Of a DNA stretch of 48,837 bases, positions 1-48,837 are shown piece by piece. The position numbers and the translations under genes are program-made. This DNA comes from Nitrososphaerales archaeon. Lineage in GTDB: Archaea; Thermoproteota; Nitrososphaeria; Nitrososphaerales; JANXEG01. Under the pieces are notes generated by a model, which had not been told where the DNA came from, searched no databases, and worked only from the letters and a program-made list of their open reading frames with translations. Location: NCBI GenBank assembly GCA_025058425.1, contig JANXEG010000002.1, positions 1-48,837 on the forward strand, written 5' to 3'. Each line of letters opens with the position of its first letter. Within the stretch, counting starts at the first letter, position 1.

Positions 1-1
1 G

Positions 2-115
2 TTCGATGTAGTCGCTTTTGTAGAAGTTTCGAACTACGATGATGTCCGTAAAGTATCTACGAGTATCAACACGTTAGAAGGGATAAGAAGTACTGAGACA
101 TTGGTAGAGGCATAG
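2..115 (+). CDS. Lrp/AsnC-type ligand-binding (RAM) domain, C-terminal part
   Basis: The first complete codon is at base 2 and the frame runs 37 codons to a TAG at 113-115, so the gene is cut by the window edge. The readable peptide begins FDVVAFVEVSNYDD and ends in TLEGIRSTETLVEA. This is the last strand-helix-strand of the Lrp/AsnC effector domain, where a 'tLeGV..t.T' pattern is typical. Such domains bind amino acids and mediate oligomer assembly. Many archaea carry them either as full regulators with an N-terminal HTH or as stand-alone RAM proteins of about 75-80 residues. The missing part decides which this is. It ends 105 bases before the next gene, which has its own TATA box. Confidence 0.7.
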   Translation, partial: FDVVAFVEVSNYDDVRKVSTSINTLEGIRSTETLVEA

Positions 116-187
116 TAATAACGAAATTAAATTCGTAAATATGCATATCCTAATCATCGTATCAAAATCTTTCAACCGATCGTATTA

Positions 188-198
188 AACTTAAATTT
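188..198 (+). promoter_or_regulatory. TATA box of nucleotidyltransferase gene
   Basis: The AT element AACTTAAATTT is centred about 27 bases before the GTG at 221. An archaeal TATA box sets the transcription start about 25 bases downstream, so the message should begin at or next to the GTG and be leaderless. No Shine-Dalgarno sequence is visible. Confidence 0.45.
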
Positions 199-220
199 CA
201 GTCTTGGTTTAGTTAAAGTC

Positions 221-1504
221 GTGAGGGTAGAAGATTTAAGGTGCTTCATTCCAGTCGGTGGTAAAGCTCTAAGATTAAGACCTTTAACTCACGATGTATC
301 GAAGCCTTGCATTAGATTCTTGAATAGACCTTTGATCGAGTTCGCCCTCTGTGAATTGGCTGAGCAGGGTGTGAAGAACTTCATCTTTGGAGAGTACGGC
401 TACACCAATTACACGAATCTATTCGACCAGTATGGTGAGGGAGTCGGTTTTTCTGCGAAGTATAAAATCGAACCAAGAGTCCATATCAAGCATCAGCCCA
501 ACCTAGATGATTGTGGGAGTGCAGATTCTTACAGGTTGAATGTAGAGTATTACGATGTCCAAGATCCCGTCATCGTTGTACAAGGGGATAACATCTTTCG
601 CATAGACCTTCAGGACTTTATAAGAAAGCACGAAGAGAAAGGTGCTATGATGACGATAGCGCTCTTTAAAGTTGATAATGTGGAAGGTTTTGGTGTAGTA
701 GACTTGGATTCAGATATGAGGATCAAAAAGTTCGTCGAAAAGCCCCCGCCGAATGAAGCACCTAGCAACTACATCAACGCTGGTATATACTTACTCTCGC
801 CTGAAATAAGAAATGAAGTTAAGAGTGAAGCTGTGATGAAGATAATGAAAGAGAGGAAGAGGTTAGATTTTGGTTACGATTTTATACCATACTTGGTCGA
901 TAAAGGTATACCGGTATACGGTTATGAGTTGAAGGTATGGTATGATATAGGTAGTCCAGAGAGTTATCTAAAGGCCATGAAGGATATCCTGTATGGTGCG
1001 ATCAATATTAGGATTGTAGAAGAGAGGCTCTTCCCGGGTAAAAATATCTGGATTCAAGGTTTTAGTAAAGAGGCTCTAAAGGTAAAGAATGATACGTTGA
1101 GAAGATGTATTGAAGGGAGGTTATCTATAGAAGGAGCAGATTTGATAGGTAGGCACACGAGGATAGGTGATTATAGTAGGATAATCGATTCGAATATCGA
1201 TAACTTCTGTATAATCGGTGAACATGTAAATATAGAGAGTTCAGCGATCATGGATGCGGTTAAGATTGGAGATTATGCAAATATATCGAATAGCATCGTA
1301 GGTAGAAAGGTCGTGATAGAATCGAACCGTCAAAATCCCACCCACATTGAAGGTGTATCGGTCATCGGTAATGCCGTCCGCATCGGAGAAGGTTGCAGAC
1401 TTATAAGTACCAAAGTGAACCCGGGTTTAATAATCCCTCCCCGTATGACATACATCAATAAATTTATTCAGAGTTATGAAGATATCGTAAAGTTGGCAGA
1501 ATGA
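221..1504 (+). CDS. Sugar-1-phosphate nucleotidyltransferase with left-handed beta-helix C-terminus
   Basis: Predicted NDP-sugar pyrophosphorylase, joining an NTP and a sugar-1-phosphate to give an activated sugar for surface glycans or glycosylation. The 427 residues open with the nucleotide-binding signature PVGGKALRLRPLT (about residues 11-23). Further Rossmann-like features follow: GDN near 125 for the metal-binding aspartate, FVEKPP near 170 and the YDIGSPESYLKAMKDIL segment near 245. The last 130 residues show isoleucine-rich hexapeptide-like repeats (IGRHTRIGDYSRI, IGEHVNIESSAIM, IGDYANISNSIV), consistent with a left-handed beta-helix as in GlmU and mannose-1-phosphate guanylyltransferases. 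The exact sugar and nucleotide cannot be read from sequence. The GTG start is preferred because a TATA box lies about 27 bases upstream. It stands alone between an Lrp-type gene and a transporter. Confidence 0.85.
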   Translation: MRVEDLRCFIPVGGKALRLRPLTHDVSKPCIRFLNRPLIEFALCELAEQGVKNFIFGEYGYTNYTNLFDQYGEGVGFSAKYKIEPRVHIKHQPNLDDCGSADSYRLNVEYYDVQDPVIVVQGDNIFRIDLQDFIRKHEEKGAMMTIALFKVDNVEGFGVVDLDSDMRIKKFVEKPPPNEAPSNYINAGIYLLSPEIRNEVKSEAVMKIMKERKRLDFGYDFIPYLVDKGIPVYGYELKVWYDIGSPESYLKAMKDILYGAINIRIVEERLFPGKNIWIQGFSKEALKVKNDTLRRCIEGRLSIEGADLIGRHTRIGDYSRIIDSNIDNFCIIGEHVNIESSAIMDAVKIGDYANISNSIVGRKVVIESNRQNPTHIEGVSVIGNAVRIGEGCRLISTKVNPGLIIPPRMTYINKFIQSYEDIVKLAE

Positions 1505-1639
1505 GATCGATTATAGAGATTTAAGATAAGAACCATTAAACTGGTTTTTTATCTAAGATCTCAAAAATCACACATAAAATAAAAAACTTTGTGCGATCTT
1601 TCGCTATATAATAGATGTTTTTTGGAGGATAATGATAGA

Positions 1640-1648
1640 AGTTTATAA
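1640..1648 (+). promoter_or_regulatory. TATA box of the MFS/thrC transcription unit
   Basis: AGTTTATAAGG lies about 33 bases before the GTG at 1678 and 43 before the ATG at 1687. The spacing suits a short-leader mRNA that would also carry the two threonine-synthase-like genes downstream. Confidence 0.4.
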
Positions 1649-1677
1649 GGGTGATGATAAAAGACTAGCCATAAACA

Positions 1678-2862
1678 GTGGATGGCATGTCTATCAATAG
1701 CACTCAACGTACAATGGTCTACATATTCGCCTCAACATTCATCGTCACACTAGGATTTGGGGCTTACGTATATCTGATTCCAGTCTTTGCGATGACACTT
1801 CATGCATCATACGTAGATCTTGGATTGATCGGTACAGCTGCTGCCATACCTTATGCTATCGTACCGATATTTAGTGGCCATCTATCGGATCGATTCAATC
1901 GCATCCATGTCTTCTTACTTGGGATCGTATACAATGCGTTAGCTACAGTGATTCTAATCATCGCGAGTGATGCTAAGCAGCTTATTATACTGCGATTGAT
2001 CGGTGGTATAGGCCTCGCTCTTTTCTGGCCCATCGCGGAAGCACTCATTTCTTCACTAACACCCTCTGAACATTTAGTTAAGGTCATGGGTAGGTTTAGT
2101 GCGACATGGGCGTTGGGCTACTTGATCGGTCCATTCCTTGGAGGTTATATATCACAAAACTTTGGCTATTATTCACTATTTCTATTAACATCGATCATCA
2201 TAGCATCGGCGATCGTCCCACTCGCTAAAGTATTACCACACTATCGATCGAACTTTAACTTGGGGCGTAAGGGCTTTGATGTTTCAATAATTAAAAATGC
2301 ACTTCCCGCATACTTATTGGTTTTACCCCATGCACTTATATTCAATGTTCTACTCTCGATATTTCCGGGGTATGCGAGTAGCCTTAAGATCACCGATCTG
2401 GAGATCGGTATTCTCTTTACTTTATTCGGTCTGGCTAGGATCGTCTTCTTCTTACTTTCGGGATCTCTAATCAAATATGGCTTCAAGCCTTTAATGATGA
2501 CCGCTTCACTCATCCTCTTCCTATCCTCCATTATGTTAACGCTCTTTCAAACCACTTTGACCTTCATCTTACCATTGGTCATGATGGGTATCGCGATAGG
2601 GATCTTATCACCAGCTTTGATGAGTGTCGTTATTAGAATGGTTCCACGTGAGCAGGTCGGATTGGCCATAGGGGTTTATGAATCATTCTTTGGAATCGGT
2701 TTTATCATCGGCCCAATCTTGGCTGGTATTATAGCTGAAGTATGGTTACCCAATACACCTTACATCCTAATAGGAAGCTCAGCACTCTTCATGATCCCCT
2801 GCATCATTAAGCTACGGATCGATGATCGATCTCGGTTATCAATAAATACTGGTATATTGTGA
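1678..2862 (+). CDS. MFS transporter
   Basis: Twelve-helix major facilitator superfamily permease of 394 residues. Hydrophobic stretches cover almost the whole protein. The loop between helices 2 and 3 carries the MFS motif A variant GHLSDRFNR (about residues 62-70). A second G-rich helix pair, ALGYLIGPFLGGYISQNFG near 145, matches the antiporter-type motif in helix 5. A repeat of the same motif lies near 340 (GIGFIIGPILAGIIAE). The substrate is unknown. Only 21 bases separate its stop from the first threonine-synthase-like gene, so the three genes are probably co-transcribed and the substrate could be an amino acid or related compound; this is inference. The GTG at 1678 and the ATG at 1687 are both possible starts. 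Confidence 0.85.
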   Translation: MDGMSINSTQRTMVYIFASTFIVTLGFGAYVYLIPVFAMTLHASYVDLGLIGTAAAIPYAIVPIFSGHLSDRFNRIHVFLLGIVYNALATVILIIASDAKQLIILRLIGGIGLALFWPIAEALISSLTPSEHLVKVMGRFSATWALGYLIGPFLGGYISQNFGYYSLFLLTSIIIASAIVPLAKVLPHYRSNFNLGRKGFDVSIIKNALPAYLLVLPHALIFNVLLSIFPGYASSLKITDLEIGILFTLFGLARIVFFLLSGSLIKYGFKPLMMTASLILFLSSIMLTLFQTTLTFILPLVMMGIAIGILSPALMSVVIRMVPREQVGLAIGVYESFFGIGFIIGPILAGIIAEVWLPNTPYILIGSSALFMIPCIIKLRIDDRSRLSINTGIL

Positions 2863-2883
2863 ATAAGGTGGAGATAAGAGCCA

Positions 2884-4110
2884 ATGCATATAGTATGCAT
2901 CAACTGTAGAGCACAATATAGCATAGATGAGAATATATACACATGTAGAAAGTGCGGGGATCTCCTCGAAATCGAATTGGATATTCAGGAGGTGAAGCGT
3001 AAACTCGATGAGAAATGGCGCTTTGCTCCATTATCGGTATGGAAGTACAGTGCATTTATACCAATAAGAGACCCTTCGAAGATCGTCACACTCGGTGAAG
3101 GTGGTACAAGGCTTCACTTCTGCCAAAGGTTGGCTAGGGAGTTGGGTATTAAGAACCTATATGTGAAGAATGAAGGGGATAATCCGACGGCATCCTTTAA
3201 GGATCGTGGTATAACCGTAGGGGTAACGAGAGCCTGTGAATTGAATGCTAAAAATGTCATCTGCGCCTCCACTGGCAACACATCAGCTTCATTGGCTGCT
3301 TACGCAGCCAAAGCCGGTTTAACATGTTACGTACTTGTACCATCGGGAAAGATCGCCTATGGTAAGTTGGTCCAAGCGATCATTCATGGAGCGAAGGTAA
3401 TTCGTATAAGAGGAGACTTCGATCAGGCATTGAGAATGGTCTTAAAGGTCTCACATGAAGTGAAGGATGTATACTTGCTCAATTCGATAAATCCGTTCAG
3501 GATCGAAGGGCAGAAGACCCTATCCTACGAAATCTGTGAACAACTGAATAGGCCTCCAGATTGGATCGTAATACCCGTAGGTAATGCGGGCAATATTAGT
3601 GCCGTATGGAAAGGGCTTGTGGAGTTTAAAGAGTGTGGTATGATCGAAGGCCTACCGAAGTTAGCGGGTATTCAGGCCGAAGGGGCTGCGCCCATAGTGA
3701 AGGCTTTTGAGAAAGGTCTGGATAGGATCGAGCCTATACAAAACCCTGAGACGATCGCATCGGCGATCAGGATAGGTGCTCCAGCGAGTTGGAAGAAGGC
3801 TTTAAGGGCGATTCGTGAATCGAAGGGTATTGCAGTAACGGTTTCGGATAATGAAATTTTAAAGGCTCAGAGGGATCTGGCAAGTAGAGAGGGTCTATTT
3901 GTGGAGCCTGCGAGTGCATCTACAATCGCTGGACTCCGTAAGCTTTTAGAATTGAATATCGTAAAGAATGATGATCTGGTCGTATGTATCGCTACCGGCC
4001 ATGGTTTGAAGGATCCCGATGCCGTTTTAAAATCGATGGACTATTATAGCATATCTGAGATAGAAGCCGATACAAAAAGCTTAATAGATCTATTGAAAGG
4101 CGGTTTATAA
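2884..4110 (+). CDS. thrC: Threonine synthase
   Basis: PLP enzyme of fold type II, 408 residues, predicted to convert O-phosphohomoserine to threonine. It opens with a zinc-ribbon-like CxxC-CxxC pair (C5, C8, C21, C24) seen in archaeal and plant-type threonine synthases. The PLP lysine is K106 in NPTASFKDRG, and STGNTSASLAAYAA (near 135) is the phosphate-binding segment. PVGNAGNISAVWKG near 240 and CIATGHGLKDP near 365 complete the family pattern. The start has a good ribosome site (AAGGTGG about 9 bases upstream). One base separates it from a second paralog. No homoserine kinase or dehydrogenase gene is nearby, so the assignment rests on the protein alone. Confidence 0.88.
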   Translation: MHIVCINCRAQYSIDENIYTCRKCGDLLEIELDIQEVKRKLDEKWRFAPLSVWKYSAFIPIRDPSKIVTLGEGGTRLHFCQRLARELGIKNLYVKNEGDNPTASFKDRGITVGVTRACELNAKNVICASTGNTSASLAAYAAKAGLTCYVLVPSGKIAYGKLVQAIIHGAKVIRIRGDFDQALRMVLKVSHEVKDVYLLNSINPFRIEGQKTLSYEICEQLNRPPDWIVIPVGNAGNISAVWKGLVEFKECGMIEGLPKLAGIQAEGAAPIVKAFEKGLDRIEPIQNPETIASAIRIGAPASWKKALRAIRESKGIAVTVSDNEILKAQRDLASREGLFVEPASASTIAGLRKLLELNIVKNDDLVVCIATGHGLKDPDAVLKSMDYYSISEIEADTKSLIDLLKGGL

Positions 4111-4111
4111 G

Positions 4112-5221
4112 ATGAATCTCGATTTTTATCTGAGTTGTGTGAATTGCAACAAGGATTATGAGATAAACGTTAAGTACTGGAGGTGCCCATCATGCAATTC
4201 TCCTCTAGAGGTAGATTTAGAATACCCGAAGATCGATAGATTTTCATCGATCGTCGATAAGCATGAGCTTACCATCTGGAGGTATAGATTGATACCCTTC
4301 TCGGAGAATAAGATCAGTTTGGGTGAAGGTTTAACACCCATCATCAAGCATTATGAGGATGGCTTAGAGATCGATTTTAAGCTTGAATATATGATGCCTA
4401 CGGGCTCCTTTAAAGATCGAGGCTCTGCAGTAAGTGTAGCAAGGGCAAAAAGTGTAAATGTTACAAGGATCGTGGAGGATTCATCGGGCAATGCTGGTGT
4501 ATCTTACTCGGCTTACTCTGCGATGGCTAAACTCGAATCAAGGATTTACGTTCCTAAAGATGCACCTATAGCGAAGATCGTACTCATGAAGATGTGTGGT
4601 ACGGAAGTTGTTGAATGTGAAAGTAGAGAAGAGGCATCAAAGAGGGCTGTATGGGAACTTAAAGAGAATGAATTGTACGTAGGCCATACGTGGGATCCAT
4701 TCTTTATAGAGGGGATGAAGACAGAAGTTTATGAACTCTTCGAATTCCACAACCTCGATTATGATTCCATAATCGTACCCGTAGCTAGTGGTACACACAT
4801 TTTAGGTATTTATAAGGGCTTCAAAGATCTGATGAATATGGGCTTCATCGATCACATTCCAAGGTTGTACGCTGTACAGGCTGGAGGTTGTACACCGATT
4901 TATGAGAGTTATTATAATACTCGATGGGCTGGTGAAGAGGGGTCGTTGGCAGATGGGTTGAGGGTAAAGAACCCTCCGAGGCTTAAAGCGATAATCAAAG
5001 TCGTGAAGGATACCGATGGTGATGTCGTAGTAGTGGGTAATAATGAAATAATGAAGGCGTTAAAGCATCTATATCGTCTAGGCTTTATAGTAGAACCGAC
5101 TTCAGCTACCGCTTATGCTGCATTCGATAGGTTGAAGTATAAGATTGGGAGAAGGGTTTTGATACCGTTAACCGGTAATGGTATGAAGACGATCGATAGA
5201 TTCACATCGATGTTCACATAA
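4112..5221 (+). CDS. Threonine-synthase-like PLP enzyme (second paralog)
   Basis: A shorter (369 residues), diverged paralog of the preceding gene, starting one base after its stop. It keeps the N-terminal cysteine pairs (C9, C12, C25, C28), the PLP lysine (K101 in PTGSFKDRG), the cofactor loop EDSSGNAGVSYSAYSA near 131-145 and a C-terminal LTGNGMK segment in place of ATGHGLK. Identity to the first copy looks moderate, and the substrate-binding stretches differ. It could be a second threonine synthase, or an enzyme that uses another phosphorylated or beta-substituted amino acid; cysteate synthase of Methanosarcina arose from this family. The sequence does not settle which. Confidence 0.75.
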   Translation: MNLDFYLSCVNCNKDYEINVKYWRCPSCNSPLEVDLEYPKIDRFSSIVDKHELTIWRYRLIPFSENKISLGEGLTPIIKHYEDGLEIDFKLEYMMPTGSFKDRGSAVSVARAKSVNVTRIVEDSSGNAGVSYSAYSAMAKLESRIYVPKDAPIAKIVLMKMCGTEVVECESREEASKRAVWELKENELYVGHTWDPFFIEGMKTEVYELFEFHNLDYDSIIVPVASGTHILGIYKGFKDLMNMGFIDHIPRLYAVQAGGCTPIYESYYNTRWAGEEGSLADGLRVKNPPRLKAIIKVVKDTDGDVVVVGNNEIMKALKHLYRLGFIVEPTSATAYAAFDRLKYKIGRRVLIPLTGNGMKTIDRFTSMFT

Positions 5222-5275
5222 TCCTTCTCTTCTTAGAAGATTGTATTGTTATATTTTTATCGATTCAGTGTCAGA

Positions 5276-5298
5276 TTTTTTTAAAAAATTATTTTTTT
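5276..5298 (+). terminator. Poly-T transcription terminator
   Basis: Two runs of seven T (5276-5282 and 5292-5298) lie about 55-75 bases past the stop of the threonine-synthase-like gene, in the gap before the convergent aminopeptidase. Archaeal RNA polymerase terminates on such T tracts without a required hairpin. The A6 run between them could serve the opposite strand weakly. Confidence 0.5.
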
Positions 5299-5391
5299 GT
5301 TGTGATCTTAACACCAATCCATGATCATTTTCACCTTATAGCCCATTATAGCTATTACCAAATACTGATAGTTTTTCGAATATATCGAACT

Positions 5392-6897
5392 TTAAAGGTT
5401 CTTCCAGTTGCGTAAGAGTTGTGTAATGAGTCGTACACCGAAACCCGTAGCACCCTTCGGTATGTATGTCTTCTCCAAACTACCCTCTTGTGTGTATGCG
5501 GTACCAGCGATATCTAAATGCACCCATGGATAATTCTCTACAAATTTGCTGAGGAAGATCGCACCGATGATCGCTCCCGCTGCCCTTCCGCCTACATTCT
5601 TCATATCTGCCACTTCACTCTTGATAAATTCACCGTACTCCTTCCATAAAGGCAACTCCCAAACCATTTCTCCAGATAACTTTGCTGCCTCCATCAACCC
5701 CTTCTTCAAACGCTGATCATTCCCCATCATACCACACGTTAAAGTTCCGAGGGCTATTACACATGCTCCAGTCAGTGTGGCTAGATCGATGATCGCTTCA
5801 GGCTTATACTGAGTAGCGTACGATATGGCATCGGCAAGTATCAATCTACCCTCGGCATCCGTATTGATGACCTCTACAGTCTTCCCTCCATATATCTTGA
5901 TAATATCACCAGGCTTGTACGCTTTACCACTTGGCAGATTCTCCGTAGCGGGTATAATACCTATAACACGTAACGGTAGTTTGAGTTTAGCTACCGTCTG
6001 CATAATCGCTATCACTGCAGAACCTCCAGATTTATCGTACTTCATCTCATCCATCCTCTCACTAGGCTTGATCGATATACCCCCACTATCGAATGTGATC
6101 GCTTTACCGATCAGTACTATGGGAGATACTCGATCATTCAATGGATTATACTCCAGAATGATGAATTTTGGCGGCTGATCACTACCCCTCGATACATTTA
6201 ATATCCCGCCCATGCCCAACCGTTCCATATCCTCACGCTCCAAAATTTGACACTTTAACCCACAATCCTTAGCGACTTCTATAGCCTTCTCAGCCAGAAA
6301 TGTAGGAGTGCCTATATTACTCGGCATATTGGCCAAATCTCTTGCGAGCTTTACCCCTTCCACTATAATTCCGCCAACCTTTACCCCTTCATAGATCTTC
6401 GGAACCAAGCCTTCATTCGGTGTGTAGATGATCAATTTCTTTACTAACTTCGCCCTCTCATCCTTTTCCGTTTTGTACTGATCGAATCGGTATAGTGCCA
6501 ACTCACTACCTTCTAGAACGCTCTGTGCTATTATATCAGCATCAAACTCCGTACCCTCAAGGAATAGTTGGGCATAGCTTTCTAATCCGAGTTCACGTAC
6601 GATCTGCGCAACCTTTCCCGATGCTATTCTAACGACTTCTAAATTGAACTCCTTCTTCTCTCCCAAACCTACCATCAGTACCCTTTTGATCTTAAGTTTG
6701 CCCATCGTATGGATAAGATTGGTCTGATTCAACCTGCCTTGAAACTCTTGAGCCTCTATGAGCCTCGTTATCAGACCGTCCAATGCTCTATCGATGAACT
6801 TTATAGTTTCTGATAATCCTTCCTTTTCAAAAAGGTTTACCGCGAGTAGCTCATAATCCTTAACTTCAATATTGCCACTCTCTACTACTACCTCCAT
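5392..6897 (-). CDS. pepA: Leucyl aminopeptidase, M17 family
   Basis: Cytosolic two-metal aminopeptidase of 501 residues that removes N-terminal residues from peptides. The catalytic C-terminal domain shows the family hallmarks in order: IGKAITFDSGGISIKPS (metal lysine and aspartate), MKYDKSGGSAVIA, and the signature NTDAEGRLILADAI with the metal-binding Asp and Glu and the catalytic arginine. The N-terminal 170 residues form the variable hexamer-contact domain. Length matches the family. It is convergent with the threonine-synthase genes and is followed upstream (on its own strand) by the dihydropteroate-related gene about 120 bases away. Only the ATG at 6897 gives the full N-terminal domain. 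Confidence 0.93.
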   Translation of the reverse strand: MEVVVESGNIEVKDYELLAVNLFEKEGLSETIKFIDRALDGLITRLIEAQEFQGRLNQTNLIHTMGKLKIKRVLMVGLGEKKEFNLEVVRIASGKVAQIVRELGLESYAQLFLEGTEFDADIIAQSVLEGSELALYRFDQYKTEKDERAKLVKKLIIYTPNEGLVPKIYEGVKVGGIIVEGVKLARDLANMPSNIGTPTFLAEKAIEVAKDCGLKCQILEREDMERLGMGGILNVSRGSDQPPKFIILEYNPLNDRVSPIVLIGKAITFDSGGISIKPSERMDEMKYDKSGGSAVIAIMQTVAKLKLPLRVIGIIPATENLPSGKAYKPGDIIKIYGGKTVEVINTDAEGRLILADAISYATQYKPEAIIDLATLTGACVIALGTLTCGMMGNDQRLKKGLMEAAKLSGEMVWELPLWKEYGEFIKSEVADMKNVGGRAAGAIIGAIFLSKFVENYPWVHLDIAGTAYTQEGSLEKTYIPKGATGFGVRLITQLLRNWKNL

Positions 6898-7019
6898 CTC
6901 CCATCGATGATTATTGATCTAAATGGATAGATATACCATTTTCTATTTCTATCTCTATCTTATTCAGATGATGATGAGATGTGAATGTAAACGGAATCGA
7001 TGGTATCTTCGAATAATTA

Positions 7020-8582
7020 TCAATAGAGTGGGCTATCTTGAATGTAACTTTTGCCCAACTTTAATGCAATTTCGGCCTTTTGGAGCTCCGATCCTAAATA
7101 TGCAGCATGATCGAGTAAAGAAACCAGACCATTGCTTACAATACTTCGGTAGATACTTTCAGCACTACTCCCTTCGATGATCAAACTCGGCCTATTCGAA
7201 TTATGCTCGTAATGTAAGACGATGATCTTCTTCTCTTCTCTATCAACGTATACTTTGAAGTATCCCTTCGTATCAACCCCATAGTACTTTGGAGCTTCTT
7301 TAGCGTCAATGATCTTCACACCCTCCTTTAAGCTCTTATCGAACGGTGTATCTCTCAACTTTCTATCTCTCATGACAAGTAGATCGATGCCCAGACCTTT
7401 TGGTATACGATTATTCTTCTTCGCGATGAACATCATCTTTGATGCTGTAGCGAGTTCCTGAACATTTCCAAGATTCTTATCACTTACCTCTGTAGTAAGA
7501 ATGATACCAACACCCAATTCGGTCGCTATACCCGTTAGGATCGCACTCATACCAACAGTATCGGCATCCATAAGTTCGGTAACATTCCCTACGCCCATAA
7601 GTAAAGGTGTATCGGGATTTCTTCTCCTAAATTCGTAGTATGCGACGATAGATTCGGTTATTCCGGGGCTGATTACGGGATCGAGAATAGGGTCTGCTAT
7701 AACTTTGTTCAATCCGAGTTCGTAGGCTCTCTTTACATTCTCTTCCAACATTCTCACCCTCTCAGAAGCGATCTTTGGAAAGTACCTCTCACGGAAGTTC
7801 GTAGGGATCACTACAAAGGCTACCTTTGAACCGAACCTTGAAACCTCTTCCATATTTCCCGCATCTATACTCAATACCATATCTACACCGATCGATACCG
7901 CGGCCCTGATTTCCTCAACATCCATCGTATCCACACTTATAGGCACATTCACCACCTTTCTCACACTCTTTACTGCACGAATCAAATCGGATGGGTAAGA
8001 TTCACCCGCGATCATCCCCAAGTCTATAATATCGGCACCACAATTCACATAGTACAGGGCTTTCTTCTGAATTTCTTCATCGGATAGTGATGGTACATTT
8101 ACGATCTCTGCCATAATGCGAATCGGGAAATCTTCCCCTACAGCCAGATTACCGATCTCTAGATTTCTTCGATTCTTCAATAGAGTATCGCGATTCTCTT
8201 CGACTTCTCTTAAAGATTCGAACATCTTCTTTTGAAGCTCATTCTTCACCAGATCGTCTGCGGGATGGACTTTCGATAACTTTAATCTATCTAGCGAATT
8301 GAGGATGAAAGGAAGGTCCGCAGCGTAGCGGGGGCCTTTGAATGTAGGGATATTAACAACCTTCTCAACGACCGAAGCATCACCAAATACCAAACCAGGT
8401 AAGAGGATAAGGTCAAAACCCTTTAATTCCCTCTTCTCCAATTCTCGAGCGATGTAATTCGTATTCATAAGCGATGCCACGGCCATTGGGAGTGAAATGA
8501 CTTCCACCTCTACACTACTCTCTCTACAATACTTTTGAACAAGATCCCTTGCCAATTGTCCAGTTACTACAAGAACCTTCAT
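7020..8582 (-). CDS. Dihydropteroate synthase-related protein
   Basis: A 520-residue archaeal protein of the DHPS-related family found in pterin-using archaea. The N-terminal 130 residues form a separate domain. The centre is a pterin-binding TIM barrel: PIRIMAEIVNVPSL near 155, YYVNCGADIIDLGMIAGES near 185, VNVPISVDTMDVEEI near 213 and KVIADPILDPVISPG near 292. A C-terminal domain of about 120 residues follows. The natural reaction is not established for this family; a role in tetrahydromethanopterin- or folate-like cofactor synthesis is usually suggested. It fits an organism that also appears to use F420. It stands between pepA and the RuvX-like gene, all on the minus strand but with gaps over 100 bases. 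Confidence 0.8.
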   Translation of the reverse strand: MKVLVVTGQLARDLVQKYCRESSVEVEVISLPMAVASLMNTNYIARELEKRELKGFDLILLPGLVFGDASVVEKVVNIPTFKGPRYAADLPFILNSLDRLKLSKVHPADDLVKNELQKKMFESLREVEENRDTLLKNRRNLEIGNLAVGEDFPIRIMAEIVNVPSLSDEEIQKKALYYVNCGADIIDLGMIAGESYPSDLIRAVKSVRKVVNVPISVDTMDVEEIRAAVSIGVDMVLSIDAGNMEEVSRFGSKVAFVVIPTNFRERYFPKIASERVRMLEENVKRAYELGLNKVIADPILDPVISPGITESIVAYYEFRRRNPDTPLLMGVGNVTELMDADTVGMSAILTGIATELGVGIILTTEVSDKNLGNVQELATASKMMFIAKKNNRIPKGLGIDLLVMRDRKLRDTPFDKSLKEGVKIIDAKEAPKYYGVDTKGYFKVYVDREEKKIIVLHYEHNSNRPSLIIEGSSAESIYRSIVSNGLVSLLDHAAYLGSELQKAEIALKLGKSYIQDSPLY

Positions 8583-8704
8583 ATACTCTATTCATATTTA
8601 TGTTACGAGTCTTAATCATTAACCTTTACCTTGAATTGATTCAAAGTATGATTTATGAAAAAACTGTAAATCAGATACAAAAGATACTAAAGGATACTAA
8701 AGAT

Positions 8705-9349
8705 CTAAAGAGGATTGTACCTTCTACCCTGTCTGATGGCGATAAGGCTCGCAGACTTCTGATCTCTCACTCCTCTCTTACTAGCTCTGGATGATGAAGT
8801 TGTGCCCCGTTCATCGACCAATTCGATTACGACAGAATTCTTTAAAGACTCATAGAGGCGCTTCGCAATTTTATTGGCGAGTATCGGATCTCCATCACCG
8901 ATCTTCACCTTCTTTTCTACAGCTGCGTAACTCCTCATCAACATCGTCACTCTATCTACCAACTCATTTACATTCAGTACTACACCACCATCCACTTCCC
9001 TCTGTTGATAGTATACAACGAACCCGATCCTCTCGCCCGGATCGATGCCTACGATGAGTGAACCATTCTCTTCTCCGTAAAGGGCAGAAAAAATCTCTCT
9101 TTTAGCGGTATTCAAATCACTGCCCAGATTCTCTACACATAAGACCTTACGATGCTGGATTAAAGGCGCTTCCTTCCTCGTAGTCAATACCAATTTGATT
9201 CGTTGATGAATTCTCCCATTAGGTGGGATATCGATATAGGGTATGTTGAGCCTTTTGAGTAGGTTAGTTATTGTATAATACGCTCTTCCATCGATAGTAA
9301 CTACGGCTACTTCCTTATCTAGATTCTTTACCTCACACCACCCTTGCAT
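8705..9349 (-). CDS. RuvX/YqgF-like RNase H-fold protein (putative nuclease)
   Basis: Not a standard archaeal gene name. The C-terminal 115 of 214 residues look like the RuvC/YqgF RNase H fold: strand 1 with LIVGIDPGERIGFVV (D103), a late strand ending ELVDERGTT (E177, D179, E180) and a final helix with RDQKSASLIAIRQ (D196). These are the positions and spacing of the three acidic residues of bacterial RuvX, where DPG, DERxTT and D-x-x-A-A recur. The N-terminal 95 residues are unlike RuvX and may bind a partner or nucleic acid. It could cleave branched DNA or process RNA; no activity is proven. The gene is divergent from a RecA-family paralog with 74 bases between the starts, suggesting shared regulation. 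Confidence 0.6.
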   Translation of the reverse strand: MQGWCEVKNLDKEVAVVTIDGRAYYTITNLLKRLNIPYIDIPPNGRIHQRIKLVLTTRKEAPLIQHRKVLCVENLGSDLNTAKREIFSALYGEENGSLIVGIDPGERIGFVVYYQQREVDGGVVLNVNELVDRVTMLMRSYAAVEKKVKIGDGDPILANKIAKRLYESLKNSVVIELVDERGTTSSSRASKRGVRDQKSASLIAIRQGRRYNPL

Positions 9350-9423
9350 CCTCTAGATAATTCTTCCAATGTTACACTTATTTACTTTTCTTAACCTTCT
9401 AATAGATATGGGTTGCTAAAGAG

Positions 9424-10137
9424 TTGCCTTCAGAATCGGATGAAGGATTGACCGAATTCTTCAATAGGGTACGATCGATGGAGAAAGTGTTCATAAACTG
9501 GTCTGATACACAGTACCTCTTAGCAAAAGGTTGTGTGAATACTATTCTATGTGATGACCCTCATATCAGAACGGCCTTCACTCGTAATACTGTATTTCAG
9601 ACTTTAGAGTCTGGTAAATCGATCGTGTATATAGATTTGGACACGATGTTCACGATCAGCCTTGAATATGAAGGGCTACAAACCCCTCATCTAGATAATC
9701 TCGTAATCACCAATCCAGACGATGGTAATATCGATCGTGTGATAGCAGAAGTATCTTCTTTGGAGAACCCTCAATTAGGTCTTGTGGTCTTCGACTCTGT
9801 AACCACATTTTACCACATATTTCCAAGTAAAGTAGATTATGGAGAATTGAACCGCAGATTGGGCATATACTTATTCCTCCTAAAGAAGTTGGCGATCGGA
9901 TTAAAGACCCCTATACTTATTGTAAGTTTGTTGAGGGCTAAAAAGACTTCATCGAAGAGGTCATGGGTTTATAGTTATTCTGGTGGAAGGGTTTTAGAGA
10001 GGATGAGTGATGTTATACTTACTCTATCGAGGACCGATGATCTCGTTGAAATAAAATCATTAAAGCATCGTAACAAGATTTTAGAGGGTAAAGCCTTCAT
10101 CATCCCTTTAAAATCTCTTAATGGTGAATATGAATAA
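9424..10137 (+). CDS. RecA/RadA-family paralog lacking the Walker A motif
   Basis: A 237-residue protein with the layout of a RecA-fold ATPase core. GKSIVYIDLDTMF (about residues 64-76) matches the strand after the P-loop helix, LGLVVFDSVTTFYH (118-131) matches Walker B, LLKKLAIGLKTPILIVSLLRA near 155 is the next helix-strand, and SGGRVLERMSDVILTLSR near 185 resembles the L2/strand region of RadA and RadB. Where the GxxxxGKT should lie, the sequence is CDDPHIRTAFTRN (43-55), so ATP binding is probably lost. It may act as a non-catalytic recombinase mediator; this is inference. The start is a TTG. Its 3' end overlaps the convergent OSTC-like gene by 30 bases. Confidence 0.55.
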   Translation: MPSESDEGLTEFFNRVRSMEKVFINWSDTQYLLAKGCVNTILCDDPHIRTAFTRNTVFQTLESGKSIVYIDLDTMFTISLEYEGLQTPHLDNLVITNPDDGNIDRVIAEVSSLENPQLGLVVFDSVTTFYHIFPSKVDYGELNRRLGIYLFLLKKLAIGLKTPILIVSLLRAKKTSSKRSWVYSYSGGRVLERMSDVILTLSRTDDLVEIKSLKHRNKILEGKAFIIPLKSLNGEYE

Positions 10138-10539
10138 CTCTATAATGACCATCAGAATCATCATAAAGAGCCCCGCAATAAAGTATAGATTTGATAGCCG
10201 TTGCCTCATAACCTGCTTACCACTCTTATATAAGAGATAAATGCCGGATGTGCCGAAGACGATGGCAAATGAATGAATTACAGTCTCACTTAAAGTTTGA
10301 ATGGTAGGGGTTGGGGCTATTATGTAGCCCGGTGGTAAACGTGACCCTTCTAAAATCGCATTCAAGGCACCACCCGCAAAGGTAGCGATGAAGATAAGAT
10401 AGATGATCTCTAAGGCTTTATTCAATTCCAATTGTGATAAAAATTTAGAAAATCTCCTTGTAATTCTATTAATATTTATCTTTTGCCAGAACGATCTTGG
10501 CAAATTCGTTACTGCTCTTTTCAACCCCATGAAACTCAC
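10108..10539 (-). CDS. Small membrane protein resembling oligosaccharyltransferase subunit OSTC/DC2
   Basis: A 143-residue protein with a basic N-terminus and three predicted membrane helices (about residues 43-63, 84-104 and 116-140). By eye its pattern follows eukaryotic OSTC/DC2 and the Ost3/6 membrane part: a helix ending in GG (56-57), a loop with PP (69-70), a conserved-position Glu (E85) opening helix 2, a GxxGxYLLYKS exit (96-106), and a third helix ending in a C-terminal lysine-containing tail. In eukaryotes these subunits bind the catalytic STT3 and the translocon. No STT3/AglB gene is in the window. The 3' end overlaps the convergent RecA-like gene by 30 bases. It may be an unrelated membrane protein; the call needs a profile search. 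Confidence 0.45.
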   Translation of the reverse strand: MSFMGLKRAVTNLPRSFWQKININRITRRFSKFLSQLELNKALEIIYLIFIATFAGGALNAILEGSRLPPGYIIAPTPTIQTLSETVIHSFAIVFGTSGIYLLYKSGKQVMRQRLSNLYFIAGLFMMILMVIIELFIFTIKRF

Positions 10540-10782
10540 TCTTAAATGGTAATATTCATCCTAACGTTTGAAGATATGTAAATATAAATCTTTTCAAACT
10601 CATCAAACTCAAATATCAATATGTAGAGTTATAGTGTATTTCTCGATATAACCTTAACTGAATAAGTGATAATTTCATTAAATAAAAATTTAAATGATTT
10701 CAATTTTAAAGTGGTCTCTTTGCAAAATTTTACAATATTTATCATTAGAATTATAGAAGATTGGGCTTCGAAATCGAGTCCA

Positions 10783-11172
10783 TCAAGAAACACTCCCTTC
10801 AACTTTAAAACATAATATCTTTTCACCTTTATAGTCCATATAATCGGCTACCAAGTCTAAACCTATCTTAACTTCATCCAATTTGCTCTTGATTATAGCT
10901 GTGATGGCTGGCCCTTCAGCCAATCTGACGATTCCAACTATGTATGGTGCTAACTCCTTAAACTTATTTGGTGGTGTATAGATGATGGTATAGGTCTCAA
11001 GTTTACCTTTGCCTTTAAGCTGAAACCATTCCCAATCCTTTGAATTACACGCCTGGCAGATCTGCCTTGGAGGGAGGTTGATGTACCCACACCTTAAGCA
11101 TCTAGTAGCCATCAATTTTCCCTCTTTGATAAATTCATAAAATGATTTAACGCTCGCATCTCGTCCACTCAT
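10783..11172 (-). CDS. DUF35 zinc-ribbon/OB-fold acyl-CoA-binding partner of thiolase
   Basis: A 129-residue DUF35 protein: an N-terminal helix, a rubredoxin-like zinc ribbon (C25, C28, C39, C42, in CLRCGYINLPPRQICQAC) and a C-terminal OB fold beginning KGKLETYTIIYTPP. In archaea this protein bridges acetoacetyl-CoA thiolase and HMG-CoA synthase and channels the intermediate into the mevalonate pathway. It starts 3 bases after the thiolase stop, so the two are translated together. HMG-CoA synthase, the usual third member, is not adjacent here. The pair might therefore serve another thiolase reaction such as lipid or SCP-x-like chemistry. The C-terminus is followed by a 243-base AT-rich gap (10540-10782) in which I see no gene. 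Confidence 0.87.
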   Translation of the reverse strand: MSGRDASVKSFYEFIKEGKLMATRCLRCGYINLPPRQICQACNSKDWEWFQLKGKGKLETYTIIYTPPNKFKELAPYIVGIVRLAEGPAITAIIKSKLDEVKIGLDLVADYMDYKGEKILCFKVEGSVS

Positions 11173-11175
11173 GCT

Positions 11176-12348
11176 CTAACTCACCCTTTTGAGTATGTGT
11201 ACAGTACAACTACCTCCAGAACCACCCACATTATGTGCCAACCCGATCTCTGCCTTCACTTGGTTCACAGCCTCCCCTCTTAATTGCTTAACAATCTCAT
11301 GAATCATTGCTACACCTGTAGCACCCACTGGATGGCCCTTCGCCTTTAACCCTCCATCCGTATTCACAGGTATCCTCCCTCCAACCTCAACCTCACCCTC
11401 GTCTATCAATTTTCCACCTTCTCCAGGTTTACAAAAGCCGAGATCTTCATAAGCTATCAATTCAGCAATAGTAAAGCAATCATGCACCTCAGCGATATCT
11501 ACATCTTTAGGCTCGATCTTCGCCATCTTATATGCTTCTTGAGCTGCCACTCTCGCCGATCTTAAACTTGTATAACTTTGACGGTTGTGTAGAGCTATCG
11601 TGTCACTGGCTTGGGCTGATGCGATAATGTAGATGAGTGTATCTGTAAATCTTCTTGCCAAATCTGCTCTACATAAAATCGCGGCCGCAGCCCCATCAGA
11701 TATCGGGCAGCAGTCGTATAGATTTAGAGGGTACGCAATCATCCTCGCATTCATGGCCTCTTCTAAAGTGATCTCCTTTTGAAAGTGGGCCAATGGATTC
11801 TTAGCAGCATTCTTATGGTTCTTAACCGCTATCTTTGATAATTGTTCCTTTTTAGTTCCATACTTGTGCATATGTGCTGTTGCTATCAATGCGTAAAGGC
11901 CCGGGAATGTCAAGCCCTGGGCCTGCTCGTAAGCTTCATCGGCAGCAAGTGCTAAACCCTCTGTTGTATACGCAGTATCGGAGATCTTTCTGGGCCCGCT
12001 ATACATCTTTTCAACACCACCGACCAATACGATATCATGTAAACCCGATGCTACAGCCAAAACTCCACACCTTAATGCAGCACCAGAGGAAGCACAAGCA
12101 CTCTCAACCCTCGTCGCTGGAATTGTGTTGATGCCTAACCAGTCTGCATAGAGCGAACCGAGGTGGCTCTGATGCTCCCACCATTCGGCAGAGAGGCACC
12201 CAATAAAGGCCGCTTGAATATCTTTCGGTGATATCTTTGCATCCTCTATCGCTTTAGAAGCTGCTTCTACAAAAAGTTCTCTTGTACCTTTATCCTCATG
12301 CCTACCAAACTTTGTCATACCTACACCGATCACAGCAACATTCAACAT
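11176..12348 (-). CDS. Thiolase family acetyl-CoA C-acetyltransferase
   Basis: A 390-residue archaeal thiolase, predicted to condense two acetyl-CoA to acetoacetyl-CoA. Visible active-site features are the nucleophilic cysteine C85 in RVESACASSGAAL, the EVHDCFTIAE histidine near 288 and the HPVGATGVAM histidine near 338, followed by a glycine-rich C-terminus (HNVGGSGGSCTVHIL). As in other archaeal thiolases of this group, the second catalytic cysteine in the usual 'CxGGG' is not in its classical form. It is the upstream gene of a two-gene unit with the DUF35 protein. The known thiolase-DUF35-HMG-CoA synthase complex makes a mevalonate role the leading idea. Confidence 0.9.
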   Translation of the reverse strand: MLNVAVIGVGMTKFGRHEDKGTRELFVEAASKAIEDAKISPKDIQAAFIGCLSAEWWEHQSHLGSLYADWLGINTIPATRVESACASSGAALRCGVLAVASGLHDIVLVGGVEKMYSGPRKISDTAYTTEGLALAADEAYEQAQGLTFPGLYALIATAHMHKYGTKKEQLSKIAVKNHKNAAKNPLAHFQKEITLEEAMNARMIAYPLNLYDCCPISDGAAAAILCRADLARRFTDTLIYIIASAQASDTIALHNRQSYTSLRSARVAAQEAYKMAKIEPKDVDIAEVHDCFTIAELIAYEDLGFCKPGEGGKLIDEGEVEVGGRIPVNTDGGLKAKGHPVGATGVAMIHEIVKQLRGEAVNQVKAEIGLAHNVGGSGGSCTVHILKRVS

Positions 12349-12499
12349 AACTCTACAACCATTTGATTATCTTGTGTATGCTCCTAATTAAGTTATTATC
12401 TTTACACTCTAAATTCTATTTACTACCAGTATTTCTCAACAAACCTCTATCGTATTATTTACTCCAACCAAAAAGCTTGGAGTAGTATCGATCTATTAA

Positions 12500-13618
12500 T
12501 TATATCCTTCCCTCCAATTCTGTTTTGATTCGAATAGCGTACATTATATCACTACGGGTGATTATTCCAACAAGTCTTCCATCCTCTTGGACTGGAAGGC
12601 GGCCTATGTTGAACTTCGACATCTTTATGAGGGCATCTGCAGCAGTTTCGTTAGGGCTTGCACACTTGAGCTTTTCACAATGAGTCATAACATCACTCAC
12701 TCTAGTTTCTTGCCACTTTTCTCTAGGAACCTTCTTTATATCTTCAAGTGTGATGAGCCCGATCAATTTAGAATCTTTTACCACAGGGAAACCTCCATGT
12801 TTATACTTCATAAAGTGGGTCTCTATGATATCCTTAATCGGCAGATCGGGATCGACGGTATGAACATCTCTAGTCATTATATCTTTGATCAAGACATCTG
12901 CTAATGCTTCACTCACGATCGTCTGTCTGTAGCTCGCTTCTGCACCATTCCTTAGGAACCAACCGATCAGGATAAACCACAGACCTCCAATAAAACTACC
13001 CCCGATTATGAAGAGAAAACCTGAGAAGATGAAGATATAAGAGAAGAAGACTCCGAACTTTGTAGCGATCTTCGTTGCCTGTAACAGATCCTTCTTCCGA
13101 TACCAGATCATTGCCCTTAAGATTCGCCCACCATCGAGGGGGAAAGCGGGGAGTAAGTTAAAGGCACCTAGGAGTAAGTTGATGTATGCGCCATACCTTA
13201 ACGATGCGATCGCCACAACTCCAAATACACTTAATGGGTAATGTAGAATCCATAAAATCAGCCCGATCGCAAAACTCGTTAATGGCCCAGCCAAAGCCAT
13301 CTTAAATTCTACCCTCGCCTCTTTCGGCTCCTCTTCAATTTCTGCTACGCCGCCAAAGATGAATAGAACTATACGCCTTACCGGTAAGCCATTCTTCTTA
13401 GCCACGTAGGAATGTGCTAGTTCATGGAGTAAAACAGAGGTAAAGAGTATAAAGGCGCTTATTACACCAATCAAATAGTATGTCATTACGGATAGTCCGG
13501 GATACTCCGAAGGTAAATAACCTACAGCAAGTGTCCATACGATAAGTAGTACCGCAAGGACTAATGTAAAGTGAAGTTTTACTGGAACCCCTAAAAGTTT
13601 CCCAATTCTTAAAGACAA
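12500..13618 (-). CDS. Site-2-protease-type M50 metalloprotease with two CBS domains
   Basis: Membrane-embedded zinc protease of 372 residues. The zinc motif HELAH is at 65-69 and the third ligand lies in NLLPAFPLDGGR (154-165, D162). About six membrane helices span residues 15-225. Two CBS modules follow: about 242-298 (DIMTRDVHTV ... GLITLEDI) and 305-367 (DVMTHCEKLK ... GIITRSDI). In this S2P subfamily CBS pairs bind adenine nucleotides and probably gate cleavage by energy state. The substrate is unknown; released membrane-bound regulators are typical. The TTG at 13618 is favoured because a TATA-like AAATTAATAAGT element (plus-strand letters) lies about 34 bases upstream. A strong RNA hairpin sits just upstream at 13669-13714. 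Confidence 0.9.
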   Translation of the reverse strand: MSLRIGKLLGVPVKLHFTLVLAVLLIVWTLAVGYLPSEYPGLSVMTYYLIGVISAFILFTSVLLHELAHSYVAKKNGLPVRRIVLFIFGGVAEIEEEPKEARVEFKMALAGPLTSFAIGLILWILHYPLSVFGVVAIASLRYGAYINLLLGAFNLLPAFPLDGGRILRAMIWYRKKDLLQATKIATKFGVFFSYIFIFSGFLFIIGGSFIGGLWFILIGWFLRNGAEASYRQTIVSEALADVLIKDIMTRDVHTVDPDLPIKDIIETHFMKYKHGGFPVVKDSKLIGLITLEDIKKVPREKWQETRVSDVMTHCEKLKCASPNETAADALIKMSKFNIGRLPVQEDGRLVGIITRSDIMYAIRIKTELEGRI

Positions 13619-13668
13619 TGCAATTCCCCATTAATTATGGAGTCTAAATTAATAAGTATTAGCTTCTA

Positions 13669-13714
13669 GAGAAGACTCATGAGGGTAACGAAAGTAGATC
13701 TTTCGTCTCTTCTC
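13669..13714. repeat. Two-tier inverted repeat between FMN reductase and M50 protease genes
   Basis: A perfect inner hairpin, ACGAAAG-TAGAT-CTTTCGT (13688-13706), is enclosed by outer arms GAGAAGA (13669-13675) and TCTTCTC (13708-13714) with a one-sided internal loop of about 12 bases. It lies downstream of the FMN reductase gene and 50 bases upstream of the protease start, both on the minus strand. It could be a terminator stem, a structured RNA or a regulator site. Confidence 0.5.
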
Positions 13715-13779
13715 TCTATAAAGGCTAAAAGGATTATTAACGATATCACGTCGCTATATTTATAAATTCTTGGTTACAT

Positions 13780-14349
13780 TCATTCCTTCGAACTCTTCAT
13801 CCTCCTCGCCATCTCGACAAGGTTTTCTAACAACTCTCGAACCTTCTTTCTCGTCTTTTCATCGATCAACTTTAATTTTTCATCAAACTTTTCTTCAGCT
13901 AATGGGACCATGACTTCAGGCCTATTTATTGGATACATATTCAAGGCTACTAAAACCTGCCTAAGGTGGTACTGGGCGCGCGCCCCTCCAAAAGTTCCGA
14001 CAGATACACTCATTATTGCTACGGGCTTACCCTCGAAAGAATTATCTCCATAAGGTCTGGAAGCCCAATCGATGGCATTTTTCAGTACTCCCGGGAAAGA
14101 ATAGTTGTATTCTGGTGTTACGATAAGGATCGCATCTGCCCTCTTTATCCTTTCTTTAAATTCTTTAACTTTGGCTGGCATATCATCTTCAAGATCCTGA
14201 TTGTAAAGAGGAATCCCTTCAATATCAAAGATCTCTAATTTGGCATTCTTTGGCATCAATTCCGCAGCATTACGTAACAGCGCCTTATTATAAGAGCCCT
14301 TTCTTAAGCTTCCAGCAAATCCTAAAACTGTGATCTGATCTTCGATCAT
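13780..14349 (-). CDS. NADPH-dependent FMN reductase (flavodoxin-like fold)
   Basis: A 189-residue flavoprotein of the NADPH-dependent FMN reductase/ArsH/SsuE-like group. The phosphate-binding loop of FMN is GSLRKGSYNKAL (about 15-26). The isoalloxazine-side motif is TPEYNYSFPGVLKNAIDWAS (about 98-117). Both are diagnostic for the family. It would reduce quinones, azo dyes, metals or free flavin in the cytosol; the physiological substrate cannot be read. A TATA box about 28 bases upstream makes the ATG at 14349 a leaderless start. It may be a single-gene unit, since 160 bases including a hairpin separate it from the protease gene. Confidence 0.88.
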   Translation of the reverse strand: MIEDQITVLGFAGSLRKGSYNKALLRNAAELMPKNAKLEIFDIEGIPLYNQDLEDDMPAKVKEFKERIKRADAILIVTPEYNYSFPGVLKNAIDWASRPYGDNSFEGKPVAIMSVSVGTFGGARAQYHLRQVLVALNMYPINRPEVMVPLAEEKFDEKLKLIDEKTRKKVRELLENLVEMARRMKSSKE

Positions 14350-14370
14350 TTTACCTAACTATATTCTCTT

Positions 14371-14382
14371 TAGTATAAAAAT
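14371..14382 (-). promoter_or_regulatory. TATA box of FMN reductase gene
   Basis: On the minus strand the element reads ATTTTTATACTA, centred about 28 bases before the ATG at 14349. This spacing predicts a leaderless message. Confidence 0.5.
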
Positions 14383-14817
14383 ATTTTTACTTAATAAAAT
14401 GATGTCATTTATAGAATGTGTATTACGATGCAATTCTACCTTATGAAATATCCATTGGCTCCATCGGATTTGTTAAAGGATAAAATTCCGTATGAAATTA
14501 AGATTTTAGCTGATATCTAATCCCTATCCATCCTCTTCATCTCTTAATAATCTGAAAAGGATTATGAGTTTGAATCTTTTAAGACTATCAACGGGCAAGT
14601 TATTGAATTCGAAGCCCGAGCGAGCAGCTCTTGAATTGAGCCAAATCTCTACGAATCATCTTATGGTTGAATAAGAATAGTTACAAAATTACTCTAAAGA
14701 TACTTTCAATCTATACTGAGGATTGATTAAAATTATAACGTTTCAAAGGAAAGCTTATGTTTAAGTGTTTAGATCAATGATTAATAACTAAGACTAAAGT
14801 GTAATCGTGAAGATCAC
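14383..14817. other. Intergenic region without a recognisable gene
   Basis: About 435 bases between the divergent FMN reductase and VIT1-type genes. The only open stretch worth mentioning is a 36-codon frame from an ATG at 14564 to a TAA at 14672-14674. Its sequence is more GC-rich than its surroundings (around 14590-14630) but resembles nothing I know. It could be a gene remnant. The rest is AT-rich promoter-like sequence. Confidence 0.4.
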
Positions 14818-15684
14818 ATGTTAAATAAAGAGGTTGAAGAATCGCTCTTAATGGCGCAGAAGAGTGAAATTACTGAACATTTTATCTATAAGAAGTTAGC
14901 AAGATCCTTGAAAGGGCCTAATAAGGGGATCTTGGAGCGCATTTCGAATGATGAGCTTAGACATTACGAGTTTTGGAGCACATATACGAAAAAGGATACA
15001 AAGCCAAATAGAATCAAAGTTTTGATGTATCTTTTAATCTCAAAGATCTTTGGAATAACCTTCGGGATGAAGATTATGGAAAAGGGTGAAGAGAAGGCTC
15101 AGGAAAATTATAAGAAAATATCCAATTTTGTACCAGATGCGAAGGATATCATGAAGGATGAATATGAGCATGAAGCACAACTTATGAATCTGATCGATGA
15201 AGATAGGCTGAAGTACGTCAGCTCCATAGTCTTGGGCATAAACGATGCACTTGTGGAACTTACAGGTGCTTTGGCAGGGTTTACATTCGCTTTTCAAAAT
15301 TCCCGATTAATTGCTATTATAGGATTTATCACCGGGTTGGCAGCTTCACTATCGATGGTCGCATCTGAATATCTATCGATCAAATCGGAAGGTAGCGATA
15401 AAGAACCCTTTAAAGCGGCATTGTATACAGGGATCGCCTTTATCCTTACCGTTTTATTCTTAATATCTCCATACGTTATTCTTACAAATGTCTATATCTG
15501 TCTCGGTTTAACACTGATCTTTGCGATCATCATCATTTCCTTATTCACCTTCTATATTTCGATTACAAAAAACCTATCCTTTAAGAAGAGGTTTTTAGAA
15601 ATGGTGATCATCAGCCTTGGGATAACCTGTGTAATATTCATCATCGGATTTCTCGTAAGGATCTTTTTAAATATAGAAGTATAG
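14818..15684 (+). CDS. VIT1/CCC1-family iron/manganese transporter with ferritin-like domain
   Basis: A 288-residue fusion. Residues 1-130 are a rubrerythrin/ferritin-like four-helix domain with glutamates and histidines in the expected spacing (EITEHFIYKKLA near 17, NDELRHYEFW near 44, KDEYEHEAQLM near 117). Residues 135-288 are a CCC1-type membrane part with the two hallmarks GINDALVELTGALAG (near 142) and SMVASEYLSIKSE (near 178), and five hydrophobic helices. Family members export or sequester Fe2+/Mn2+ with proton exchange. The ferritin-like domain probably senses or delivers metal. It stands alone, followed by a 325-base gap holding an inverted-repeat element. Confidence 0.88.
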   Translation: MLNKEVEESLLMAQKSEITEHFIYKKLARSLKGPNKGILERISNDELRHYEFWSTYTKKDTKPNRIKVLMYLLISKIFGITFGMKIMEKGEEKAQENYKKISNFVPDAKDIMKDEYEHEAQLMNLIDEDRLKYVSSIVLGINDALVELTGALAGFTFAFQNSRLIAIIGFITGLAASLSMVASEYLSIKSEGSDKEPFKAALYTGIAFILTVLFLISPYVILTNVYICLGLTLIFAIIIISLFTFYISITKNLSFKKRFLEMVIISLGITCVIFIIGFLVRIFLNIEV

Positions 15685-15792
15685 CTACAATGGCTTATTC
15701 TGAATTCTAATCTTCTTCTTAAACTTGTATTGCTTAACAAATCATAAATGCACTTAACATTTATTCGATTTACGTTAACCTTAGGAGGATCA

Positions 15793-15899
15793 AGAAGGTA
15801 TCGAGTCATTAAAAACTTACTGAGATTGGTGCCAAGTGCGCAGAAAAAAAATTTTAATTTTTAAAAAATCCGACACTAAAAATGACTCGATAACCTTCT
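15793..15899. repeat. Inverted-repeat element, MITE-like or structured RNA
   Basis: Left arm AGAAGGTATCGAGTCATT (15793-15810) pairs with right arm AATGACTCGATAACCTTCT (15881-15899) with one unpaired base. The 70-base centre contains a run of A/T (AAAAAAAATTTTAATTTTTAAAAAA, split here for length: A8-T4-AA-T5-A6 at 15844-15868). No open frame is present and no clear target duplication is seen. The element fills much of the 325-base gap (15685-16009) between the VIT1-type gene and tRNA-Lys; the rest of that gap shows nothing recognisable. Confidence 0.6.
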
Positions 15900-16009
15900 T
15901 ATACCCCCTCAGCCAAGAAATTCATCCTACCTCTTTACCAAGGTATGTGAAATTACTAAAGATGTTTGAGCAGATTCACTTTCTTACACATCAGGTATTT
16001 TAAACTTAT

Positions 16010-16101
16010 TGGCGGGCCTGGTGGGATTTGAACCCACGACCTACTGGTCTCTCCTGTAGGGTTTAAGAGCCAGCCGCTCTTCCTGGCTGAGCCACAGGCC
16101 C
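16010..16101 (-). tRNA. tRNA-Lys(CUU) with a 15-nt intron
   Basis: Read on the minus strand, the acceptor GGGCCTG pairs with CAGGCCC, the D arm is GCTC/GAGC, the T arm is GTGGG-TTCAAAT-CCCAC, and CCA is encoded (complement at 16010-16012). The anticodon stem CTGG/CCAG closes a seven-base loop CTCTTAA (anticodon CTT) only if 15 bases, AACCCTACAGGAGAG, are removed between positions 37 and 38. Exon bases CTCT pair with intron GGAG, leaving three-base bulges on both sides, as the archaeal splicing endonuclease needs. The intron is short enough that the inner part is a simple loop. Confidence 0.92.
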
Positions 16102-16183
16102 CATCGAATAATTCTAAATGGAGCTATTTAAGATTAAAACTGAATCTGTGAAAGAAATCCCTTCTACGATCATCGTATTTACC

Positions 16184-16191
16184 TTTATAGG
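16184..16191 (+). promoter_or_regulatory. TATA box of dphB-ribL unit
   Basis: ACCTTTATAGG is centred about 28 bases before the ATG at 16216, predicting a leaderless message for the diphthine synthase gene. Confidence 0.45.
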
Positions 16192-16215
16192 TAAGCTGGC
16201 CGATTCAATCATTTA

Positions 16216-17271
16216 ATGTGTCCATTAACCTTTGTAGGCTTAGGGTTGCGGGGTGTTGAGAGCCTTACTTTAGAAGGTTTGGATACCATAAAGGTGGCTG
16301 ATGTGGTATATCTGGAGGTCTATACGAATCCGTTGAGCGAATCATCGATCGATAATATTCAGAGATTCTTGAATAGAGAGGTTAAAGTTGTAAAGAGGGA
16401 GTTTGTAGAAGATGGTAGGGCAATAATCGATCAGGCCAAGATCTATAATGTGGTGTTGATCTCGATGGGGGATCCGATGATCGCTACTACACACATGGAT
16501 TTAAGGGTGAGGGCCGAGATGAACGGTGTAAAGACACGTGTTATACACAATTCATCGATCTTGACCGCGCTACCTGGTGAGACAGGTTTACATACTTACA
16601 AATTTGGAAAGGTCGTGACTATGACGAGAAGCGCATCCACACCGATAACTACAGTCTATCAAACGATTTATAACAATCTTTTGATGGGGCTACATACAAT
16701 CGTATTACTCGAATACGATTATTATTCAAACTTCTTCCTTAAACCTCAAGATGCATTAAGAAGCCTTTTGCAGATGGAGGATATCCTTAAACAGAATATA
16801 TTCGATCGAGACACATTCGTTATAGTAGCCTCGAGGATCGGTAATCCAGATCAAAATATCTTGGCTGGAAGGCTCGATGACCTATTAAGAAAGGATTTTG
16901 GAAACCCACCTCATACACTGATAATTCCAGGGGAGTTGCACTTTACAGAGAAGGAGGCCCTAAAGATCTTATTGAAGTTAAAGGATGATGAGATCATCGA
17001 CAATTCTACGAAGGTCCGTCGAATGGCTGTATCTATGGTAAATAGATACGTGGAGAAAGCAAGAACCGCTTTAAAGAAGGCTATGGATAAATGTGCGAAG
17101 AGATCTGATGAGCGTTTTAAACTACTCTTTGAGAATGTAGCGTGCTACCTTTCAGACTCGATCCGTTTCCTCAATGAAGGGAAGTTTGAGTTGGCCATTC
17201 TAAGTGTAGGTTATGCTGAAGGTCTGCTCGATTCATTAAGGTTCACTGGACAGTTAGAGATCGAATGGTAG
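16216..17271 (+). CDS. dphB: Diphthine synthase fused to a DUF357-like C-terminal domain
   Basis: Residues 1-262 are a tetrapyrrole-methylase-fold diphthine synthase: TFVGLGLRGVESLTL at the N-terminus, SMGDPMIATTHMDL near 92 and PGETGLHTYKFGK near 115. It uses SAM to methylate the modified histidine of elongation factor aEF2. Normal DphB ends near 260-270 residues. Here about 85 more residues follow (about 265-351), helical and charged (NRYVEKARTALKKAMDKCAK, then SDSIRFLNEGKFELAILSVGYAEGLLDSL). These resemble DUF357, a small archaeal helical domain. The stop overlaps the next gene's ATG, so the fused protein and the FAD synthetase are translationally coupled. Confidence 0.9.
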   Translation: MCPLTFVGLGLRGVESLTLEGLDTIKVADVVYLEVYTNPLSESSIDNIQRFLNREVKVVKREFVEDGRAIIDQAKIYNVVLISMGDPMIATTHMDLRVRAEMNGVKTRVIHNSSILTALPGETGLHTYKFGKVVTMTRSASTPITTVYQTIYNNLLMGLHTIVLLEYDYYSNFFLKPQDALRSLLQMEDILKQNIFDRDTFVIVASRIGNPDQNILAGRLDDLLRKDFGNPPHTLIIPGELHFTEKEALKILLKLKDDEIIDNSTKVRRMAVSMVNRYVEKARTALKKAMDKCAKRSDERFKLLFENVACYLSDSIRFLNEGKFELAILSVGYAEGLLDSLRFTGQLEIEW

Positions 17272-17966
17272 TAACCATAAATATTAGGGTTGATAAATTC
17301 CATAAAGCTGCCGTGGTGGAGATGGAGATGAAGACCAATGGCCTCACACAATCCCAAAGAAGGATCCTCGGTAGAATCTATTGTAACAGTATTGCTGGAT
17401 ATGTAAATAGAGTTGAGTATTTGGCCGAACAACTCTCTTATGATGTTAACTATTTAGAGGTACTTTGTAAAGATTTGGTGGATAGGGGGTTGATTGTAGA
17501 GGTAAATGGGGAGTATCGACTCACCGATAAAGGTAGATCCTCGATCGTAGTGGTATTCACAGGGGGTGTCTTCGATATAATTCATCCTGGCCATATATAT
17601 ACGTTGGAATCATCGAAGAATCTGGGTGATGTGTTGGTAGTATCGGTAGCAAGGGATAAGACGGTTATAGAGAGTAAGGGTAGAAGCCCGGTAAATCATG
17701 AGAAAGAAAGGGTAAAGCTGGTAAATTCTTTAAAATATGTAGATTTGGCCCTTCTGGGTAGTGAAAAGGATATCTTTGAGATAGTTACTCAGGTCAAACC
17801 GGATATCATCACCGTAGGTTATGACCAGAAGCATGATGAAAGGGTCTTGATCGAAGAGTTGCGTAAAAGAGGTATAATCGTAAAAGTAGTAAGATTGACC
17901 ACACCGATGCCCGATATAAAGAGTTCAAAGATCAAGAAGGATGTGGAAGTTATGAAGAGCTTTTGA
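17265..17966 (+). CDS. ribL: FAD synthetase (RibL-type cytidylyltransferase) with N-terminal winged helix
   Basis: A 233-residue protein. Residues about 25-92 look like a winged helix (TQSQRRILGRIYCNSIAG ... GEYRLTDKGRSSI). Residues 95-233 are a nucleotidyltransferase of the glycerol-3-phosphate cytidylyltransferase type: FTGGVFDIIHPGH with the catalytic HxGH at 107-110, VVSVARDKTVIESKGR near 128 and TVGYDQKHDE near 185. Archaeal RibL adenylates FMN to FAD. The gene begins inside the diphthine synthase stop (ATGGTAG). It is convergent with ribK, which makes FMN, and overlaps it by 17 bases, so both last steps of FAD synthesis lie together. The long N-terminus is unusual; a later start would remove part of the winged helix. 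Confidence 0.82.
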   Translation: MVVTINIRVDKFHKAAVVEMEMKTNGLTQSQRRILGRIYCNSIAGYVNRVEYLAEQLSYDVNYLEVLCKDLVDRGLIVEVNGEYRLTDKGRSSIVVVFTGGVFDIIHPGHIYTLESSKNLGDVLVVSVARDKTVIESKGRSPVNHEKERVKLVNSLKYVDLALLGSEKDIFEIVTQVKPDIITVGYDQKHDERVLIEELRKRGIIVKVVRLTTPMPDIKSSKIKKDVEVMKSF

Positions 17967-18657
17967 ACCAATCGACGCTTGTAGAATAAACCTTGACCCT
18001 GACTAGATCACCATCTTTAAGATGAAGCTCCTTTCGAATTGAAATGGGTGCGATTATTTCGATCACAGAATCATCGTAATGAGTCCTCTCCGAAAGTACT
18101 ACTGCACACTTCAATGAATCGTTGATGAGTGCTGGGAAGCATTTCGCACCACCGTAGGTTCTATGCTTATCCTCAAATCCCTCTATAGCAATACCTTGAT
18201 ATCGACTCAATTCACGCTTTAATTCTCGATCGGCAGCAGAGGTCAATCTTACATTTAATGTGCCGGGATAGGGGTCGAAGCCGAGCTTTTGAATAAATTG
18301 GCGTCGATAACCTTCGAGCGAGATATAGTATGCTCCTTCACGAAGTCCTGAGAATACACATCCTTTAAACTCAAAGACCTTGGGCGTCGCTTCTAAAATA
18401 CTTCTCATCGATGAGTATATAGAAAGAAGCGCTTCGATACCCTTATCGGTGAGCTTCACATATCTTTCCTTACCGCTCTTCATCCTAATAATGTAACCAA
18501 CCTTTTCCAGCTCACAAAGGTACTTCGAAGCTGCCTGTTGAGACCTTTCCAACCTCTTTGCCAATTCGATAGTGCTCAATCGAATCGCCTGATCCTTCGC
18601 ACCTAATAAAAGCAATTCGAGGAGTGTTAAGAAGTGTGTCGGTTTGACCGATTTCAA
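17950..18657 (-). CDS. ribK: CTP-dependent riboflavin kinase with N-terminal HTH
   Basis: A 235-residue protein. Residues 1-85 are a MarR/wHTH-type domain (STIELAKRLERSQQAASKYL, then VGYIIRMKSGKERYVKLTDKG). Residues 100-225 are the archaeal RibK (DUF120) barrel with GLREGAYYISLEGYRRQF and the signature GFDPYPGTLNVRL. RibK phosphorylates riboflavin with CTP to FMN. The HTH-RibK fusion is known in archaea and probably also represses riboflavin genes in response to a ligand. The start TTG overlaps the endonuclease V stop (TTGA), so it is the last gene of a translin-EndoV-RibK unit. Its end overlaps the convergent ribL. Confidence 0.9.
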   Translation of the reverse strand: MKSVKPTHFLTLLELLLLGAKDQAIRLSTIELAKRLERSQQAASKYLCELEKVGYIIRMKSGKERYVKLTDKGIEALLSIYSSMRSILEATPKVFEFKGCVFSGLREGAYYISLEGYRRQFIQKLGFDPYPGTLNVRLTSAADRELKRELSRYQGIAIEGFEDKHRTYGGAKCFPALINDSLKCAVVLSERTHYDDSVIEIIAPISIRKELHLKDGDLVRVKVYSTSVDWFKSSS

Positions 18658-19304
18658 ACCTTTCTCAAACCTTCCTTAGAGATCCTATGCGCTTCCTTAA
18701 GTACTTTAGGGTAATCGACCCCAATATATCGTATAAACTTTAAGATATCTTTTACCGTTACTCTATGGCCAGGGCTTACATAGTATGGTTTAGCCCCCTC
18801 ACTCTTCACAACGTATCCTACCTTCAAACCATCTACAATTATAGGTGCAAGATTTCCACTATACTTACCTACCTTACCTATGAGGAGTGACTTCGCTACA
18901 CCTAATGTGGGCTTATCCATCAATACGCCGATGAAGACCGCGAGTCCAGCCTTTCTTGGATGTGCTAAACCATGACCATCAACGAGTAAAAGGTCTGGAA
19001 GTTTCTTCAATCTATTCAGAGATTCGATCATCAAAGGTGCTTCACGCATAAATAAATAGCCAGGGATGTAAGGAAAGCAAGGTTGGGCGATATACGTTGA
19101 TACTTCTACGACTTCCTTCTTATAGTTATTCCAAACTACTGAAGCTGCACAGGCCATTTCGTTGCTATACGCTACATCCAATCCACAGATATTTTCAACC
19201 TCTTCGATCGATAAAGGTGTAAGCTTCACACATCTGGCGATTACTTCTTGAACTCTGCTGAGGAAGTTAAGTGTAGCTTTATCACATAAACCCTTATGGT
19301 TCAT
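18654..19304 (-). CDS. nfi: Endonuclease V
   Basis: Cleaves DNA or RNA one base 3' of deoxyinosine or inosine. The family's catalytic features are present: LDVAYS (D49 counting from the upstream ATG at 19322), the PYIPGYLFMREAP motif with the wedge tyrosine and E94, LLLVDGHGLAHPR with D115, and GVAKSLLIG near 148. I prefer the ATG at 19304, seven codons inside the first ATG, because AAGGA lies 5-6 bases before it. With that start the protein has 216 residues and the overlap with the translin gene is 11 bases. It ends in the RibK start. The tight coupling to translin suggests an RNA-directed role, but that is inference. Confidence 0.9.
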   Translation of the reverse strand: MNHKGLCDKATLNFLSRVQEVIARCVKLTPLSIEEVENICGLDVAYSNEMACAASVVWNNYKKEVVEVSTYIAQPCFPYIPGYLFMREAPLMIESLNRLKKLPDLLLVDGHGLAHPRKAGLAVFIGVLMDKPTLGVAKSLLIGKVGKYSGNLAPIIVDGLKVGYVVKSEGAKPYYVSPGHRVTVKDILKFIRYIGVDYPKVLKEAHRISKEGLRKV

Positions 19305-19950
19305 AGCGTTCCTTATATTCATCTTCTTTTGAAATCGCTTTTAAGAGTCGGTCGATCGATGTGAGAATTTGAGATCGCCTCACTTCTTCCGTTATCGCCG
19401 AGCGTGTCTCTTCGACGAGTATTCTTGCTACATCCAACTTTTTCCTCACACCCTTTGCTACATGCTCATATATTGCGAAAGGTGATAATAGTGTGTAGAG
19501 TTGCTCCATTATAGTGAATAGCTCGAGTGCTTCATGATTCTTCTCCTCTCTGATCCTGTCATAAATCAACCTCCTTAATTCGCCTATCGCATCGAGTAAG
19601 CCTAAGATGTACGATATGCCATTTACATTGAGAGTTTTATGAGAAGGTATCGTCTTTTTTGATACGATGGAGTATATAGTAATAGCTTCAACGTACTCTC
19701 CCTCCGGTTGGATAAGGTATTGGCTAAAATTACCTTTAGCGACCTTCCTCAATACCTTTAACTTATCCTCCACCAACTTAAGATTATTCTCAGCCTCTCT
19801 CGGTCTATGAGTATGTATATTGACTATAGCTCTTGATGAGAGAGAAATCGGCTCTCCCAAATCTCTAATTAATTTATCTCGCATCTTTACCGTTCGATTT
19901 AATTGGCGTGAAATGACCTTTAACGACTTCTCCACTTCTTTTAGGCTCAT
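19294..19950 (-). CDS. Archaeal translin/TRAX-family RNA-binding protein (putative RNase)
   Basis: A 218-residue all-helical protein of the translin family. The central signature EGEYVEAITIYSIV (E85, E88) followed by YILGLLDAIGELRRLIYD (about 109-126) matches TRAX and archaeal translin, where paired glutamates of the EYVEA segment take part in RNase catalysis. The C-terminal helix KLDVARILVEETRSAITEE fits the dimer/octamer interface. Eukaryotic translin-TRAX (C3PO) cleaves small RNAs and pre-tRNA fragments; archaeal homologs form octameric shells. The gene heads an operon with endonuclease V and RibK, and its 3' end overlaps the EndoV 5' end. Confidence 0.82.
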   Translation of the reverse strand: MSLKEVEKSLKVISRQLNRTVKMRDKLIRDLGEPISLSSRAIVNIHTHRPREAENNLKLVEDKLKVLRKVAKGNFSQYLIQPEGEYVEAITIYSIVSKKTIPSHKTLNVNGISYILGLLDAIGELRRLIYDRIREEKNHEALELFTIMEQLYTLLSPFAIYEHVAKGVRKKLDVARILVEETRSAITEEVRRSQILTSIDRLLKAISKEDEYKERYEP

Positions 19951-20077
19951 GTAAGTTCATACTATAGAAATTAGGCTGTATAAGATAAGTCTTCTTCAAT
20001 GTAAGAGTTTCAAAGGTTTGATAGGGGTTGAAGGATACTTCGTCACTATCTGCAAAACTTTATCAAAATAATTAAGT

Positions 20078-20087
20078 ACTTATATAG
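20078..20087 (+). promoter_or_regulatory. TATA box of class III aminotransferase gene
   Basis: ACTTATATAG is centred near 20083. A start about 26 bases downstream falls near 20109, which argues for the TTG at 20114 rather than the GTG at 20105 as the first codon. Confidence 0.5.
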
Positions 20088-20113
20088 AATTTGGTTTATG
20101 GAGGGTGAGGCTG

Positions 20114-21418
20114 TTGAGCAACAAAGAGGAATTCATAAAGGAGTATAATAAATTCGTGATAACACGCTATAGTGAGCCATTTCCTCTGATCATCGTTAAA
20201 GGAAATGGTGTTTATCTCACAGATATAGAAGGAAAGGAATACCTTGACTTCTGGGCTGGCATAGCTACGGTGAATGCTGGACATAATAACCCAAAGATTC
20301 AAGAAGCTGTGAGAAAACAGATGAATGAACTGGTACATTGCTCATCCCAGAGCTACTATACCATTCCAGCATTGGAGTTGGCGAAGAAGATCGCTACTAT
20401 AGCACCTTTTCAACCATGCAAAACGACATTCCATACGAGTGGATCGGAAGCGATCGATGTAGCGATCAAGATGGTTAGAAGATACACGAAGAGGCATGAA
20501 ATCCTCGCGTTACAGGGTTGTTACCATGGGAGGACTTATGGGGCACACTCGATCGGCACCCCGGTGAGTGTTTATTCAAAGTCGTACGTCATGGGCCCAT
20601 ACGCTCCCGGTGTCGTTCACGTACCCGCTCCCTATTGCTATCGCTGTAGTTTAGGTTATGAGTACCCTCGATGCAACATTCAATGTGCAAAGATGATCGA
20701 AGATATCATAAACTTCGGCTCTTCGAGAGATATAGCTGCATTCATCGCTGAGCCGATCCTTGGAGTTGGTGGGATCGTAACACCTCCCGATGAATACTTC
20801 CAAGAGGTTAAAAAGATCCTCGATAAGTTTAATATACCCTTCATATCGGATGAAGTCCAGACCGGTTTCGGTAGGACTGGAAGGATGTGGGGCATTGAGA
20901 CTTATAATGTTAAGCCAGATTTGATGGTACTTGCAAAAGCATTGGGGAATGGTTGGCCAATCTCTGCTGTTGTTGCACATGAGCAGATCGGTGACTCTCT
21001 AGAACCTGGAGATCACTTCTCAACATGGGGAGCGAATCCAGTGATGTGTGCTGCAGCTTCTGCGACCATCGATTACATCGTGGAGAATAGATTATGGGAG
21101 AATGCGAAGAAGATGGGTGAATTACTGATGAAGAGGTTGAAAGAAATGGAGAGTAAGTACGATATCATAGGTGAAGTAAGGGGGAAGGGTCTGATGATCG
21201 GTGTTGAAATCGTTAAGGATAAAAGGACCAAAGAACCGCTACGTGATAAGTGTAAGGAGATTCGCAAACGTTGTGCCGATTATGGACTCGTGGTGGGCTT
21301 CGGAGGGTTCTGGGCCAACGTCATAAGAATTCAACCCCCACTAACGATTAGAGAGGAGCATGTCGATAAAGCTATGGAGGCCTTTGAAAGAGCAGTAAAG
21401 GAAGTCAAAGATATGTAG
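20114..21418 (+). CDS. Class III aminotransferase (4-aminobutyrate/AGXT2-like)
   Basis: PLP-dependent omega-aminotransferase of 434 residues. Features, numbered from a possible GTG at 20105, are TSGSEAIDVAIKM (111-123), GCYHGRTYGAHS (138-149), the cofactor aspartate in SDEVQTGFGRTG (D249) and the Schiff-base lysine K278 in LAKALGNGWP. A short insert with four cysteines (C178, C181, C190, C194) is typical of the prokaryotic AGXT2-like branch and may bind a metal. Likely substrates are 4-aminobutyrate, beta-alanine, 5-aminovalerate or alanine plus glyoxylate; sequence alone does not choose. The TTG is preferred: GGAGGG lies about 8 bases before it and the TATA box 31 bases before it. The gene stands alone. 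Confidence 0.88.
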   Translation: MSNKEEFIKEYNKFVITRYSEPFPLIIVKGNGVYLTDIEGKEYLDFWAGIATVNAGHNNPKIQEAVRKQMNELVHCSSQSYYTIPALELAKKIATIAPFQPCKTTFHTSGSEAIDVAIKMVRRYTKRHEILALQGCYHGRTYGAHSIGTPVSVYSKSYVMGPYAPGVVHVPAPYCYRCSLGYEYPRCNIQCAKMIEDIINFGSSRDIAAFIAEPILGVGGIVTPPDEYFQEVKKILDKFNIPFISDEVQTGFGRTGRMWGIETYNVKPDLMVLAKALGNGWPISAVVAHEQIGDSLEPGDHFSTWGANPVMCAAASATIDYIVENRLWENAKKMGELLMKRLKEMESKYDIIGEVRGKGLMIGVEIVKDKRTKEPLRDKCKEIRKRCADYGLVVGFGGFWANVIRIQPPLTIREEHVDKAMEAFERAVKEVKDM

Positions 21419-21543
21419 ATGATCAAAGTAATGAATGTAGCTCTCATAACTCAATATACAACAAGTTCTAATCCTCATAACTATCACGCGGGCAGAAGTT
21501 TTTTGAGCCTTTGAGCATATAAATTGTAAGGCCATTAGGAATA

Positions 21544-21551
21544 CTTATAAT
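21544..21551 (+). promoter_or_regulatory. TATA box of FpoF-like gene
   Basis: CTTATAAT is centred about 32 bases before the ATG at 21580, giving a leader of only a few bases. Confidence 0.4.
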
Positions 21552-21579
21552 GGAGTCTTTGATCGGATAAAGATAGGCA

Positions 21580-22635
21580 ATGACGACGGTTCTAAAGGTA
21601 AGATCGTTCGGCTCTTTGATAAGTGAAGTCATTAAACCTGGTCTATGTACTGGTTGTGGTGCTTGTGTAGCCTCATGCCCCATTCTTATCTTAACTATGA
21701 AGGGTGATCTTCCGACGATCGTAGATAGGTGTATCAATTGTGGAATCTGTTACGCCCAATGTCCACAGACGAATTACTCAATGGAGGAATTCGAGAAGAG
21801 CTTATTTGGTAGAGTGAGGAGAGATGATGAGCCCTTCGGAGTTTATAGATCCTGCTTTTCGGCTAGGGCTTTAAACTTAGATGTTAGAAAGGGCGCTACT
21901 CATGGTGGTTTCGTCACCGCTCTGCTCCTATATATGATGGATGCTGGAAAGATCGATGGTGCGATTTTATGTTCGACGAGCGATTCTGAATTATGGAAGG
22001 CCGAACCTAAGGTCGCTGTGAGTAGAGAGGATATAATCAATAGCGCTGGTACAAAATATACGATTTGCCCAATGATTCTAGGTTTATCAAGGGCTGTAAG
22101 GGAGCTCGATAAGAGGAATGTGGCATTTGTAGGTACAGGCCATGAAATAGTAGCTATCAGAAAGTCCCAATTGGTAAAGAATGAATATTGGAGTTTGGGA
22201 GATTATGTCAAGTTGACCATCGGTCTATTCTGTGTAGAGCGTTTCTCTAATAGACTCATAAAAGAATATATTCCTAGTAAGGGCATCAATCCTGGCGAAA
22301 TTACGAAGTTTCACTTAACCGAAGATAGCTTCATAATTTACAGTGGTGATAAAGTCTTACTTAAAACTCCCATCAAAGAATTGGATCCCTATGTGATGCC
22401 ATGTTGCTATAAATGTTCATCATCAACGGCCGATCTGGCCGATATATCGGCAGGAGGTATAGGATCAGAACCGGGCTGGACCACAGTAATAATTCGAAGT
22501 AAACGAGGCGAGGACCTCTTTAATGAAGCCTTAAATGCGGGTTATATTGAAGCAAAACCCTTATCGCAAGATGGTCTCAATACGATCGTCGAATTCAGCA
22601 CATCCAAAAGGAGATCGGTGAAGAAGGGTCCTTAA
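21580..22635 (+). CDS. FpoF/FrhB-family F420H2-oxidizing subunit
   Basis: A 351-residue protein of the coenzyme F420 hydrogenase/dehydrogenase beta-subunit family. Two [4Fe-4S] ferredoxin motifs lie at C23-C26-C29-C33 and C51-C54-C57-C61. The FrhB-type flavin domain follows, starting near 85 (GVYRSCFSARAL, KGATHGGFVTALLLYMM) and ending with the family pattern MPCCYKCSSSTADLADISAGGIG near 272-294. In methanogens FpoF oxidizes F420H2 and passes electrons to the Fpo complex, an 11-subunit complex I. Here it lies directly before such a set of genes, 84 bases from nuoA, with its own TATA box. A similar family includes nitrite/sulfite-linked and glutamate-synthase-linked proteins, so F420 specificity is inferred from context. 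Confidence 0.82.
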   Translation: MTTVLKVRSFGSLISEVIKPGLCTGCGACVASCPILILTMKGDLPTIVDRCINCGICYAQCPQTNYSMEEFEKSLFGRVRRDDEPFGVYRSCFSARALNLDVRKGATHGGFVTALLLYMMDAGKIDGAILCSTSDSELWKAEPKVAVSREDIINSAGTKYTICPMILGLSRAVRELDKRNVAFVGTGHEIVAIRKSQLVKNEYWSLGDYVKLTIGLFCVERFSNRLIKEYIPSKGINPGEITKFHLTEDSFIIYSGDKVLLKTPIKELDPYVMPCCYKCSSSTADLADISAGGIGSEPGWTTVIIRSKRGEDLFNEALNAGYIEAKPLSQDGLNTIVEFSTSKRRSVKKGP

Positions 22636-22686
22636 GCCAATAGAAGGATGGTTCATTACCTTGTATGGAAGATTGAAAGTAGCTAA

Positions 22687-22696
22687 GTTTATAAAT
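22687..22696 (+). promoter_or_regulatory. TATA box of complex I operon
   Basis: GTTTATAAAT is centred about 28 bases before the GTG of nuoA at 22720. The message would start at or next to that GTG, so nuoA is probably leaderless. Confidence 0.55.
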
Positions 22697-22719
22697 CACT
22701 GACTTCCTTTAAAGTAAAA

Positions 22720-23109
22720 GTGGCCTTGTCACCACCTATCGACTTTAACGCATTTATTACATTCCTCCTCGCTTTGATAATTGGTATAGGAACGGGTATC
22801 CTAGGCTACATAATTAGTAGGTTAATAACACCATTAAAGCGCTATGATAGCAAGTATGAGAGGTTCGAATGTGCGAATCCAGCGGTAGGTAAGGGAAGAG
22901 GTTGGTTCATGATGCAGTACTATAGCTATTTAATAATCTTCCTAACGATCGAACCGATTATGATATACTGTTTCGTCTTTCTTATGGTGGATCGCACATT
23001 CTTCTTAAATGCGGTTCAACTCTTCATAATTATCTTACTTATGTTGATCCCGCCCCTCATCTTCGGCCTCGATGCATCAAGAAGGCTTGAATTATGGAAG
23101 AGTGCATAG
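22720..23109 (+). CDS. nuoA: NADH/F420H2 dehydrogenase subunit A
   Basis: Membrane subunit A of complex I, 129 residues with three helices (about 10-36, 68-92, 97-115). The conserved loop KYERFECANP, then the helix segment IIFLTIEPIMIYCF with the family's buried glutamate (normally FDxE), identify it. With subunits H, J and K it forms the quinone-side proton path. It is the first gene of the operon and has its own TATA box; 197 bases separate it from the ArsA/Get3-like gene, so the latter may also have an independent promoter. Confidence 0.9.
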   Translation: MALSPPIDFNAFITFLLALIIGIGTGILGYIISRLITPLKRYDSKYERFECANPAVGKGRGWFMMQYYSYLIIFLTIEPIMIYCFVFLMVDRTFFLNAVQLFIIILLMLIPPLIFGLDASRRLELWKSA

Positions 23110-23161
23110 TAACTTAGCAGCTTAGTATAACTCTAAAATTTTCAGTAGTTAAAGAGTGATC

Positions 23162-23177
23162 TGATATCAAGATATCA
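23162..23177. repeat. Short perfect inverted repeat between nuoA and the ArsA/Get3-like gene
   Basis: TGATATC-AA-GATATCA, two seven-base arms with a two-base spacer, 52 bases past the nuoA stop and about 130 bases before the ATPase gene. It might bind a dimeric regulator; no function is established. Confidence 0.4.
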
Positions 23178-23306
23178 ACTTGCAAAGGATTTCGGATTCT
23201 ATGTATAATGGTTAAGATGATGATACCGAAATGATCTATAATGAAAATACCATTAACAAAAAGCCAATAAACGAACACATTTTTAGGTGGGGTATGTAAT
23301 GGTTCA

Positions 23307-24266
23307 ATGAGGGATGAGATTATGCAGATCTCAAAAGGTCTCGATTACCTTGATGCTGAAAGGCCACGTGTCGTAATCTTTTGTGGAAAGGGTGGTGTCG
23401 GTAAAACGACCTGCGCGACAGCTACAGCATTCCATTTTGCAAAGGTTGGGTTAAAAACCCTTATCATATCGACCGATCCGACACCTTCACTATCGGATAT
23501 ATTTGAAGTCAATGTGAGAGGGGTAGCGACTTCGATAAGAGAGAATCTTACCGCCATTGAACTCGATTACAACCTCGTTATTGAGAGGTGGAAGGAGAGG
23601 TTCGGCGATGAAGTCTATGCGGTAATTTCCTCATTCCTACCAGTGGGAAAGGAGATCATCGATTATATAGCTGGTGCGCCAGGTATCGATGAAGAATTTG
23701 CATTGAGCTATGTATTAGAATTCTATGAGAGAAAGGATTACGATGTAATCGTCTGGGATACGGCACCGGCCGGAGGGACCCTATCTTTGATTAAACTACA
23801 AGATAGATTCTACAGACATCTAGAAGATGCTGCTCGATTGTACATTAAGGTACGCCATGCACTAGATTTACTCACTGGCGGAAGGAGAGAGGATCCATTG
23901 AAGATAATCAAGACTTGGAAGGATCTGGCTCAAAGGGTCTTCGATATGTTAAAAGATAAGAAGACTCATGCTATAATCGTTACCATACCCGAAGCGTTGG
24001 GGGTTTATCAGACGAAGAGGATAGTGAACGAATTCAAGGCTTTTGGGATTAATATCACTCGGATCATCATCAATTATGTAATTACTCAAGAGATTTGTAA
24101 CTGTGATTTCCATAGAGAGCGTGCTACTATGCAAAAGAACTACATCCGTTTACTCGATGAATCGTATGGAGAGAGTATCGGATTGACTTTATTACCACAA
24201 TTATCACGAGAAGTAAAGGGGATCGAGGCCGTTAAAAAAGTAGAAAGTTTACTCTTCCAGGATTGA
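23307..24266 (+). CDS. ArsA/Get3-family ATPase
   Basis: A 319-residue SIMIBI-class ATPase. The deviant Walker A is CGKGGVGKTT (26-35). Switch I is STDPTPSLSDIF near 55, switch II is WDTAPAGGT near 150 and the A-loop is PEALGVYQTKR near 230. The late CNC pair (C264, C266) followed by HRERATMQ resembles the zinc CxxC region of Get3. One ATPase domain (not two as in bacterial ArsA) and this pattern favour a Get3/TRC40-type factor for tail-anchored proteins or another client, but an arsenite-pump ATPase cannot be excluded since an ACR3 carrier lies 10 kb away. It interrupts the complex I operon between nuoA and nuoB on the same strand; 258 bases follow before nuoB. Confidence 0.85.
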   Translation: MRDEIMQISKGLDYLDAERPRVVIFCGKGGVGKTTCATATAFHFAKVGLKTLIISTDPTPSLSDIFEVNVRGVATSIRENLTAIELDYNLVIERWKERFGDEVYAVISSFLPVGKEIIDYIAGAPGIDEEFALSYVLEFYERKDYDVIVWDTAPAGGTLSLIKLQDRFYRHLEDAARLYIKVRHALDLLTGGRREDPLKIIKTWKDLAQRVFDMLKDKKTHAIIVTIPEALGVYQTKRIVNEFKAFGINITRIIINYVITQEICNCDFHRERATMQKNYIRLLDESYGESIGLTLLPQLSREVKGIEAVKKVESLLFQD

Positions 24267-24524
24267 TAAAGCCTATAAATCTAAATCTAAAGATAAGATA
24301 GCCTTTTTTGCAGGTTTGAGCGAAGATTCATATTTATATCTTTCCAAATCGATGTTCATTTAACTACATGATTGGAAAACTACACAAAACCACTAATAAA
24401 CCTTCTAGACCGAATCAGTTATAGTACTAATGTAATATAGTAACTTCGATAATCCATCTCTTCTTACATAAACTATTTACTGTCTATTCATTAAGCTTAA
24501 GTACTAGTCGTTTTATTTCAAGAG

Positions 24525-25064
24525 GTGAAATTAATAGGGTGCTTATCGATGCCCCCCTCATTGATGCAGAGTTTTTTTAAAAAAATTAGGAATATTTTCA
24601 TACGAATCATCGAGAAGAGGCCGATTAAAGATATACGAGATTGGGGCATCTCTTACTCACTCTGGCCAGCCCACTTCACTACTGCATGTTGTGGGGCTGA
24701 GTTTGCAGCAGCTTCAGCCCCACGGTTCGATGCAGAAAGGTTTGGCTTCTTACCATTTACCTCTGCACGCCAATGTAATGTGGTCTTTATAGAGGGAACG
24801 TTATCTAGGAAGATGGCAAAAGCAGCCCGCATGGTCTTTGAACAGATGCCTGAACCCAAATTCGTCATCGCGATGGGTGCCTGTCCAATAGATGGTGGGA
24901 TCTTTTGGAATAGTTACAATATCGTTTTAGCCCATGAAATTCTCCCCGTGGATGTATACATTCCGGGCTGCCCACCAAGGCCTGAAGCCGTAGCCCGCTC
25001 GGTTATGATGCTTCAGGATAAGATTAAGAGAATGGGAGGTGTGAAGTATGAAGAGCTTAAATGA
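24525..25064 (+). CDS. nuoB: NADH/F420H2 dehydrogenase subunit B
   Basis: Peripheral subunit B (179 residues), which carries cluster N2 next to the quinone pocket. The four ligand cysteines are present: the tandem pair C55-C56 in TTACCGAEF, C120 in AMGACPIDGG and C149 in YIPGCPPRP. The start is uncertain: the GTG at 24525 has no upstream SD, while an ATG at 24549 would give a protein eight residues shorter with the family core unaffected. Its 3' end overlaps nuoC by 17 bases, beginning the tightly packed B-to-N run. Confidence 0.92.
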   Translation: MKLIGCLSMPPSLMQSFFKKIRNIFIRIIEKRPIKDIRDWGISYSLWPAHFTTACCGAEFAAASAPRFDAERFGFLPFTSARQCNVVFIEGTLSRKMAKAARMVFEQMPEPKFVIAMGACPIDGGIFWNSYNIVLAHEILPVDVYIPGCPPRPEAVARSVMMLQDKIKRMGGVKYEELK

Positions 25065-25527
25065 AATCAAAGAAATGGTTGAGAAGGAGCTCGGAAGTTT
25101 GGCTATTAAAATAGTCAGCGAAGTTCCAAACGTTATTACAATCAATGTTGAAGTTCAGAACCTTTTCGAGGTCGCATCTAAGCTAAATCACATGGGTTTT
25201 GATCACGTTAAGGCAGTTACTGGTACAGATTATCCGGCTGAGAAGAAGATCGAACTCACATACCATGTATCATCCTACACGGATATGGATCTCGCTAAGG
25301 TAATAATCGCTCTAAAGGCGCGGTTGGATAGATCCAATCCCAAGGTCACATCTTTAGTAAAGGTGTGGCCGAGTGCAGAATATCTTGAAAGAGAGACTTA
25401 TGATCTAGTTGGGGTTATATTCGAAGGGCACCCGAAGCTCGAGAGGCTTCTTCTACCAAGCGATTGGGACCAAATACCTCCTCTATTAAAGGAATTCAAG
25501 ATAAAGACTGAGGGTATCGATGCATGA
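25048..25527 (+). CDS. nuoC: NADH/F420H2 dehydrogenase subunit C
   Basis: Peripheral 30-kDa-type subunit, 159 residues, not fused to subunit D. The core GFDHVKAVTGTDYPAEKKIELTYHV and the C-terminal signature WPSAEYLERETYDLVGVIFEGHP (about 110-133) are classical. GGAGGTG lies 6 bases before the ATG, within nuoB. The stop overlaps the nuoD start (ATGA). Confidence 0.92.
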   Translation: MKSLNEIKEMVEKELGSLAIKIVSEVPNVITINVEVQNLFEVASKLNHMGFDHVKAVTGTDYPAEKKIELTYHVSSYTDMDLAKVIIALKARLDRSNPKVTSLVKVWPSAEYLERETYDLVGVIFEGHPKLERLLLPSDWDQIPPLLKEFKIKTEGIDA

Positions 25528-26690
25528 GCGAAGATCGATTCATGCAGGTTCTTATAGGCCCCCAACATCCCGGTTCAGGCCACATGCGCTTTATAGTGAA
25601 GATGGATGGTGATATCATCAACGAATTCGAACCCGATATAGGGTATGTTCATAGATCGGTTGAAAAGATCGCAGAGAGTAAGAGATACATCCAGATAGTA
25701 CCATTGGTCGAAAGGCCGACATTGGCCGATACTGCCAATACCAATCTTGGCTATGTACTCGCTTTAGAGAAGTTATTAGGTATCGATGCCCCTCCAAGGG
25801 CACAGTACTTGAGGACACTTCTGGCTGAAATAAATAGGATTCATAGCCACTTGTACGGTTTGGGGATACATGGGATAATGTTAGGTTCATCGACCGTATT
25901 CATGTGGTGCTTTGCTGATAGGGAGATATGGATAGAACTCGCCCAAGAGCTTACTGGAGCAAGAATCACATACTCATACATCATACCGGGGGGTGTAAGG
26001 AGGGATCTTCCCGATGGGTTTGGTGGAAAGATCTCTAAAGCTGTAGCTTACATGGAGAGGAGGTTGAAGGATTATGAAAAGATATTCATTAACAATCCGG
26101 TCGTAACGGCGCGGCTCATCGGTATCGGCACCATTAAGAGAGAAGAGGCGATAAGGCTCGGTATAGTAGGTCCTAATCTAAGAGCATCTGGTGTAAAGTA
26201 CGATGTTAGGAAGGTCGAGCCTTACTGCGCATACCCTGAAATGGATTTTGATATCGTCGTTAGGGAAGAAGGTGATGCTTATGCGAGAGTCCTCGTAAGG
26301 GTCGATGAAATCAAGCAGAGTATGAGAATATTAAAACAGATTGTGGAGAAGATTCCTAATGGACCTATACTCAATGAAGCCTACTTAAAGATGATACCTC
26401 CTAGGTTAAGAGAAAGGGCAGAGCAGAAGGGTATGGTCAAGATACCTGCTACATTTATAAATCTAAAACCTCGTAAAGGTGAGGCTGTATCACGTGTTGA
26501 AACAGGTCGTGGAGAAGTCATCTACTATATAGTGAGTGATGGTTCAACGAATCCGTACAGGTTCAGATTCGTTTCACCTTCACTCAGAAATCTGATCGCT
26601 TTTAAATACGTAATGCCGGGGCATAGGTTGGCAGATATACCCGCGATCTACGGTAGTCTAGATTATTTCCCACCAGATGCAGATAGGTGA
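25524..26690 (+). CDS. nuoD: NADH/F420H2 dehydrogenase subunit D
   Basis: The 49-kDa-type subunit (388 residues) that lines the quinone chamber and descends from the large subunit of NiFe hydrogenases. GPQHPGSGH (12-20) and the quinone-contact histidine H43 in GYVHRSVEK are visible, along with ERPTLADTANTNLGYVLALEKLLG and the C-terminal DIPAIYGSLDYFPPDADR. The nickel cysteines of hydrogenases are absent, as expected for a complex I subunit. Confidence 0.94.
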   Translation: MSEDRFMQVLIGPQHPGSGHMRFIVKMDGDIINEFEPDIGYVHRSVEKIAESKRYIQIVPLVERPTLADTANTNLGYVLALEKLLGIDAPPRAQYLRTLLAEINRIHSHLYGLGIHGIMLGSSTVFMWCFADREIWIELAQELTGARITYSYIIPGGVRRDLPDGFGGKISKAVAYMERRLKDYEKIFINNPVVTARLIGIGTIKREEAIRLGIVGPNLRASGVKYDVRKVEPYCAYPEMDFDIVVREEGDAYARVLVRVDEIKQSMRILKQIVEKIPNGPILNEAYLKMIPPRLRERAEQKGMVKIPATFINLKPRKGEAVSRVETGRGEVIYYIVSDGSTNPYRFRFVSPSLRNLIAFKYVMPGHRLADIPAIYGSLDYFPPDADR

Positions 26691-26694
26691 GATG

Positions 26695-27711
26695 ATGATC
26701 ATCGATCAATTGGTCCGATTGATCCTTCTACCCCCAGTCTTCACGATCATCGTATTTCCAGGCCTAATCGCGGTATTGGTAGTAATTGTGTTCTTGATAT
26801 GGCTCGAGAGAAAGATCGCCGCGAAGGTACAATTAAGGTATGGTCCATTATACATATTAAAGCCACTGGGTGGAGTGATACAGACCGTCGCAGACCTTCT
26901 GCGCTACCTCTTCGCTGAAGTTATAATACCAAGGAGGGCCGATAAATTTTCATTCATAATGGCACCGATCTTATCCTTCGGATTCGCCTTCATACCGATC
27001 GCTGCCCTACCGATAAGTTCGAGATACTTTGCCTTTAGAAGTGACCTAAGCCTACTCATAGTACTCGCTTTATTGACTATTGCACCCATATTCATTTTGA
27101 TAATCGGTTGGGCGAGCGATAACAAATTTTCATTCATCGGCAGCTTAAGAGAAGGTTACATGATCATGGCTTACGAAGTACCTCTCTTCCTCTCAGTATT
27201 GGCCATGGCGATTTTGTATAACACGTTGGATATCATAGAGATCGTTGAAGCACAATCGAAGGGGGTCTGGGGCATCATCTTAAACCCATTCGCGGCCTTC
27301 ACATTCTTAATATGCACATTTATGATGACGGCGAGATTTCCATTCGAAATCTCTGAGGCTGAGCAAGAGATCGTGATGGGGCCATTTACCGAGTATAGTG
27401 GGATTATATTTGGGCTCTGTATGTCTTACTCATACATCAAGCTTTACATCTTGAGCCTACTCTTTGCCTATCTCTTCCTTGGAGGCTGGTACCCGATAGT
27501 ATGGCCACTTACGTTGAATCCGATAATGCCCGGGATTATTACGTTGATCAAAGGTTTGATCATAATGATCTTAGGAATATTTTTAAGAAGTGTCTATCCA
27601 AGGTTCCGTATAGATCAGACGTTGAGAATAGGTTGGGAAGGTATGTTCACTCTATCGATAGCTTCGCTCATTCTATCCTTCGCTTTGATAAATTTGGGTC
27701 TGGTGAGGTAG
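26695..27711 (+). CDS. nuoH: NADH/F420H2 dehydrogenase subunit H
   Basis: Membrane subunit H, eight helices, joining the quinone site to the proton channels. Conserved patterns are WLERKIAAKVQLRYGP near 33, LLRYLFAEVIIP, MIMAYEVPLFLSV near 155, and FPFEISEAEQEIVMGPFTEYSG near 215 with the acid-rich loop. An upstream ATG at 26677 lies inside nuoD; the ATG pair at 26692/26695 follows AGGTGA by 2-5 bases and is preferred. The stop is one base from the nuoI start. Confidence 0.93.
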   Translation: MIIDQLVRLILLPPVFTIIVFPGLIAVLVVIVFLIWLERKIAAKVQLRYGPLYILKPLGGVIQTVADLLRYLFAEVIIPRRADKFSFIMAPILSFGFAFIPIAALPISSRYFAFRSDLSLLIVLALLTIAPIFILIIGWASDNKFSFIGSLREGYMIMAYEVPLFLSVLAMAILYNTLDIIEIVEAQSKGVWGIILNPFAAFTFLICTFMMTARFPFEISEAEQEIVMGPFTEYSGIIFGLCMSYSYIKLYILSLLFAYLFLGGWYPIVWPLTLNPIMPGIITLIKGLIIMILGIFLRSVYPRFRIDQTLRIGWEGMFTLSIASLILSFALINLGLVR

Positions 27712-27712
27712 T

Positions 27713-28198
27713 ATGATAGATAATCTGATGATCCCTAAACCTTCCACGATTAAGAGGCATCTAGAAGCGATGATTACCGCTTTAAAGTACATCTTAGCTA
27801 AGAATAGGTTGACATTCAGGTATCCTGAAGTGGTGCAGATACTACCAGAAGGGTATCGGGGGATGATCAAGTTCTATATCGATAGATGTATAAGTTGTAC
27901 ATTATGCGCGAGGATCTGTCCGGCCGATGCGATCAAGATGTATACGGTAGGGGAGAATAAGCTACCGGGTATAAATTACATGCGGTGCATCTTTTGTGGA
28001 TTCTGTGTGGATATATGCCCAAAGGAGGCCTTAGAGTTTAGTAGCATACATGACCTGGCTTACTATACACGTGAAGAGCAGGTACAGAAGCCCATCGAAT
28101 TCTCTAAAGGCCCATCGATACCAACATTTAAAAAGGAGCCGATGAAGCTTTTAGTCAAAGTTGATGAATCGAGGGGGTTAAAGTATGAACATACCTAA
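27713..28198 (+). CDS. nuoI: NADH/F420H2 dehydrogenase subunit I
   Basis: A 161-residue TYKY-type subunit with two [4Fe-4S] clusters (C59, C62, C65, C69 and C92, C95, C98, C102), the N6a/N6b pair that carries electrons from the input module to NuoB. In complexes without NuoE-G this is where FpoF or ferredoxin docks. The ribosome site GGTGAGGT lies in the nuoH end. Its last 14 bases overlap nuoJ. Confidence 0.94.
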   Translation: MIDNLMIPKPSTIKRHLEAMITALKYILAKNRLTFRYPEVVQILPEGYRGMIKFYIDRCISCTLCARICPADAIKMYTVGENKLPGINYMRCIFCGFCVDICPKEALEFSSIHDLAYYTREEQVQKPIEFSKGPSIPTFKKEPMKLLVKVDESRGLKYEHT

Positions 28199-28682
28199 CC
28201 TCGATCTGATCCTCTTTATAACGTTCGGGATCATCGCAATAATTTCATCGATCATCGTCGTTGAACATAGATCGCTCGTCTATGCAGCATCATTCTTAGC
28301 GATACTGGGCATAACGAATGCAGCACTCTTTATCTTACTCGGCTACGCACTCGTAGCATTGTTCCATCTAGCGGTATATGTTGGTGCGGCAGTTACGTTT
28401 ATACTATTCTCGATAACGATGCTCAAGGAAGCACCACTCGCAGATAGACCGACGAGGATCTTGGCAACGATCGTTACCATCTTAATACTCATCACATTTA
28501 CATTGATCCTACTCACTAACACAAATCTCAACATTCCCGCACCTAGCCTCATAGCGAATTATAAAGTACTCGCTACCACTCTCGTCACAAAGTTTTGGTT
28601 CCCCTTGATCATCGCTGCATTAGCGTTGATAGTAACACTTATTGAGGCCATTACCTTAGCTAGAAGGGAGGTGGGCACGTAG
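28185..28682 (+). CDS. nuoJ: NADH/F420H2 dehydrogenase subunit J
   Basis: A 165-residue membrane subunit with five helices. The helix 3 segment LFHLAVYVGAAVTFILFSITML (about 60-81) carries the pi-bulge type YVGA motif of the family. The gene is a single unit, not split in two as in some methanogen fpoJ. GAGGGGG precedes the ATG by about 8 bases inside nuoI. Its stop directly abuts nuoK. Confidence 0.88.
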   Translation: MNIPNLDLILFITFGIIAIISSIIVVEHRSLVYAASFLAILGITNAALFILLGYALVALFHLAVYVGAAVTFILFSITMLKEAPLADRPTRILATIVTILILITFTLILLTNTNLNIPAPSLIANYKVLATTLVTKFWFPLIIAALALIVTLIEAITLARREVGT

Positions 28683-29009
28683 ATGCTAACAGCTACCATG
28701 TTTTTATCGATACCACTTATAATGCTGGCGATCGGTATTTATGGTCTTGTTTCGAGGAGGAATATGGTGAGGATGCTCCTATCTGCTGAAGTCATCTTCA
28801 ATGCAGCGTTACTTGCATTACTCACCCTATCTTCAATTCCACTATACGCAGCTACTCAACTCGATAAACCGGCGATAGGTGGTACGATCGCCCTACTTGC
28901 TATAGGGATTGCGGCCGCTGAAATCGGTGTAGCGATTTCGATAGCGATCCTTCTATTCCAGATTAAGCAACATATCGATGTTTATGAATTGAAGAAGTTT
29001 AGGGGGTGA
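28683..29009 (+). CDS. nuoK: NADH/F420H2 dehydrogenase subunit K
   Basis: Small three-helix subunit of 108 residues homologous to MnhC of Mrp antiporters. The two membrane glutamates of the proton path are visible: in MLLSAEVIFNAALLALL near 35 and AIGIAAAEIGVAISIAI near 78. GGAGGTG precedes the ATG by 8 bases, spanning the nuoJ end. Confidence 0.92.
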   Translation: MLTATMFLSIPLIMLAIGIYGLVSRRNMVRMLLSAEVIFNAALLALLTLSSIPLYAATQLDKPAIGGTIALLAIGIAAAEIGVAISIAILLFQIKQHIDVYELKKFRG

Positions 29010-29013
29010 TGGG

Positions 29014-30552
29014 ATGATCGTCTTAGATACTCCTTGGCTCTTCTCTACAGTCCTCGTTCCATTTATCTTCTCATTGATCATGCCATTCCTTGAGAAGAGG
29101 ACGAATGTGAAGGTGGTAGCTGCTGTAAGCACACTTACACTACTGTACTCATTAGCGGTCATAACCCTACTTATGCTACGTTATGGATTGAGTAAGGGTA
29201 TCATCGATCCCTTACACTTCCGCCACGATCTGATCGGTTCGTTAACGATGCTCCTTGATAGCGTAAGTGGACCGATCGCATTCTCCATAGCTCTGGTAAC
29301 GAGCTTTGTAGCGATATACTCACTACCATACATGAAGCATAGGTTCGAAGAGATGGAGAAGGAGGGTATTCATCCACCTTCATGGGGCATTTACTATATG
29401 CTCTACGTGATGTTCTCAGCGGCGATGCTGGGTACAACACTTTCAACGAACCTCATTCAATTCTACATATTCTTAGAATTGACACTGATCCCGAGCTTCT
29501 TACTCATAGCCTTCTATGGGTATGGTGATAGGGTTAGAATCGCGATCATGTATCTAATCTGGACGCATGTGGGAGCCCTCCTCTTCCTACTGGGGGTCGT
29601 AGCGATAGGCTTCACAACCAAGGTATTCGATATATTAAATGTTGATGCACTCAAGTTTAACGTAGGTATTGGTGAAAGGCTCAAAGATCTAACGGTCCCG
29701 GTAGCGATAGCTCTGATGATAGGCCTATTCGTCAAGATGGCCGTATTCGGTGTTCATATATGGCTTCCATACGCCCATGCCGAAGCGCCCACGCCCGTTT
29801 CGGCACTATTGTCTCCAAACCTGATCGGTATCGGAGGCTACGGTCTGATAAGGATCGTCTACATACTATTCCCAGATACCTTCAATACAGCTTCACCATA
29901 CCTCATAGCTTTGGCTCTAATCACGATAATCTATGGTGGGTTGATGGCTTTGGCTCAAGATGACTTCAAGAGACTCCTTGCATACTCGAGTATAAGCCAG
30001 ATGGGCTACATACTATTGGGGATTGCAAGTTTGACATTCTTCGGCATCACTGGGGCAGTAATTCATTATGCTACTCACGCGGTCGGTAAAGCCGTCCTCT
30101 TCATGGTCGCCGGAACTATTATAGTTCAAGCACATGGCCTTAGGAGTATAAGTAAGATGGGCGGTTTTGCTACGGCGATGCCGATTACAGCCAGTTTGGC
30201 ATTGATCGGTTTCATGCACATCACCGGATTACCACCGACACTCGGGCTTTGGAGTGAGGTATTGATCGTCTGGGGTGCAATCGGTAAAGTCCTTACCACA
30301 TCGTTAATCATCCTATTGGTATTCGTCATAGGCCTTACGATAGGGATAGGTATATCGGCAGCCTATGCCTTCCTCACGATGAAGAGGATATTCTTCGGAC
30401 ATCCACATGAGCACCATGTGAAGGTTACCGAGGGTAAATGGGATATATTGATACCCATCATCATAATCGGTATCGCTGGTTTGATATTATTCTTCTATCC
30501 AGCCTTATTTATCGATCCACTTCGCCACTTTTACGATTCGTTGAGGGTATAA
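29014..30552 (+). CDS. nuoM: NADH/F420H2 dehydrogenase subunit M
   Basis: A 512-residue antiporter-like subunit with 14 helices. The helix-5 glutamate is E155 in FYIFLELTLIPSFLLI. The channel lysine lies in LFVKMAVFGVHIWLPYAHAEAPTPVSALLS near 238, and later features are GKAVLFMVAGTI near 352 and GLPPTLGLWSE near 405. It translocates protons. Here M precedes L, the order found in thaumarchaeal complex I operons. A good ribosome site (GGGGTGAT) precedes the ATG. Confidence 0.94.
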   Translation: MIVLDTPWLFSTVLVPFIFSLIMPFLEKRTNVKVVAAVSTLTLLYSLAVITLLMLRYGLSKGIIDPLHFRHDLIGSLTMLLDSVSGPIAFSIALVTSFVAIYSLPYMKHRFEEMEKEGIHPPSWGIYYMLYVMFSAAMLGTTLSTNLIQFYIFLELTLIPSFLLIAFYGYGDRVRIAIMYLIWTHVGALLFLLGVVAIGFTTKVFDILNVDALKFNVGIGERLKDLTVPVAIALMIGLFVKMAVFGVHIWLPYAHAEAPTPVSALLSPNLIGIGGYGLIRIVYILFPDTFNTASPYLIALALITIIYGGLMALAQDDFKRLLAYSSISQMGYILLGIASLTFFGITGAVIHYATHAVGKAVLFMVAGTIIVQAHGLRSISKMGGFATAMPITASLALIGFMHITGLPPTLGLWSEVLIVWGAIGKVLTTSLIILLVFVIGLTIGIGISAAYAFLTMKRIFFGHPHEHHVKVTEGKWDILIPIIIIGIAGLILFFYPALFIDPLRHFYDSLRV

Positions 30553-30555
30553 TCT

Positions 30556-32667
30556 ATGAACATATCCGAGGTCATTGCCCATCTAACATGGTTAGCACCA
30601 TACATTGGGGCTGCATTATCACTTTCATTATCGGCCTTAAAGTTTGAAAGGGCCAGAGATTACGTCGCCGTCACTACACTCTTCCTCAGCGCACTTTCAT
30701 CCACGATAATTCTACAAGAAGTTCTGAGCAGTCGTGAAGGCTTCTTACATTATTCCTACCCTTGGATTCTAACACTCAATATCACGGTCGGTGTTTACAT
30801 CGATACATTGGCCGCATTTATGTCTCTCATAGTCGCCTGGCTCTGCTTCTTAATAGGGTTTTATAGCTTAAAGTATATGGAGGGTGATCCCGGACTTACT
30901 CGGTACTGGTTCTTCTTTAACTTCTTCACCGGAAGTATGCTCCTCTTGGTTTTGGCAGATAACCTCATACTTATGTTCATCGGATGGGAAGGGACTGGTT
31001 TAGCCTCTTATGCGTTAATAGGCCATTGGTATAAGGATGAAGAGGAGAAGTGTGTGGGCGATCCCGGTAGGGTTGCGCTCGGTACATCTATGCTCTTCAC
31101 ACCGAGCCACAGTGGTGTAAGGGCTTTGATATTTACAAGAATCGGTGATGTCGGTTTTATAATCGGTATAATCATACTTTACATGATCGTCGGTACCGTA
31201 AGTATACCTGAAATTGCGAAGAATGCCGAATTATGGGGGAGATGGTTAGCAGCTAGAGGACTACTCCTACCATTCTTACTACTATTCTCGTTAGGAGCCC
31301 TAGCAAAGAGTGCCCAATTCCCATTCCACGAATGGCTCGTAACCGCCATGACCGGTCCTACTTCTGTTAGCGCGCTTATACATGCAGCCACTATGGTTAA
31401 AGCTGGTGTATACTTTATGTTGAGATTCTCTCCGATATTCCATCTAATTTCACACCTCGATGGTGTTTATACCTACTTTACGATGATCGCATACATCGGT
31501 GCCTTCACAGCCTTCCTGATGGCATCACAAGCGATTGTAGCACGTGAATTGAAGCTCGTCTTGGCATTCTCAACAGCTTCTCAGCTCGGCTATATGTTCC
31601 TTGCGATCGGGGCTGCAGGCTTAATTCATGAGTTCGTCGAAGGCTTTCTTGCATCTTTTAACCATTTGATGAGCCATGCGATATTCAAAGCATCACTCTT
31701 CCTAGCAGCTGGAGGTATAATTCATACCGTAGAATCGAGATACCTTGATGATATGGGAGGTCTATCGAAGTATATGAGAATAACATTTACCTCAACCCTT
31801 ATAGCGGCTTTGAGCTTATCTGGCTTCCCGCCTCTGATGGGCTTCTGGACGAAAGATACCATACTTGAAGTCGTTAGTAAATCTGGATTGATAATCCCCC
31901 TCATACTAGGGATATTAACCGCCGCTATAACCGCGTTCTACTCGATGAAGGTCGTTTTAAGGACATTCATCACCCCCGCATCTCACAACGTTGAGCATTT
32001 AATGAAGGAGCATAAAGTCCATGAAGCCCATCCGATCATGATGGTGCCCTACACGATCCTCGCATTAACCTCATTAATCGTTGGATCTTTATGGTACTTT
32101 ATAGTCGGTAGTTTGAATAAAGCGATTACGAAGCATATCCTCGGTCTGGAGGAGATCCATATGAAATTCGCAGTCCATCTTGATCCCGTGATCACAACTC
32201 TATCGATATCGATGGTGATCATCGGTATTGGATTGAGTTTCGTTGCTTATACGGGTCCATCGTATGCGAAGCTCATCAACGAATCGTTAGCCACAAGGCC
32301 CCTACTCAGAGGTTTACATAGTTTCCTCTATGATCGATGGTATATAAATCCCATTTACTATAGGATTATAGTGAATGGATTTAGATGGTTCTCAAAGAGC
32401 ATATTCAAATGGTTCGATACATTTATCATCGATAACGTCTATCACGTACTCATACCTAGAGTTACAACTATAACTTCAGCATACACATTTAGAACTGTAG
32501 AAACGGCTGGTATAGATCGGGGTTACAACAGCATTACGGTCAGGATCGCTCTAACCTTTTCAAATATCTTCAGAAGTATTCAAACGGGTAGAGTGAACCA
32601 TTACATACTGATATTCCTCGTAGGATTCGCCCTATTCTTAACCCTAACATTCACGTGGTTGATTTAA
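30556..32667 (+). CDS. nuoL: NADH/F420H2 dehydrogenase subunit L
   Basis: The largest antiporter-like subunit, 703 residues. Helix-5 glutamate E145 in FIGWEGTGLASYAL and the lysine helices ALAKSAQFPFHEWLVTAM and IHAATMVKAGVYFMLR (about 255-292) form the proton channel; LSGFPPLMGFWTKD lies near 422. The C-terminal third holds the long lateral helix and the anchoring helix (about 660-703), as in other NuoL. Only three bases separate it from nuoM and one from nuoN. Confidence 0.95.
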   Translation: MNISEVIAHLTWLAPYIGAALSLSLSALKFERARDYVAVTTLFLSALSSTIILQEVLSSREGFLHYSYPWILTLNITVGVYIDTLAAFMSLIVAWLCFLIGFYSLKYMEGDPGLTRYWFFFNFFTGSMLLLVLADNLILMFIGWEGTGLASYALIGHWYKDEEEKCVGDPGRVALGTSMLFTPSHSGVRALIFTRIGDVGFIIGIIILYMIVGTVSIPEIAKNAELWGRWLAARGLLLPFLLLFSLGALAKSAQFPFHEWLVTAMTGPTSVSALIHAATMVKAGVYFMLRFSPIFHLISHLDGVYTYFTMIAYIGAFTAFLMASQAIVARELKLVLAFSTASQLGYMFLAIGAAGLIHEFVEGFLASFNHLMSHAIFKASLFLAAGGIIHTVESRYLDDMGGLSKYMRITFTSTLIAALSLSGFPPLMGFWTKDTILEVVSKSGLIIPLILGILTAAITAFYSMKVVLRTFITPASHNVEHLMKEHKVHEAHPIMMVPYTILALTSLIVGSLWYFIVGSLNKAITKHILGLEEIHMKFAVHLDPVITTLSISMVIIGIGLSFVAYTGPSYAKLINESLATRPLLRGLHSFLYDRWYINPIYYRIIVNGFRWFSKSIFKWFDTFIIDNVYHVLIPRVTTITSAYTFRTVETAGIDRGYNSITVRIALTFSNIFRSIQTGRVNHYILIFLVGFALFLTLTFTWLI

Positions 32668-32668
32668 A

Positions 32669-34096
32669 GTGTCCGCGCCGATCGAAACTCTGATGAATAC
32701 TTTGGCTGTATTGCTCATAGCCTCTGGAATCATCACACCGACACTCGATTATACATTTAAAAGGAGGTTAAGTGCGTACATCGTCCTTTTCACCATACTT
32801 ATCGCATTATTCATATCGTTATTCTTACTCTACTTGACATACAATTTTAGCGTGTTGCTTTATGATGGTGTAGTAAAGGTCGACTTTTATGGTGCATTTC
32901 TCGCTCTATTGGCTATGATCGGCACATTACTCGTCTTGATCGCATCTATGCATGAAGTAAGAAGATGGAGCACAGGGCCGAGCTTTTACTCCCTATTACC
33001 ATTAACCCTTCTCGGTGTACTCTATACGATCTTCCTTAACGATATAATACTGCTCTTTATAGCATGGACATTGGTCTCTGTTGCTTCATACGCTCTTGTA
33101 GGGATTAAGAAGGATGAAGATTCACTCGAAGGAGCAGCGAAGTACGCTCTGATGGGTATCATGGCGACTACATTTATGCTCTTCGGTCTAGCATTCATAT
33201 ACGGTTTAACAGGCTCGACGAAGATTTCTGAAATGGTTCAATACCTAAAGCCTTTGAGTAACGAACCCCTCTTCCTCATCGGATTCATTCTCTTAATAGC
33301 CTCATTCAGCTTTAAGATCGGGGTTGTACCCTTCCATGGATGGTTACCAGATGTTTACGGTGGAGTACACCCGTCGTTGGTATCGTTTGTAGCTGGTGTA
33401 GTCAAGATAGTCGGTATCGCAGCACTCCTTAGAGTTGTATATCCATTGGCCCAGATAGTAGGTGAGGTGTGGTTGGTGATCTTTTCAATACTCTCGATAA
33501 TCACGATGACCTTTGGGAATATCGCCGCTCTGGTTCAAAGAAATGTCCAAAGGATGATGGCTTACAGCAGTATAGCACATGCTGGCTATATCTTATTGGG
33601 TTTTGTAGCAGCTATAGGTACGGGCTATCTTTATGGCCTTCAAGGTATAGCTCTACATATCTCAACATACGTATTTGCAAAGATAGGGATCTTTGTAGCC
33701 CTCGCATACCTAAGTAGAATGGGTCTAAGGCTAGATCTTGAAGGTTTAGGTGGGTTGAGTAAGAGGATGCCTATAACATCTATATCGATCACGATGCTAT
33801 TATTAAGCCTCATAGGTGTACCGCCATTGTTAGGTTTTTGGAGTAAATTCCCATACCTCTTTTTATCGACGATAGATATAGCACCATGGCTTACATTCAT
33901 CGCGATTGTAAATAGCGGGATCTCGGTAGGTTACTACGTTCAAGTGATAAGATATATGTTCTTTGTAGGGAGTAAAGTAGAAATTGTTGAAAGTATCAAA
34001 GATCCAGAGTTTATAGTGATTCTTATCACTACACTTGCAACGATCATACTCGGTTTAGGGATCGCTCCCCTTATAGCTTCAACTTTGACTTTGTAA
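32669..34096 (+). CDS. nuoN: NADH/F420H2 dehydrogenase subunit N
   Basis: The third antiporter-like subunit, 475 residues, starting with GTG one base after nuoL. Channel lysines are visible in FKIGVVPFHGWLPDVYGG near 215 and AGVVKIVGIAALLR near 247, and GVPPLLGFWSKFPY near 383 is conserved. The helix-5 glutamate of antiporter-like subunits appears to be missing: the aligned stretch reads FIAWTLVSVASYAL with T134 where NuoL has WEGTGLASYAL. It is the last gene of the operon and convergent with S6e. Confidence 0.92.
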   Translation: MSAPIETLMNTLAVLLIASGIITPTLDYTFKRRLSAYIVLFTILIALFISLFLLYLTYNFSVLLYDGVVKVDFYGAFLALLAMIGTLLVLIASMHEVRRWSTGPSFYSLLPLTLLGVLYTIFLNDIILLFIAWTLVSVASYALVGIKKDEDSLEGAAKYALMGIMATTFMLFGLAFIYGLTGSTKISEMVQYLKPLSNEPLFLIGFILLIASFSFKIGVVPFHGWLPDVYGGVHPSLVSFVAGVVKIVGIAALLRVVYPLAQIVGEVWLVIFSILSIITMTFGNIAALVQRNVQRMMAYSSIAHAGYILLGFVAAIGTGYLYGLQGIALHISTYVFAKIGIFVALAYLSRMGLRLDLEGLGGLSKRMPITSISITMLLLSLIGVPPLLGFWSKFPYLFLSTIDIAPWLTFIAIVNSGISVGYYVQVIRYMFFVGSKVEIVESIKDPEFIVILITTLATIILGLGIAPLIASTLTL

Positions 34097-34127
34097 AGAT
34101 GATCTATTAGAAGACTCCTTTTACGTT

Positions 34128-34469
34128 TCATTCGATCAATACAGCATTTATTTGATAAATTTCATCGGTTATTACATTCCCTCTAACCAACTTTCTACGC
34201 CTCTCCCCTCTTCTAACGGATCGTAAACCTACGCCCTTCGTTAATAAAACGTATTTCTTCACACCACCTGATACATCACTTCTCATAGGAAAGCCCGCTC
34301 TATCACTCCCTCCTGTAATCTTGATCTTGCCCTTCAATCCTATCACAGTAGCGTCTACGATATCACCAATCTTCATCCCTAGGAACATTTGGGCCCTCTG
34401 ATCTTTGAGTTCATACGTTGTAGCCTTGCCCGTTTTTGGATCTGAAACTACAAGTTTAAATGTCGGCAA
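34128..34469 (-). CDS. rps6e: Ribosomal protein S6e
   Basis: Small-subunit protein eS6, 113 residues. Family patterns are FKLVVSDPKTGKATTYELK at the start, FLGMKIGDIVDATVIGLKGK, the signature ITGGSDRAGFPMRSDV (about 52-67) and GVGLRSVRRGERRRKLVRGNVI near 79-100. The start is TTG, with a GGTTGGTG ribosome-site-like stretch 5 bases upstream. It lies 31 bases from the convergent complex I operon. Confidence 0.95.
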   Translation of the reverse strand: MPTFKLVVSDPKTGKATTYELKDQRAQMFLGMKIGDIVDATVIGLKGKIKITGGSDRAGFPMRSDVSGGVKKYVLLTKGVGLRSVRRGERRRKLVRGNVITDEIYQINAVLIE

Positions 34470-34570
34470 ACTGCACCAACCTTAAGGTCCCTATACCAAT
34501 ATTTTAACTCTTTTCTCTGAACCTTTGATACACTTAAGAATCTTCTAATCCTTTTGGTTTTTACTCTTTA

Positions 34571-34650
34571 AAGAATTTGAGAATTTGAGAATTTGGCAAA
34601 TATAACATAACCTTTCTTCTTTCTTATTCATATTCTCAATTTCTCAATTT
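34571..34650. repeat. Direct and inverted GAATTTGA repeats upstream of S6e
   Basis: On the plus strand GAATTTGA-GAATTTGA-GAATTT (34573-34594) is followed 36 bases later by the near-inverted TATTCTCAATTTCTCAATTT (34631-34650). The pair lies in the 276-base gap between S6e and the ACR3 gene, about 100-180 bases upstream of the S6e start. It could form a stem in the ACR3 3' end or bind a regulator. Confidence 0.45.
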
Positions 34651-34745
34651 ATATCAATTTATGCTCATCTTATGTTAAAGATGGCTTAACCCATTCAGAT
34701 ACCAAAAGTTTTTCTCATATAAAGGCCTGCTGAGATTTTAAGATC

Positions 34746-35855
34746 TCACAGATCTCCCTCTTTTGTAAATAACCTCTTTCTCGCCCATAGGGCTACGTTG
34801 ACTAGACTTATCATGATCGGTACTTCGATCAAAGGCCCTATCACCGTGGCAAAAGCCTCCTCCGAAGCCAAACCGAATACAGAAACTGCAACGGCTATCG
34901 CTAATTCGAAGTTGTTACTGGCTGCTGTGAAGGCGAGAGAAGTAGTCCTTTTATAGTCAAGCTTTAAGTAGTATCCTAGACCAAAGGATGTAAAGAACAT
35001 TATTATGAAGTACATCAATAACGGAACCGCTACCCTAGCAACATCGAATGGTAGATTGACTATGTATTCTCCTTTAAGGGAGAACATGATGACTATGGTG
35101 AATAAGAGGGCAAAGAGAGATGTGGGGCTCAGCTTAGATATAAAGACTTTATCGTACCAAATCTTCCCCCTTCTCCTTAAAAGGTAGAACCTAGTGATCA
35201 TACCTCCAAAGAATGGGATTCCAAGGTAGATCGCTACCGATTGTACTACTTCTATCAATGAAATCTGGACGACCTGTCCATATCCTGAGATCCAAGAGCT
35301 CAATACAGTTATGTAGAGGTAGGCTAGGATCGAATACATGGCTATCTGAAAGATGGAGTTTAGGGCTACAAGTATAGCTGCCCATTCATTATCTCCATCT
35401 GCAAGGCCGTTCCATACTATCACCATAGCGATACATCGTGCGAGGCCTATGAGGATTATCCCATTTCTAAAGGCAAGATGGTTTGCTAGGAATATCCAAG
35501 CCAAGACGAACATCAAGAATGGCCCAACGATCCAGTTCTGAATGAGTGAAAGGGATAGCATGGTCTTTGAACCTTCTGCCTTGATGATCTTTCTCAGATC
35601 TTCATATCTGACCTTCGCGAGTGGGGGGTACATCATCCAGATCAGCCCGATCGCTATCGGGATGGATGTTGTACCTATGCTCATAGAGCCAATGATATCG
35701 GAGAGTTCTGGTGATGTGTAGCCTAATCCTATACCTATCATCATCGCTAGGAATATCCACAGAGTAAGAAACTTGGTGAGCCAGGGGAGCTGAATACTCT
35801 CCTTTTTGGTTATGGAAGAATACATTTCTTGACCTTCGACTAGGATTTCTGGCAT
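34746..35855 (-). CDS. ACR3-family arsenite efflux carrier
   Basis: A 369-residue membrane carrier with ten predicted helices. The family signature ARCIAMVIVWNGLADGD (139-155) contains the essential cysteine C141 of ACR3 proteins, which binds arsenite, and VALNSIFQIAMYS follows. The late helix AFTAASNNFELAIAVAVSVFG (near 312) is also typical. It exports As(III) (some relatives Sb(III)) using the proton gradient. No ArsR, ArsC or ArsM gene is adjacent. It lies between S6e and aIF5B, genes that usually sit close together, so it looks inserted. Two tandem TTTATTTCGA repeats lie just upstream. Confidence 0.92.
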   Translation of the reverse strand: MPEILVEGQEMYSSITKKESIQLPWLTKFLTLWIFLAMMIGIGLGYTSPELSDIIGSMSIGTTSIPIAIGLIWMMYPPLAKVRYEDLRKIIKAEGSKTMLSLSLIQNWIVGPFLMFVLAWIFLANHLAFRNGIILIGLARCIAMVIVWNGLADGDNEWAAILVALNSIFQIAMYSILAYLYITVLSSWISGYGQVVQISLIEVVQSVAIYLGIPFFGGMITRFYLLRRRGKIWYDKVFISKLSPTSLFALLFTIVIMFSLKGEYIVNLPFDVARVAVPLLMYFIIMFFTSFGLGYYLKLDYKRTTSLAFTAASNNFELAIAVAVSVFGLASEEAFATVIGPLIEVPIMISLVNVALWARKRLFTKEGDL

Positions 35856-35864
35856 ATAAGTCTT

Positions 35865-35884
35865 TTTATTTCGATTTATTTCGA
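35865..35884. repeat. Tandem 10-bp direct repeat in the ACR3 promoter
   Basis: TTTATTTCGA occurs twice head to tail (35865-35874, 35875-35884), 10-29 bases before the ACR3 ATG. On the gene's strand this is TCGAAATAAA twice. It overlaps the expected promoter and may be a regulator site; one helical turn spacing suits cooperative binding. Confidence 0.5.
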
Positions 35885-36009
35885 GATAAGTTGAGGTAAA
35901 TTGTAGAAAGTTGTAAAGATTTGGATTATCTTTTACAAAGTGAAATCTTTAGCAATTCCTAATTCATCAAAAATAACTTTAACTATTAACTAAATTAAAG
36001 TATGAAGAG

Positions 36010-37800
36010 TTAAAATCCATACGATGGATTGACCTTCCTCCTAATCTTAATAATCTCTTCTAAAACTTTAACCTCCTCTTCACCTAATCTATGCATGTAT
36101 TTACTCTTCAAAAGCTTCACATCCGCATCATTAGGAAGTGTATAGAGAACCTCGCCTTCATGGATATGCCTGCCCATGATGGGCTCCATCATAGAGATAG
36201 CGACCTGTGAACCAGTTTGTGCTTCGTTTATAGGCTCTCCCTTATCCTGTATCTGATGGACCGTGCCTATGGTCTTACCATTCTCGTTCATGAGTGTAAC
36301 CTTCTGTCTAAGTCTACCCGATAAAACTTCAACACCAAAGATCGCTGGATTGCTCCTTCTAAATACATAACCTTTAAGTATACGTATTTTACAAGGTGGT
36401 GTAAGCTTCATAAACTCTAATCGTTCAGCGGCCTCTTTCTCTCTAGCAACCCAATCTAAATAACTCTGAATCAAATTATAGACGATAGGGTCTGAGAAGA
36501 CTTTGATATTATGTTTAATGGCTTCTTCTTCAGCATCGGGTAAAAGTCTAACGCCAAAGGTCAATACTACTCCCAAGTAAGGATCGTCCTTCGCTACGGT
36601 ACTTGCTTCGATGATATCCCTTCTCGTTACAGGTCCGATATCAGCGATCCGTATAGGAACCTCCCTCCGCTTCAACATATCTACTATCGCTTCAAGGGTA
36701 CCTAACGTGTCTGCCTTGATGATCACACCAACACTATCGGTATGGATGAAGACCCTCTTCATTTCGCTCTCCACGAGCTTCATCGCCTCTTTAATATCAT
36801 CGGGAGTCTCAATACCTATTAATAGGGTCCCCGCTAGAACACCTTCTAGATCTGGGGTGACGATCTTTACACCTGCTGCAGCACTTACAGATTCGACGGG
36901 GGTGAATTTATCACGAGGATCTCTCATTTCATCCAGCGGTTTTGGCATAAATAATGCCTTAACCCTTGTTACTACAGCACCATCCCTCTTGCCCAATACT
37001 ATCGTATCACCGATCTTTAATGTACCATCGAGGAGTATCACGTTGGCTGTATGGCCTAAACCTATCTCCTCCTTCACTTCTAACGTAATCCCACGGGCTG
37101 GCCCTGATGTAATTGATAATCTCTTCGTTAAATACTGCTGGGCCAACCCTATTAGAACTGCCATAAGTTCGGGTATGCCTTCTCCAGTCTTCGCACTCAC
37201 AGGTACGATCGCGATCTCTTTTGTGAAGTCTCTTACACGATAGAAAGCCTCAGATTTAAAGTTGAGGCGTGAAAAACTTCCGACTACATTGTACAACCTT
37301 TCATCCAATTCTCTAACGACAGATTCGCTCTGAGCTTTTAAAGAATCGGTAAAGTAAGGTGTTTTACCACTCTTCCAACCCGGTATTAAGTCTATTTTAT
37401 TCAGTGCTACCACGAAAGGCACCTTTCTACTTCTTAAGATCTCTACACTTTCATAGGTTTGGACTTCAAAACCCTTCATGACATCGATTACCAATATTGC
37501 TAAATCTGCCGCCGATCCTCCTCTAATGCGTAGATTCGTGAAGACCTCATGTCCAGGTGTATCGATTACTAACAGTCCGGGTATGCGTATTTCAGCTTTA
37601 AATGAAGCGAGTAGAGGGCCACAGATCTGCTTCAATGTCTCCATAGGGAAAAAGCTTGCACCGATATGTTGTGTCATTCCGCCCACTTCTCTTGCTTGTA
37701 CCGCGGTACCTCGAATTTTATCCAATAATAGAGTCTTTCCCGAGTCTACGTGCCCCAACACTACAACGACTGGTTGCCTTATCTGGCCCATCAAGACCAA
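36010..37800 (-). CDS. infB: Translation initiation factor aIF5B
   Basis: A 596-residue GTPase that joins ribosomal subunits during initiation. G1 is GHVDSGKT (16-23), G3 is DTPGHEVF, G4 is NKID and G5 is PVSAKTGEG. The beta-barrel domain II, the alpha/beta/alpha domain III (VGVIIKADTLGTLEAI near 355) and the C-terminal domain IV are all present. G1 has Ser where most homologs have His (GHVDHGKT). Start is TTG at 37800 or ATG at 37791. It belongs to the conserved L7Ae-S28e-L24e-Ndk-aIF5B cluster, 91 bases after ndk. Confidence 0.95.
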   Translation of the reverse strand: MVLMGQIRQPVVVVLGHVDSGKTLLLDKIRGTAVQAREVGGMTQHIGASFFPMETLKQICGPLLASFKAEIRIPGLLVIDTPGHEVFTNLRIRGGSAADLAILVIDVMKGFEVQTYESVEILRSRKVPFVVALNKIDLIPGWKSGKTPYFTDSLKAQSESVVRELDERLYNVVGSFSRLNFKSEAFYRVRDFTKEIAIVPVSAKTGEGIPELMAVLIGLAQQYLTKRLSITSGPARGITLEVKEEIGLGHTANVILLDGTLKIGDTIVLGKRDGAVVTRVKALFMPKPLDEMRDPRDKFTPVESVSAAAGVKIVTPDLEGVLAGTLLIGIETPDDIKEAMKLVESEMKRVFIHTDSVGVIIKADTLGTLEAIVDMLKRREVPIRIADIGPVTRRDIIEASTVAKDDPYLGVVLTFGVRLLPDAEEEAIKHNIKVFSDPIVYNLIQSYLDWVAREKEAAERLEFMKLTPPCKIRILKGYVFRRSNPAIFGVEVLSGRLRQKVTLMNENGKTIGTVHQIQDKGEPINEAQTGSQVAISMMEPIMGRHIHEGEVLYTLPNDADVKLLKSKYMHRLGEEEVKVLEEIIKIRRKVNPSYGF

Positions 37801-37891
37801 CCTTATCTCTCTATCATCATAGAATCGTTAAACTATTATAAAGAGATGGTTCACCACAATTTATTTAGTTCTCTATCAAATTAATTTAAGA

Positions 37892-38302
37892 TTAAGAAAA
37901 GATGATTTTAGATTCTCTGATGAAACTTTCAACCGAGTCTGAAGCATGTATAAGATTCTCCGTTATAGCAAAGCCATAATCACCGCGAATAGTTCCAGGA
38001 GCGGCCTCTAAGGGGTTTGTTGCACCGATCATTCTTCTTACCACACTGATCGATGAAGGCCCTTCAAGTATAGCTGCAACTATAGGGCCCGAGGTTATGA
38101 ATGAGATCAATTCTTCATAAAAATGCTTTCCCGCATGGGGGGAATAGAACTCTTCAGCCTGTGCCCTCGTCATCGTGAGCATCTTCAAATCTACAATCTT
38201 GAAACCTTTATTCTCAAATCTTGAAATAATTGCTCCCACTAAACCCCTTCTTACACCATCGGGCTTTATCACGATCAAAGTCCTTTCATTTTTCTCACTC
38301 AT
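37892..38302 (-). CDS. ndk: Nucleoside diphosphate kinase
   Basis: A 136-residue enzyme that transfers the gamma phosphate between nucleoside triphosphates and diphosphates. TLIVIKPDGVRRGLVG at the N-terminus, GATNPLEAAPGTIRGDYG near 93 and the active-site histidine in ENLIHASDS near 118 are all canonical. The start overlaps the L24e stop (ATGA). Confidence 0.97.
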   Translation of the reverse strand: MSEKNERTLIVIKPDGVRRGLVGAIISRFENKGFKIVDLKMLTMTRAQAEEFYSPHAGKHFYEELISFITSGPIVAAILEGPSSISVVRRMIGATNPLEAAPGTIRGDYGFAITENLIHASDSVESFIRESKIIFS

Positions 38303-38490
38303 TTCTTTACCTCCGTTTTATAGAAACGGGTCCATTTAAGTTTACGAGGGTCGCGTTTTAACTCTAAAGCATTCTTTCTACATTTCGAGGAACAGTACCA
38401 TCGAACCGAACCATCATTCTTAACGAACATAATCCCTCTACCTAGAGGGATATCTGCACCACAGAAAGAGCACTTTCTAACACCGTACAC
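38299..38490 (-). CDS. rpl24e: Ribosomal protein L24e
   Basis: A 63-residue zinc-ribbon protein: CSFCGADIPLGRGIMFV with a CxxC pair, then CSSKCRKNALELKRDPRKLKWT. Start GTG at 38490, with AAGGTTGGTG ending 8 bases upstream, the same stretch found before S6e. The gene is 15 bases after S28e. Confidence 0.96.
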   Translation of the reverse strand: MYGVRKCSFCGADIPLGRGIMFVKNDGSVRWYCSSKCRKNALELKRDPRKLKWTRFYKTEVKK

Positions 38491-38505
38491 AAATTGACAC
38501 CAACC

Positions 38506-38721
38506 TTACTTGATCTTACGTGCTTCACGCTCCACTTCTCTTAACATCAATATATCTCCTAAGCGGACTGGGCCCTTTACATTTCTGGTTAAGATACGGC
38601 CTTTATCCTTCCCTTCCATAATTTTAACCCTCACTTGAATTATTTCGCCAGACACCCCAGTCCTACCCACGATCTGTATTACCTCCGCTGGAGTTAAACG
38701 TTCTTCTTGAACCTTGCTCAA
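38506..38721 (-). CDS. rps28e: Ribosomal protein S28e
   Basis: A 71-residue OB-fold protein of the small subunit: [18 protein letters not shown], then [18 protein letters not shown] and [12 protein letters not shown] start overlapping the L7Ae stop (TTGA). Confidence 0.96.
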
Positions 38722-39107
38722 CGGGTACCGCCCGTAGATTTAACTTTTGATATAGCATTGATTATCTGCTCTAATAAACCTTGGGCTTCACCGGGCTCCA
38801 CTATACAGGCAGAAGCGGCACTTACATCGATACCCAGTACAGAGCCCATCTGAGCCTTGCTCGGTACGTAAACGTAAGGAATCTTTCTCTCTTCACAGAT
38901 TATGGGAAGGTGTGCGACGACCTCCGGTGGCTCCACATCTTCAGCGATCACTACGAGTTTAGCCAAACCCCTCTCAATAGCTTTTGTCGTCTCATTCGTA
39001 CCCTTTCGAACCTTGCCCGTTTGCCTCGCCTGCCTCAACGCTTCATATGTAGCTTCAGAAATCTCCTTTGGTGTTTCGAATTTTACGTAGTATGGTTTGG
39101 GGGTCAT
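38718..39107 (-). CDS. rpl7ae: Ribosomal protein L7Ae
   Basis: A 129-residue kink-turn-binding protein, part of the ribosome, box C/D and H/ACA RNPs and archaeal RNase [39 protein letters not shown] contains the RNA-contact residues (about 34-70). First gene of the cluster, with a strong TATA box 38 bases upstream of the ATG and a short leader without a clear SD. Confidence 0.97.
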
Positions 39108-39136
39108 CTTTAATCGCCCATAAAGGCTATCAAAGT

Positions 39137-39150
39137 GGTTTTATAAAAAT
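39137..39150 (-). promoter_or_regulatory. TATA box of L7Ae-S28e-L24e-ndk operon
   Basis: On the minus strand ATTTTTATAAAACC lies about 38 bases before the L7Ae ATG, predicting a start near 39119 and a leader of about 12 bases. Confidence 0.6.
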
Positions 39151-39317
39151 ATGTTGCTAATCTATGTGTTTTTTAATAAACTGTCTTCTTAAAGCTCAAT
39201 CTGAAGAGCCATATACAAAGCGATAAATTGGGCTGATGATATTAAATCTCGAGTATTGATACTCTTTGATTGATGGATAGCAAGGATTTAAACATCTTAA
39301 CCTTAATATTTTAAAGG

Positions 39318-40451
39318 ATGTTCGATCTCAGCATACTGGAGCCAAGACCAGAATTTGCAAAATTGGTCACCTTTGTACCAAATAAGAAGGTTCCTATACA
39401 TAATTGGTTTCATTTCAAAGAGGGTTTCTCAAGAGATTTTGTCATCAAAATATTCGATCTCTTTAAAGCGAGAGAAGGTATGAAGGTACTCGATCCCTTT
39501 TGTGGCTCTGGTACAACCTTACTCGTAGCGAAAGAATTTGGGATCGATGGTTGTGGTGTCGATGCCTCTCCTTTAGCAGTCTTTGTAACCCAAGTCAAAG
39601 TCGCTGATTATGATGTAGAGGAGTTGAATAGAGTGAGCGAAGATATCTTCTCAAAAAGTTTTAGAAAGTGTGATATTGGAGAGGTTAGTTGGCTCACCAA
39701 AGCTGCTTTTTCAAAGCATGCTTTAGAAGATATAGCATTTTTTAAAGAAGAATTGAAGCGCATCGATGATCCAAAGGTAAGAAATTTTTTCACTTTAGCT
39801 CTGATGAATTCAGCGAATAAAGTGAGTTACGCGATCAAAGATGGCTCTTACATAAGGATTCGTAAAAAACCACACCCTCCTTTAAGAAAGGTATTCAAGG
39901 CCGTTGTGAAGAAGATGATTAAGGATTTAAAGAAGTTTAAATTTAAAGGCTCAAAGATCGATGTGATTCTTGGTGATGCGAGAAAACTCGAATTCCTACC
40001 CGATGAGGAATTCGATCTAATAGTAACTTCACCTCCCTACCTCAATAAGATCGAGTATACGAAGGTTTATCGTATCGAATATGAGCTATTCTTCCCTCAT
40101 GTAAAGGTCGATGCCCTTCGTTCTTATATTGGTATGAATGTGAATGTGAAGGACGATCTATTCCCAGAGCTTCGATTGCCACTTGCTGCAAAAGCTTACT
40201 TGTATGATATCAATAGATCGCTTGAAGAGATGAAGAGAGTATTGAAGGTTGGGGCGAGGATCGCTCTCGTCATTGCAGAGGGTGCCTTTCCAGATCGTAT
40301 AGTGCCATGTGATCTATTGGTTGCAGAGCTCGCGGAAAGAATTGGATTCCATGTCGATAAGATACTTGTAGCTGCCGAAAGGGTCGTCACGAGGGATAGG
40401 ACTGTAAAGATAGGGAGGGCTAGAGAGAGTGTTATCCTGATGCAAAACTGA
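39318..40451 (+). CDS. DNA-methylase-like SAM-dependent methyltransferase (N4/N6 type)
   Basis: A 377-residue protein. The SAM-binding motif is VLDPFCGSGTTLLVA (57-71), followed by GVDASPLAVF (80-89). The catalytic motif is TSPPYLNKIEYTKVYRIEYELFF (starting at 237; SPPY at 238-241), typical of amino-methyltransferases. The N-terminal PNKKVPIHNWFHFKEGFS (21-38) is a conserved lead-in of this subfamily. Motif I comes before motif IV, the reverse of the beta-class DNA methylases that use the same DPFCGSGTT sequence. No restriction or specificity gene is adjacent, so an orphan DNA or an RNA methylase are both possible. ATG start with a TATA-like GATTTAAAC about 30 bases upstream. Confidence 0.8.
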   Translation: MFDLSILEPRPEFAKLVTFVPNKKVPIHNWFHFKEGFSRDFVIKIFDLFKAREGMKVLDPFCGSGTTLLVAKEFGIDGCGVDASPLAVFVTQVKVADYDVEELNRVSEDIFSKSFRKCDIGEVSWLTKAAFSKHALEDIAFFKEELKRIDDPKVRNFFTLALMNSANKVSYAIKDGSYIRIRKKPHPPLRKVFKAVVKKMIKDLKKFKFKGSKIDVILGDARKLEFLPDEEFDLIVTSPPYLNKIEYTKVYRIEYELFFPHVKVDALRSYIGMNVNVKDDLFPELRLPLAAKAYLYDINRSLEEMKRVLKVGARIALVIAEGAFPDRIVPCDLLVAELAERIGFHVDKILVAAERVVTRDRTVKIGRARESVILMQN

Positions 40452-40624
40452 ATCCTTGAGCTGCACACTTCAAACTCTATACGTTACAAGAGATAAATTC
40501 AGTCTAATCACCTCAATTACCGATCGGATGATGAATTATACAATCTAACACAAAAACCAAAGAATCGATGGATTTGATCGTTTAGCGTTATCGTTATTTA
40601 GAAGTTTACGTCTTGTTGTGTTCG

Positions 40625-41149
40625 GTGACCATTCTGTCTAAAGTTAAAAGGGTCGCGATCGCATCCATCTTTAGCGTTCTAATGTTCGTATATAAGATGG
40701 TTTTAATGGTTCTACCGACACCCATCGATAAGATGTTTATCTTTATTCAGGCCCTTTTGTTCGCAATATCTTCGTTAATGTTGGGAAGGATGGGTGCCAC
40801 ATATGTGGCAACGATAAGTGGTTTACTTGTAACTATATGGAGGCCTGCATTTGCTCCATTCAGCCTACTCTTCAGCATAATGTATGGAATCTTGATAGAT
40901 ATTTTCTTCTATTTATTCAAAGTCAAAATGCCCCATGGCGGTGTAAAGACCAATAGAACCATTCTATCCCTCACAGTAAGTACGGCGATGATAGGGTCGA
41001 TAGCCCTATACGTGACATTTATGATCAGCTTAATACCCATATCTCCCATTCTACACTTTTCCGTAATCGTCTTAGGTACTATCAATGGCGCTGTAGCTGG
41101 TTATCTTACATCCTTTATTTGGAATAGATATTTAAGACATAGATCATGA
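40625..41149 (+). CDS. Polytopic membrane protein resembling an ECF transporter S component
   Basis: About 175 residues with five or six hydrophobic helices. The stretch MGATYVATISGLLVTIWRP followed by FSLLFSIMYGILIDIFFYLF has the look of ECF S components, which bind a vitamin or metal in the membrane. No energizing ATPase (EcfA) or EcfT is nearby. Start codons TTG at 40613, TTG at 40616 and GTG at 40625 are possible. A TATA-like TTATTTA near 40595 would start transcription around 40621, which favours the GTG. I am not certain of the family. Confidence 0.45.
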   Translation: MTILSKVKRVAIASIFSVLMFVYKMVLMVLPTPIDKMFIFIQALLFAISSLMLGRMGATYVATISGLLVTIWRPAFAPFSLLFSIMYGILIDIFFYLFKVKMPHGGVKTNRTILSLTVSTAMIGSIALYVTFMISLIPISPILHFSVIVLGTINGAVAGYLTSFIWNRYLRHRS

Positions 41150-41331
41150 TGCTTGGGTGCATCAACAATCGATTCTAAGTTTTAAATCAACATTTATTCA
41201 TAAGGTTTATTCAAATTCGAATAATGGAATAAGATGTTGGGATTTAAATTCTCAGAACTTTTTACTTTCAATATGTGAGATAGTAAGCTAAAGTTATTAG
41301 ATACTAGATACCAAATCCGAGCCATCAATCC

Positions 41332-42219
41332 TTAAGTTACGATTCTAACCTTCGTTAATTCTTCGAAGACCTTTATTAAAGAAGAAGTGTCTTTATCACC
41401 CAATCCTACGGCTCTAGCTATAGCGAATAATTGTTGTGCAACACTTGCCATTATAAGTGGAACTTTAAGCTCTTTCGCCAACTTTAACGCCTCCTCCAAA
41501 TCCTTATACATCAGATCTACCTTAAAACCGGGATCAAAGTTCCCTTTAAAGATGTGGTGCGCAAATTTTCTCTCAAAAGTTCGACTACTACCACTACTTG
41601 CAGATACGATCTCATAAAGCTTTCTGGGATCGAGACCAGCTTTAACGCCCATGGTCATTGCTTCTATAGCACCGACCAAATTTACAGCAGCCATGGAATT
41701 ATTGACCAATTTGGCGATTTGTCCAGAACCTAGAGGGCCGACATAAAAGATTTTATCACCTATGATCTTCAAGACTTCTTGAACCCTCTTAAAACTCTCT
41801 TCATCACCACCAAACATGATCGCCAATCTCCCAGTCTCTGCACCCTCCGTTCCACCACTCACTGGTGCATCACAGAGCTTCACATTCTTCTTCCTTAAGG
41901 CTTCATCACACTCTTTATAAACCGTTGGTCCGATTGTACTTAGGTCGATCACAATAGAACCCTCTTTTATACCGTATAAAACTCCATTCTCTCCTAACAA
42001 AACATCTTTTACCACTTCACCATTCGGTAGGCTCATTATAACGATATCCGAATTCTCTGCAACCTCCTTTGGATTATTACATGCTCGTGCTCCTAACGTT
42101 GCTAAGCTCTGCACCCTCTCTTCGATTATGTCATAAGCGTAAAGTTCGTAACCGGCCTTCAATAGGCGCGCTGCTATCCTACTACCCATTGCTCCAAGGC
42201 CGATAAAGCCTATCTTCAT
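41332..42219 (-). CDS. 3-hydroxyisobutyrate dehydrogenase-family oxidoreductase
   Basis: NAD(P)-dependent beta-hydroxyacid dehydrogenase of 295 residues (3-hydroxyisobutyrate, tartronate-semialdehyde or succinic-semialdehyde reductase type). Rossmann motif GFIGLGAMGSRIA at the N-terminus, substrate motif DAPVSGGTEGAETGRLAIMFGG near 120, and the catalytic lysine in GQIAKLVNNSMAAVN near 170. A longer frame begins at TTG 42237, but the TATA box at 42241-42250 would lie only a few bases from it. The ATG at 42219 is 27 bases downstream and puts the Rossmann loop at the usual distance from the start. The substrate is unknown. Confidence 0.9.
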   Translation of the reverse strand: MKIGFIGLGAMGSRIAARLLKAGYELYAYDIIEERVQSLATLGARACNNPKEVAENSDIVIMSLPNGEVVKDVLLGENGVLYGIKEGSIVIDLSTIGPTVYKECDEALRKKNVKLCDAPVSGGTEGAETGRLAIMFGGDEESFKRVQEVLKIIGDKIFYVGPLGSGQIAKLVNNSMAAVNLVGAIEAMTMGVKAGLDPRKLYEIVSASSGSSRTFERKFAHHIFKGNFDPGFKVDLMYKDLEEALKLAKELKVPLIMASVAQQLFAIARAVGLGDKDTSSLIKVFEELTKVRIVT

Positions 42220-42240
42220 AATTATCTCTGTAAGCAATCC

Positions 42241-42250
42241 TATTTTTATA
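42241..42250 (-). promoter_or_regulatory. TATA box of the 3-hydroxyisobutyrate dehydrogenase-family gene
   Basis: ATATAAAAAT on the minus strand, centred 27 bases before the ATG at 42219. It decides the start codon and predicts a leaderless message. Confidence 0.6.
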
Positions 42251-42444
42251 TGTAACTATGCTTCTATCCTTTACATTCCCTTTTCTCACTTTAACTCAAC
42301 CATTTCATTCACATAGGTACATAGGTAAGGTGTTAATTTCATTCGCTTTATTGAGATTTATGTAATACATATCGCCACGTATGCTTATTATTTAAACTCC
42401 TCTTTGCTCCTCAATATCATTTCTTCACCATCATTACCTATAAC

Positions 42445-42452
42445 CTATATAA
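42445..42452 (+). promoter_or_regulatory. TATA box of rtcA
   Basis: CTATATAA is centred about 37 bases before the ATG at 42486. A GTG at 42456 is too close to it to be transcribed, so the start is placed at 42486. Confidence 0.5.
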
Positions 42453-42485
42453 GGAGTGAAAGACTTAGAAGAAAGGGGTCTTTCG

Positions 42486-43520
42486 ATGCTAGAGATAGAT
42501 GGTGGTGTAAAGAGTGGTAGTGGTACCATCTTACGCTTATCGATAGCCTTGGCTGCAATCCTCAACGAAGAGTTACACATATATAACATTCGTAAAAAGC
42601 GCAGCCCATCGGGATTAAGGCCACAACATCTGGAAGCGGTCCTTACGGCTGCTAAACTCTGCAATGCAGAGGTTAAAGGTGCTTATGTGGGCTCGGAGGA
42701 GATACGGTTCAAACCCAATGAAATATCGGGTGGTGACGTGAGTGCTGAAATTGGTACAGCTGGTAGTATACCTATGCTGATCATGACTGTATTGCCGATA
42801 TGTGCTTATGCAAAGAAAGATGTGAATCTTCGTATAAGTAAAGGTGGTACAGATGTTAAGAGAGCGCCGACGATCAACTATCTCCGATATGTGCTTCTAC
42901 CGACACTTGAAAAGATGGGGCTGAAGACATCTTTAACGATCCACGCATTCGGTTATTATCCCATCGGTATGGGTGATGTGTCCATTAAAGTCCAACCATG
43001 TAAAGGATTGAAACCGTTGAAGATTGAGGAATTCGGAGAATTACAGATGATTCGTGGCCTATCTGTTTGCACATTCTTAAGAGAGAGGAAAGTAGCGGAG
43101 AGGCAAGCGAATGCTGCGAAGGATTACCTTGAATCTCATGGTTATAAAGCTGAGATCGATATTCTCTACGATACATCCAACCCGCTTCAAAAAGGTAGCT
43201 CACTAGTTTTATGGGCAAATACGAGTAAGGGTGCGTTATTAGGTAGTGATGCGATAGGTGAATTACGCAAGCCGAGTGAGGCTGTTGGCCATGAAGCCGC
43301 TGAAGAGCTTGTTAAAGAGTTAGAGATAAAAGCTACTGTAGACACTCATCTTGCTGATATGCTTATACCATACATCGGATTGGCCGATGGTGAATCTATC
43401 TATTTAACACGTTCAATTACTGAGCATTTGGATACGAATATTTGGCTTACTGAAAGGATTTTAAATGTGAAATTCCATATAGAAAAGGTAAATGGACTCT
43501 ACCGCATAAGAAAGGTATAG
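42486..43520 (+). CDS. rtcA: RNA 3'-terminal phosphate cyclase
   Basis: Converts an RNA 3'-phosphate to a 2',3'-cyclic phosphate with ATP. The 344-residue protein shows the N-terminal LEIDGGVKSGSGTILRLSIAL (usually DGSxGEGGGQILR), SGLRPQHLEAVLTAA near 40, GGGTDV-like KGGTDVKRAPTI near 121, RGLSVCTFLRERKVAERQ near 186 and the nucleophilic histidine in DTHLADMLIPYIGLADGES near 285. The glycine-loop variant is noticeable but the rest is canonical. The start at 42486 follows from the TATA box. It is 17 bases upstream of the FAU-1 gene, suggesting a joint RNA-processing unit. Confidence 0.9.
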   Translation: MLEIDGGVKSGSGTILRLSIALAAILNEELHIYNIRKKRSPSGLRPQHLEAVLTAAKLCNAEVKGAYVGSEEIRFKPNEISGGDVSAEIGTAGSIPMLIMTVLPICAYAKKDVNLRISKGGTDVKRAPTINYLRYVLLPTLEKMGLKTSLTIHAFGYYPIGMGDVSIKVQPCKGLKPLKIEEFGELQMIRGLSVCTFLRERKVAERQANAAKDYLESHGYKAEIDILYDTSNPLQKGSSLVLWANTSKGALLGSDAIGELRKPSEAVGHEAAEELVKELEIKATVDTHLADMLIPYIGLADGESIYLTRSITEHLDTNIWLTERILNVKFHIEKVNGLYRIRKV

Positions 43521-43537
43521 CGATCATGGGGTGTTAA

Positions 43538-44530
43538 ATGGTCAAGGCTAAGATTCGTGGGATCTATGCAACAGCTTTAACGAAGCTCCTTCTCGATAAT
43601 GGTTTTGAAATCGTCCAACCATCGATCGAGGTTCAGAAGAGATTTAATTTAAAATTTGATGAAAGTCCTTACGATCTCAACATCTACGATCGATGGGATA
43701 AGCAGGGGGTTCATGTATGTGGAGAGTCTAAGGCTGTAGAAGCTCTTTGCAAAGTCTTAAGAGAAAATTTATTAGATGTGATTATAAGAAGGATCGAGCA
43801 GCCAACTGTACAATCTCCCTTGCAGAATCAGTTCCTAGATGTAGAGTTTCCAGGATTATCAAAAGTAAAGCTCGATGATATACGAAGGTGTGTGGTTCCA
43901 ACGGTAAAAGGCCATCACTACTATAAGACTTGCGGAATCAATATTTCATCAGCTGTAGATATGGCTGAGAAGCTCATCGCTAAAGGATGCCCTATCGATA
44001 AGGTTGAGGAGCTCTTAAGGTTAACCATCAAGCACGAATATCCTAGCGAAGGGCGTGAGATAGATATCGAACATGTGAAATTGGATGGGAATATCCTTCA
44101 TTTGGGCAAGGCTCTAGTGAAGGTGTATGATGAGGATAAAGGTATTCTCAAACTTCATCGATCTATCAAAGGAGAAGGTACGTATGATGGGCTTAAAGTA
44201 CCTAAGAGGATAGGCGATTATGCTGTTACAGAAGTAAAGTTGGGAGAATGGTATCTGAAGACTCGATACTTTTCTTCTGAGAATCACTATAAAGGTATGT
44301 ATGTAAATATAAACACACCGGTCGAGTTGTATCCACGTTGTATTCGATACGTAGATTTAGAGGTGGATGTGTGTATCGAGCCGAATGGTGAAGTATGGGT
44401 AGTGGATGAAGAAAAGCTCGAAGAGGCGGTCAAAAAGGGGGTAGTATCAGAGAGTTTACTGAATACCGTTAAGGAGAAGGTTAAAGAGTTTTTATGCCAG
44501 AATCATAAGATCATAGTTGAGGGTTTATAA
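43538..44530 (+). CDS. FAU-1-type RNA-binding protein / putative ribonuclease
   Basis: A 330-residue protein related to AU-rich RNA-binding factor FAU-1 of Pyrococcus. The N-terminus KIRGIYATALTKLLLDNGFEIVQPS (4-28) is the hallmark S1-like/RNase E-like start; a central CVVPTVKGHHYYKTCG stretch (about 121-136) follows. The C-terminal third (about 205-315), with LGEWYLKTRYFSSENHYKGMYVNI and YVDLEVDVCIEPNGEVWVVDEEKL, is a DUF402 domain. FAU-1 is usually longer (more than 400 residues), so this is a short version. FAU-1 proteins are reported to trim RNA such as pre-5S rRNA. The ribosome site GGGGTG precedes the ATG. It follows rtcA closely; its end overlaps the convergent flavin reductase by 20 bases. 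Confidence 0.72.
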   Translation: MVKAKIRGIYATALTKLLLDNGFEIVQPSIEVQKRFNLKFDESPYDLNIYDRWDKQGVHVCGESKAVEALCKVLRENLLDVIIRRIEQPTVQSPLQNQFLDVEFPGLSKVKLDDIRRCVVPTVKGHHYYKTCGINISSAVDMAEKLIAKGCPIDKVEELLRLTIKHEYPSEGREIDIEHVKLDGNILHLGKALVKVYDEDKGILKLHRSIKGEGTYDGLKVPKRIGDYAVTEVKLGEWYLKTRYFSSENHYKGMYVNINTPVELYPRCIRYVDLEVDVCIEPNGEVWVVDEEKLEEAVKKGVVSESLLNTVKEKVKEFLCQNHKIIVEGL

Positions 44531-45068
44531 CCTCTGATGAGTTAGTAACAAATAGATCTTCACCCAAATGATGTAAGACCTTTACCTTCTTCACATCAAA
44601 AACTTTCTCAAATAGGCCTTCATTCACATACGCTGCTACTACCTCTCCAATAAAGAGTGTATGGTCACCAACCTCTATTTGATTTACAACTTTACACTCT
44701 AAATGTGCGATACACTCCTCTATAATCGAGGCTCTTACTTTTCTTGCTACTCTTGCTGTAAGCTTTGTCTCATTGAATTTATCCACATCTCTACCAGATC
44801 TCCTCCCACAAAACAATACCTGTTTAGCCAATTCGATAGTCGGTATATTCACGACGAATTCGCCCGTTTTAGAGATCAGATCGTGAGAGTACCTTTTTGG
44901 TGCGATCGAAATACCTATAAGTGGGGGCTCATGTGATAAGGGCGTACTCCAAGCTACACTTATGATATTACTCTTATTATTCTTGGGATTGAAGCATGTA
45001 ACCAATACGATATGTCTTGGATACATAAGTCTCGTTAAATACGACCTATTTACATCGATCTTTCTCAT
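44511..45068 (-). CDS. Flavin reductase-like FMN-binding protein
   Basis: A 185-residue split-barrel flavoprotein. The family core is RHIVLVTCFNPKNNKSNIISVAWSTPLSHEPPLIGISIAPKRYSHDLI (residues 19-66), followed by FVVNIPT. Members reduce FMN/FAD or act as ferric or flavorubredoxin-type reductases; the partner is not evident. It is followed at 69 bases upstream on its strand by an unknown gene that ends with the same orientation, so the two might be one transcript. Confidence 0.88.
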   Translation of the reverse strand: MRKIDVNRSYLTRLMYPRHIVLVTCFNPKNNKSNIISVAWSTPLSHEPPLIGISIAPKRYSHDLISKTGEFVVNIPTIELAKQVLFCGRRSGRDVDKFNETKLTARVARKVRASIIEECIAHLECKVVNQIEVGDHTLFIGEVVAAYVNEGLFEKVFDVKKVKVLHHLGEDLFVTNSSEVINPQL

Positions 45069-45137
45069 ACAAATATGAGTAACAATTTAATGCATTTATA
45101 ACTCTTTACGATTATCCTCTAAAAGTAACATCGACTG

Positions 45138-45890
45138 TTAAACTTTATCAACCCCTTTCAAACCCTTCCACACTTCGTAAGCACTCTCAAAATCCTTTAC
45201 TAATAATAGATCGGTGAATATCACATGATCTTTTACCAACTCTACTATTTCTTCACTTGAAACCCTTATACCGTAGAGTACCTCATCCCTTATTTTACTC
45301 CACAATATATCGAGGGGCTTGTAAGATCGGTCTAATTCGACCTTTTCGATTTTAAAACCTGCATCTTTGAGGTATGCTAACAGATCGTCAGAAGCATCTA
45401 AACAAACATTTACATCTTTGGCCCTCGTAATTATATACTCTCCATCTCTTTTACAACATTCTAGATTTAATCTTACATCTTCCTTGATCACTTCTCTCCA
45501 TCTTTCAGGGTTTATCTTACCGAGCCTTGCATTTAATGTCATAATGAGTATTTCGTTAATAAAGTTATGAGAGGCTTTGTGATACGATTTATCACGATAA
45601 CAGAAGACTTTCACGCCCACTTTATACAAAATAGGTAAAGCTTCGAATATTGGTTTAAATACTTTAAGTGTATGGGTATCGTAGGGTTCTTCTATAATGC
45701 CTTCATTCTTCATCTTTTCAATTATTACATAGCTTGGATTGATACCGTGCATAATTTCGTCCAATAAAGTCTGCCAATCGGTAGGAAGGTTGATGAACAA
45801 ACGGTCAAAGAAATTCACTTTCATCCACTTGACAACCTTTTCCTTAGATCGTATTGTATCCTCGCTGATTAAATTGATGATCCTCCGCAC
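45138..45890 (-). CDS. Conserved-looking protein of unknown function
   Basis: A 250-residue soluble protein that I do not recognise. It has no signal peptide or membrane helix. It begins RRIINLISEDTIRSKEKVVKWM and is rich in charged helices. A phrase near 75-100 (VFKPIFEALPILYKVGVKVFCYRD) alternates like a parallel alpha/beta protein. Two clusters of cysteines (ECCKRDGEYI near 147 and NVCLDASDDL near 165) are notable but have no known spacing. Base use is like its neighbours. It sits between the flavin reductase and the divergent SGNH hydrolase gene. The start at 45890 is an ATG. Confidence 0.65.
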   Translation of the reverse strand: MRRIINLISEDTIRSKEKVVKWMKVNFFDRLFINLPTDWQTLLDEIMHGINPSYVIIEKMKNEGIIEEPYDTHTLKVFKPIFEALPILYKVGVKVFCYRDKSYHKASHNFINEILIMTLNARLGKINPERWREVIKEDVRLNLECCKRDGEYIITRAKDVNVCLDASDDLLAYLKDAGFKIEKVELDRSYKPLDILWSKIRDEVLYGIRVSSEEIVELVKDHVIFTDLLLVKDFESAYEVWKGLKGVDKV

Positions 45891-45991
45891 AACTTTATCA
45901 AAATAGGAACCGTATTATAAACTCATCAATACACCTGTGAAAGGAAGGAATGCTTATTTATGCTTGGAAGAGTGAGAAGTAATGATAATCT

Positions 45992-46612
45992 ATGGAGAAA
46001 AGGTTGGTAATCGTAGCACTGGGTGATAGCTTGACTGTAGGTTTTCAATCTAACAACCCATTTATGCCACCCACCCCTTACACTCACTATCTAACGTTGA
46101 AGATTGAAGAGATGTTTAAAGAGCTTAAGGAAGGGCGATCTGTCTATATTTACAATAAAGGGATCGTCGGTGATCTAACGAGCGGTATGCTTCACCGCTT
46201 CTACGATGATGTAATTTCATTAAAGCCCGAATACGTTATCATACTCGGGGGATCTAACGATATTGGATGGGGCTTCCCTCCCTCGATGGTCTTTAAAAAT
46301 TTAGAGAAGATGTATTCTACTGCAAGAAAGCATGGTATAGAACCTATTGCTTGTACAATTCCTTCTATATTGGGTTTTGATAGCTTGATACCTCCGAGAA
46401 TAGAATTGAATAATCTCATTAAAGATTATTGTGAGAAGAATAAGGTTCCTCTTGCAGATCTCTTTACTATAACATCCGATCCAAATACCAAAAGACTTCG
46501 TGAAGAATATTCAGATGATGGTCTTCATCTAACTACAGAAGGTTATAAAAAGATCGCCGATGTGATCTTTGAGGTACTGCGTGATCTTATCGTTAGAAAG
46601 ATGAATCTATAA
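45992..46612 (+). CDS. SGNH/GDSL-type hydrolase
   Basis: A 206-residue esterase/lipase-like hydrolase without signal peptide. The four blocks are present: VALGDSLT with nucleophile S13, the oxyanion glycine in KGIVGDLTSGML near 55, GGSNDIGWG near 86 and SDDGLHLTTEGY near 175 with the Asp-His pair. Likely substrates are acyl esters or lysophospholipid/acyl-CoA-type thioesters. A TATA-like GCTTATTTATGC lies about 35 bases upstream of the ATG. It is divergent from the unknown gene upstream and convergent with the enolase-superfamily gene. Confidence 0.9.
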   Translation: MEKRLVIVALGDSLTVGFQSNNPFMPPTPYTHYLTLKIEEMFKELKEGRSVYIYNKGIVGDLTSGMLHRFYDDVISLKPEYVIILGGSNDIGWGFPPSMVFKNLEKMYSTARKHGIEPIACTIPSILGFDSLIPPRIELNNLIKDYCEKNKVPLADLFTITSDPNTKRLREEYSDDGLHLTTEGYKKIADVIFEVLRDLIVRKMNL

Positions 46613-46690
46613 AAAGCCCTAAAGATGAATGTAAATTTTGAAAAGGATCGAATGTATCAATTTGTTATACATCGACTTATCTTATTAATC

Positions 46691-47842
46691 TTAACTAACC
46701 ATGTACAACTTTAGCCTTTCTTCATTCACCTTCAATCCTAATCCAATTTCATCTACCACTTTTATATGGCCTTTCGAGAAAATCTCGATCGGTGAATGTA
46801 ATATTTCGTTTGCCAATGGATTTGGGCTTTCTTTTATATCGTAGATTTCATAGGTTAAGAATGTGTCTTCAGGTAAAGATGCCGATAATTGAATACTTGC
46901 AGCTCTACAACCAGCACCAGACAATCCTATATGTGGTGTATAAGGAAGGTTGAACGTTCTCGCCAAATTTGCAATCTTCATACACTCAGTAATTCCGCCA
47001 GCTCTTGAAATATCCGGTTGAACAATATCGATCGCTTCATTCATTATCAACTCTTTAAAATCGTACCTTGTAAAATGTGATTCTCCAGCACAGATCGGAA
47101 CATCTAACTTCCTTTTTAATTGCTTATAACCTTCCAGATCGTACGGAGGGACCGGTTCTTCAAACCAGGAAATCTCCATAGATTCTAACACCTTGCCCAA
47201 CCTTAATGCTTTAGTAAAGTTATATGCAGAATTAGCATCCACCATTATCTCTACACCATTTCCAACTTCTCTTCTAATCGCTCTTAGATTCATTATATCT
47301 CTCTCAACACCCATTCCAACCTTGACCTTGATTTGATCATGCCCTTCATCGACCCATTCTCTAGCCCTCCTTGCCATATTCTCTGGTTTATCAAAGAGTA
47401 TCGATGATGCATAAGCCTTTAACTCGCTTCGAAACTTTCCTCCCAGTAGCATATGAACTGGTTGCTTAAGGTACTTGCCCTTTAAATCCCAAAGTGCGAT
47501 ATCGACACCAGACATCGCTTCGATGAAGTAGCCTTTATAATGGCCCCTTGTCTTCAATGCTGAAAATATCATCTCCCACAACACTTCAATCTCCAAAGGG
47601 TCCTTACCGATGATTATCGGTTTGATCAATTTCTCAATGATCTTTGCAGTTGCCTGTGGAACTTCTCTTGTCAAACTCTCTCCATAACCGAATAGGCCTT
47701 CATCACTAACGACTTTAACGAAGCATGCTGAATATCCCTTTCTAACCTTTTTACTCAATTCATCTCCATATGGCAAATACCCACTGATCGCACCCTTCGC
47801 TTCAGCGTACAGAGGATAGACCAAAATATCGACTATCTTCAT
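46691..47842 (-). CDS. Mandelate racemase-subgroup enolase superfamily enzyme
   Basis: A 383-residue enzyme that abstracts a proton alpha to a carboxylate. Features in order are an N-terminal capping domain, the KxK base pair in HDQIKVKVG near 170, metal ligands in MVDANSAY (Asp), WFEEPV (Glu) and CAGESHF (Glu) around 197-250, and the HxG histidine in TPHIGLSGAGC near 305. The KxK plus His arrangement points to the mandelate racemase subgroup, which includes sugar acid dehydratases and racemases. The substrate is unknown. The ATG at 47842 lies 12 bases downstream of a perfect 18-bp palindrome likely to bind a repressor. Confidence 0.9.
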   Translation of the reverse strand: MKIVDILVYPLYAEAKGAISGYLPYGDELSKKVRKGYSACFVKVVSDEGLFGYGESLTREVPQATAKIIEKLIKPIIIGKDPLEIEVLWEMIFSALKTRGHYKGYFIEAMSGVDIALWDLKGKYLKQPVHMLLGGKFRSELKAYASSILFDKPENMARRAREWVDEGHDQIKVKVGMGVERDIMNLRAIRREVGNGVEIMVDANSAYNFTKALRLGKVLESMEISWFEEPVPPYDLEGYKQLKRKLDVPICAGESHFTRYDFKELIMNEAIDIVQPDISRAGGITECMKIANLARTFNLPYTPHIGLSGAGCRAASIQLSASLPEDTFLTYEIYDIKESPNPLANEILHSPIEIFSKGHIKVVDEIGLGLKVNEERLKLYMVS

Positions 47843-47853
47843 ATCTCACGTAG

Positions 47854-47871
47854 TGTTAAAACGTTTTAACA
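47854..47871. promoter_or_regulatory. Perfect 18-bp palindrome, candidate operator
   Basis: TGTTAAAACGTTTTAACA is a perfect palindrome 12 bases before the enolase-superfamily ATG, about where its transcript should begin, and about 73 bases before the divergent DUF22-like gene. The half-site TGTTAAA recurs downstream at 48389-48396 and 48401-48407, with an inverted copy at 48416-48422. Confidence 0.6.
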
Positions 47872-47909
47872 TTTAATCTTTTATTTCATTATCTCAATAT
47901 GCTACAAAA

Positions 47910-47921
47910 GATTTATTTATT
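47910..47921 (+). promoter_or_regulatory. TATA box of DUF22-like gene
   Basis: GATTTATTTATT is centred 28 bases before the ATG at 47944, predicting a leaderless message. Confidence 0.5.
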
Positions 47922-47943
47922 AAGTCGCAACCTAACGCAGTAG

Positions 47944-48387
47944 ATGAAGGTAAACATTACCTATTGGAATGATAGAATAGGAGGAACCTTAGTTAAGAAA
48001 ACAGTGGATGCTTATAATTACTTTTATAAAGTAGGGCCTGCCGGGAGTTGGCAGATGGTAGTTGCAGATGAAGAAAAGACCGTTCAAGCTAATGTAGTGA
48101 CAAATATCAAAATCAACAAAATCGTAATACCTGAAGAGTCTATAATCTTCCCCTGCTCTGTTATGCGCCATGCGTTAGGCTTTGTAGTAAGTGTTGTTAG
48201 CCTCGGTAAGCCGAAGAAGATCGAAGAGCAAAGGATCATCGATGAAGTATTATTTTACCCTATTCACAATGGGATGATATGTAAAGGAGATTTACTTGGC
48301 GTGATGAATGTTCTTTACGCTCATCCTGAGCATGAATTATTGGAAGATAGCGTAATCAGTTGGCTGAAAGAGAGGTGTAGATATTGA
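47944..48387 (+). CDS. DUF22-like archaeal protein
   Basis: A 147-residue protein without membrane helices, largely beta by pattern. The segment EESIIFPCSVMRHALGFVVSVVSLGKPKKIEEQRIIDEVLFYPIHNGMICKGDLLGVMNVLY (about 66-125, shown in parts: IIFPCSVMRHALG, IIDEVLFYPIHNG, KGDLLGVMNVLY) resembles DUF22, a family known mainly from archaea. No function is known. The conserved histidine and cysteine in PCSVMRHA could bind a metal. The gene is divergent from the enolase-superfamily gene and followed by an inverted repeat and tRNA-Ser. Confidence 0.6.
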   Translation: MKVNITYWNDRIGGTLVKKTVDAYNYFYKVGPAGSWQMVVADEEKTVQANVVTNIKINKIVIPEESIIFPCSVMRHALGFVVSVVSLGKPKKIEEQRIIDEVLFYPIHNGMICKGDLLGVMNVLYAHPEHELLEDSVISWLKERCRY

Positions 48388-48425
48388 ATGTTAAATCGGT
48401 GTTAAATCTTTGAACATTTAACATT
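48387..48425. repeat. TGTTAAAT repeats and inverted copy after the DUF22-like gene
   Basis: AATGTTAAAT (48387-48396), GTGTTAAAT (48399-48407) and the perfect inverse ATTTAACATT (48416-48425) lie just past the stop. The outer pair can form a 10-bp stem with a 19-base loop. The half-site matches that of the palindrome at 47854-47871. Confidence 0.55.
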
Positions 48426-48518
48426 TGTGCCTTTAACGGTGAGCTTAAGATAAGAACTAAGAACTTCTATAATCAGGGCGCTTCGACCTAATGATTTTCG
48501 CTAGGTTTCTATAGCTAG

Positions 48519-48651
48519 CGCCGGGGGTGGGATTCGAACCCACGAGACCTCGTAAGAGGTCACAGGCTCTCTATTACGGACTCAAGGCTTACGCTCTAAT
48601 TACGAACTGCGCATTATTGTGTAATTTCATAGTCCACTCTGCTACCCCGGC
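48519..48651 (-). tRNA. tRNA-Ser(UGA) interrupted by three introns
   Basis: On the minus strand the acceptor GCCGGGG pairs with CCCCGGC; the T arm is GTGGG-TTCGAAT-CCCAC; a long variable arm is GACCTC-TTAC-GAGGTC; CCA is not encoded. The 133-nt gene folds as a serine tRNA only if three stretches are removed: 15 bases in the D arm at 48614-48628 (GAAATTACACAATAA, ends uncertain by one base), 18 bases between positions 29 and 30 at 48589-48606 (TTCGTAATTAGAGCGTAA), and 12 bases between 37 and 38 at 48569-48580 (TCCGTAATAGAG). The result has D stem GCAG/TTGC, anticodon stem CAGGC/GCCTG and loop CTTGAGA, and is 88 nt long. Confidence 0.85.
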
Positions 48652-48837
48652 ACTCCCATATAAACTAACAACATACGATGAACCTATTAAAATTATCCCT
48701 TGACTGTGAAGAGTAAAAGGAACTACATAGCGATGATAGTTATTATCAATTCTTTTTAATGAAGTATCATTAAAACGAACAACAACATCAAATTCTGTTT
48801 CCAATATTGGTTTCATAAAAACTCATATTTTTAAATT

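Follow-up and report, generated by a model that had tools for sequence, protein, structure and literature searches.

A predicted TRAX-like gene and an endonuclease V gene in a putative SepRS-less form of an archaeal gene cluster

SepRS is the enzyme that charges tRNA-Cys. The archaeal C3PO AfC3PO reportedly cleaves duplex RNA, and C3PO is reported to act in tRNA processing; eukaryotic translin is not known to carry the catalytic Glu, Glu and Asp of the TRAX type. Archaeal tRNA contains m1I57 and is devoid of A34/I34; the known tRNA target of endonuclease V (EndoV) is therefore missing. Neither archaeal TRAX nor archaeal EndoV has a settled role. According to a passage in a review, Pfu EndoV, an archaeal enzyme, cleaves single-stranded RNA at inosine and double-stranded DNA at deoxyinosine (PMC4693234). 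Excerpts of a 2022 survey describe SepRS as accompanied by TRAX and EndoV, occasionally with Taw1 and riboflavin kinase (Front Genet, PMC8762117), and a legend in mBio 2017 lists TRAX together with FAD synthase and riboflavin kinase in the SepRS cluster (PMC5424206). As far as these excerpts go, both sources describe SepRS-bearing loci only, and the TRAX-EndoV association is partly in print already, as a SepRS neighbourhood (PMC8762117).

Here we analysed a 48,837-nucleotide stretch of a Nitrososphaerales genome, referred to as the window. As in the published cluster, TRAX lies upstream of EndoV on the same strand, the riboflavin kinase gene RibK comes next, and RibL and Dph5 are convergent. 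In contrast to that cluster, SepRS is absent from between TRAX and EndoV, and the two genes overlap.

Gene arrangement in the window

Three minus-strand ORFs, encoding RibK, EndoV and the TRAX-like protein, overlap head to tail (Table 1). The first-pass annotation had described this run, with the 3' end of translin overlapping the EndoV gene and a TTGA shared by EndoV and RibK, and the ORF coordinates bear out each of these features at the positions claimed. From the overlaps and the common strand, we infer that the three genes form an operon and would be co-transcribed. A promoter and terminator scan gave no signal above shuffled sequences, using sigma-70 patterns, which do not cover archaea.

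Table 1 Features of the locus and its convergent neighbours
Feature	Position	Strand	Details
Diphthine synthase Dph5 with DUF357 tail	16216..17271	+	TIGR00522, 228 bits, over cut-off
wHTH + cytidylyltransferase-like protein, convergent	17265..17966	+	Pfam CTP_transf_like, 69.1 bits; best NCBIfam match rfaE_dom_II
Winged-helix + CTP-dependent riboflavin kinase (RibK)	17950..18657	-	235 aa, TTG start; Pfam CTP-dep_RFKase, 1.2e-44, 151.6 bits
EndoV stop/RibK start overlap	18654..18657	-	4 bp, TTGA
Endonuclease V	18654..19322	-	222 aa; Pfam Endonuclease_5, 1.7e-48, 165 bits
TRAX/EndoV overlap	19294..19322	-	29 bp with first ATG of EndoV; 11 bp if start is 19304
TRAX-like translin-superfamily protein (archaeal C3PO type, predicted)	19294..19950	-	218 aa; Pfam Translin, 2.1e-7, 31.5 bits

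The true start of EndoV looks more likely to be the ATG at codon 7 (19304) than the first ATG, because residues 1-10 of the structural model have a pLDDT below 50 and because a relative with 75% identity aligns from near codon 7. RibK has a winged-helix N-terminus, which gives it the domain layout of the winged-helix riboflavin kinases of NCBIfam NF010762, and matched that family at 3e-66 (223 bits, below the curated cut-off of 279). The convergent wHTH-cytidylyltransferase-like gene, which we take to be that of the FAD synthetase RibL, has counterparts of the same type in the loci of other genomes, where Dph5, which follows it in the conserved block, repeatedly lies beside it. Upstream of TRAX, the window carries a divergent aminotransferase gene in place of Taw1 and the proteasome gene.

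The TRAX-like and EndoV proteins

Judged by sequence and predicted fold, the protein first labelled translin is an archaeal TRAX-like protein with AfC3PO as its nearest relative; the superfamily assignment held and TRAX-like is the more exact name. AfTRAX (3zc1) matched it at 4.1e-14, its AlphaFold model had a pLDDT of 93.2, and a Foldseek search with this model returned AfC3PO (3zc1) as the best match (TMt 0.88). At 28% identity to AfC3PO, it has the fold and the catalytic E, E and D of archaeal C3PO (AfC3PO 3zc0/3zc1; NeC3PO 5jr9). Residues E85 and E88, already singled out in the first reading of the DNA, were both confirmed at those positions, and by alignment D120 occupies the third catalytic position of AfTRAX, which completes the TRAX-type triad. 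In a residue census, E85/E88 were kept in 124/124 sequences and E124 was likewise invariant.

The window EndoV was matched by TmaEndoV (2w35) at 2.5e-29, and its model (pLDDT 91.5) retrieved the E. coli and Tma enzymes as best Foldseek matches. Its active site is intact, with D49, E94, D115, H121 and K144 corresponding to Tma D43, E89, D110, H116 and K139. Fold and active-site residues are common to the family (TmaEndoV, E. coli Nfi, the mouse EndoV-RNA 6ozj series); the animal enzymes are longer, and the window EndoV, unlike these relatives, adjoins TRAX.

The EndoV model is closest to E. coli and Tma EndoV, which are bacterial and act on DNA, and this would also fit a DNA repair unit. In such a unit, deoxyinosine would be removed from DNA by EndoV, assisted by a TRAX/translin that binds the single strands. 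The excerpted activity of Pfu EndoV on dI in dsDNA (PMC4693234) and the entry for an archaeal C3PO crystallised with ssDNA (5jre) point the same way. However, no recognised DNA-repair gene was present among the recurrent neighbours examined, and SepRS, Taw1 and Dph5 point to translation. We consider a repair unit improbable.

Distribution of the pair and its conserved block

The TRAX-EndoV pairing is ancient and spread widely across archaea, with examples in numerous families from two or more phyla. In the window's order, 33 genomes contain both genes; in 21 of them, from 9/12 families, EndoV immediately follows TRAX. The direct pair also occurs in 14/73 Asgard archaea, all 14 of which were inspected at the locus, and Sulfolobus acidocaldarius has matches to both families. 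In the phylum sample, 91 genomes with both places listed included 29 with a direct pair, 16 with one gene between, 4 with the genes adjacent on opposite strands and 39 with the genes far apart or on different contigs; these placement counts draw on 150 out of the 175 genomes with TRAX and, for EndoV, on 150 listed places against 169 genomes with the gene, and they miss family f22, a direct pair by map (L120). Within a Halobacteriota-type phylum, the direct pair was found in 0/40 genomes with both genes, 9/40 had a same-strand gap of 1.69-1.78 kb, and SepRS lay inside that gap in 5/5 loci inspected. The same gene order on the same strand turns up in one family and phylum after another, which is more than chance would give. 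It is also not a peculiarity of this genome, a possibility for which the first-pass annotation had proposed a survey of translin-nfi adjacency, because the pair is conserved over families and phyla. The loci inspected, two sets of 40 with and without the pairing, were chosen by hand, and counts over them are not frequencies; gene calls in one locus set were rough longest-ORF calls.

The pair belongs to a larger conserved block of proteasome beta, Taw1, TRAX, SepRS, EndoV and RibK, followed by RibL and Dph5 on the opposite strand. Among the matches listed for the phylum sample, SepRS exceeded its cut-off in 16/16 genomes where a single gene separates TRAX from EndoV and in 0/29 genomes with the direct pair. 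In the window's own genome (95% complete), the best SepRS score was a PheRS-type match of 57.5 bits, below the cut-off of 380.65. TRAX stood immediately upstream of SepRS in 43 of 80 named loci, EndoV immediately downstream in 32, and both in 28. The 16/16 and 0/29 counts indicate that the window is almost certainly a SepRS-less form of this ancient archaeal cluster. Five TRAX-EndoV gaps from loci lacking SepRS were searched for remnants of that gene, and none was found (best E 1.9). On the TRAX tree, SepRS was gained or lost 11 times, or 8 times without 14 long rows, with at least 3 changes forced in each case; this tree and the EndoV residue-change tree below come from quick searches and have long branches.

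Such repeated gain and loss would also be expected of a neighbourhood without a common substrate, that is, an old housekeeping operon with common expression timing (translation, proteasome, flavin) in which TRAX and EndoV came to abut after SepRS dropped out. All tested block members, including proteasome beta, RibK, RibL and Dph5, are conserved together. Across 220 genomes, TRAX and EndoV do not co-occur beyond chance (both in 131, TRAX only in 44, EndoV without TRAX in 38, neither in 7; odds ratio 0.55, p 0.23). Without family f9, a group of many small closed genomes in the window's order, presumably Nitrosopumilaceae, where all 29 TRAX-bearing genomes lacked EndoV among the matches listed, the odds ratio was 0.92 (p 1.0). 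The divergence correlation was 0.75 for TRAX-EndoV vs 0.81 for TRAX-RibK, again with no TRAX-EndoV excess, and both co-occurrence and mirror distance were discarded as support for coupling. Against a mere neighbourhood, TRAX and EndoV remain paired where SepRS, Taw1 and RibK are gone, for example in family f2, which has RibK elsewhere, and in Bathyarchaeia an HD-domain protein occupies RibK's place beside the pair. We regard this explanation as credible but somewhat doubtful. That TRAX and EndoV are paired cannot be put down to SepRS, the focus of the published survey.

The first-pass annotation had read the adjacency as a coupled decay system for inosine-bearing molecules. The conserved pair, the catalytic residues kept in the window's TRAX and EndoV, and the excerpted cleavage of inosine ssRNA by Pfu EndoV (PMC4693234) speak for this proposal; the two null comparisons, the frequent absence of Asp110 (Tma numbering) from cluster EndoVs and the SepRS neighbourhood already in print speak against it. 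Because the conserved unit extends from proteasome beta to Dph5, adjacency alone cannot single out inosine decay. Coupled decay of inosine RNA by TRAX and EndoV, as proposed from the sequence, is a hypothesis with partial support.

The reading we favour, at a probability of roughly 45%, is that of a gene block for tRNA/RNA metabolism in which TRAX and EndoV form a functioning pair. SepRS and Taw1 belong to families acting on tRNA, and the TRAX-EndoV part would serve in RNA turnover, most likely of tRNA. EndoV would nick structured RNA at inosine, produced either by deamination or by the m1I57 pathway of archaeal tRNA; a TRAX octamer, acting as a duplex-RNA nuclease, would then trim or destroy the fragments; RibK would be an old flavin gene carried along. 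The coupled RNA role of the two proteins is itself a tentative suggestion. Besides the null comparisons and the loss of Asp110, it has against it the TRAX genes without EndoV in family f9, the EndoV genes without TRAX in 38/220 genomes, the 39/91 genomes with the two genes apart, the 0/40 direct pairs in the Halobacteriota-type phylum and the missing A34/I34 target in archaeal tRNA. The retention of the pair over families and phyla within a block of tRNA genes indicates where to look, namely among inosine-bearing tRNAs or small structured RNAs.

Natural loss of an EndoV catalytic aspartate

The position of Tma D110 is Asn or Glu in 15/34 TRAX-SepRS-EndoV copies, in 4/43 TRAX-EndoV copies and in 8/60 unlinked EndoVs, the last being hand-picked across families with at least one from a SepRS-bearing genome (G076). 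Position K139 is Lys in 113/114 rows with Asp110 vs 12/36 others, and the EndoV tree requires 16 changes from D to N/E, at least 7 of them forced. An alignment error was ruled out by reading the aligned motifs of all 94 EndoVs by eye; duplicate loci L132, L133, L142 and L145 were included in this reading and excluded from the EndoV residue counts above.

This pattern raises the possibility that EndoV mainly binds inosine RNA and passes it to TRAX, its own cutting being dispensable in many lineages. The linked loss of Asp110 and K139, the never-lost E85/E88 of TRAX and the forced changes would agree with such a hand-over, as would loci L231 and L234 (Asn110), whose gene order is like that of L232, L233 and L235 (Asp110). 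However, the window EndoV is intact. The same change in unlinked copies means that Asp110 loss is not specific to the cluster, and the idea that Asn110 marks linked EndoVs exclusively was dropped. Furthermore, Asn110 precedes Gly in 28/34 Asn rows and may be deamidated to Asp in hot cells. We judge the hand-over quite unlikely. A broader RNA surveillance pair, in which EndoV would chiefly read inosine and TRAX would be the nuclease, the pair would predate or outlive the SepRS operon, and Asn110 readers would keep their place behind TRAX with Asp110 dispensable in many lineages, also seems unlikely. Recurrent Asp loss in EndoV alongside kept catalytic residues in TRAX makes a division of labour testable on a few purified proteins.

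EndoV matches were also present on 21 plasmid records, all at less than 60% identity and bacterial among the matches listed.

Three overlapping genes and their products

The genes for translin, endonuclease V (EndoV) and CTP-dependent riboflavin kinase (RibK) overlap consecutively, head to tail, on the minus strand, and the EndoV/RibK overlap is TTGA, as the first-pass annotation had read it. The translin/EndoV overlap measures 29 bp with the first ATG of EndoV and 11 bp with the ATG at 19304. The latter is more likely the start, because residues 1-10 of the predicted EndoV structure have a pLDDT below 50 and the alignment of the closest relative begins near that methionine. Convergent to RibK lie a Dph5 gene and a winged-helix cytidylyltransferase gene, which we take to be RibL.

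Overlapping genes of the window and their domains
Gene	Position	Strand	Domain
translin (TRAX-like)	19294-19950	-	Pfam Translin
EndoV	18654-19322	-	Pfam Endonuclease_5
RibK	17950-18657	-	Pfam CTP-dep_RFKase

Translin gave a single match in the window's genome. The annotation had correctly named E85 and E88, and alignment to AfTRAX identified D120 as the third catalytic residue. The predicted structure (pLDDT 93.2) matched AfC3PO best (3zc1_C, TMt 0.88), followed by one chain from the human C3PO complex. As a passage of a PLoS Genet 2022 paper (PMC9246224) credits archaea with just one Translin/Trax paralogue, considered closer to Trax, the predicted structure leads us to name the protein TRAX-like. 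NCBIfam (PRK14562 models) labels archaeal TRAX/translin "haloacid dehalogenase superfamily protein", with six matches at 19294-19950, all below the cut-off; this label is apparently a misnomer and would conceal archaeal TRAX in annotation. The EndoV model (pLDDT 91.5) was closest to E. coli and Thermotoga EndoV, with RNA-bound mouse EndoV ranking lower. All five active-site residues examined were present, and the protein is of the Asp110/Lys139 type (TmaEndoV numbering).

Distribution of the pairing and of SepRS

For Euryarchaeota, TACK and Asgard, a 2022 survey (PMC8762117) gives TRAX and endonuclease V as the most common companions of the tRNA-Cys enzyme SepRS; it gives TYW1/Taw1, riboflavin kinase or DUF169 as occasional ones and suggests that components were lost gradually. 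An excerpt of a 2017 paper (PMC5424206) places TRAX, FAD synthase and riboflavin kinase next to SepRS. A search of largely open-access full texts, judged by titles, abstract openings and passages, returned no further paper on archaeal TRAX-EndoV pairing. The window locus is a SepRS-less variant of the published cluster.

The pairing is real and conserved. Within the window's order (61 genomes; translin in 46, EndoV in 36, RibK in 54), the adjacency survey called for by the first-pass annotation placed EndoV directly downstream of translin on the same strand in 21 of the 33 genomes with both, spanning 9 of 12 families; in four others EndoV followed on the same strand at a distance of 1-8 kb, and in eight it lay apart (families f7 and f8). 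The phylum sample of 220 genomes had translin in 175 and EndoV in 169. Among the 91 genomes with both in the best 150 listed places for each protein, 29 pairs were direct, 16 had one gene between, 4 adjoined on opposite strands, 3 lay within 10 kb, 21 were far apart and 18 were on different contigs. Asgard (99 genomes) had translin in 94 and EndoV in 75, with a direct pair in 14 of the 73 with both places listed, all 14 confirmed in fetched loci. In 119 genomes of a third phylum, the one to which the fen/SPRUCE euryarchaeal MAGs belong and presumably Halobacteriota-type, 43 had translin and 40 of these EndoV; direct pairs were found in none of the 40, and nine had a same-strand gap of 1.69-1.78 kb, with SepRS inside in all five fetched. 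In one genome of this phylum (G358:C1:2011564-2012129), the EndoV match behind TRAX is split over two frames, perhaps by a frameshift or assembly error. Elsewhere, the EndoV strand is flipped while still adjoining TRAX (loci L104, L105 and L130; f23, f53) or SepRS (L236).

The domains of the intervening gene identify it as SepRS, O-phosphoseryl-tRNA synthetase. SepRS exceeded the cut-off in 25 of the 220 phylum-sample genomes; every one of the 16 with an intervening gene belongs to these 25, and no direct-pair genome out of 29 does. The window's genome had no SepRS over the cut-off, the sole match being PheRS-type (57.5 bits vs 380.65). A SepRS profile scan of GTDB genomes confirmed 113 loci. 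Among the best 80, TRAX immediately preceded SepRS in 43, EndoV immediately followed it in 32, and 28 had both; RibK came after EndoV in 19, Taw1 stood just before TRAX in 20, and the Altiarchaeota loci had neither TRAX nor EndoV. In Methanomethylicia the block is complete, running proteasome beta > Taw1 > TRAX > SepRS > EndoV > RibK, with RibL and Dph5 on the opposite strand, and Lokiarchaeota carry TRAX > SepRS > RibL > RibK, without EndoV.

A 94-row TRAX tree required 11 changes in the presence of SepRS (8 after removal of 14 long rows), at least 3 of them forced by well-supported branches in either case. Njordarchaeum L150 has SepRS and its sister L226 (99% support) has none between TRAX and EndoV; the block thus survives a change in SepRS. 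Several Bathyarchaeia-type clusters have a ~230-aa HD-domain protein in RibK's position behind EndoV (L092, L093, L095, L098, L101, L146, L155, L161, L163), in several cases with a calcineurin-like phosphoesterase next on the opposite strand. Five f10 genomes (G010, G024, G043, G051, G058) each have two riboflavin-kinase domain genes ~30 bp apart on opposite strands.

Possible function of the block

SepRS and Taw1 both act on tRNA. Titles in reference lists report that AfC3PO cleaves duplex RNA and that C3PO is a tRNA-processing ribonuclease; statements in PMC4693234 and PMC8072771 indicate, respectively, that Pfu EndoV reportedly cuts inosine-containing ssRNA and dI-containing dsDNA, and that archaeal tRNA has no A34, hence no I34, but does have methyl-inosine at 57. 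Given these roles, the most economical guess is that structured RNA, tRNA or another kind, is turned over: EndoV would make an inosine-specific cut and TRAX would act as the follow-up nuclease.

Weighing against this guess, TRAX and EndoV did not co-occur in excess across the 220 genomes (both 131, TRAX only 44, EndoV only 38, neither 7; odds ratio 0.55, p 0.23, and 0.92, p 1.0, when family f9 is left out). Nor did their divergence correlate in excess over 52 loci (TRAX-EndoV 0.75 vs TRAX-RibK 0.81 and EndoV-RibK 0.73), and the block also holds genes unlinked to inosine. The idea of the first-pass annotation that translin and EndoV form an archaeal decay or quality system for inosine-bearing RNA (or DNA) is reasonable as a proposal, which genome statistics neither prove nor favour.

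Catalytic residues of TRAX and EndoV

TRAX E85, E88 and E124 were kept in all 124 proteins, and D120 in 121, with Glu in the other three. In EndoV, E89 and H116 were kept in all 150 proteins and D43 in 149; D110 was replaced by Asn or Glu in 36. These comprised 15/34 in TRAX-SepRS-EndoV clusters, 4/43 in TRAX-EndoV pairs, 4/6 near but unpaired, 5/6 on other pieces, 0/1 in the single remaining class and 8/60 among unlinked controls. Asn110 occurs in L104, L105, L109, L120, L121, L128, L130, L134, L135, L137, L139, L143, L150, L153, L226, L231, L234 and others, and Glu in L152 and L156. On an EndoV tree built with columns 110 and 139 both removed, the D110 state changed 16 times, at least 7 of them forced. 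Together with the class counts, this argues that D110 loss, as read from the alignment, is recurrent and common in SepRS-type clusters and also arises outside them. Position 139 was Lys in 113 of 114 Asp110 EndoVs vs 12 of the 36 others, and its loss may be a second sign of relaxed EndoV catalysis.

The D110N exchange presumably blocks EndoV cutting. A D110N mutant is named in the title of the Tma EndoV-DNA crystal structure 6ozf. Gly follows Asn110 in 28 of 34 Asn rows. Because an Asn110-Gly pair may be deamidated to Asp at high growth temperatures, we treat activity loss in Asn110 EndoVs as a hypothesis.

Follow-up and report, generated by a model that had tools for sequence, protein, structure and literature searches.

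A tRNA-Ser(UGA) gene interrupted by three short introns in an uncultured Nitrososphaeria archaeon

The tRNA-Ser(UGA) gene, its spliced form, and the other tRNA genes

The window, i.e. the whole stretch of 48,837 nucleotides analyzed here, carries a pre-tRNA-Ser(UGA) gene composed of four exons and three introns (Table 1). An earlier note on this DNA had located the gene correctly and omitted its strand, which is the minus strand. No CCA is encoded. The ends, T arm, and variable arm of the precursor are as perfect as the note had described them, with 7/7 pairs in the acceptor stem, 5/5 in the T stem, a variable-arm stem of 6 bp, and a discriminator G73.

Table 1. Features of the pre-tRNA-Ser(UGA) gene, in window coordinates
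Feature	Position	Strand	Length	Details
Pre-tRNA-Ser(UGA) gene	48519..48651	-	133 nt	
Exon 1	48632..48651	-		tRNA positions 1-20a: acceptor 5' strand, U8, 5' half of D arm
Intron 1	48617..48631	-	15 nt	TATGAAATTACACAA; D loop, best placed at 20a/20b; central helix GUGG/ACAC, 3/4 pairs
Exon 2	48607..48616	-		tRNA positions 20b-29
Intron 2	48589..48606	-	18 nt	TTCGTAATTAGAGCGTAA; anticodon stem, 29/30; central helix GCGC/GCGU, 4/4 pairs
Exon 3	48581..48588	-		tRNA positions 30-37; anticodon UGA at 48582-48584
Intron 3	48569..48580	-	12 nt	TCCGTAATAGAG; canonical site 37/38; relaxed motif, C32-G and U33-A only
Exon 4	48519..48568	-		tRNA positions 38-73: anticodon stem 3' strand, long variable arm, T arm, acceptor 3' strand, discriminator G73

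Bioinformatic tools largely overlook the unspliced gene. Neither ARAGORN nor Rfam cmscan reports a match for it, and in a search of the whole genome with a tRNA model the T arm was its sole scoring part (14.6 bits). When introns are allowed, ARAGORN reads the precursor as a tRNA-His with one 58-nt intron, which we rejected as a misreading. Removal of the three introns (15, 18, and 12 nt) leaves an 88-nt RNA (GCCGGGGTAGCAGAGTGGACTAATGCGCAGGCCTTGAGAGCCTGTGACCTCTTACGAGGTCTCGTGGGTTCGAATCCCACCCCCGGCG) that ARAGORN calls tRNA-Ser(tga) and for which the minimum free energy fold is a cloverleaf, which bears out the central claim of the earlier note. By comparison, the precursor and every partly spliced form tested (five intron-holding forms) gave no call in default mode. 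The spliced product has a 7-bp acceptor stem, a 5-bp T stem, a long variable arm, the UGA anticodon, and G73, and its anticodon arm has the five Watson-Crick stem pairs and the proper loop (CUUGAGA) that had been claimed. Chance is excluded for this product, because its segment GTGGACTAATGCGCAGGCCTTGAGAGCCTGTGACC is matched letter for letter by an intronless gene from a relative of the same order (L027 in G020).

The tRNA set of this genome is intron-rich. Among the 28 genes that could be parsed convincingly, to which the census is confined, 23 are interrupted: 16 have one intron, five have two, and two, tRNA-Ser(UGA) and tRNA-Ser(GGA), have three, leaving five intronless genes. For the two three-intron genes, parsing was manual and ARAGORN served as the check. 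The introns of tRNA-Ser(GGA) (L104, 145-277 of G000:C20) interrupt the acceptor stem at 5/6 (22 nt), the anticodon stem at 29/30 (14 nt), and the 37/38 site (11 nt); the leader of this gene contains a segment, GGCTAGGG, that is complementary to CCCTAGCC of its own D arm. Elsewhere in the window, on the minus strand at 16013-16101, lies a tRNA-Lys(CUU) gene with a 15-nt intron at 37/38 (AACCCTACAGGAGAG). ARAGORN calls the unspliced gene tRNA-Arg(tct), an assignment that we rejected since removal of the intron yields a form called Lys(ctt).

Splice sites and BHB motifs

The letters alone leave the edges of intron 1 ambiguous, because sliding cuts give an equal product. We scored the central helix of the bulge-helix-bulge (BHB) motif, a 4-bp pairing of exon nucleotides -6 to -3 with intron nucleotides -6 to -3, in the window and in related genomes. 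The cut GTGGAC^TATGAAATTACACAA^TAATGC yields such a helix in the window and its relatives, and the site is shared, at the same position, by the 15 relatives' genes examined. At 20a/20b, 54 of 60 possible central-helix pairs are formed (15 genes; shuffle mean 27.5), whereas sliding both splice points by -2, -1, +1, or +2 leaves 39, 35, 30, and 3 pairs, respectively. Intron 1 is thus best placed at 20a/20b, where the pair counts are highest, and the 22/23 site proposed in the earlier note has no BHB helix. A functional gene with intron 1 cut at 22/23, 21/22, or 20b/21 would give the same product, which is what makes these cuts permissible from the letters, but among intact frames the GUGG-(C/A)CAC pairing arises only at 20a/20b, and we consider the other cuts unlikely.

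The two remaining sites gave comparable results. All 72 possible pairs are formed at 29/30 (18 genes; shuffle mean 24.1), and 115 of 148 at 37/38 in relatives (shuffle mean 65.5). In 2000 trials in which intron letters were permuted, kinship among genes being ignored, the observed pair counts were reached by none of the shuffles at any of the three sites, and sliding both splice points lowered the count at each. Support independent of the central-helix counts comes from the inner stem of the 29/30 intron, which totals 99 bp over 18 introns (shuffle mean 11) and shows compensatory changes (CG/TA, GC/AT, and AT/TA/CG/GC) at equal stem positions in these genes. In the window, introns 1 and 2 both form a BHB motif. 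At 37/38 the window has no strict BHB (2/4 central pairs), whereas relatives keep 3-4 central pairs; the weak helix of C-G, U-A, and then mismatches is as the earlier note described it, and we class it as a relaxed bulge-helix-loop because only C32-G and U33-A are kept. Two relatives' genes (L030 and L060) have 37/38 introns of 10 nt (TAGACGAGAA and TCCCAAAGAC), one base under the published minimum of 11 nt.

Conservation and copy number

The nearest genome, G001 (MAG JZ1_bin.63, Nitrososphaeria archaeon, JARVKA01), belongs to the same genus and keeps all three introns. Between it and the window, exon changes affect 3 of 88 columns and intron changes 11 of 46 (Fisher p = 0.0005), whereas the flanks of the gene are only about 40% identical. 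Three introns at the same sites are also found in other families of the order (G005; G012, G025, and G035). Two introns are present in G060 and G014 (D loop and 29/30), G016 (29/30 and 37/38), and G011 (D loop and 37/38), one in G026 (D loop), and none in G020, G004, G015, and G036. Overall, no fewer than 16 families of this order include relatives that carry the intron set or have lost it, and four sites recur across the order: 8/9, 20a/20b, 29/30, and 37/38.

Genes with the 8/9 intron display an additional feature: in the leader, ∼8-33 nt upstream, the 5' acceptor strand is repeated as GCCGGGG or GCCGGGA. This copy occurs in 21 of 22 genes with an 8/9 intron vs 2 of 28 without it (same order; kinship uncorrected). 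The loci, all outside the window, are L024, L026, L030, L057-L065, L071, L074, L082, L133, L136-L139, L143, and L145. While the intron holds the true 5' strand, the 3' acceptor strand may pair with the leader copy instead; alternatively, splicing could take place inside the repeat.

The genes of relatives also speak to whether this gene is genuine. Tools that overlook it and an assembly in 101 contigs, with the gene ∼190 nt from a contig end, could point, respectively, to a decaying, unused tRNA-Ser copy with random insertions or to a sequencing or assembly error that spoiled an intact gene. Independent assemblies (G001, G005, G012, G025, and G035) share the three sites but differ in their intron letters, which already refutes an error and leaves it a negligible probability. 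A decaying copy is hardly more credible. The three sites are retained in five other genomes from three families, and partly in more, the exons are conserved but the flanks are not, and the 29/30 intron stem shows compensatory changes; this conservation counts strongly against a pseudogene, and we rejected both explanations on the relatives' genes.

A functional gene is also what copy number and codon use suggest, since this is the only tRNA-Ser(UGA) gene found and UCA codons are common (154 in 13,290, from 40 window ORFs). A second intact gene, which the earlier note had named as grounds against its reading, was not found in the organism's own assembly (95% complete), where a pattern search returned one match. 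In DNA searches of the same genome, the longer matches beside tRNA-Ser(UGA) were only tRNA-Ser(CGA) and tRNA-Ser(GGA), and tRNA-Ser(GCU) was parsed separately. Given 95% completeness, a second copy may possibly have been missed, though there was no sign of one.

Splicing enzymes, order of intron removal, and known multi-intron tRNAs

The genome contains two splicing endonuclease genes and an RtcB ligase gene (E = 5e-176). The first endonuclease paralogue (L009) has an intact Y/H/K triad (VYEYG, IDHAP, and VRKQF) and can be aligned with both the S. tokodaii and the A. pernix catalytic chain, its catalytic His falling on the His mutated in entry 3AJV. Its K41 aligns to A. pernix K44 of the crenarchaea-specific loop, in a gapless stretch (GIPKPKNADF vs VEKPRGADF). 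In the second paralogue (L010), the catalytic His is absent at the aligned place. One paralogue with the triad and one without it indicate that a predicted (alpha-beta)2-type endonuclease, known here from its genes, is encoded. It resembles the (alpha-beta)2 enzymes of A. pernix (3P1Z) and S. tokodaii (2CV8) in having two genes and a catalytic subunit with both triad and loop lysine, but the best-scoring matches of its second subunit are 5X89 and M. jannaschii 1A79, not a crenarchaeal beta chain. Loop-bearing two-subunit endonucleases cut relaxed motifs (review PMC6379350).

Taken together, these findings make us highly confident that the locus is a functional, single-copy tRNA-Ser(UGA) gene, the UCA reader of an uncultured Nitrososphaeria lineage, with BHB introns at 20a/20b, 29/30, and 37/38 that depend on endonuclease/RtcB splicing. 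The anatomy of the gene, the identity of its product, its conservation, the BHB pairing, and the existence of genes for both enzymes are shown here; that the gene is transcribed and spliced, and in which order, we infer. The two-subunit endonuclease would excise the three introns and RtcB would join the exons. The 29/30 intron, which has the strongest motif, probably leaves early. Its removal would allow two elements to form: the D arm, which holds intron 1, and an anticodon stem with all five pairs, which would then present the weak bulge-helix-loop of intron 3.

Pair probabilities from a 37 °C model are consistent with this order. As long as intron 2 is present, no complete anticodon stem forms. 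Its removal by itself gives a D stem at 0.94, the intron 1 helix at 0.65, and the whole anticodon stem at 1.0, whereas loss of intron 1 alone has no effect and loss of intron 3 alone restores just one half of the anticodon stem. Early removal of intron 2 is favoured because its loss alone lets the full stem form, and the remark in the earlier note that splicing order may matter is plausible for the same reason, the 29/30 intron being the only one whose removal, in folding, frees the anticodon stem while another intron remains. In the full precursor, BHB 2 has a probability of 0.01 in the same model; its near absence from the fold implies that the proposed first step has to be assisted by the enzyme or by co-transcriptional folding, or that a 37 °C model is unfit. 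The weakness of the 37/38 motif likewise speaks against our reading. An obligate hierarchy, in which the 29/30 intron must go first since it keeps the D arm separate from the anticodon arm, and in which the intermediates are fixed, is a tentative extension that we regard as somewhat doubtful. If true, it would be a well-defined example and no new principle, since tRNAscan-SE 2.0 already builds on order-dependent splicing of tRNA introns that lie close together.

Published lengths of archaeal tRNA introns lie between 11 and 129 nt, most medians falling within 12-25 nt, and 20/21, 22/23, and 29/30 are listed non-canonical sites (PMC4090602). The non-canonical status that the earlier note gave to two of the sites is supported; its description of sizes and sites as unusual does not agree with these data. 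The rarity outside Thermoproteales that it had suggested is likewise unsupported. tRNAscan-SE 2.0 counts up to three introns per tRNA, a known maximum, with order-dependent detection, and reports multiple non-canonical introns in Thaumarchaeota (PMC8450103), and in Caldiarchaeum subterraneum 3 of 45 tRNAs have multiple introns (PMC3293823). With intron sizes, sites, and three introns per tRNA already published, the three-intron tRNA-Ser(UGA) is a fresh example of an already described phenomenon. It shares with the multi-intron tRNAs of Thermoproteales (Pyrobaculum and Thermofilum) three short BHB introns, one canonical and two non-canonical, and a heteromeric splicing endonuclease. It differs from P. 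islandicum tRNA-Pro(UGG), with introns at 25/26, 37/38, and 56/57 (PMC4090602), in the tRNA, in the non-canonical pair, and in belonging to an uncultured Nitrososphaeria lineage. From a related lineage come the intron-rich tRNAs of Thaumarchaeota and Aigarchaeota, whose non-canonical sites are likewise several and extend to the D arm; the Caldiarchaeum cases named are Leu, Glu, and Thr, and a triple-intron tRNA-Ser(UGA) is not among them (PMC8450103, PMC3293823).

For annotation, a conserved tRNA-Ser(UGA) is overlooked by common tools that lack an archaeal mode, and its apparent absence from such genomes is an artefact. For the order, the series in which one gene has zero, one, two, or three introns is a good natural data set for studying how tRNA introns are gained and lost and in which order they are spliced.
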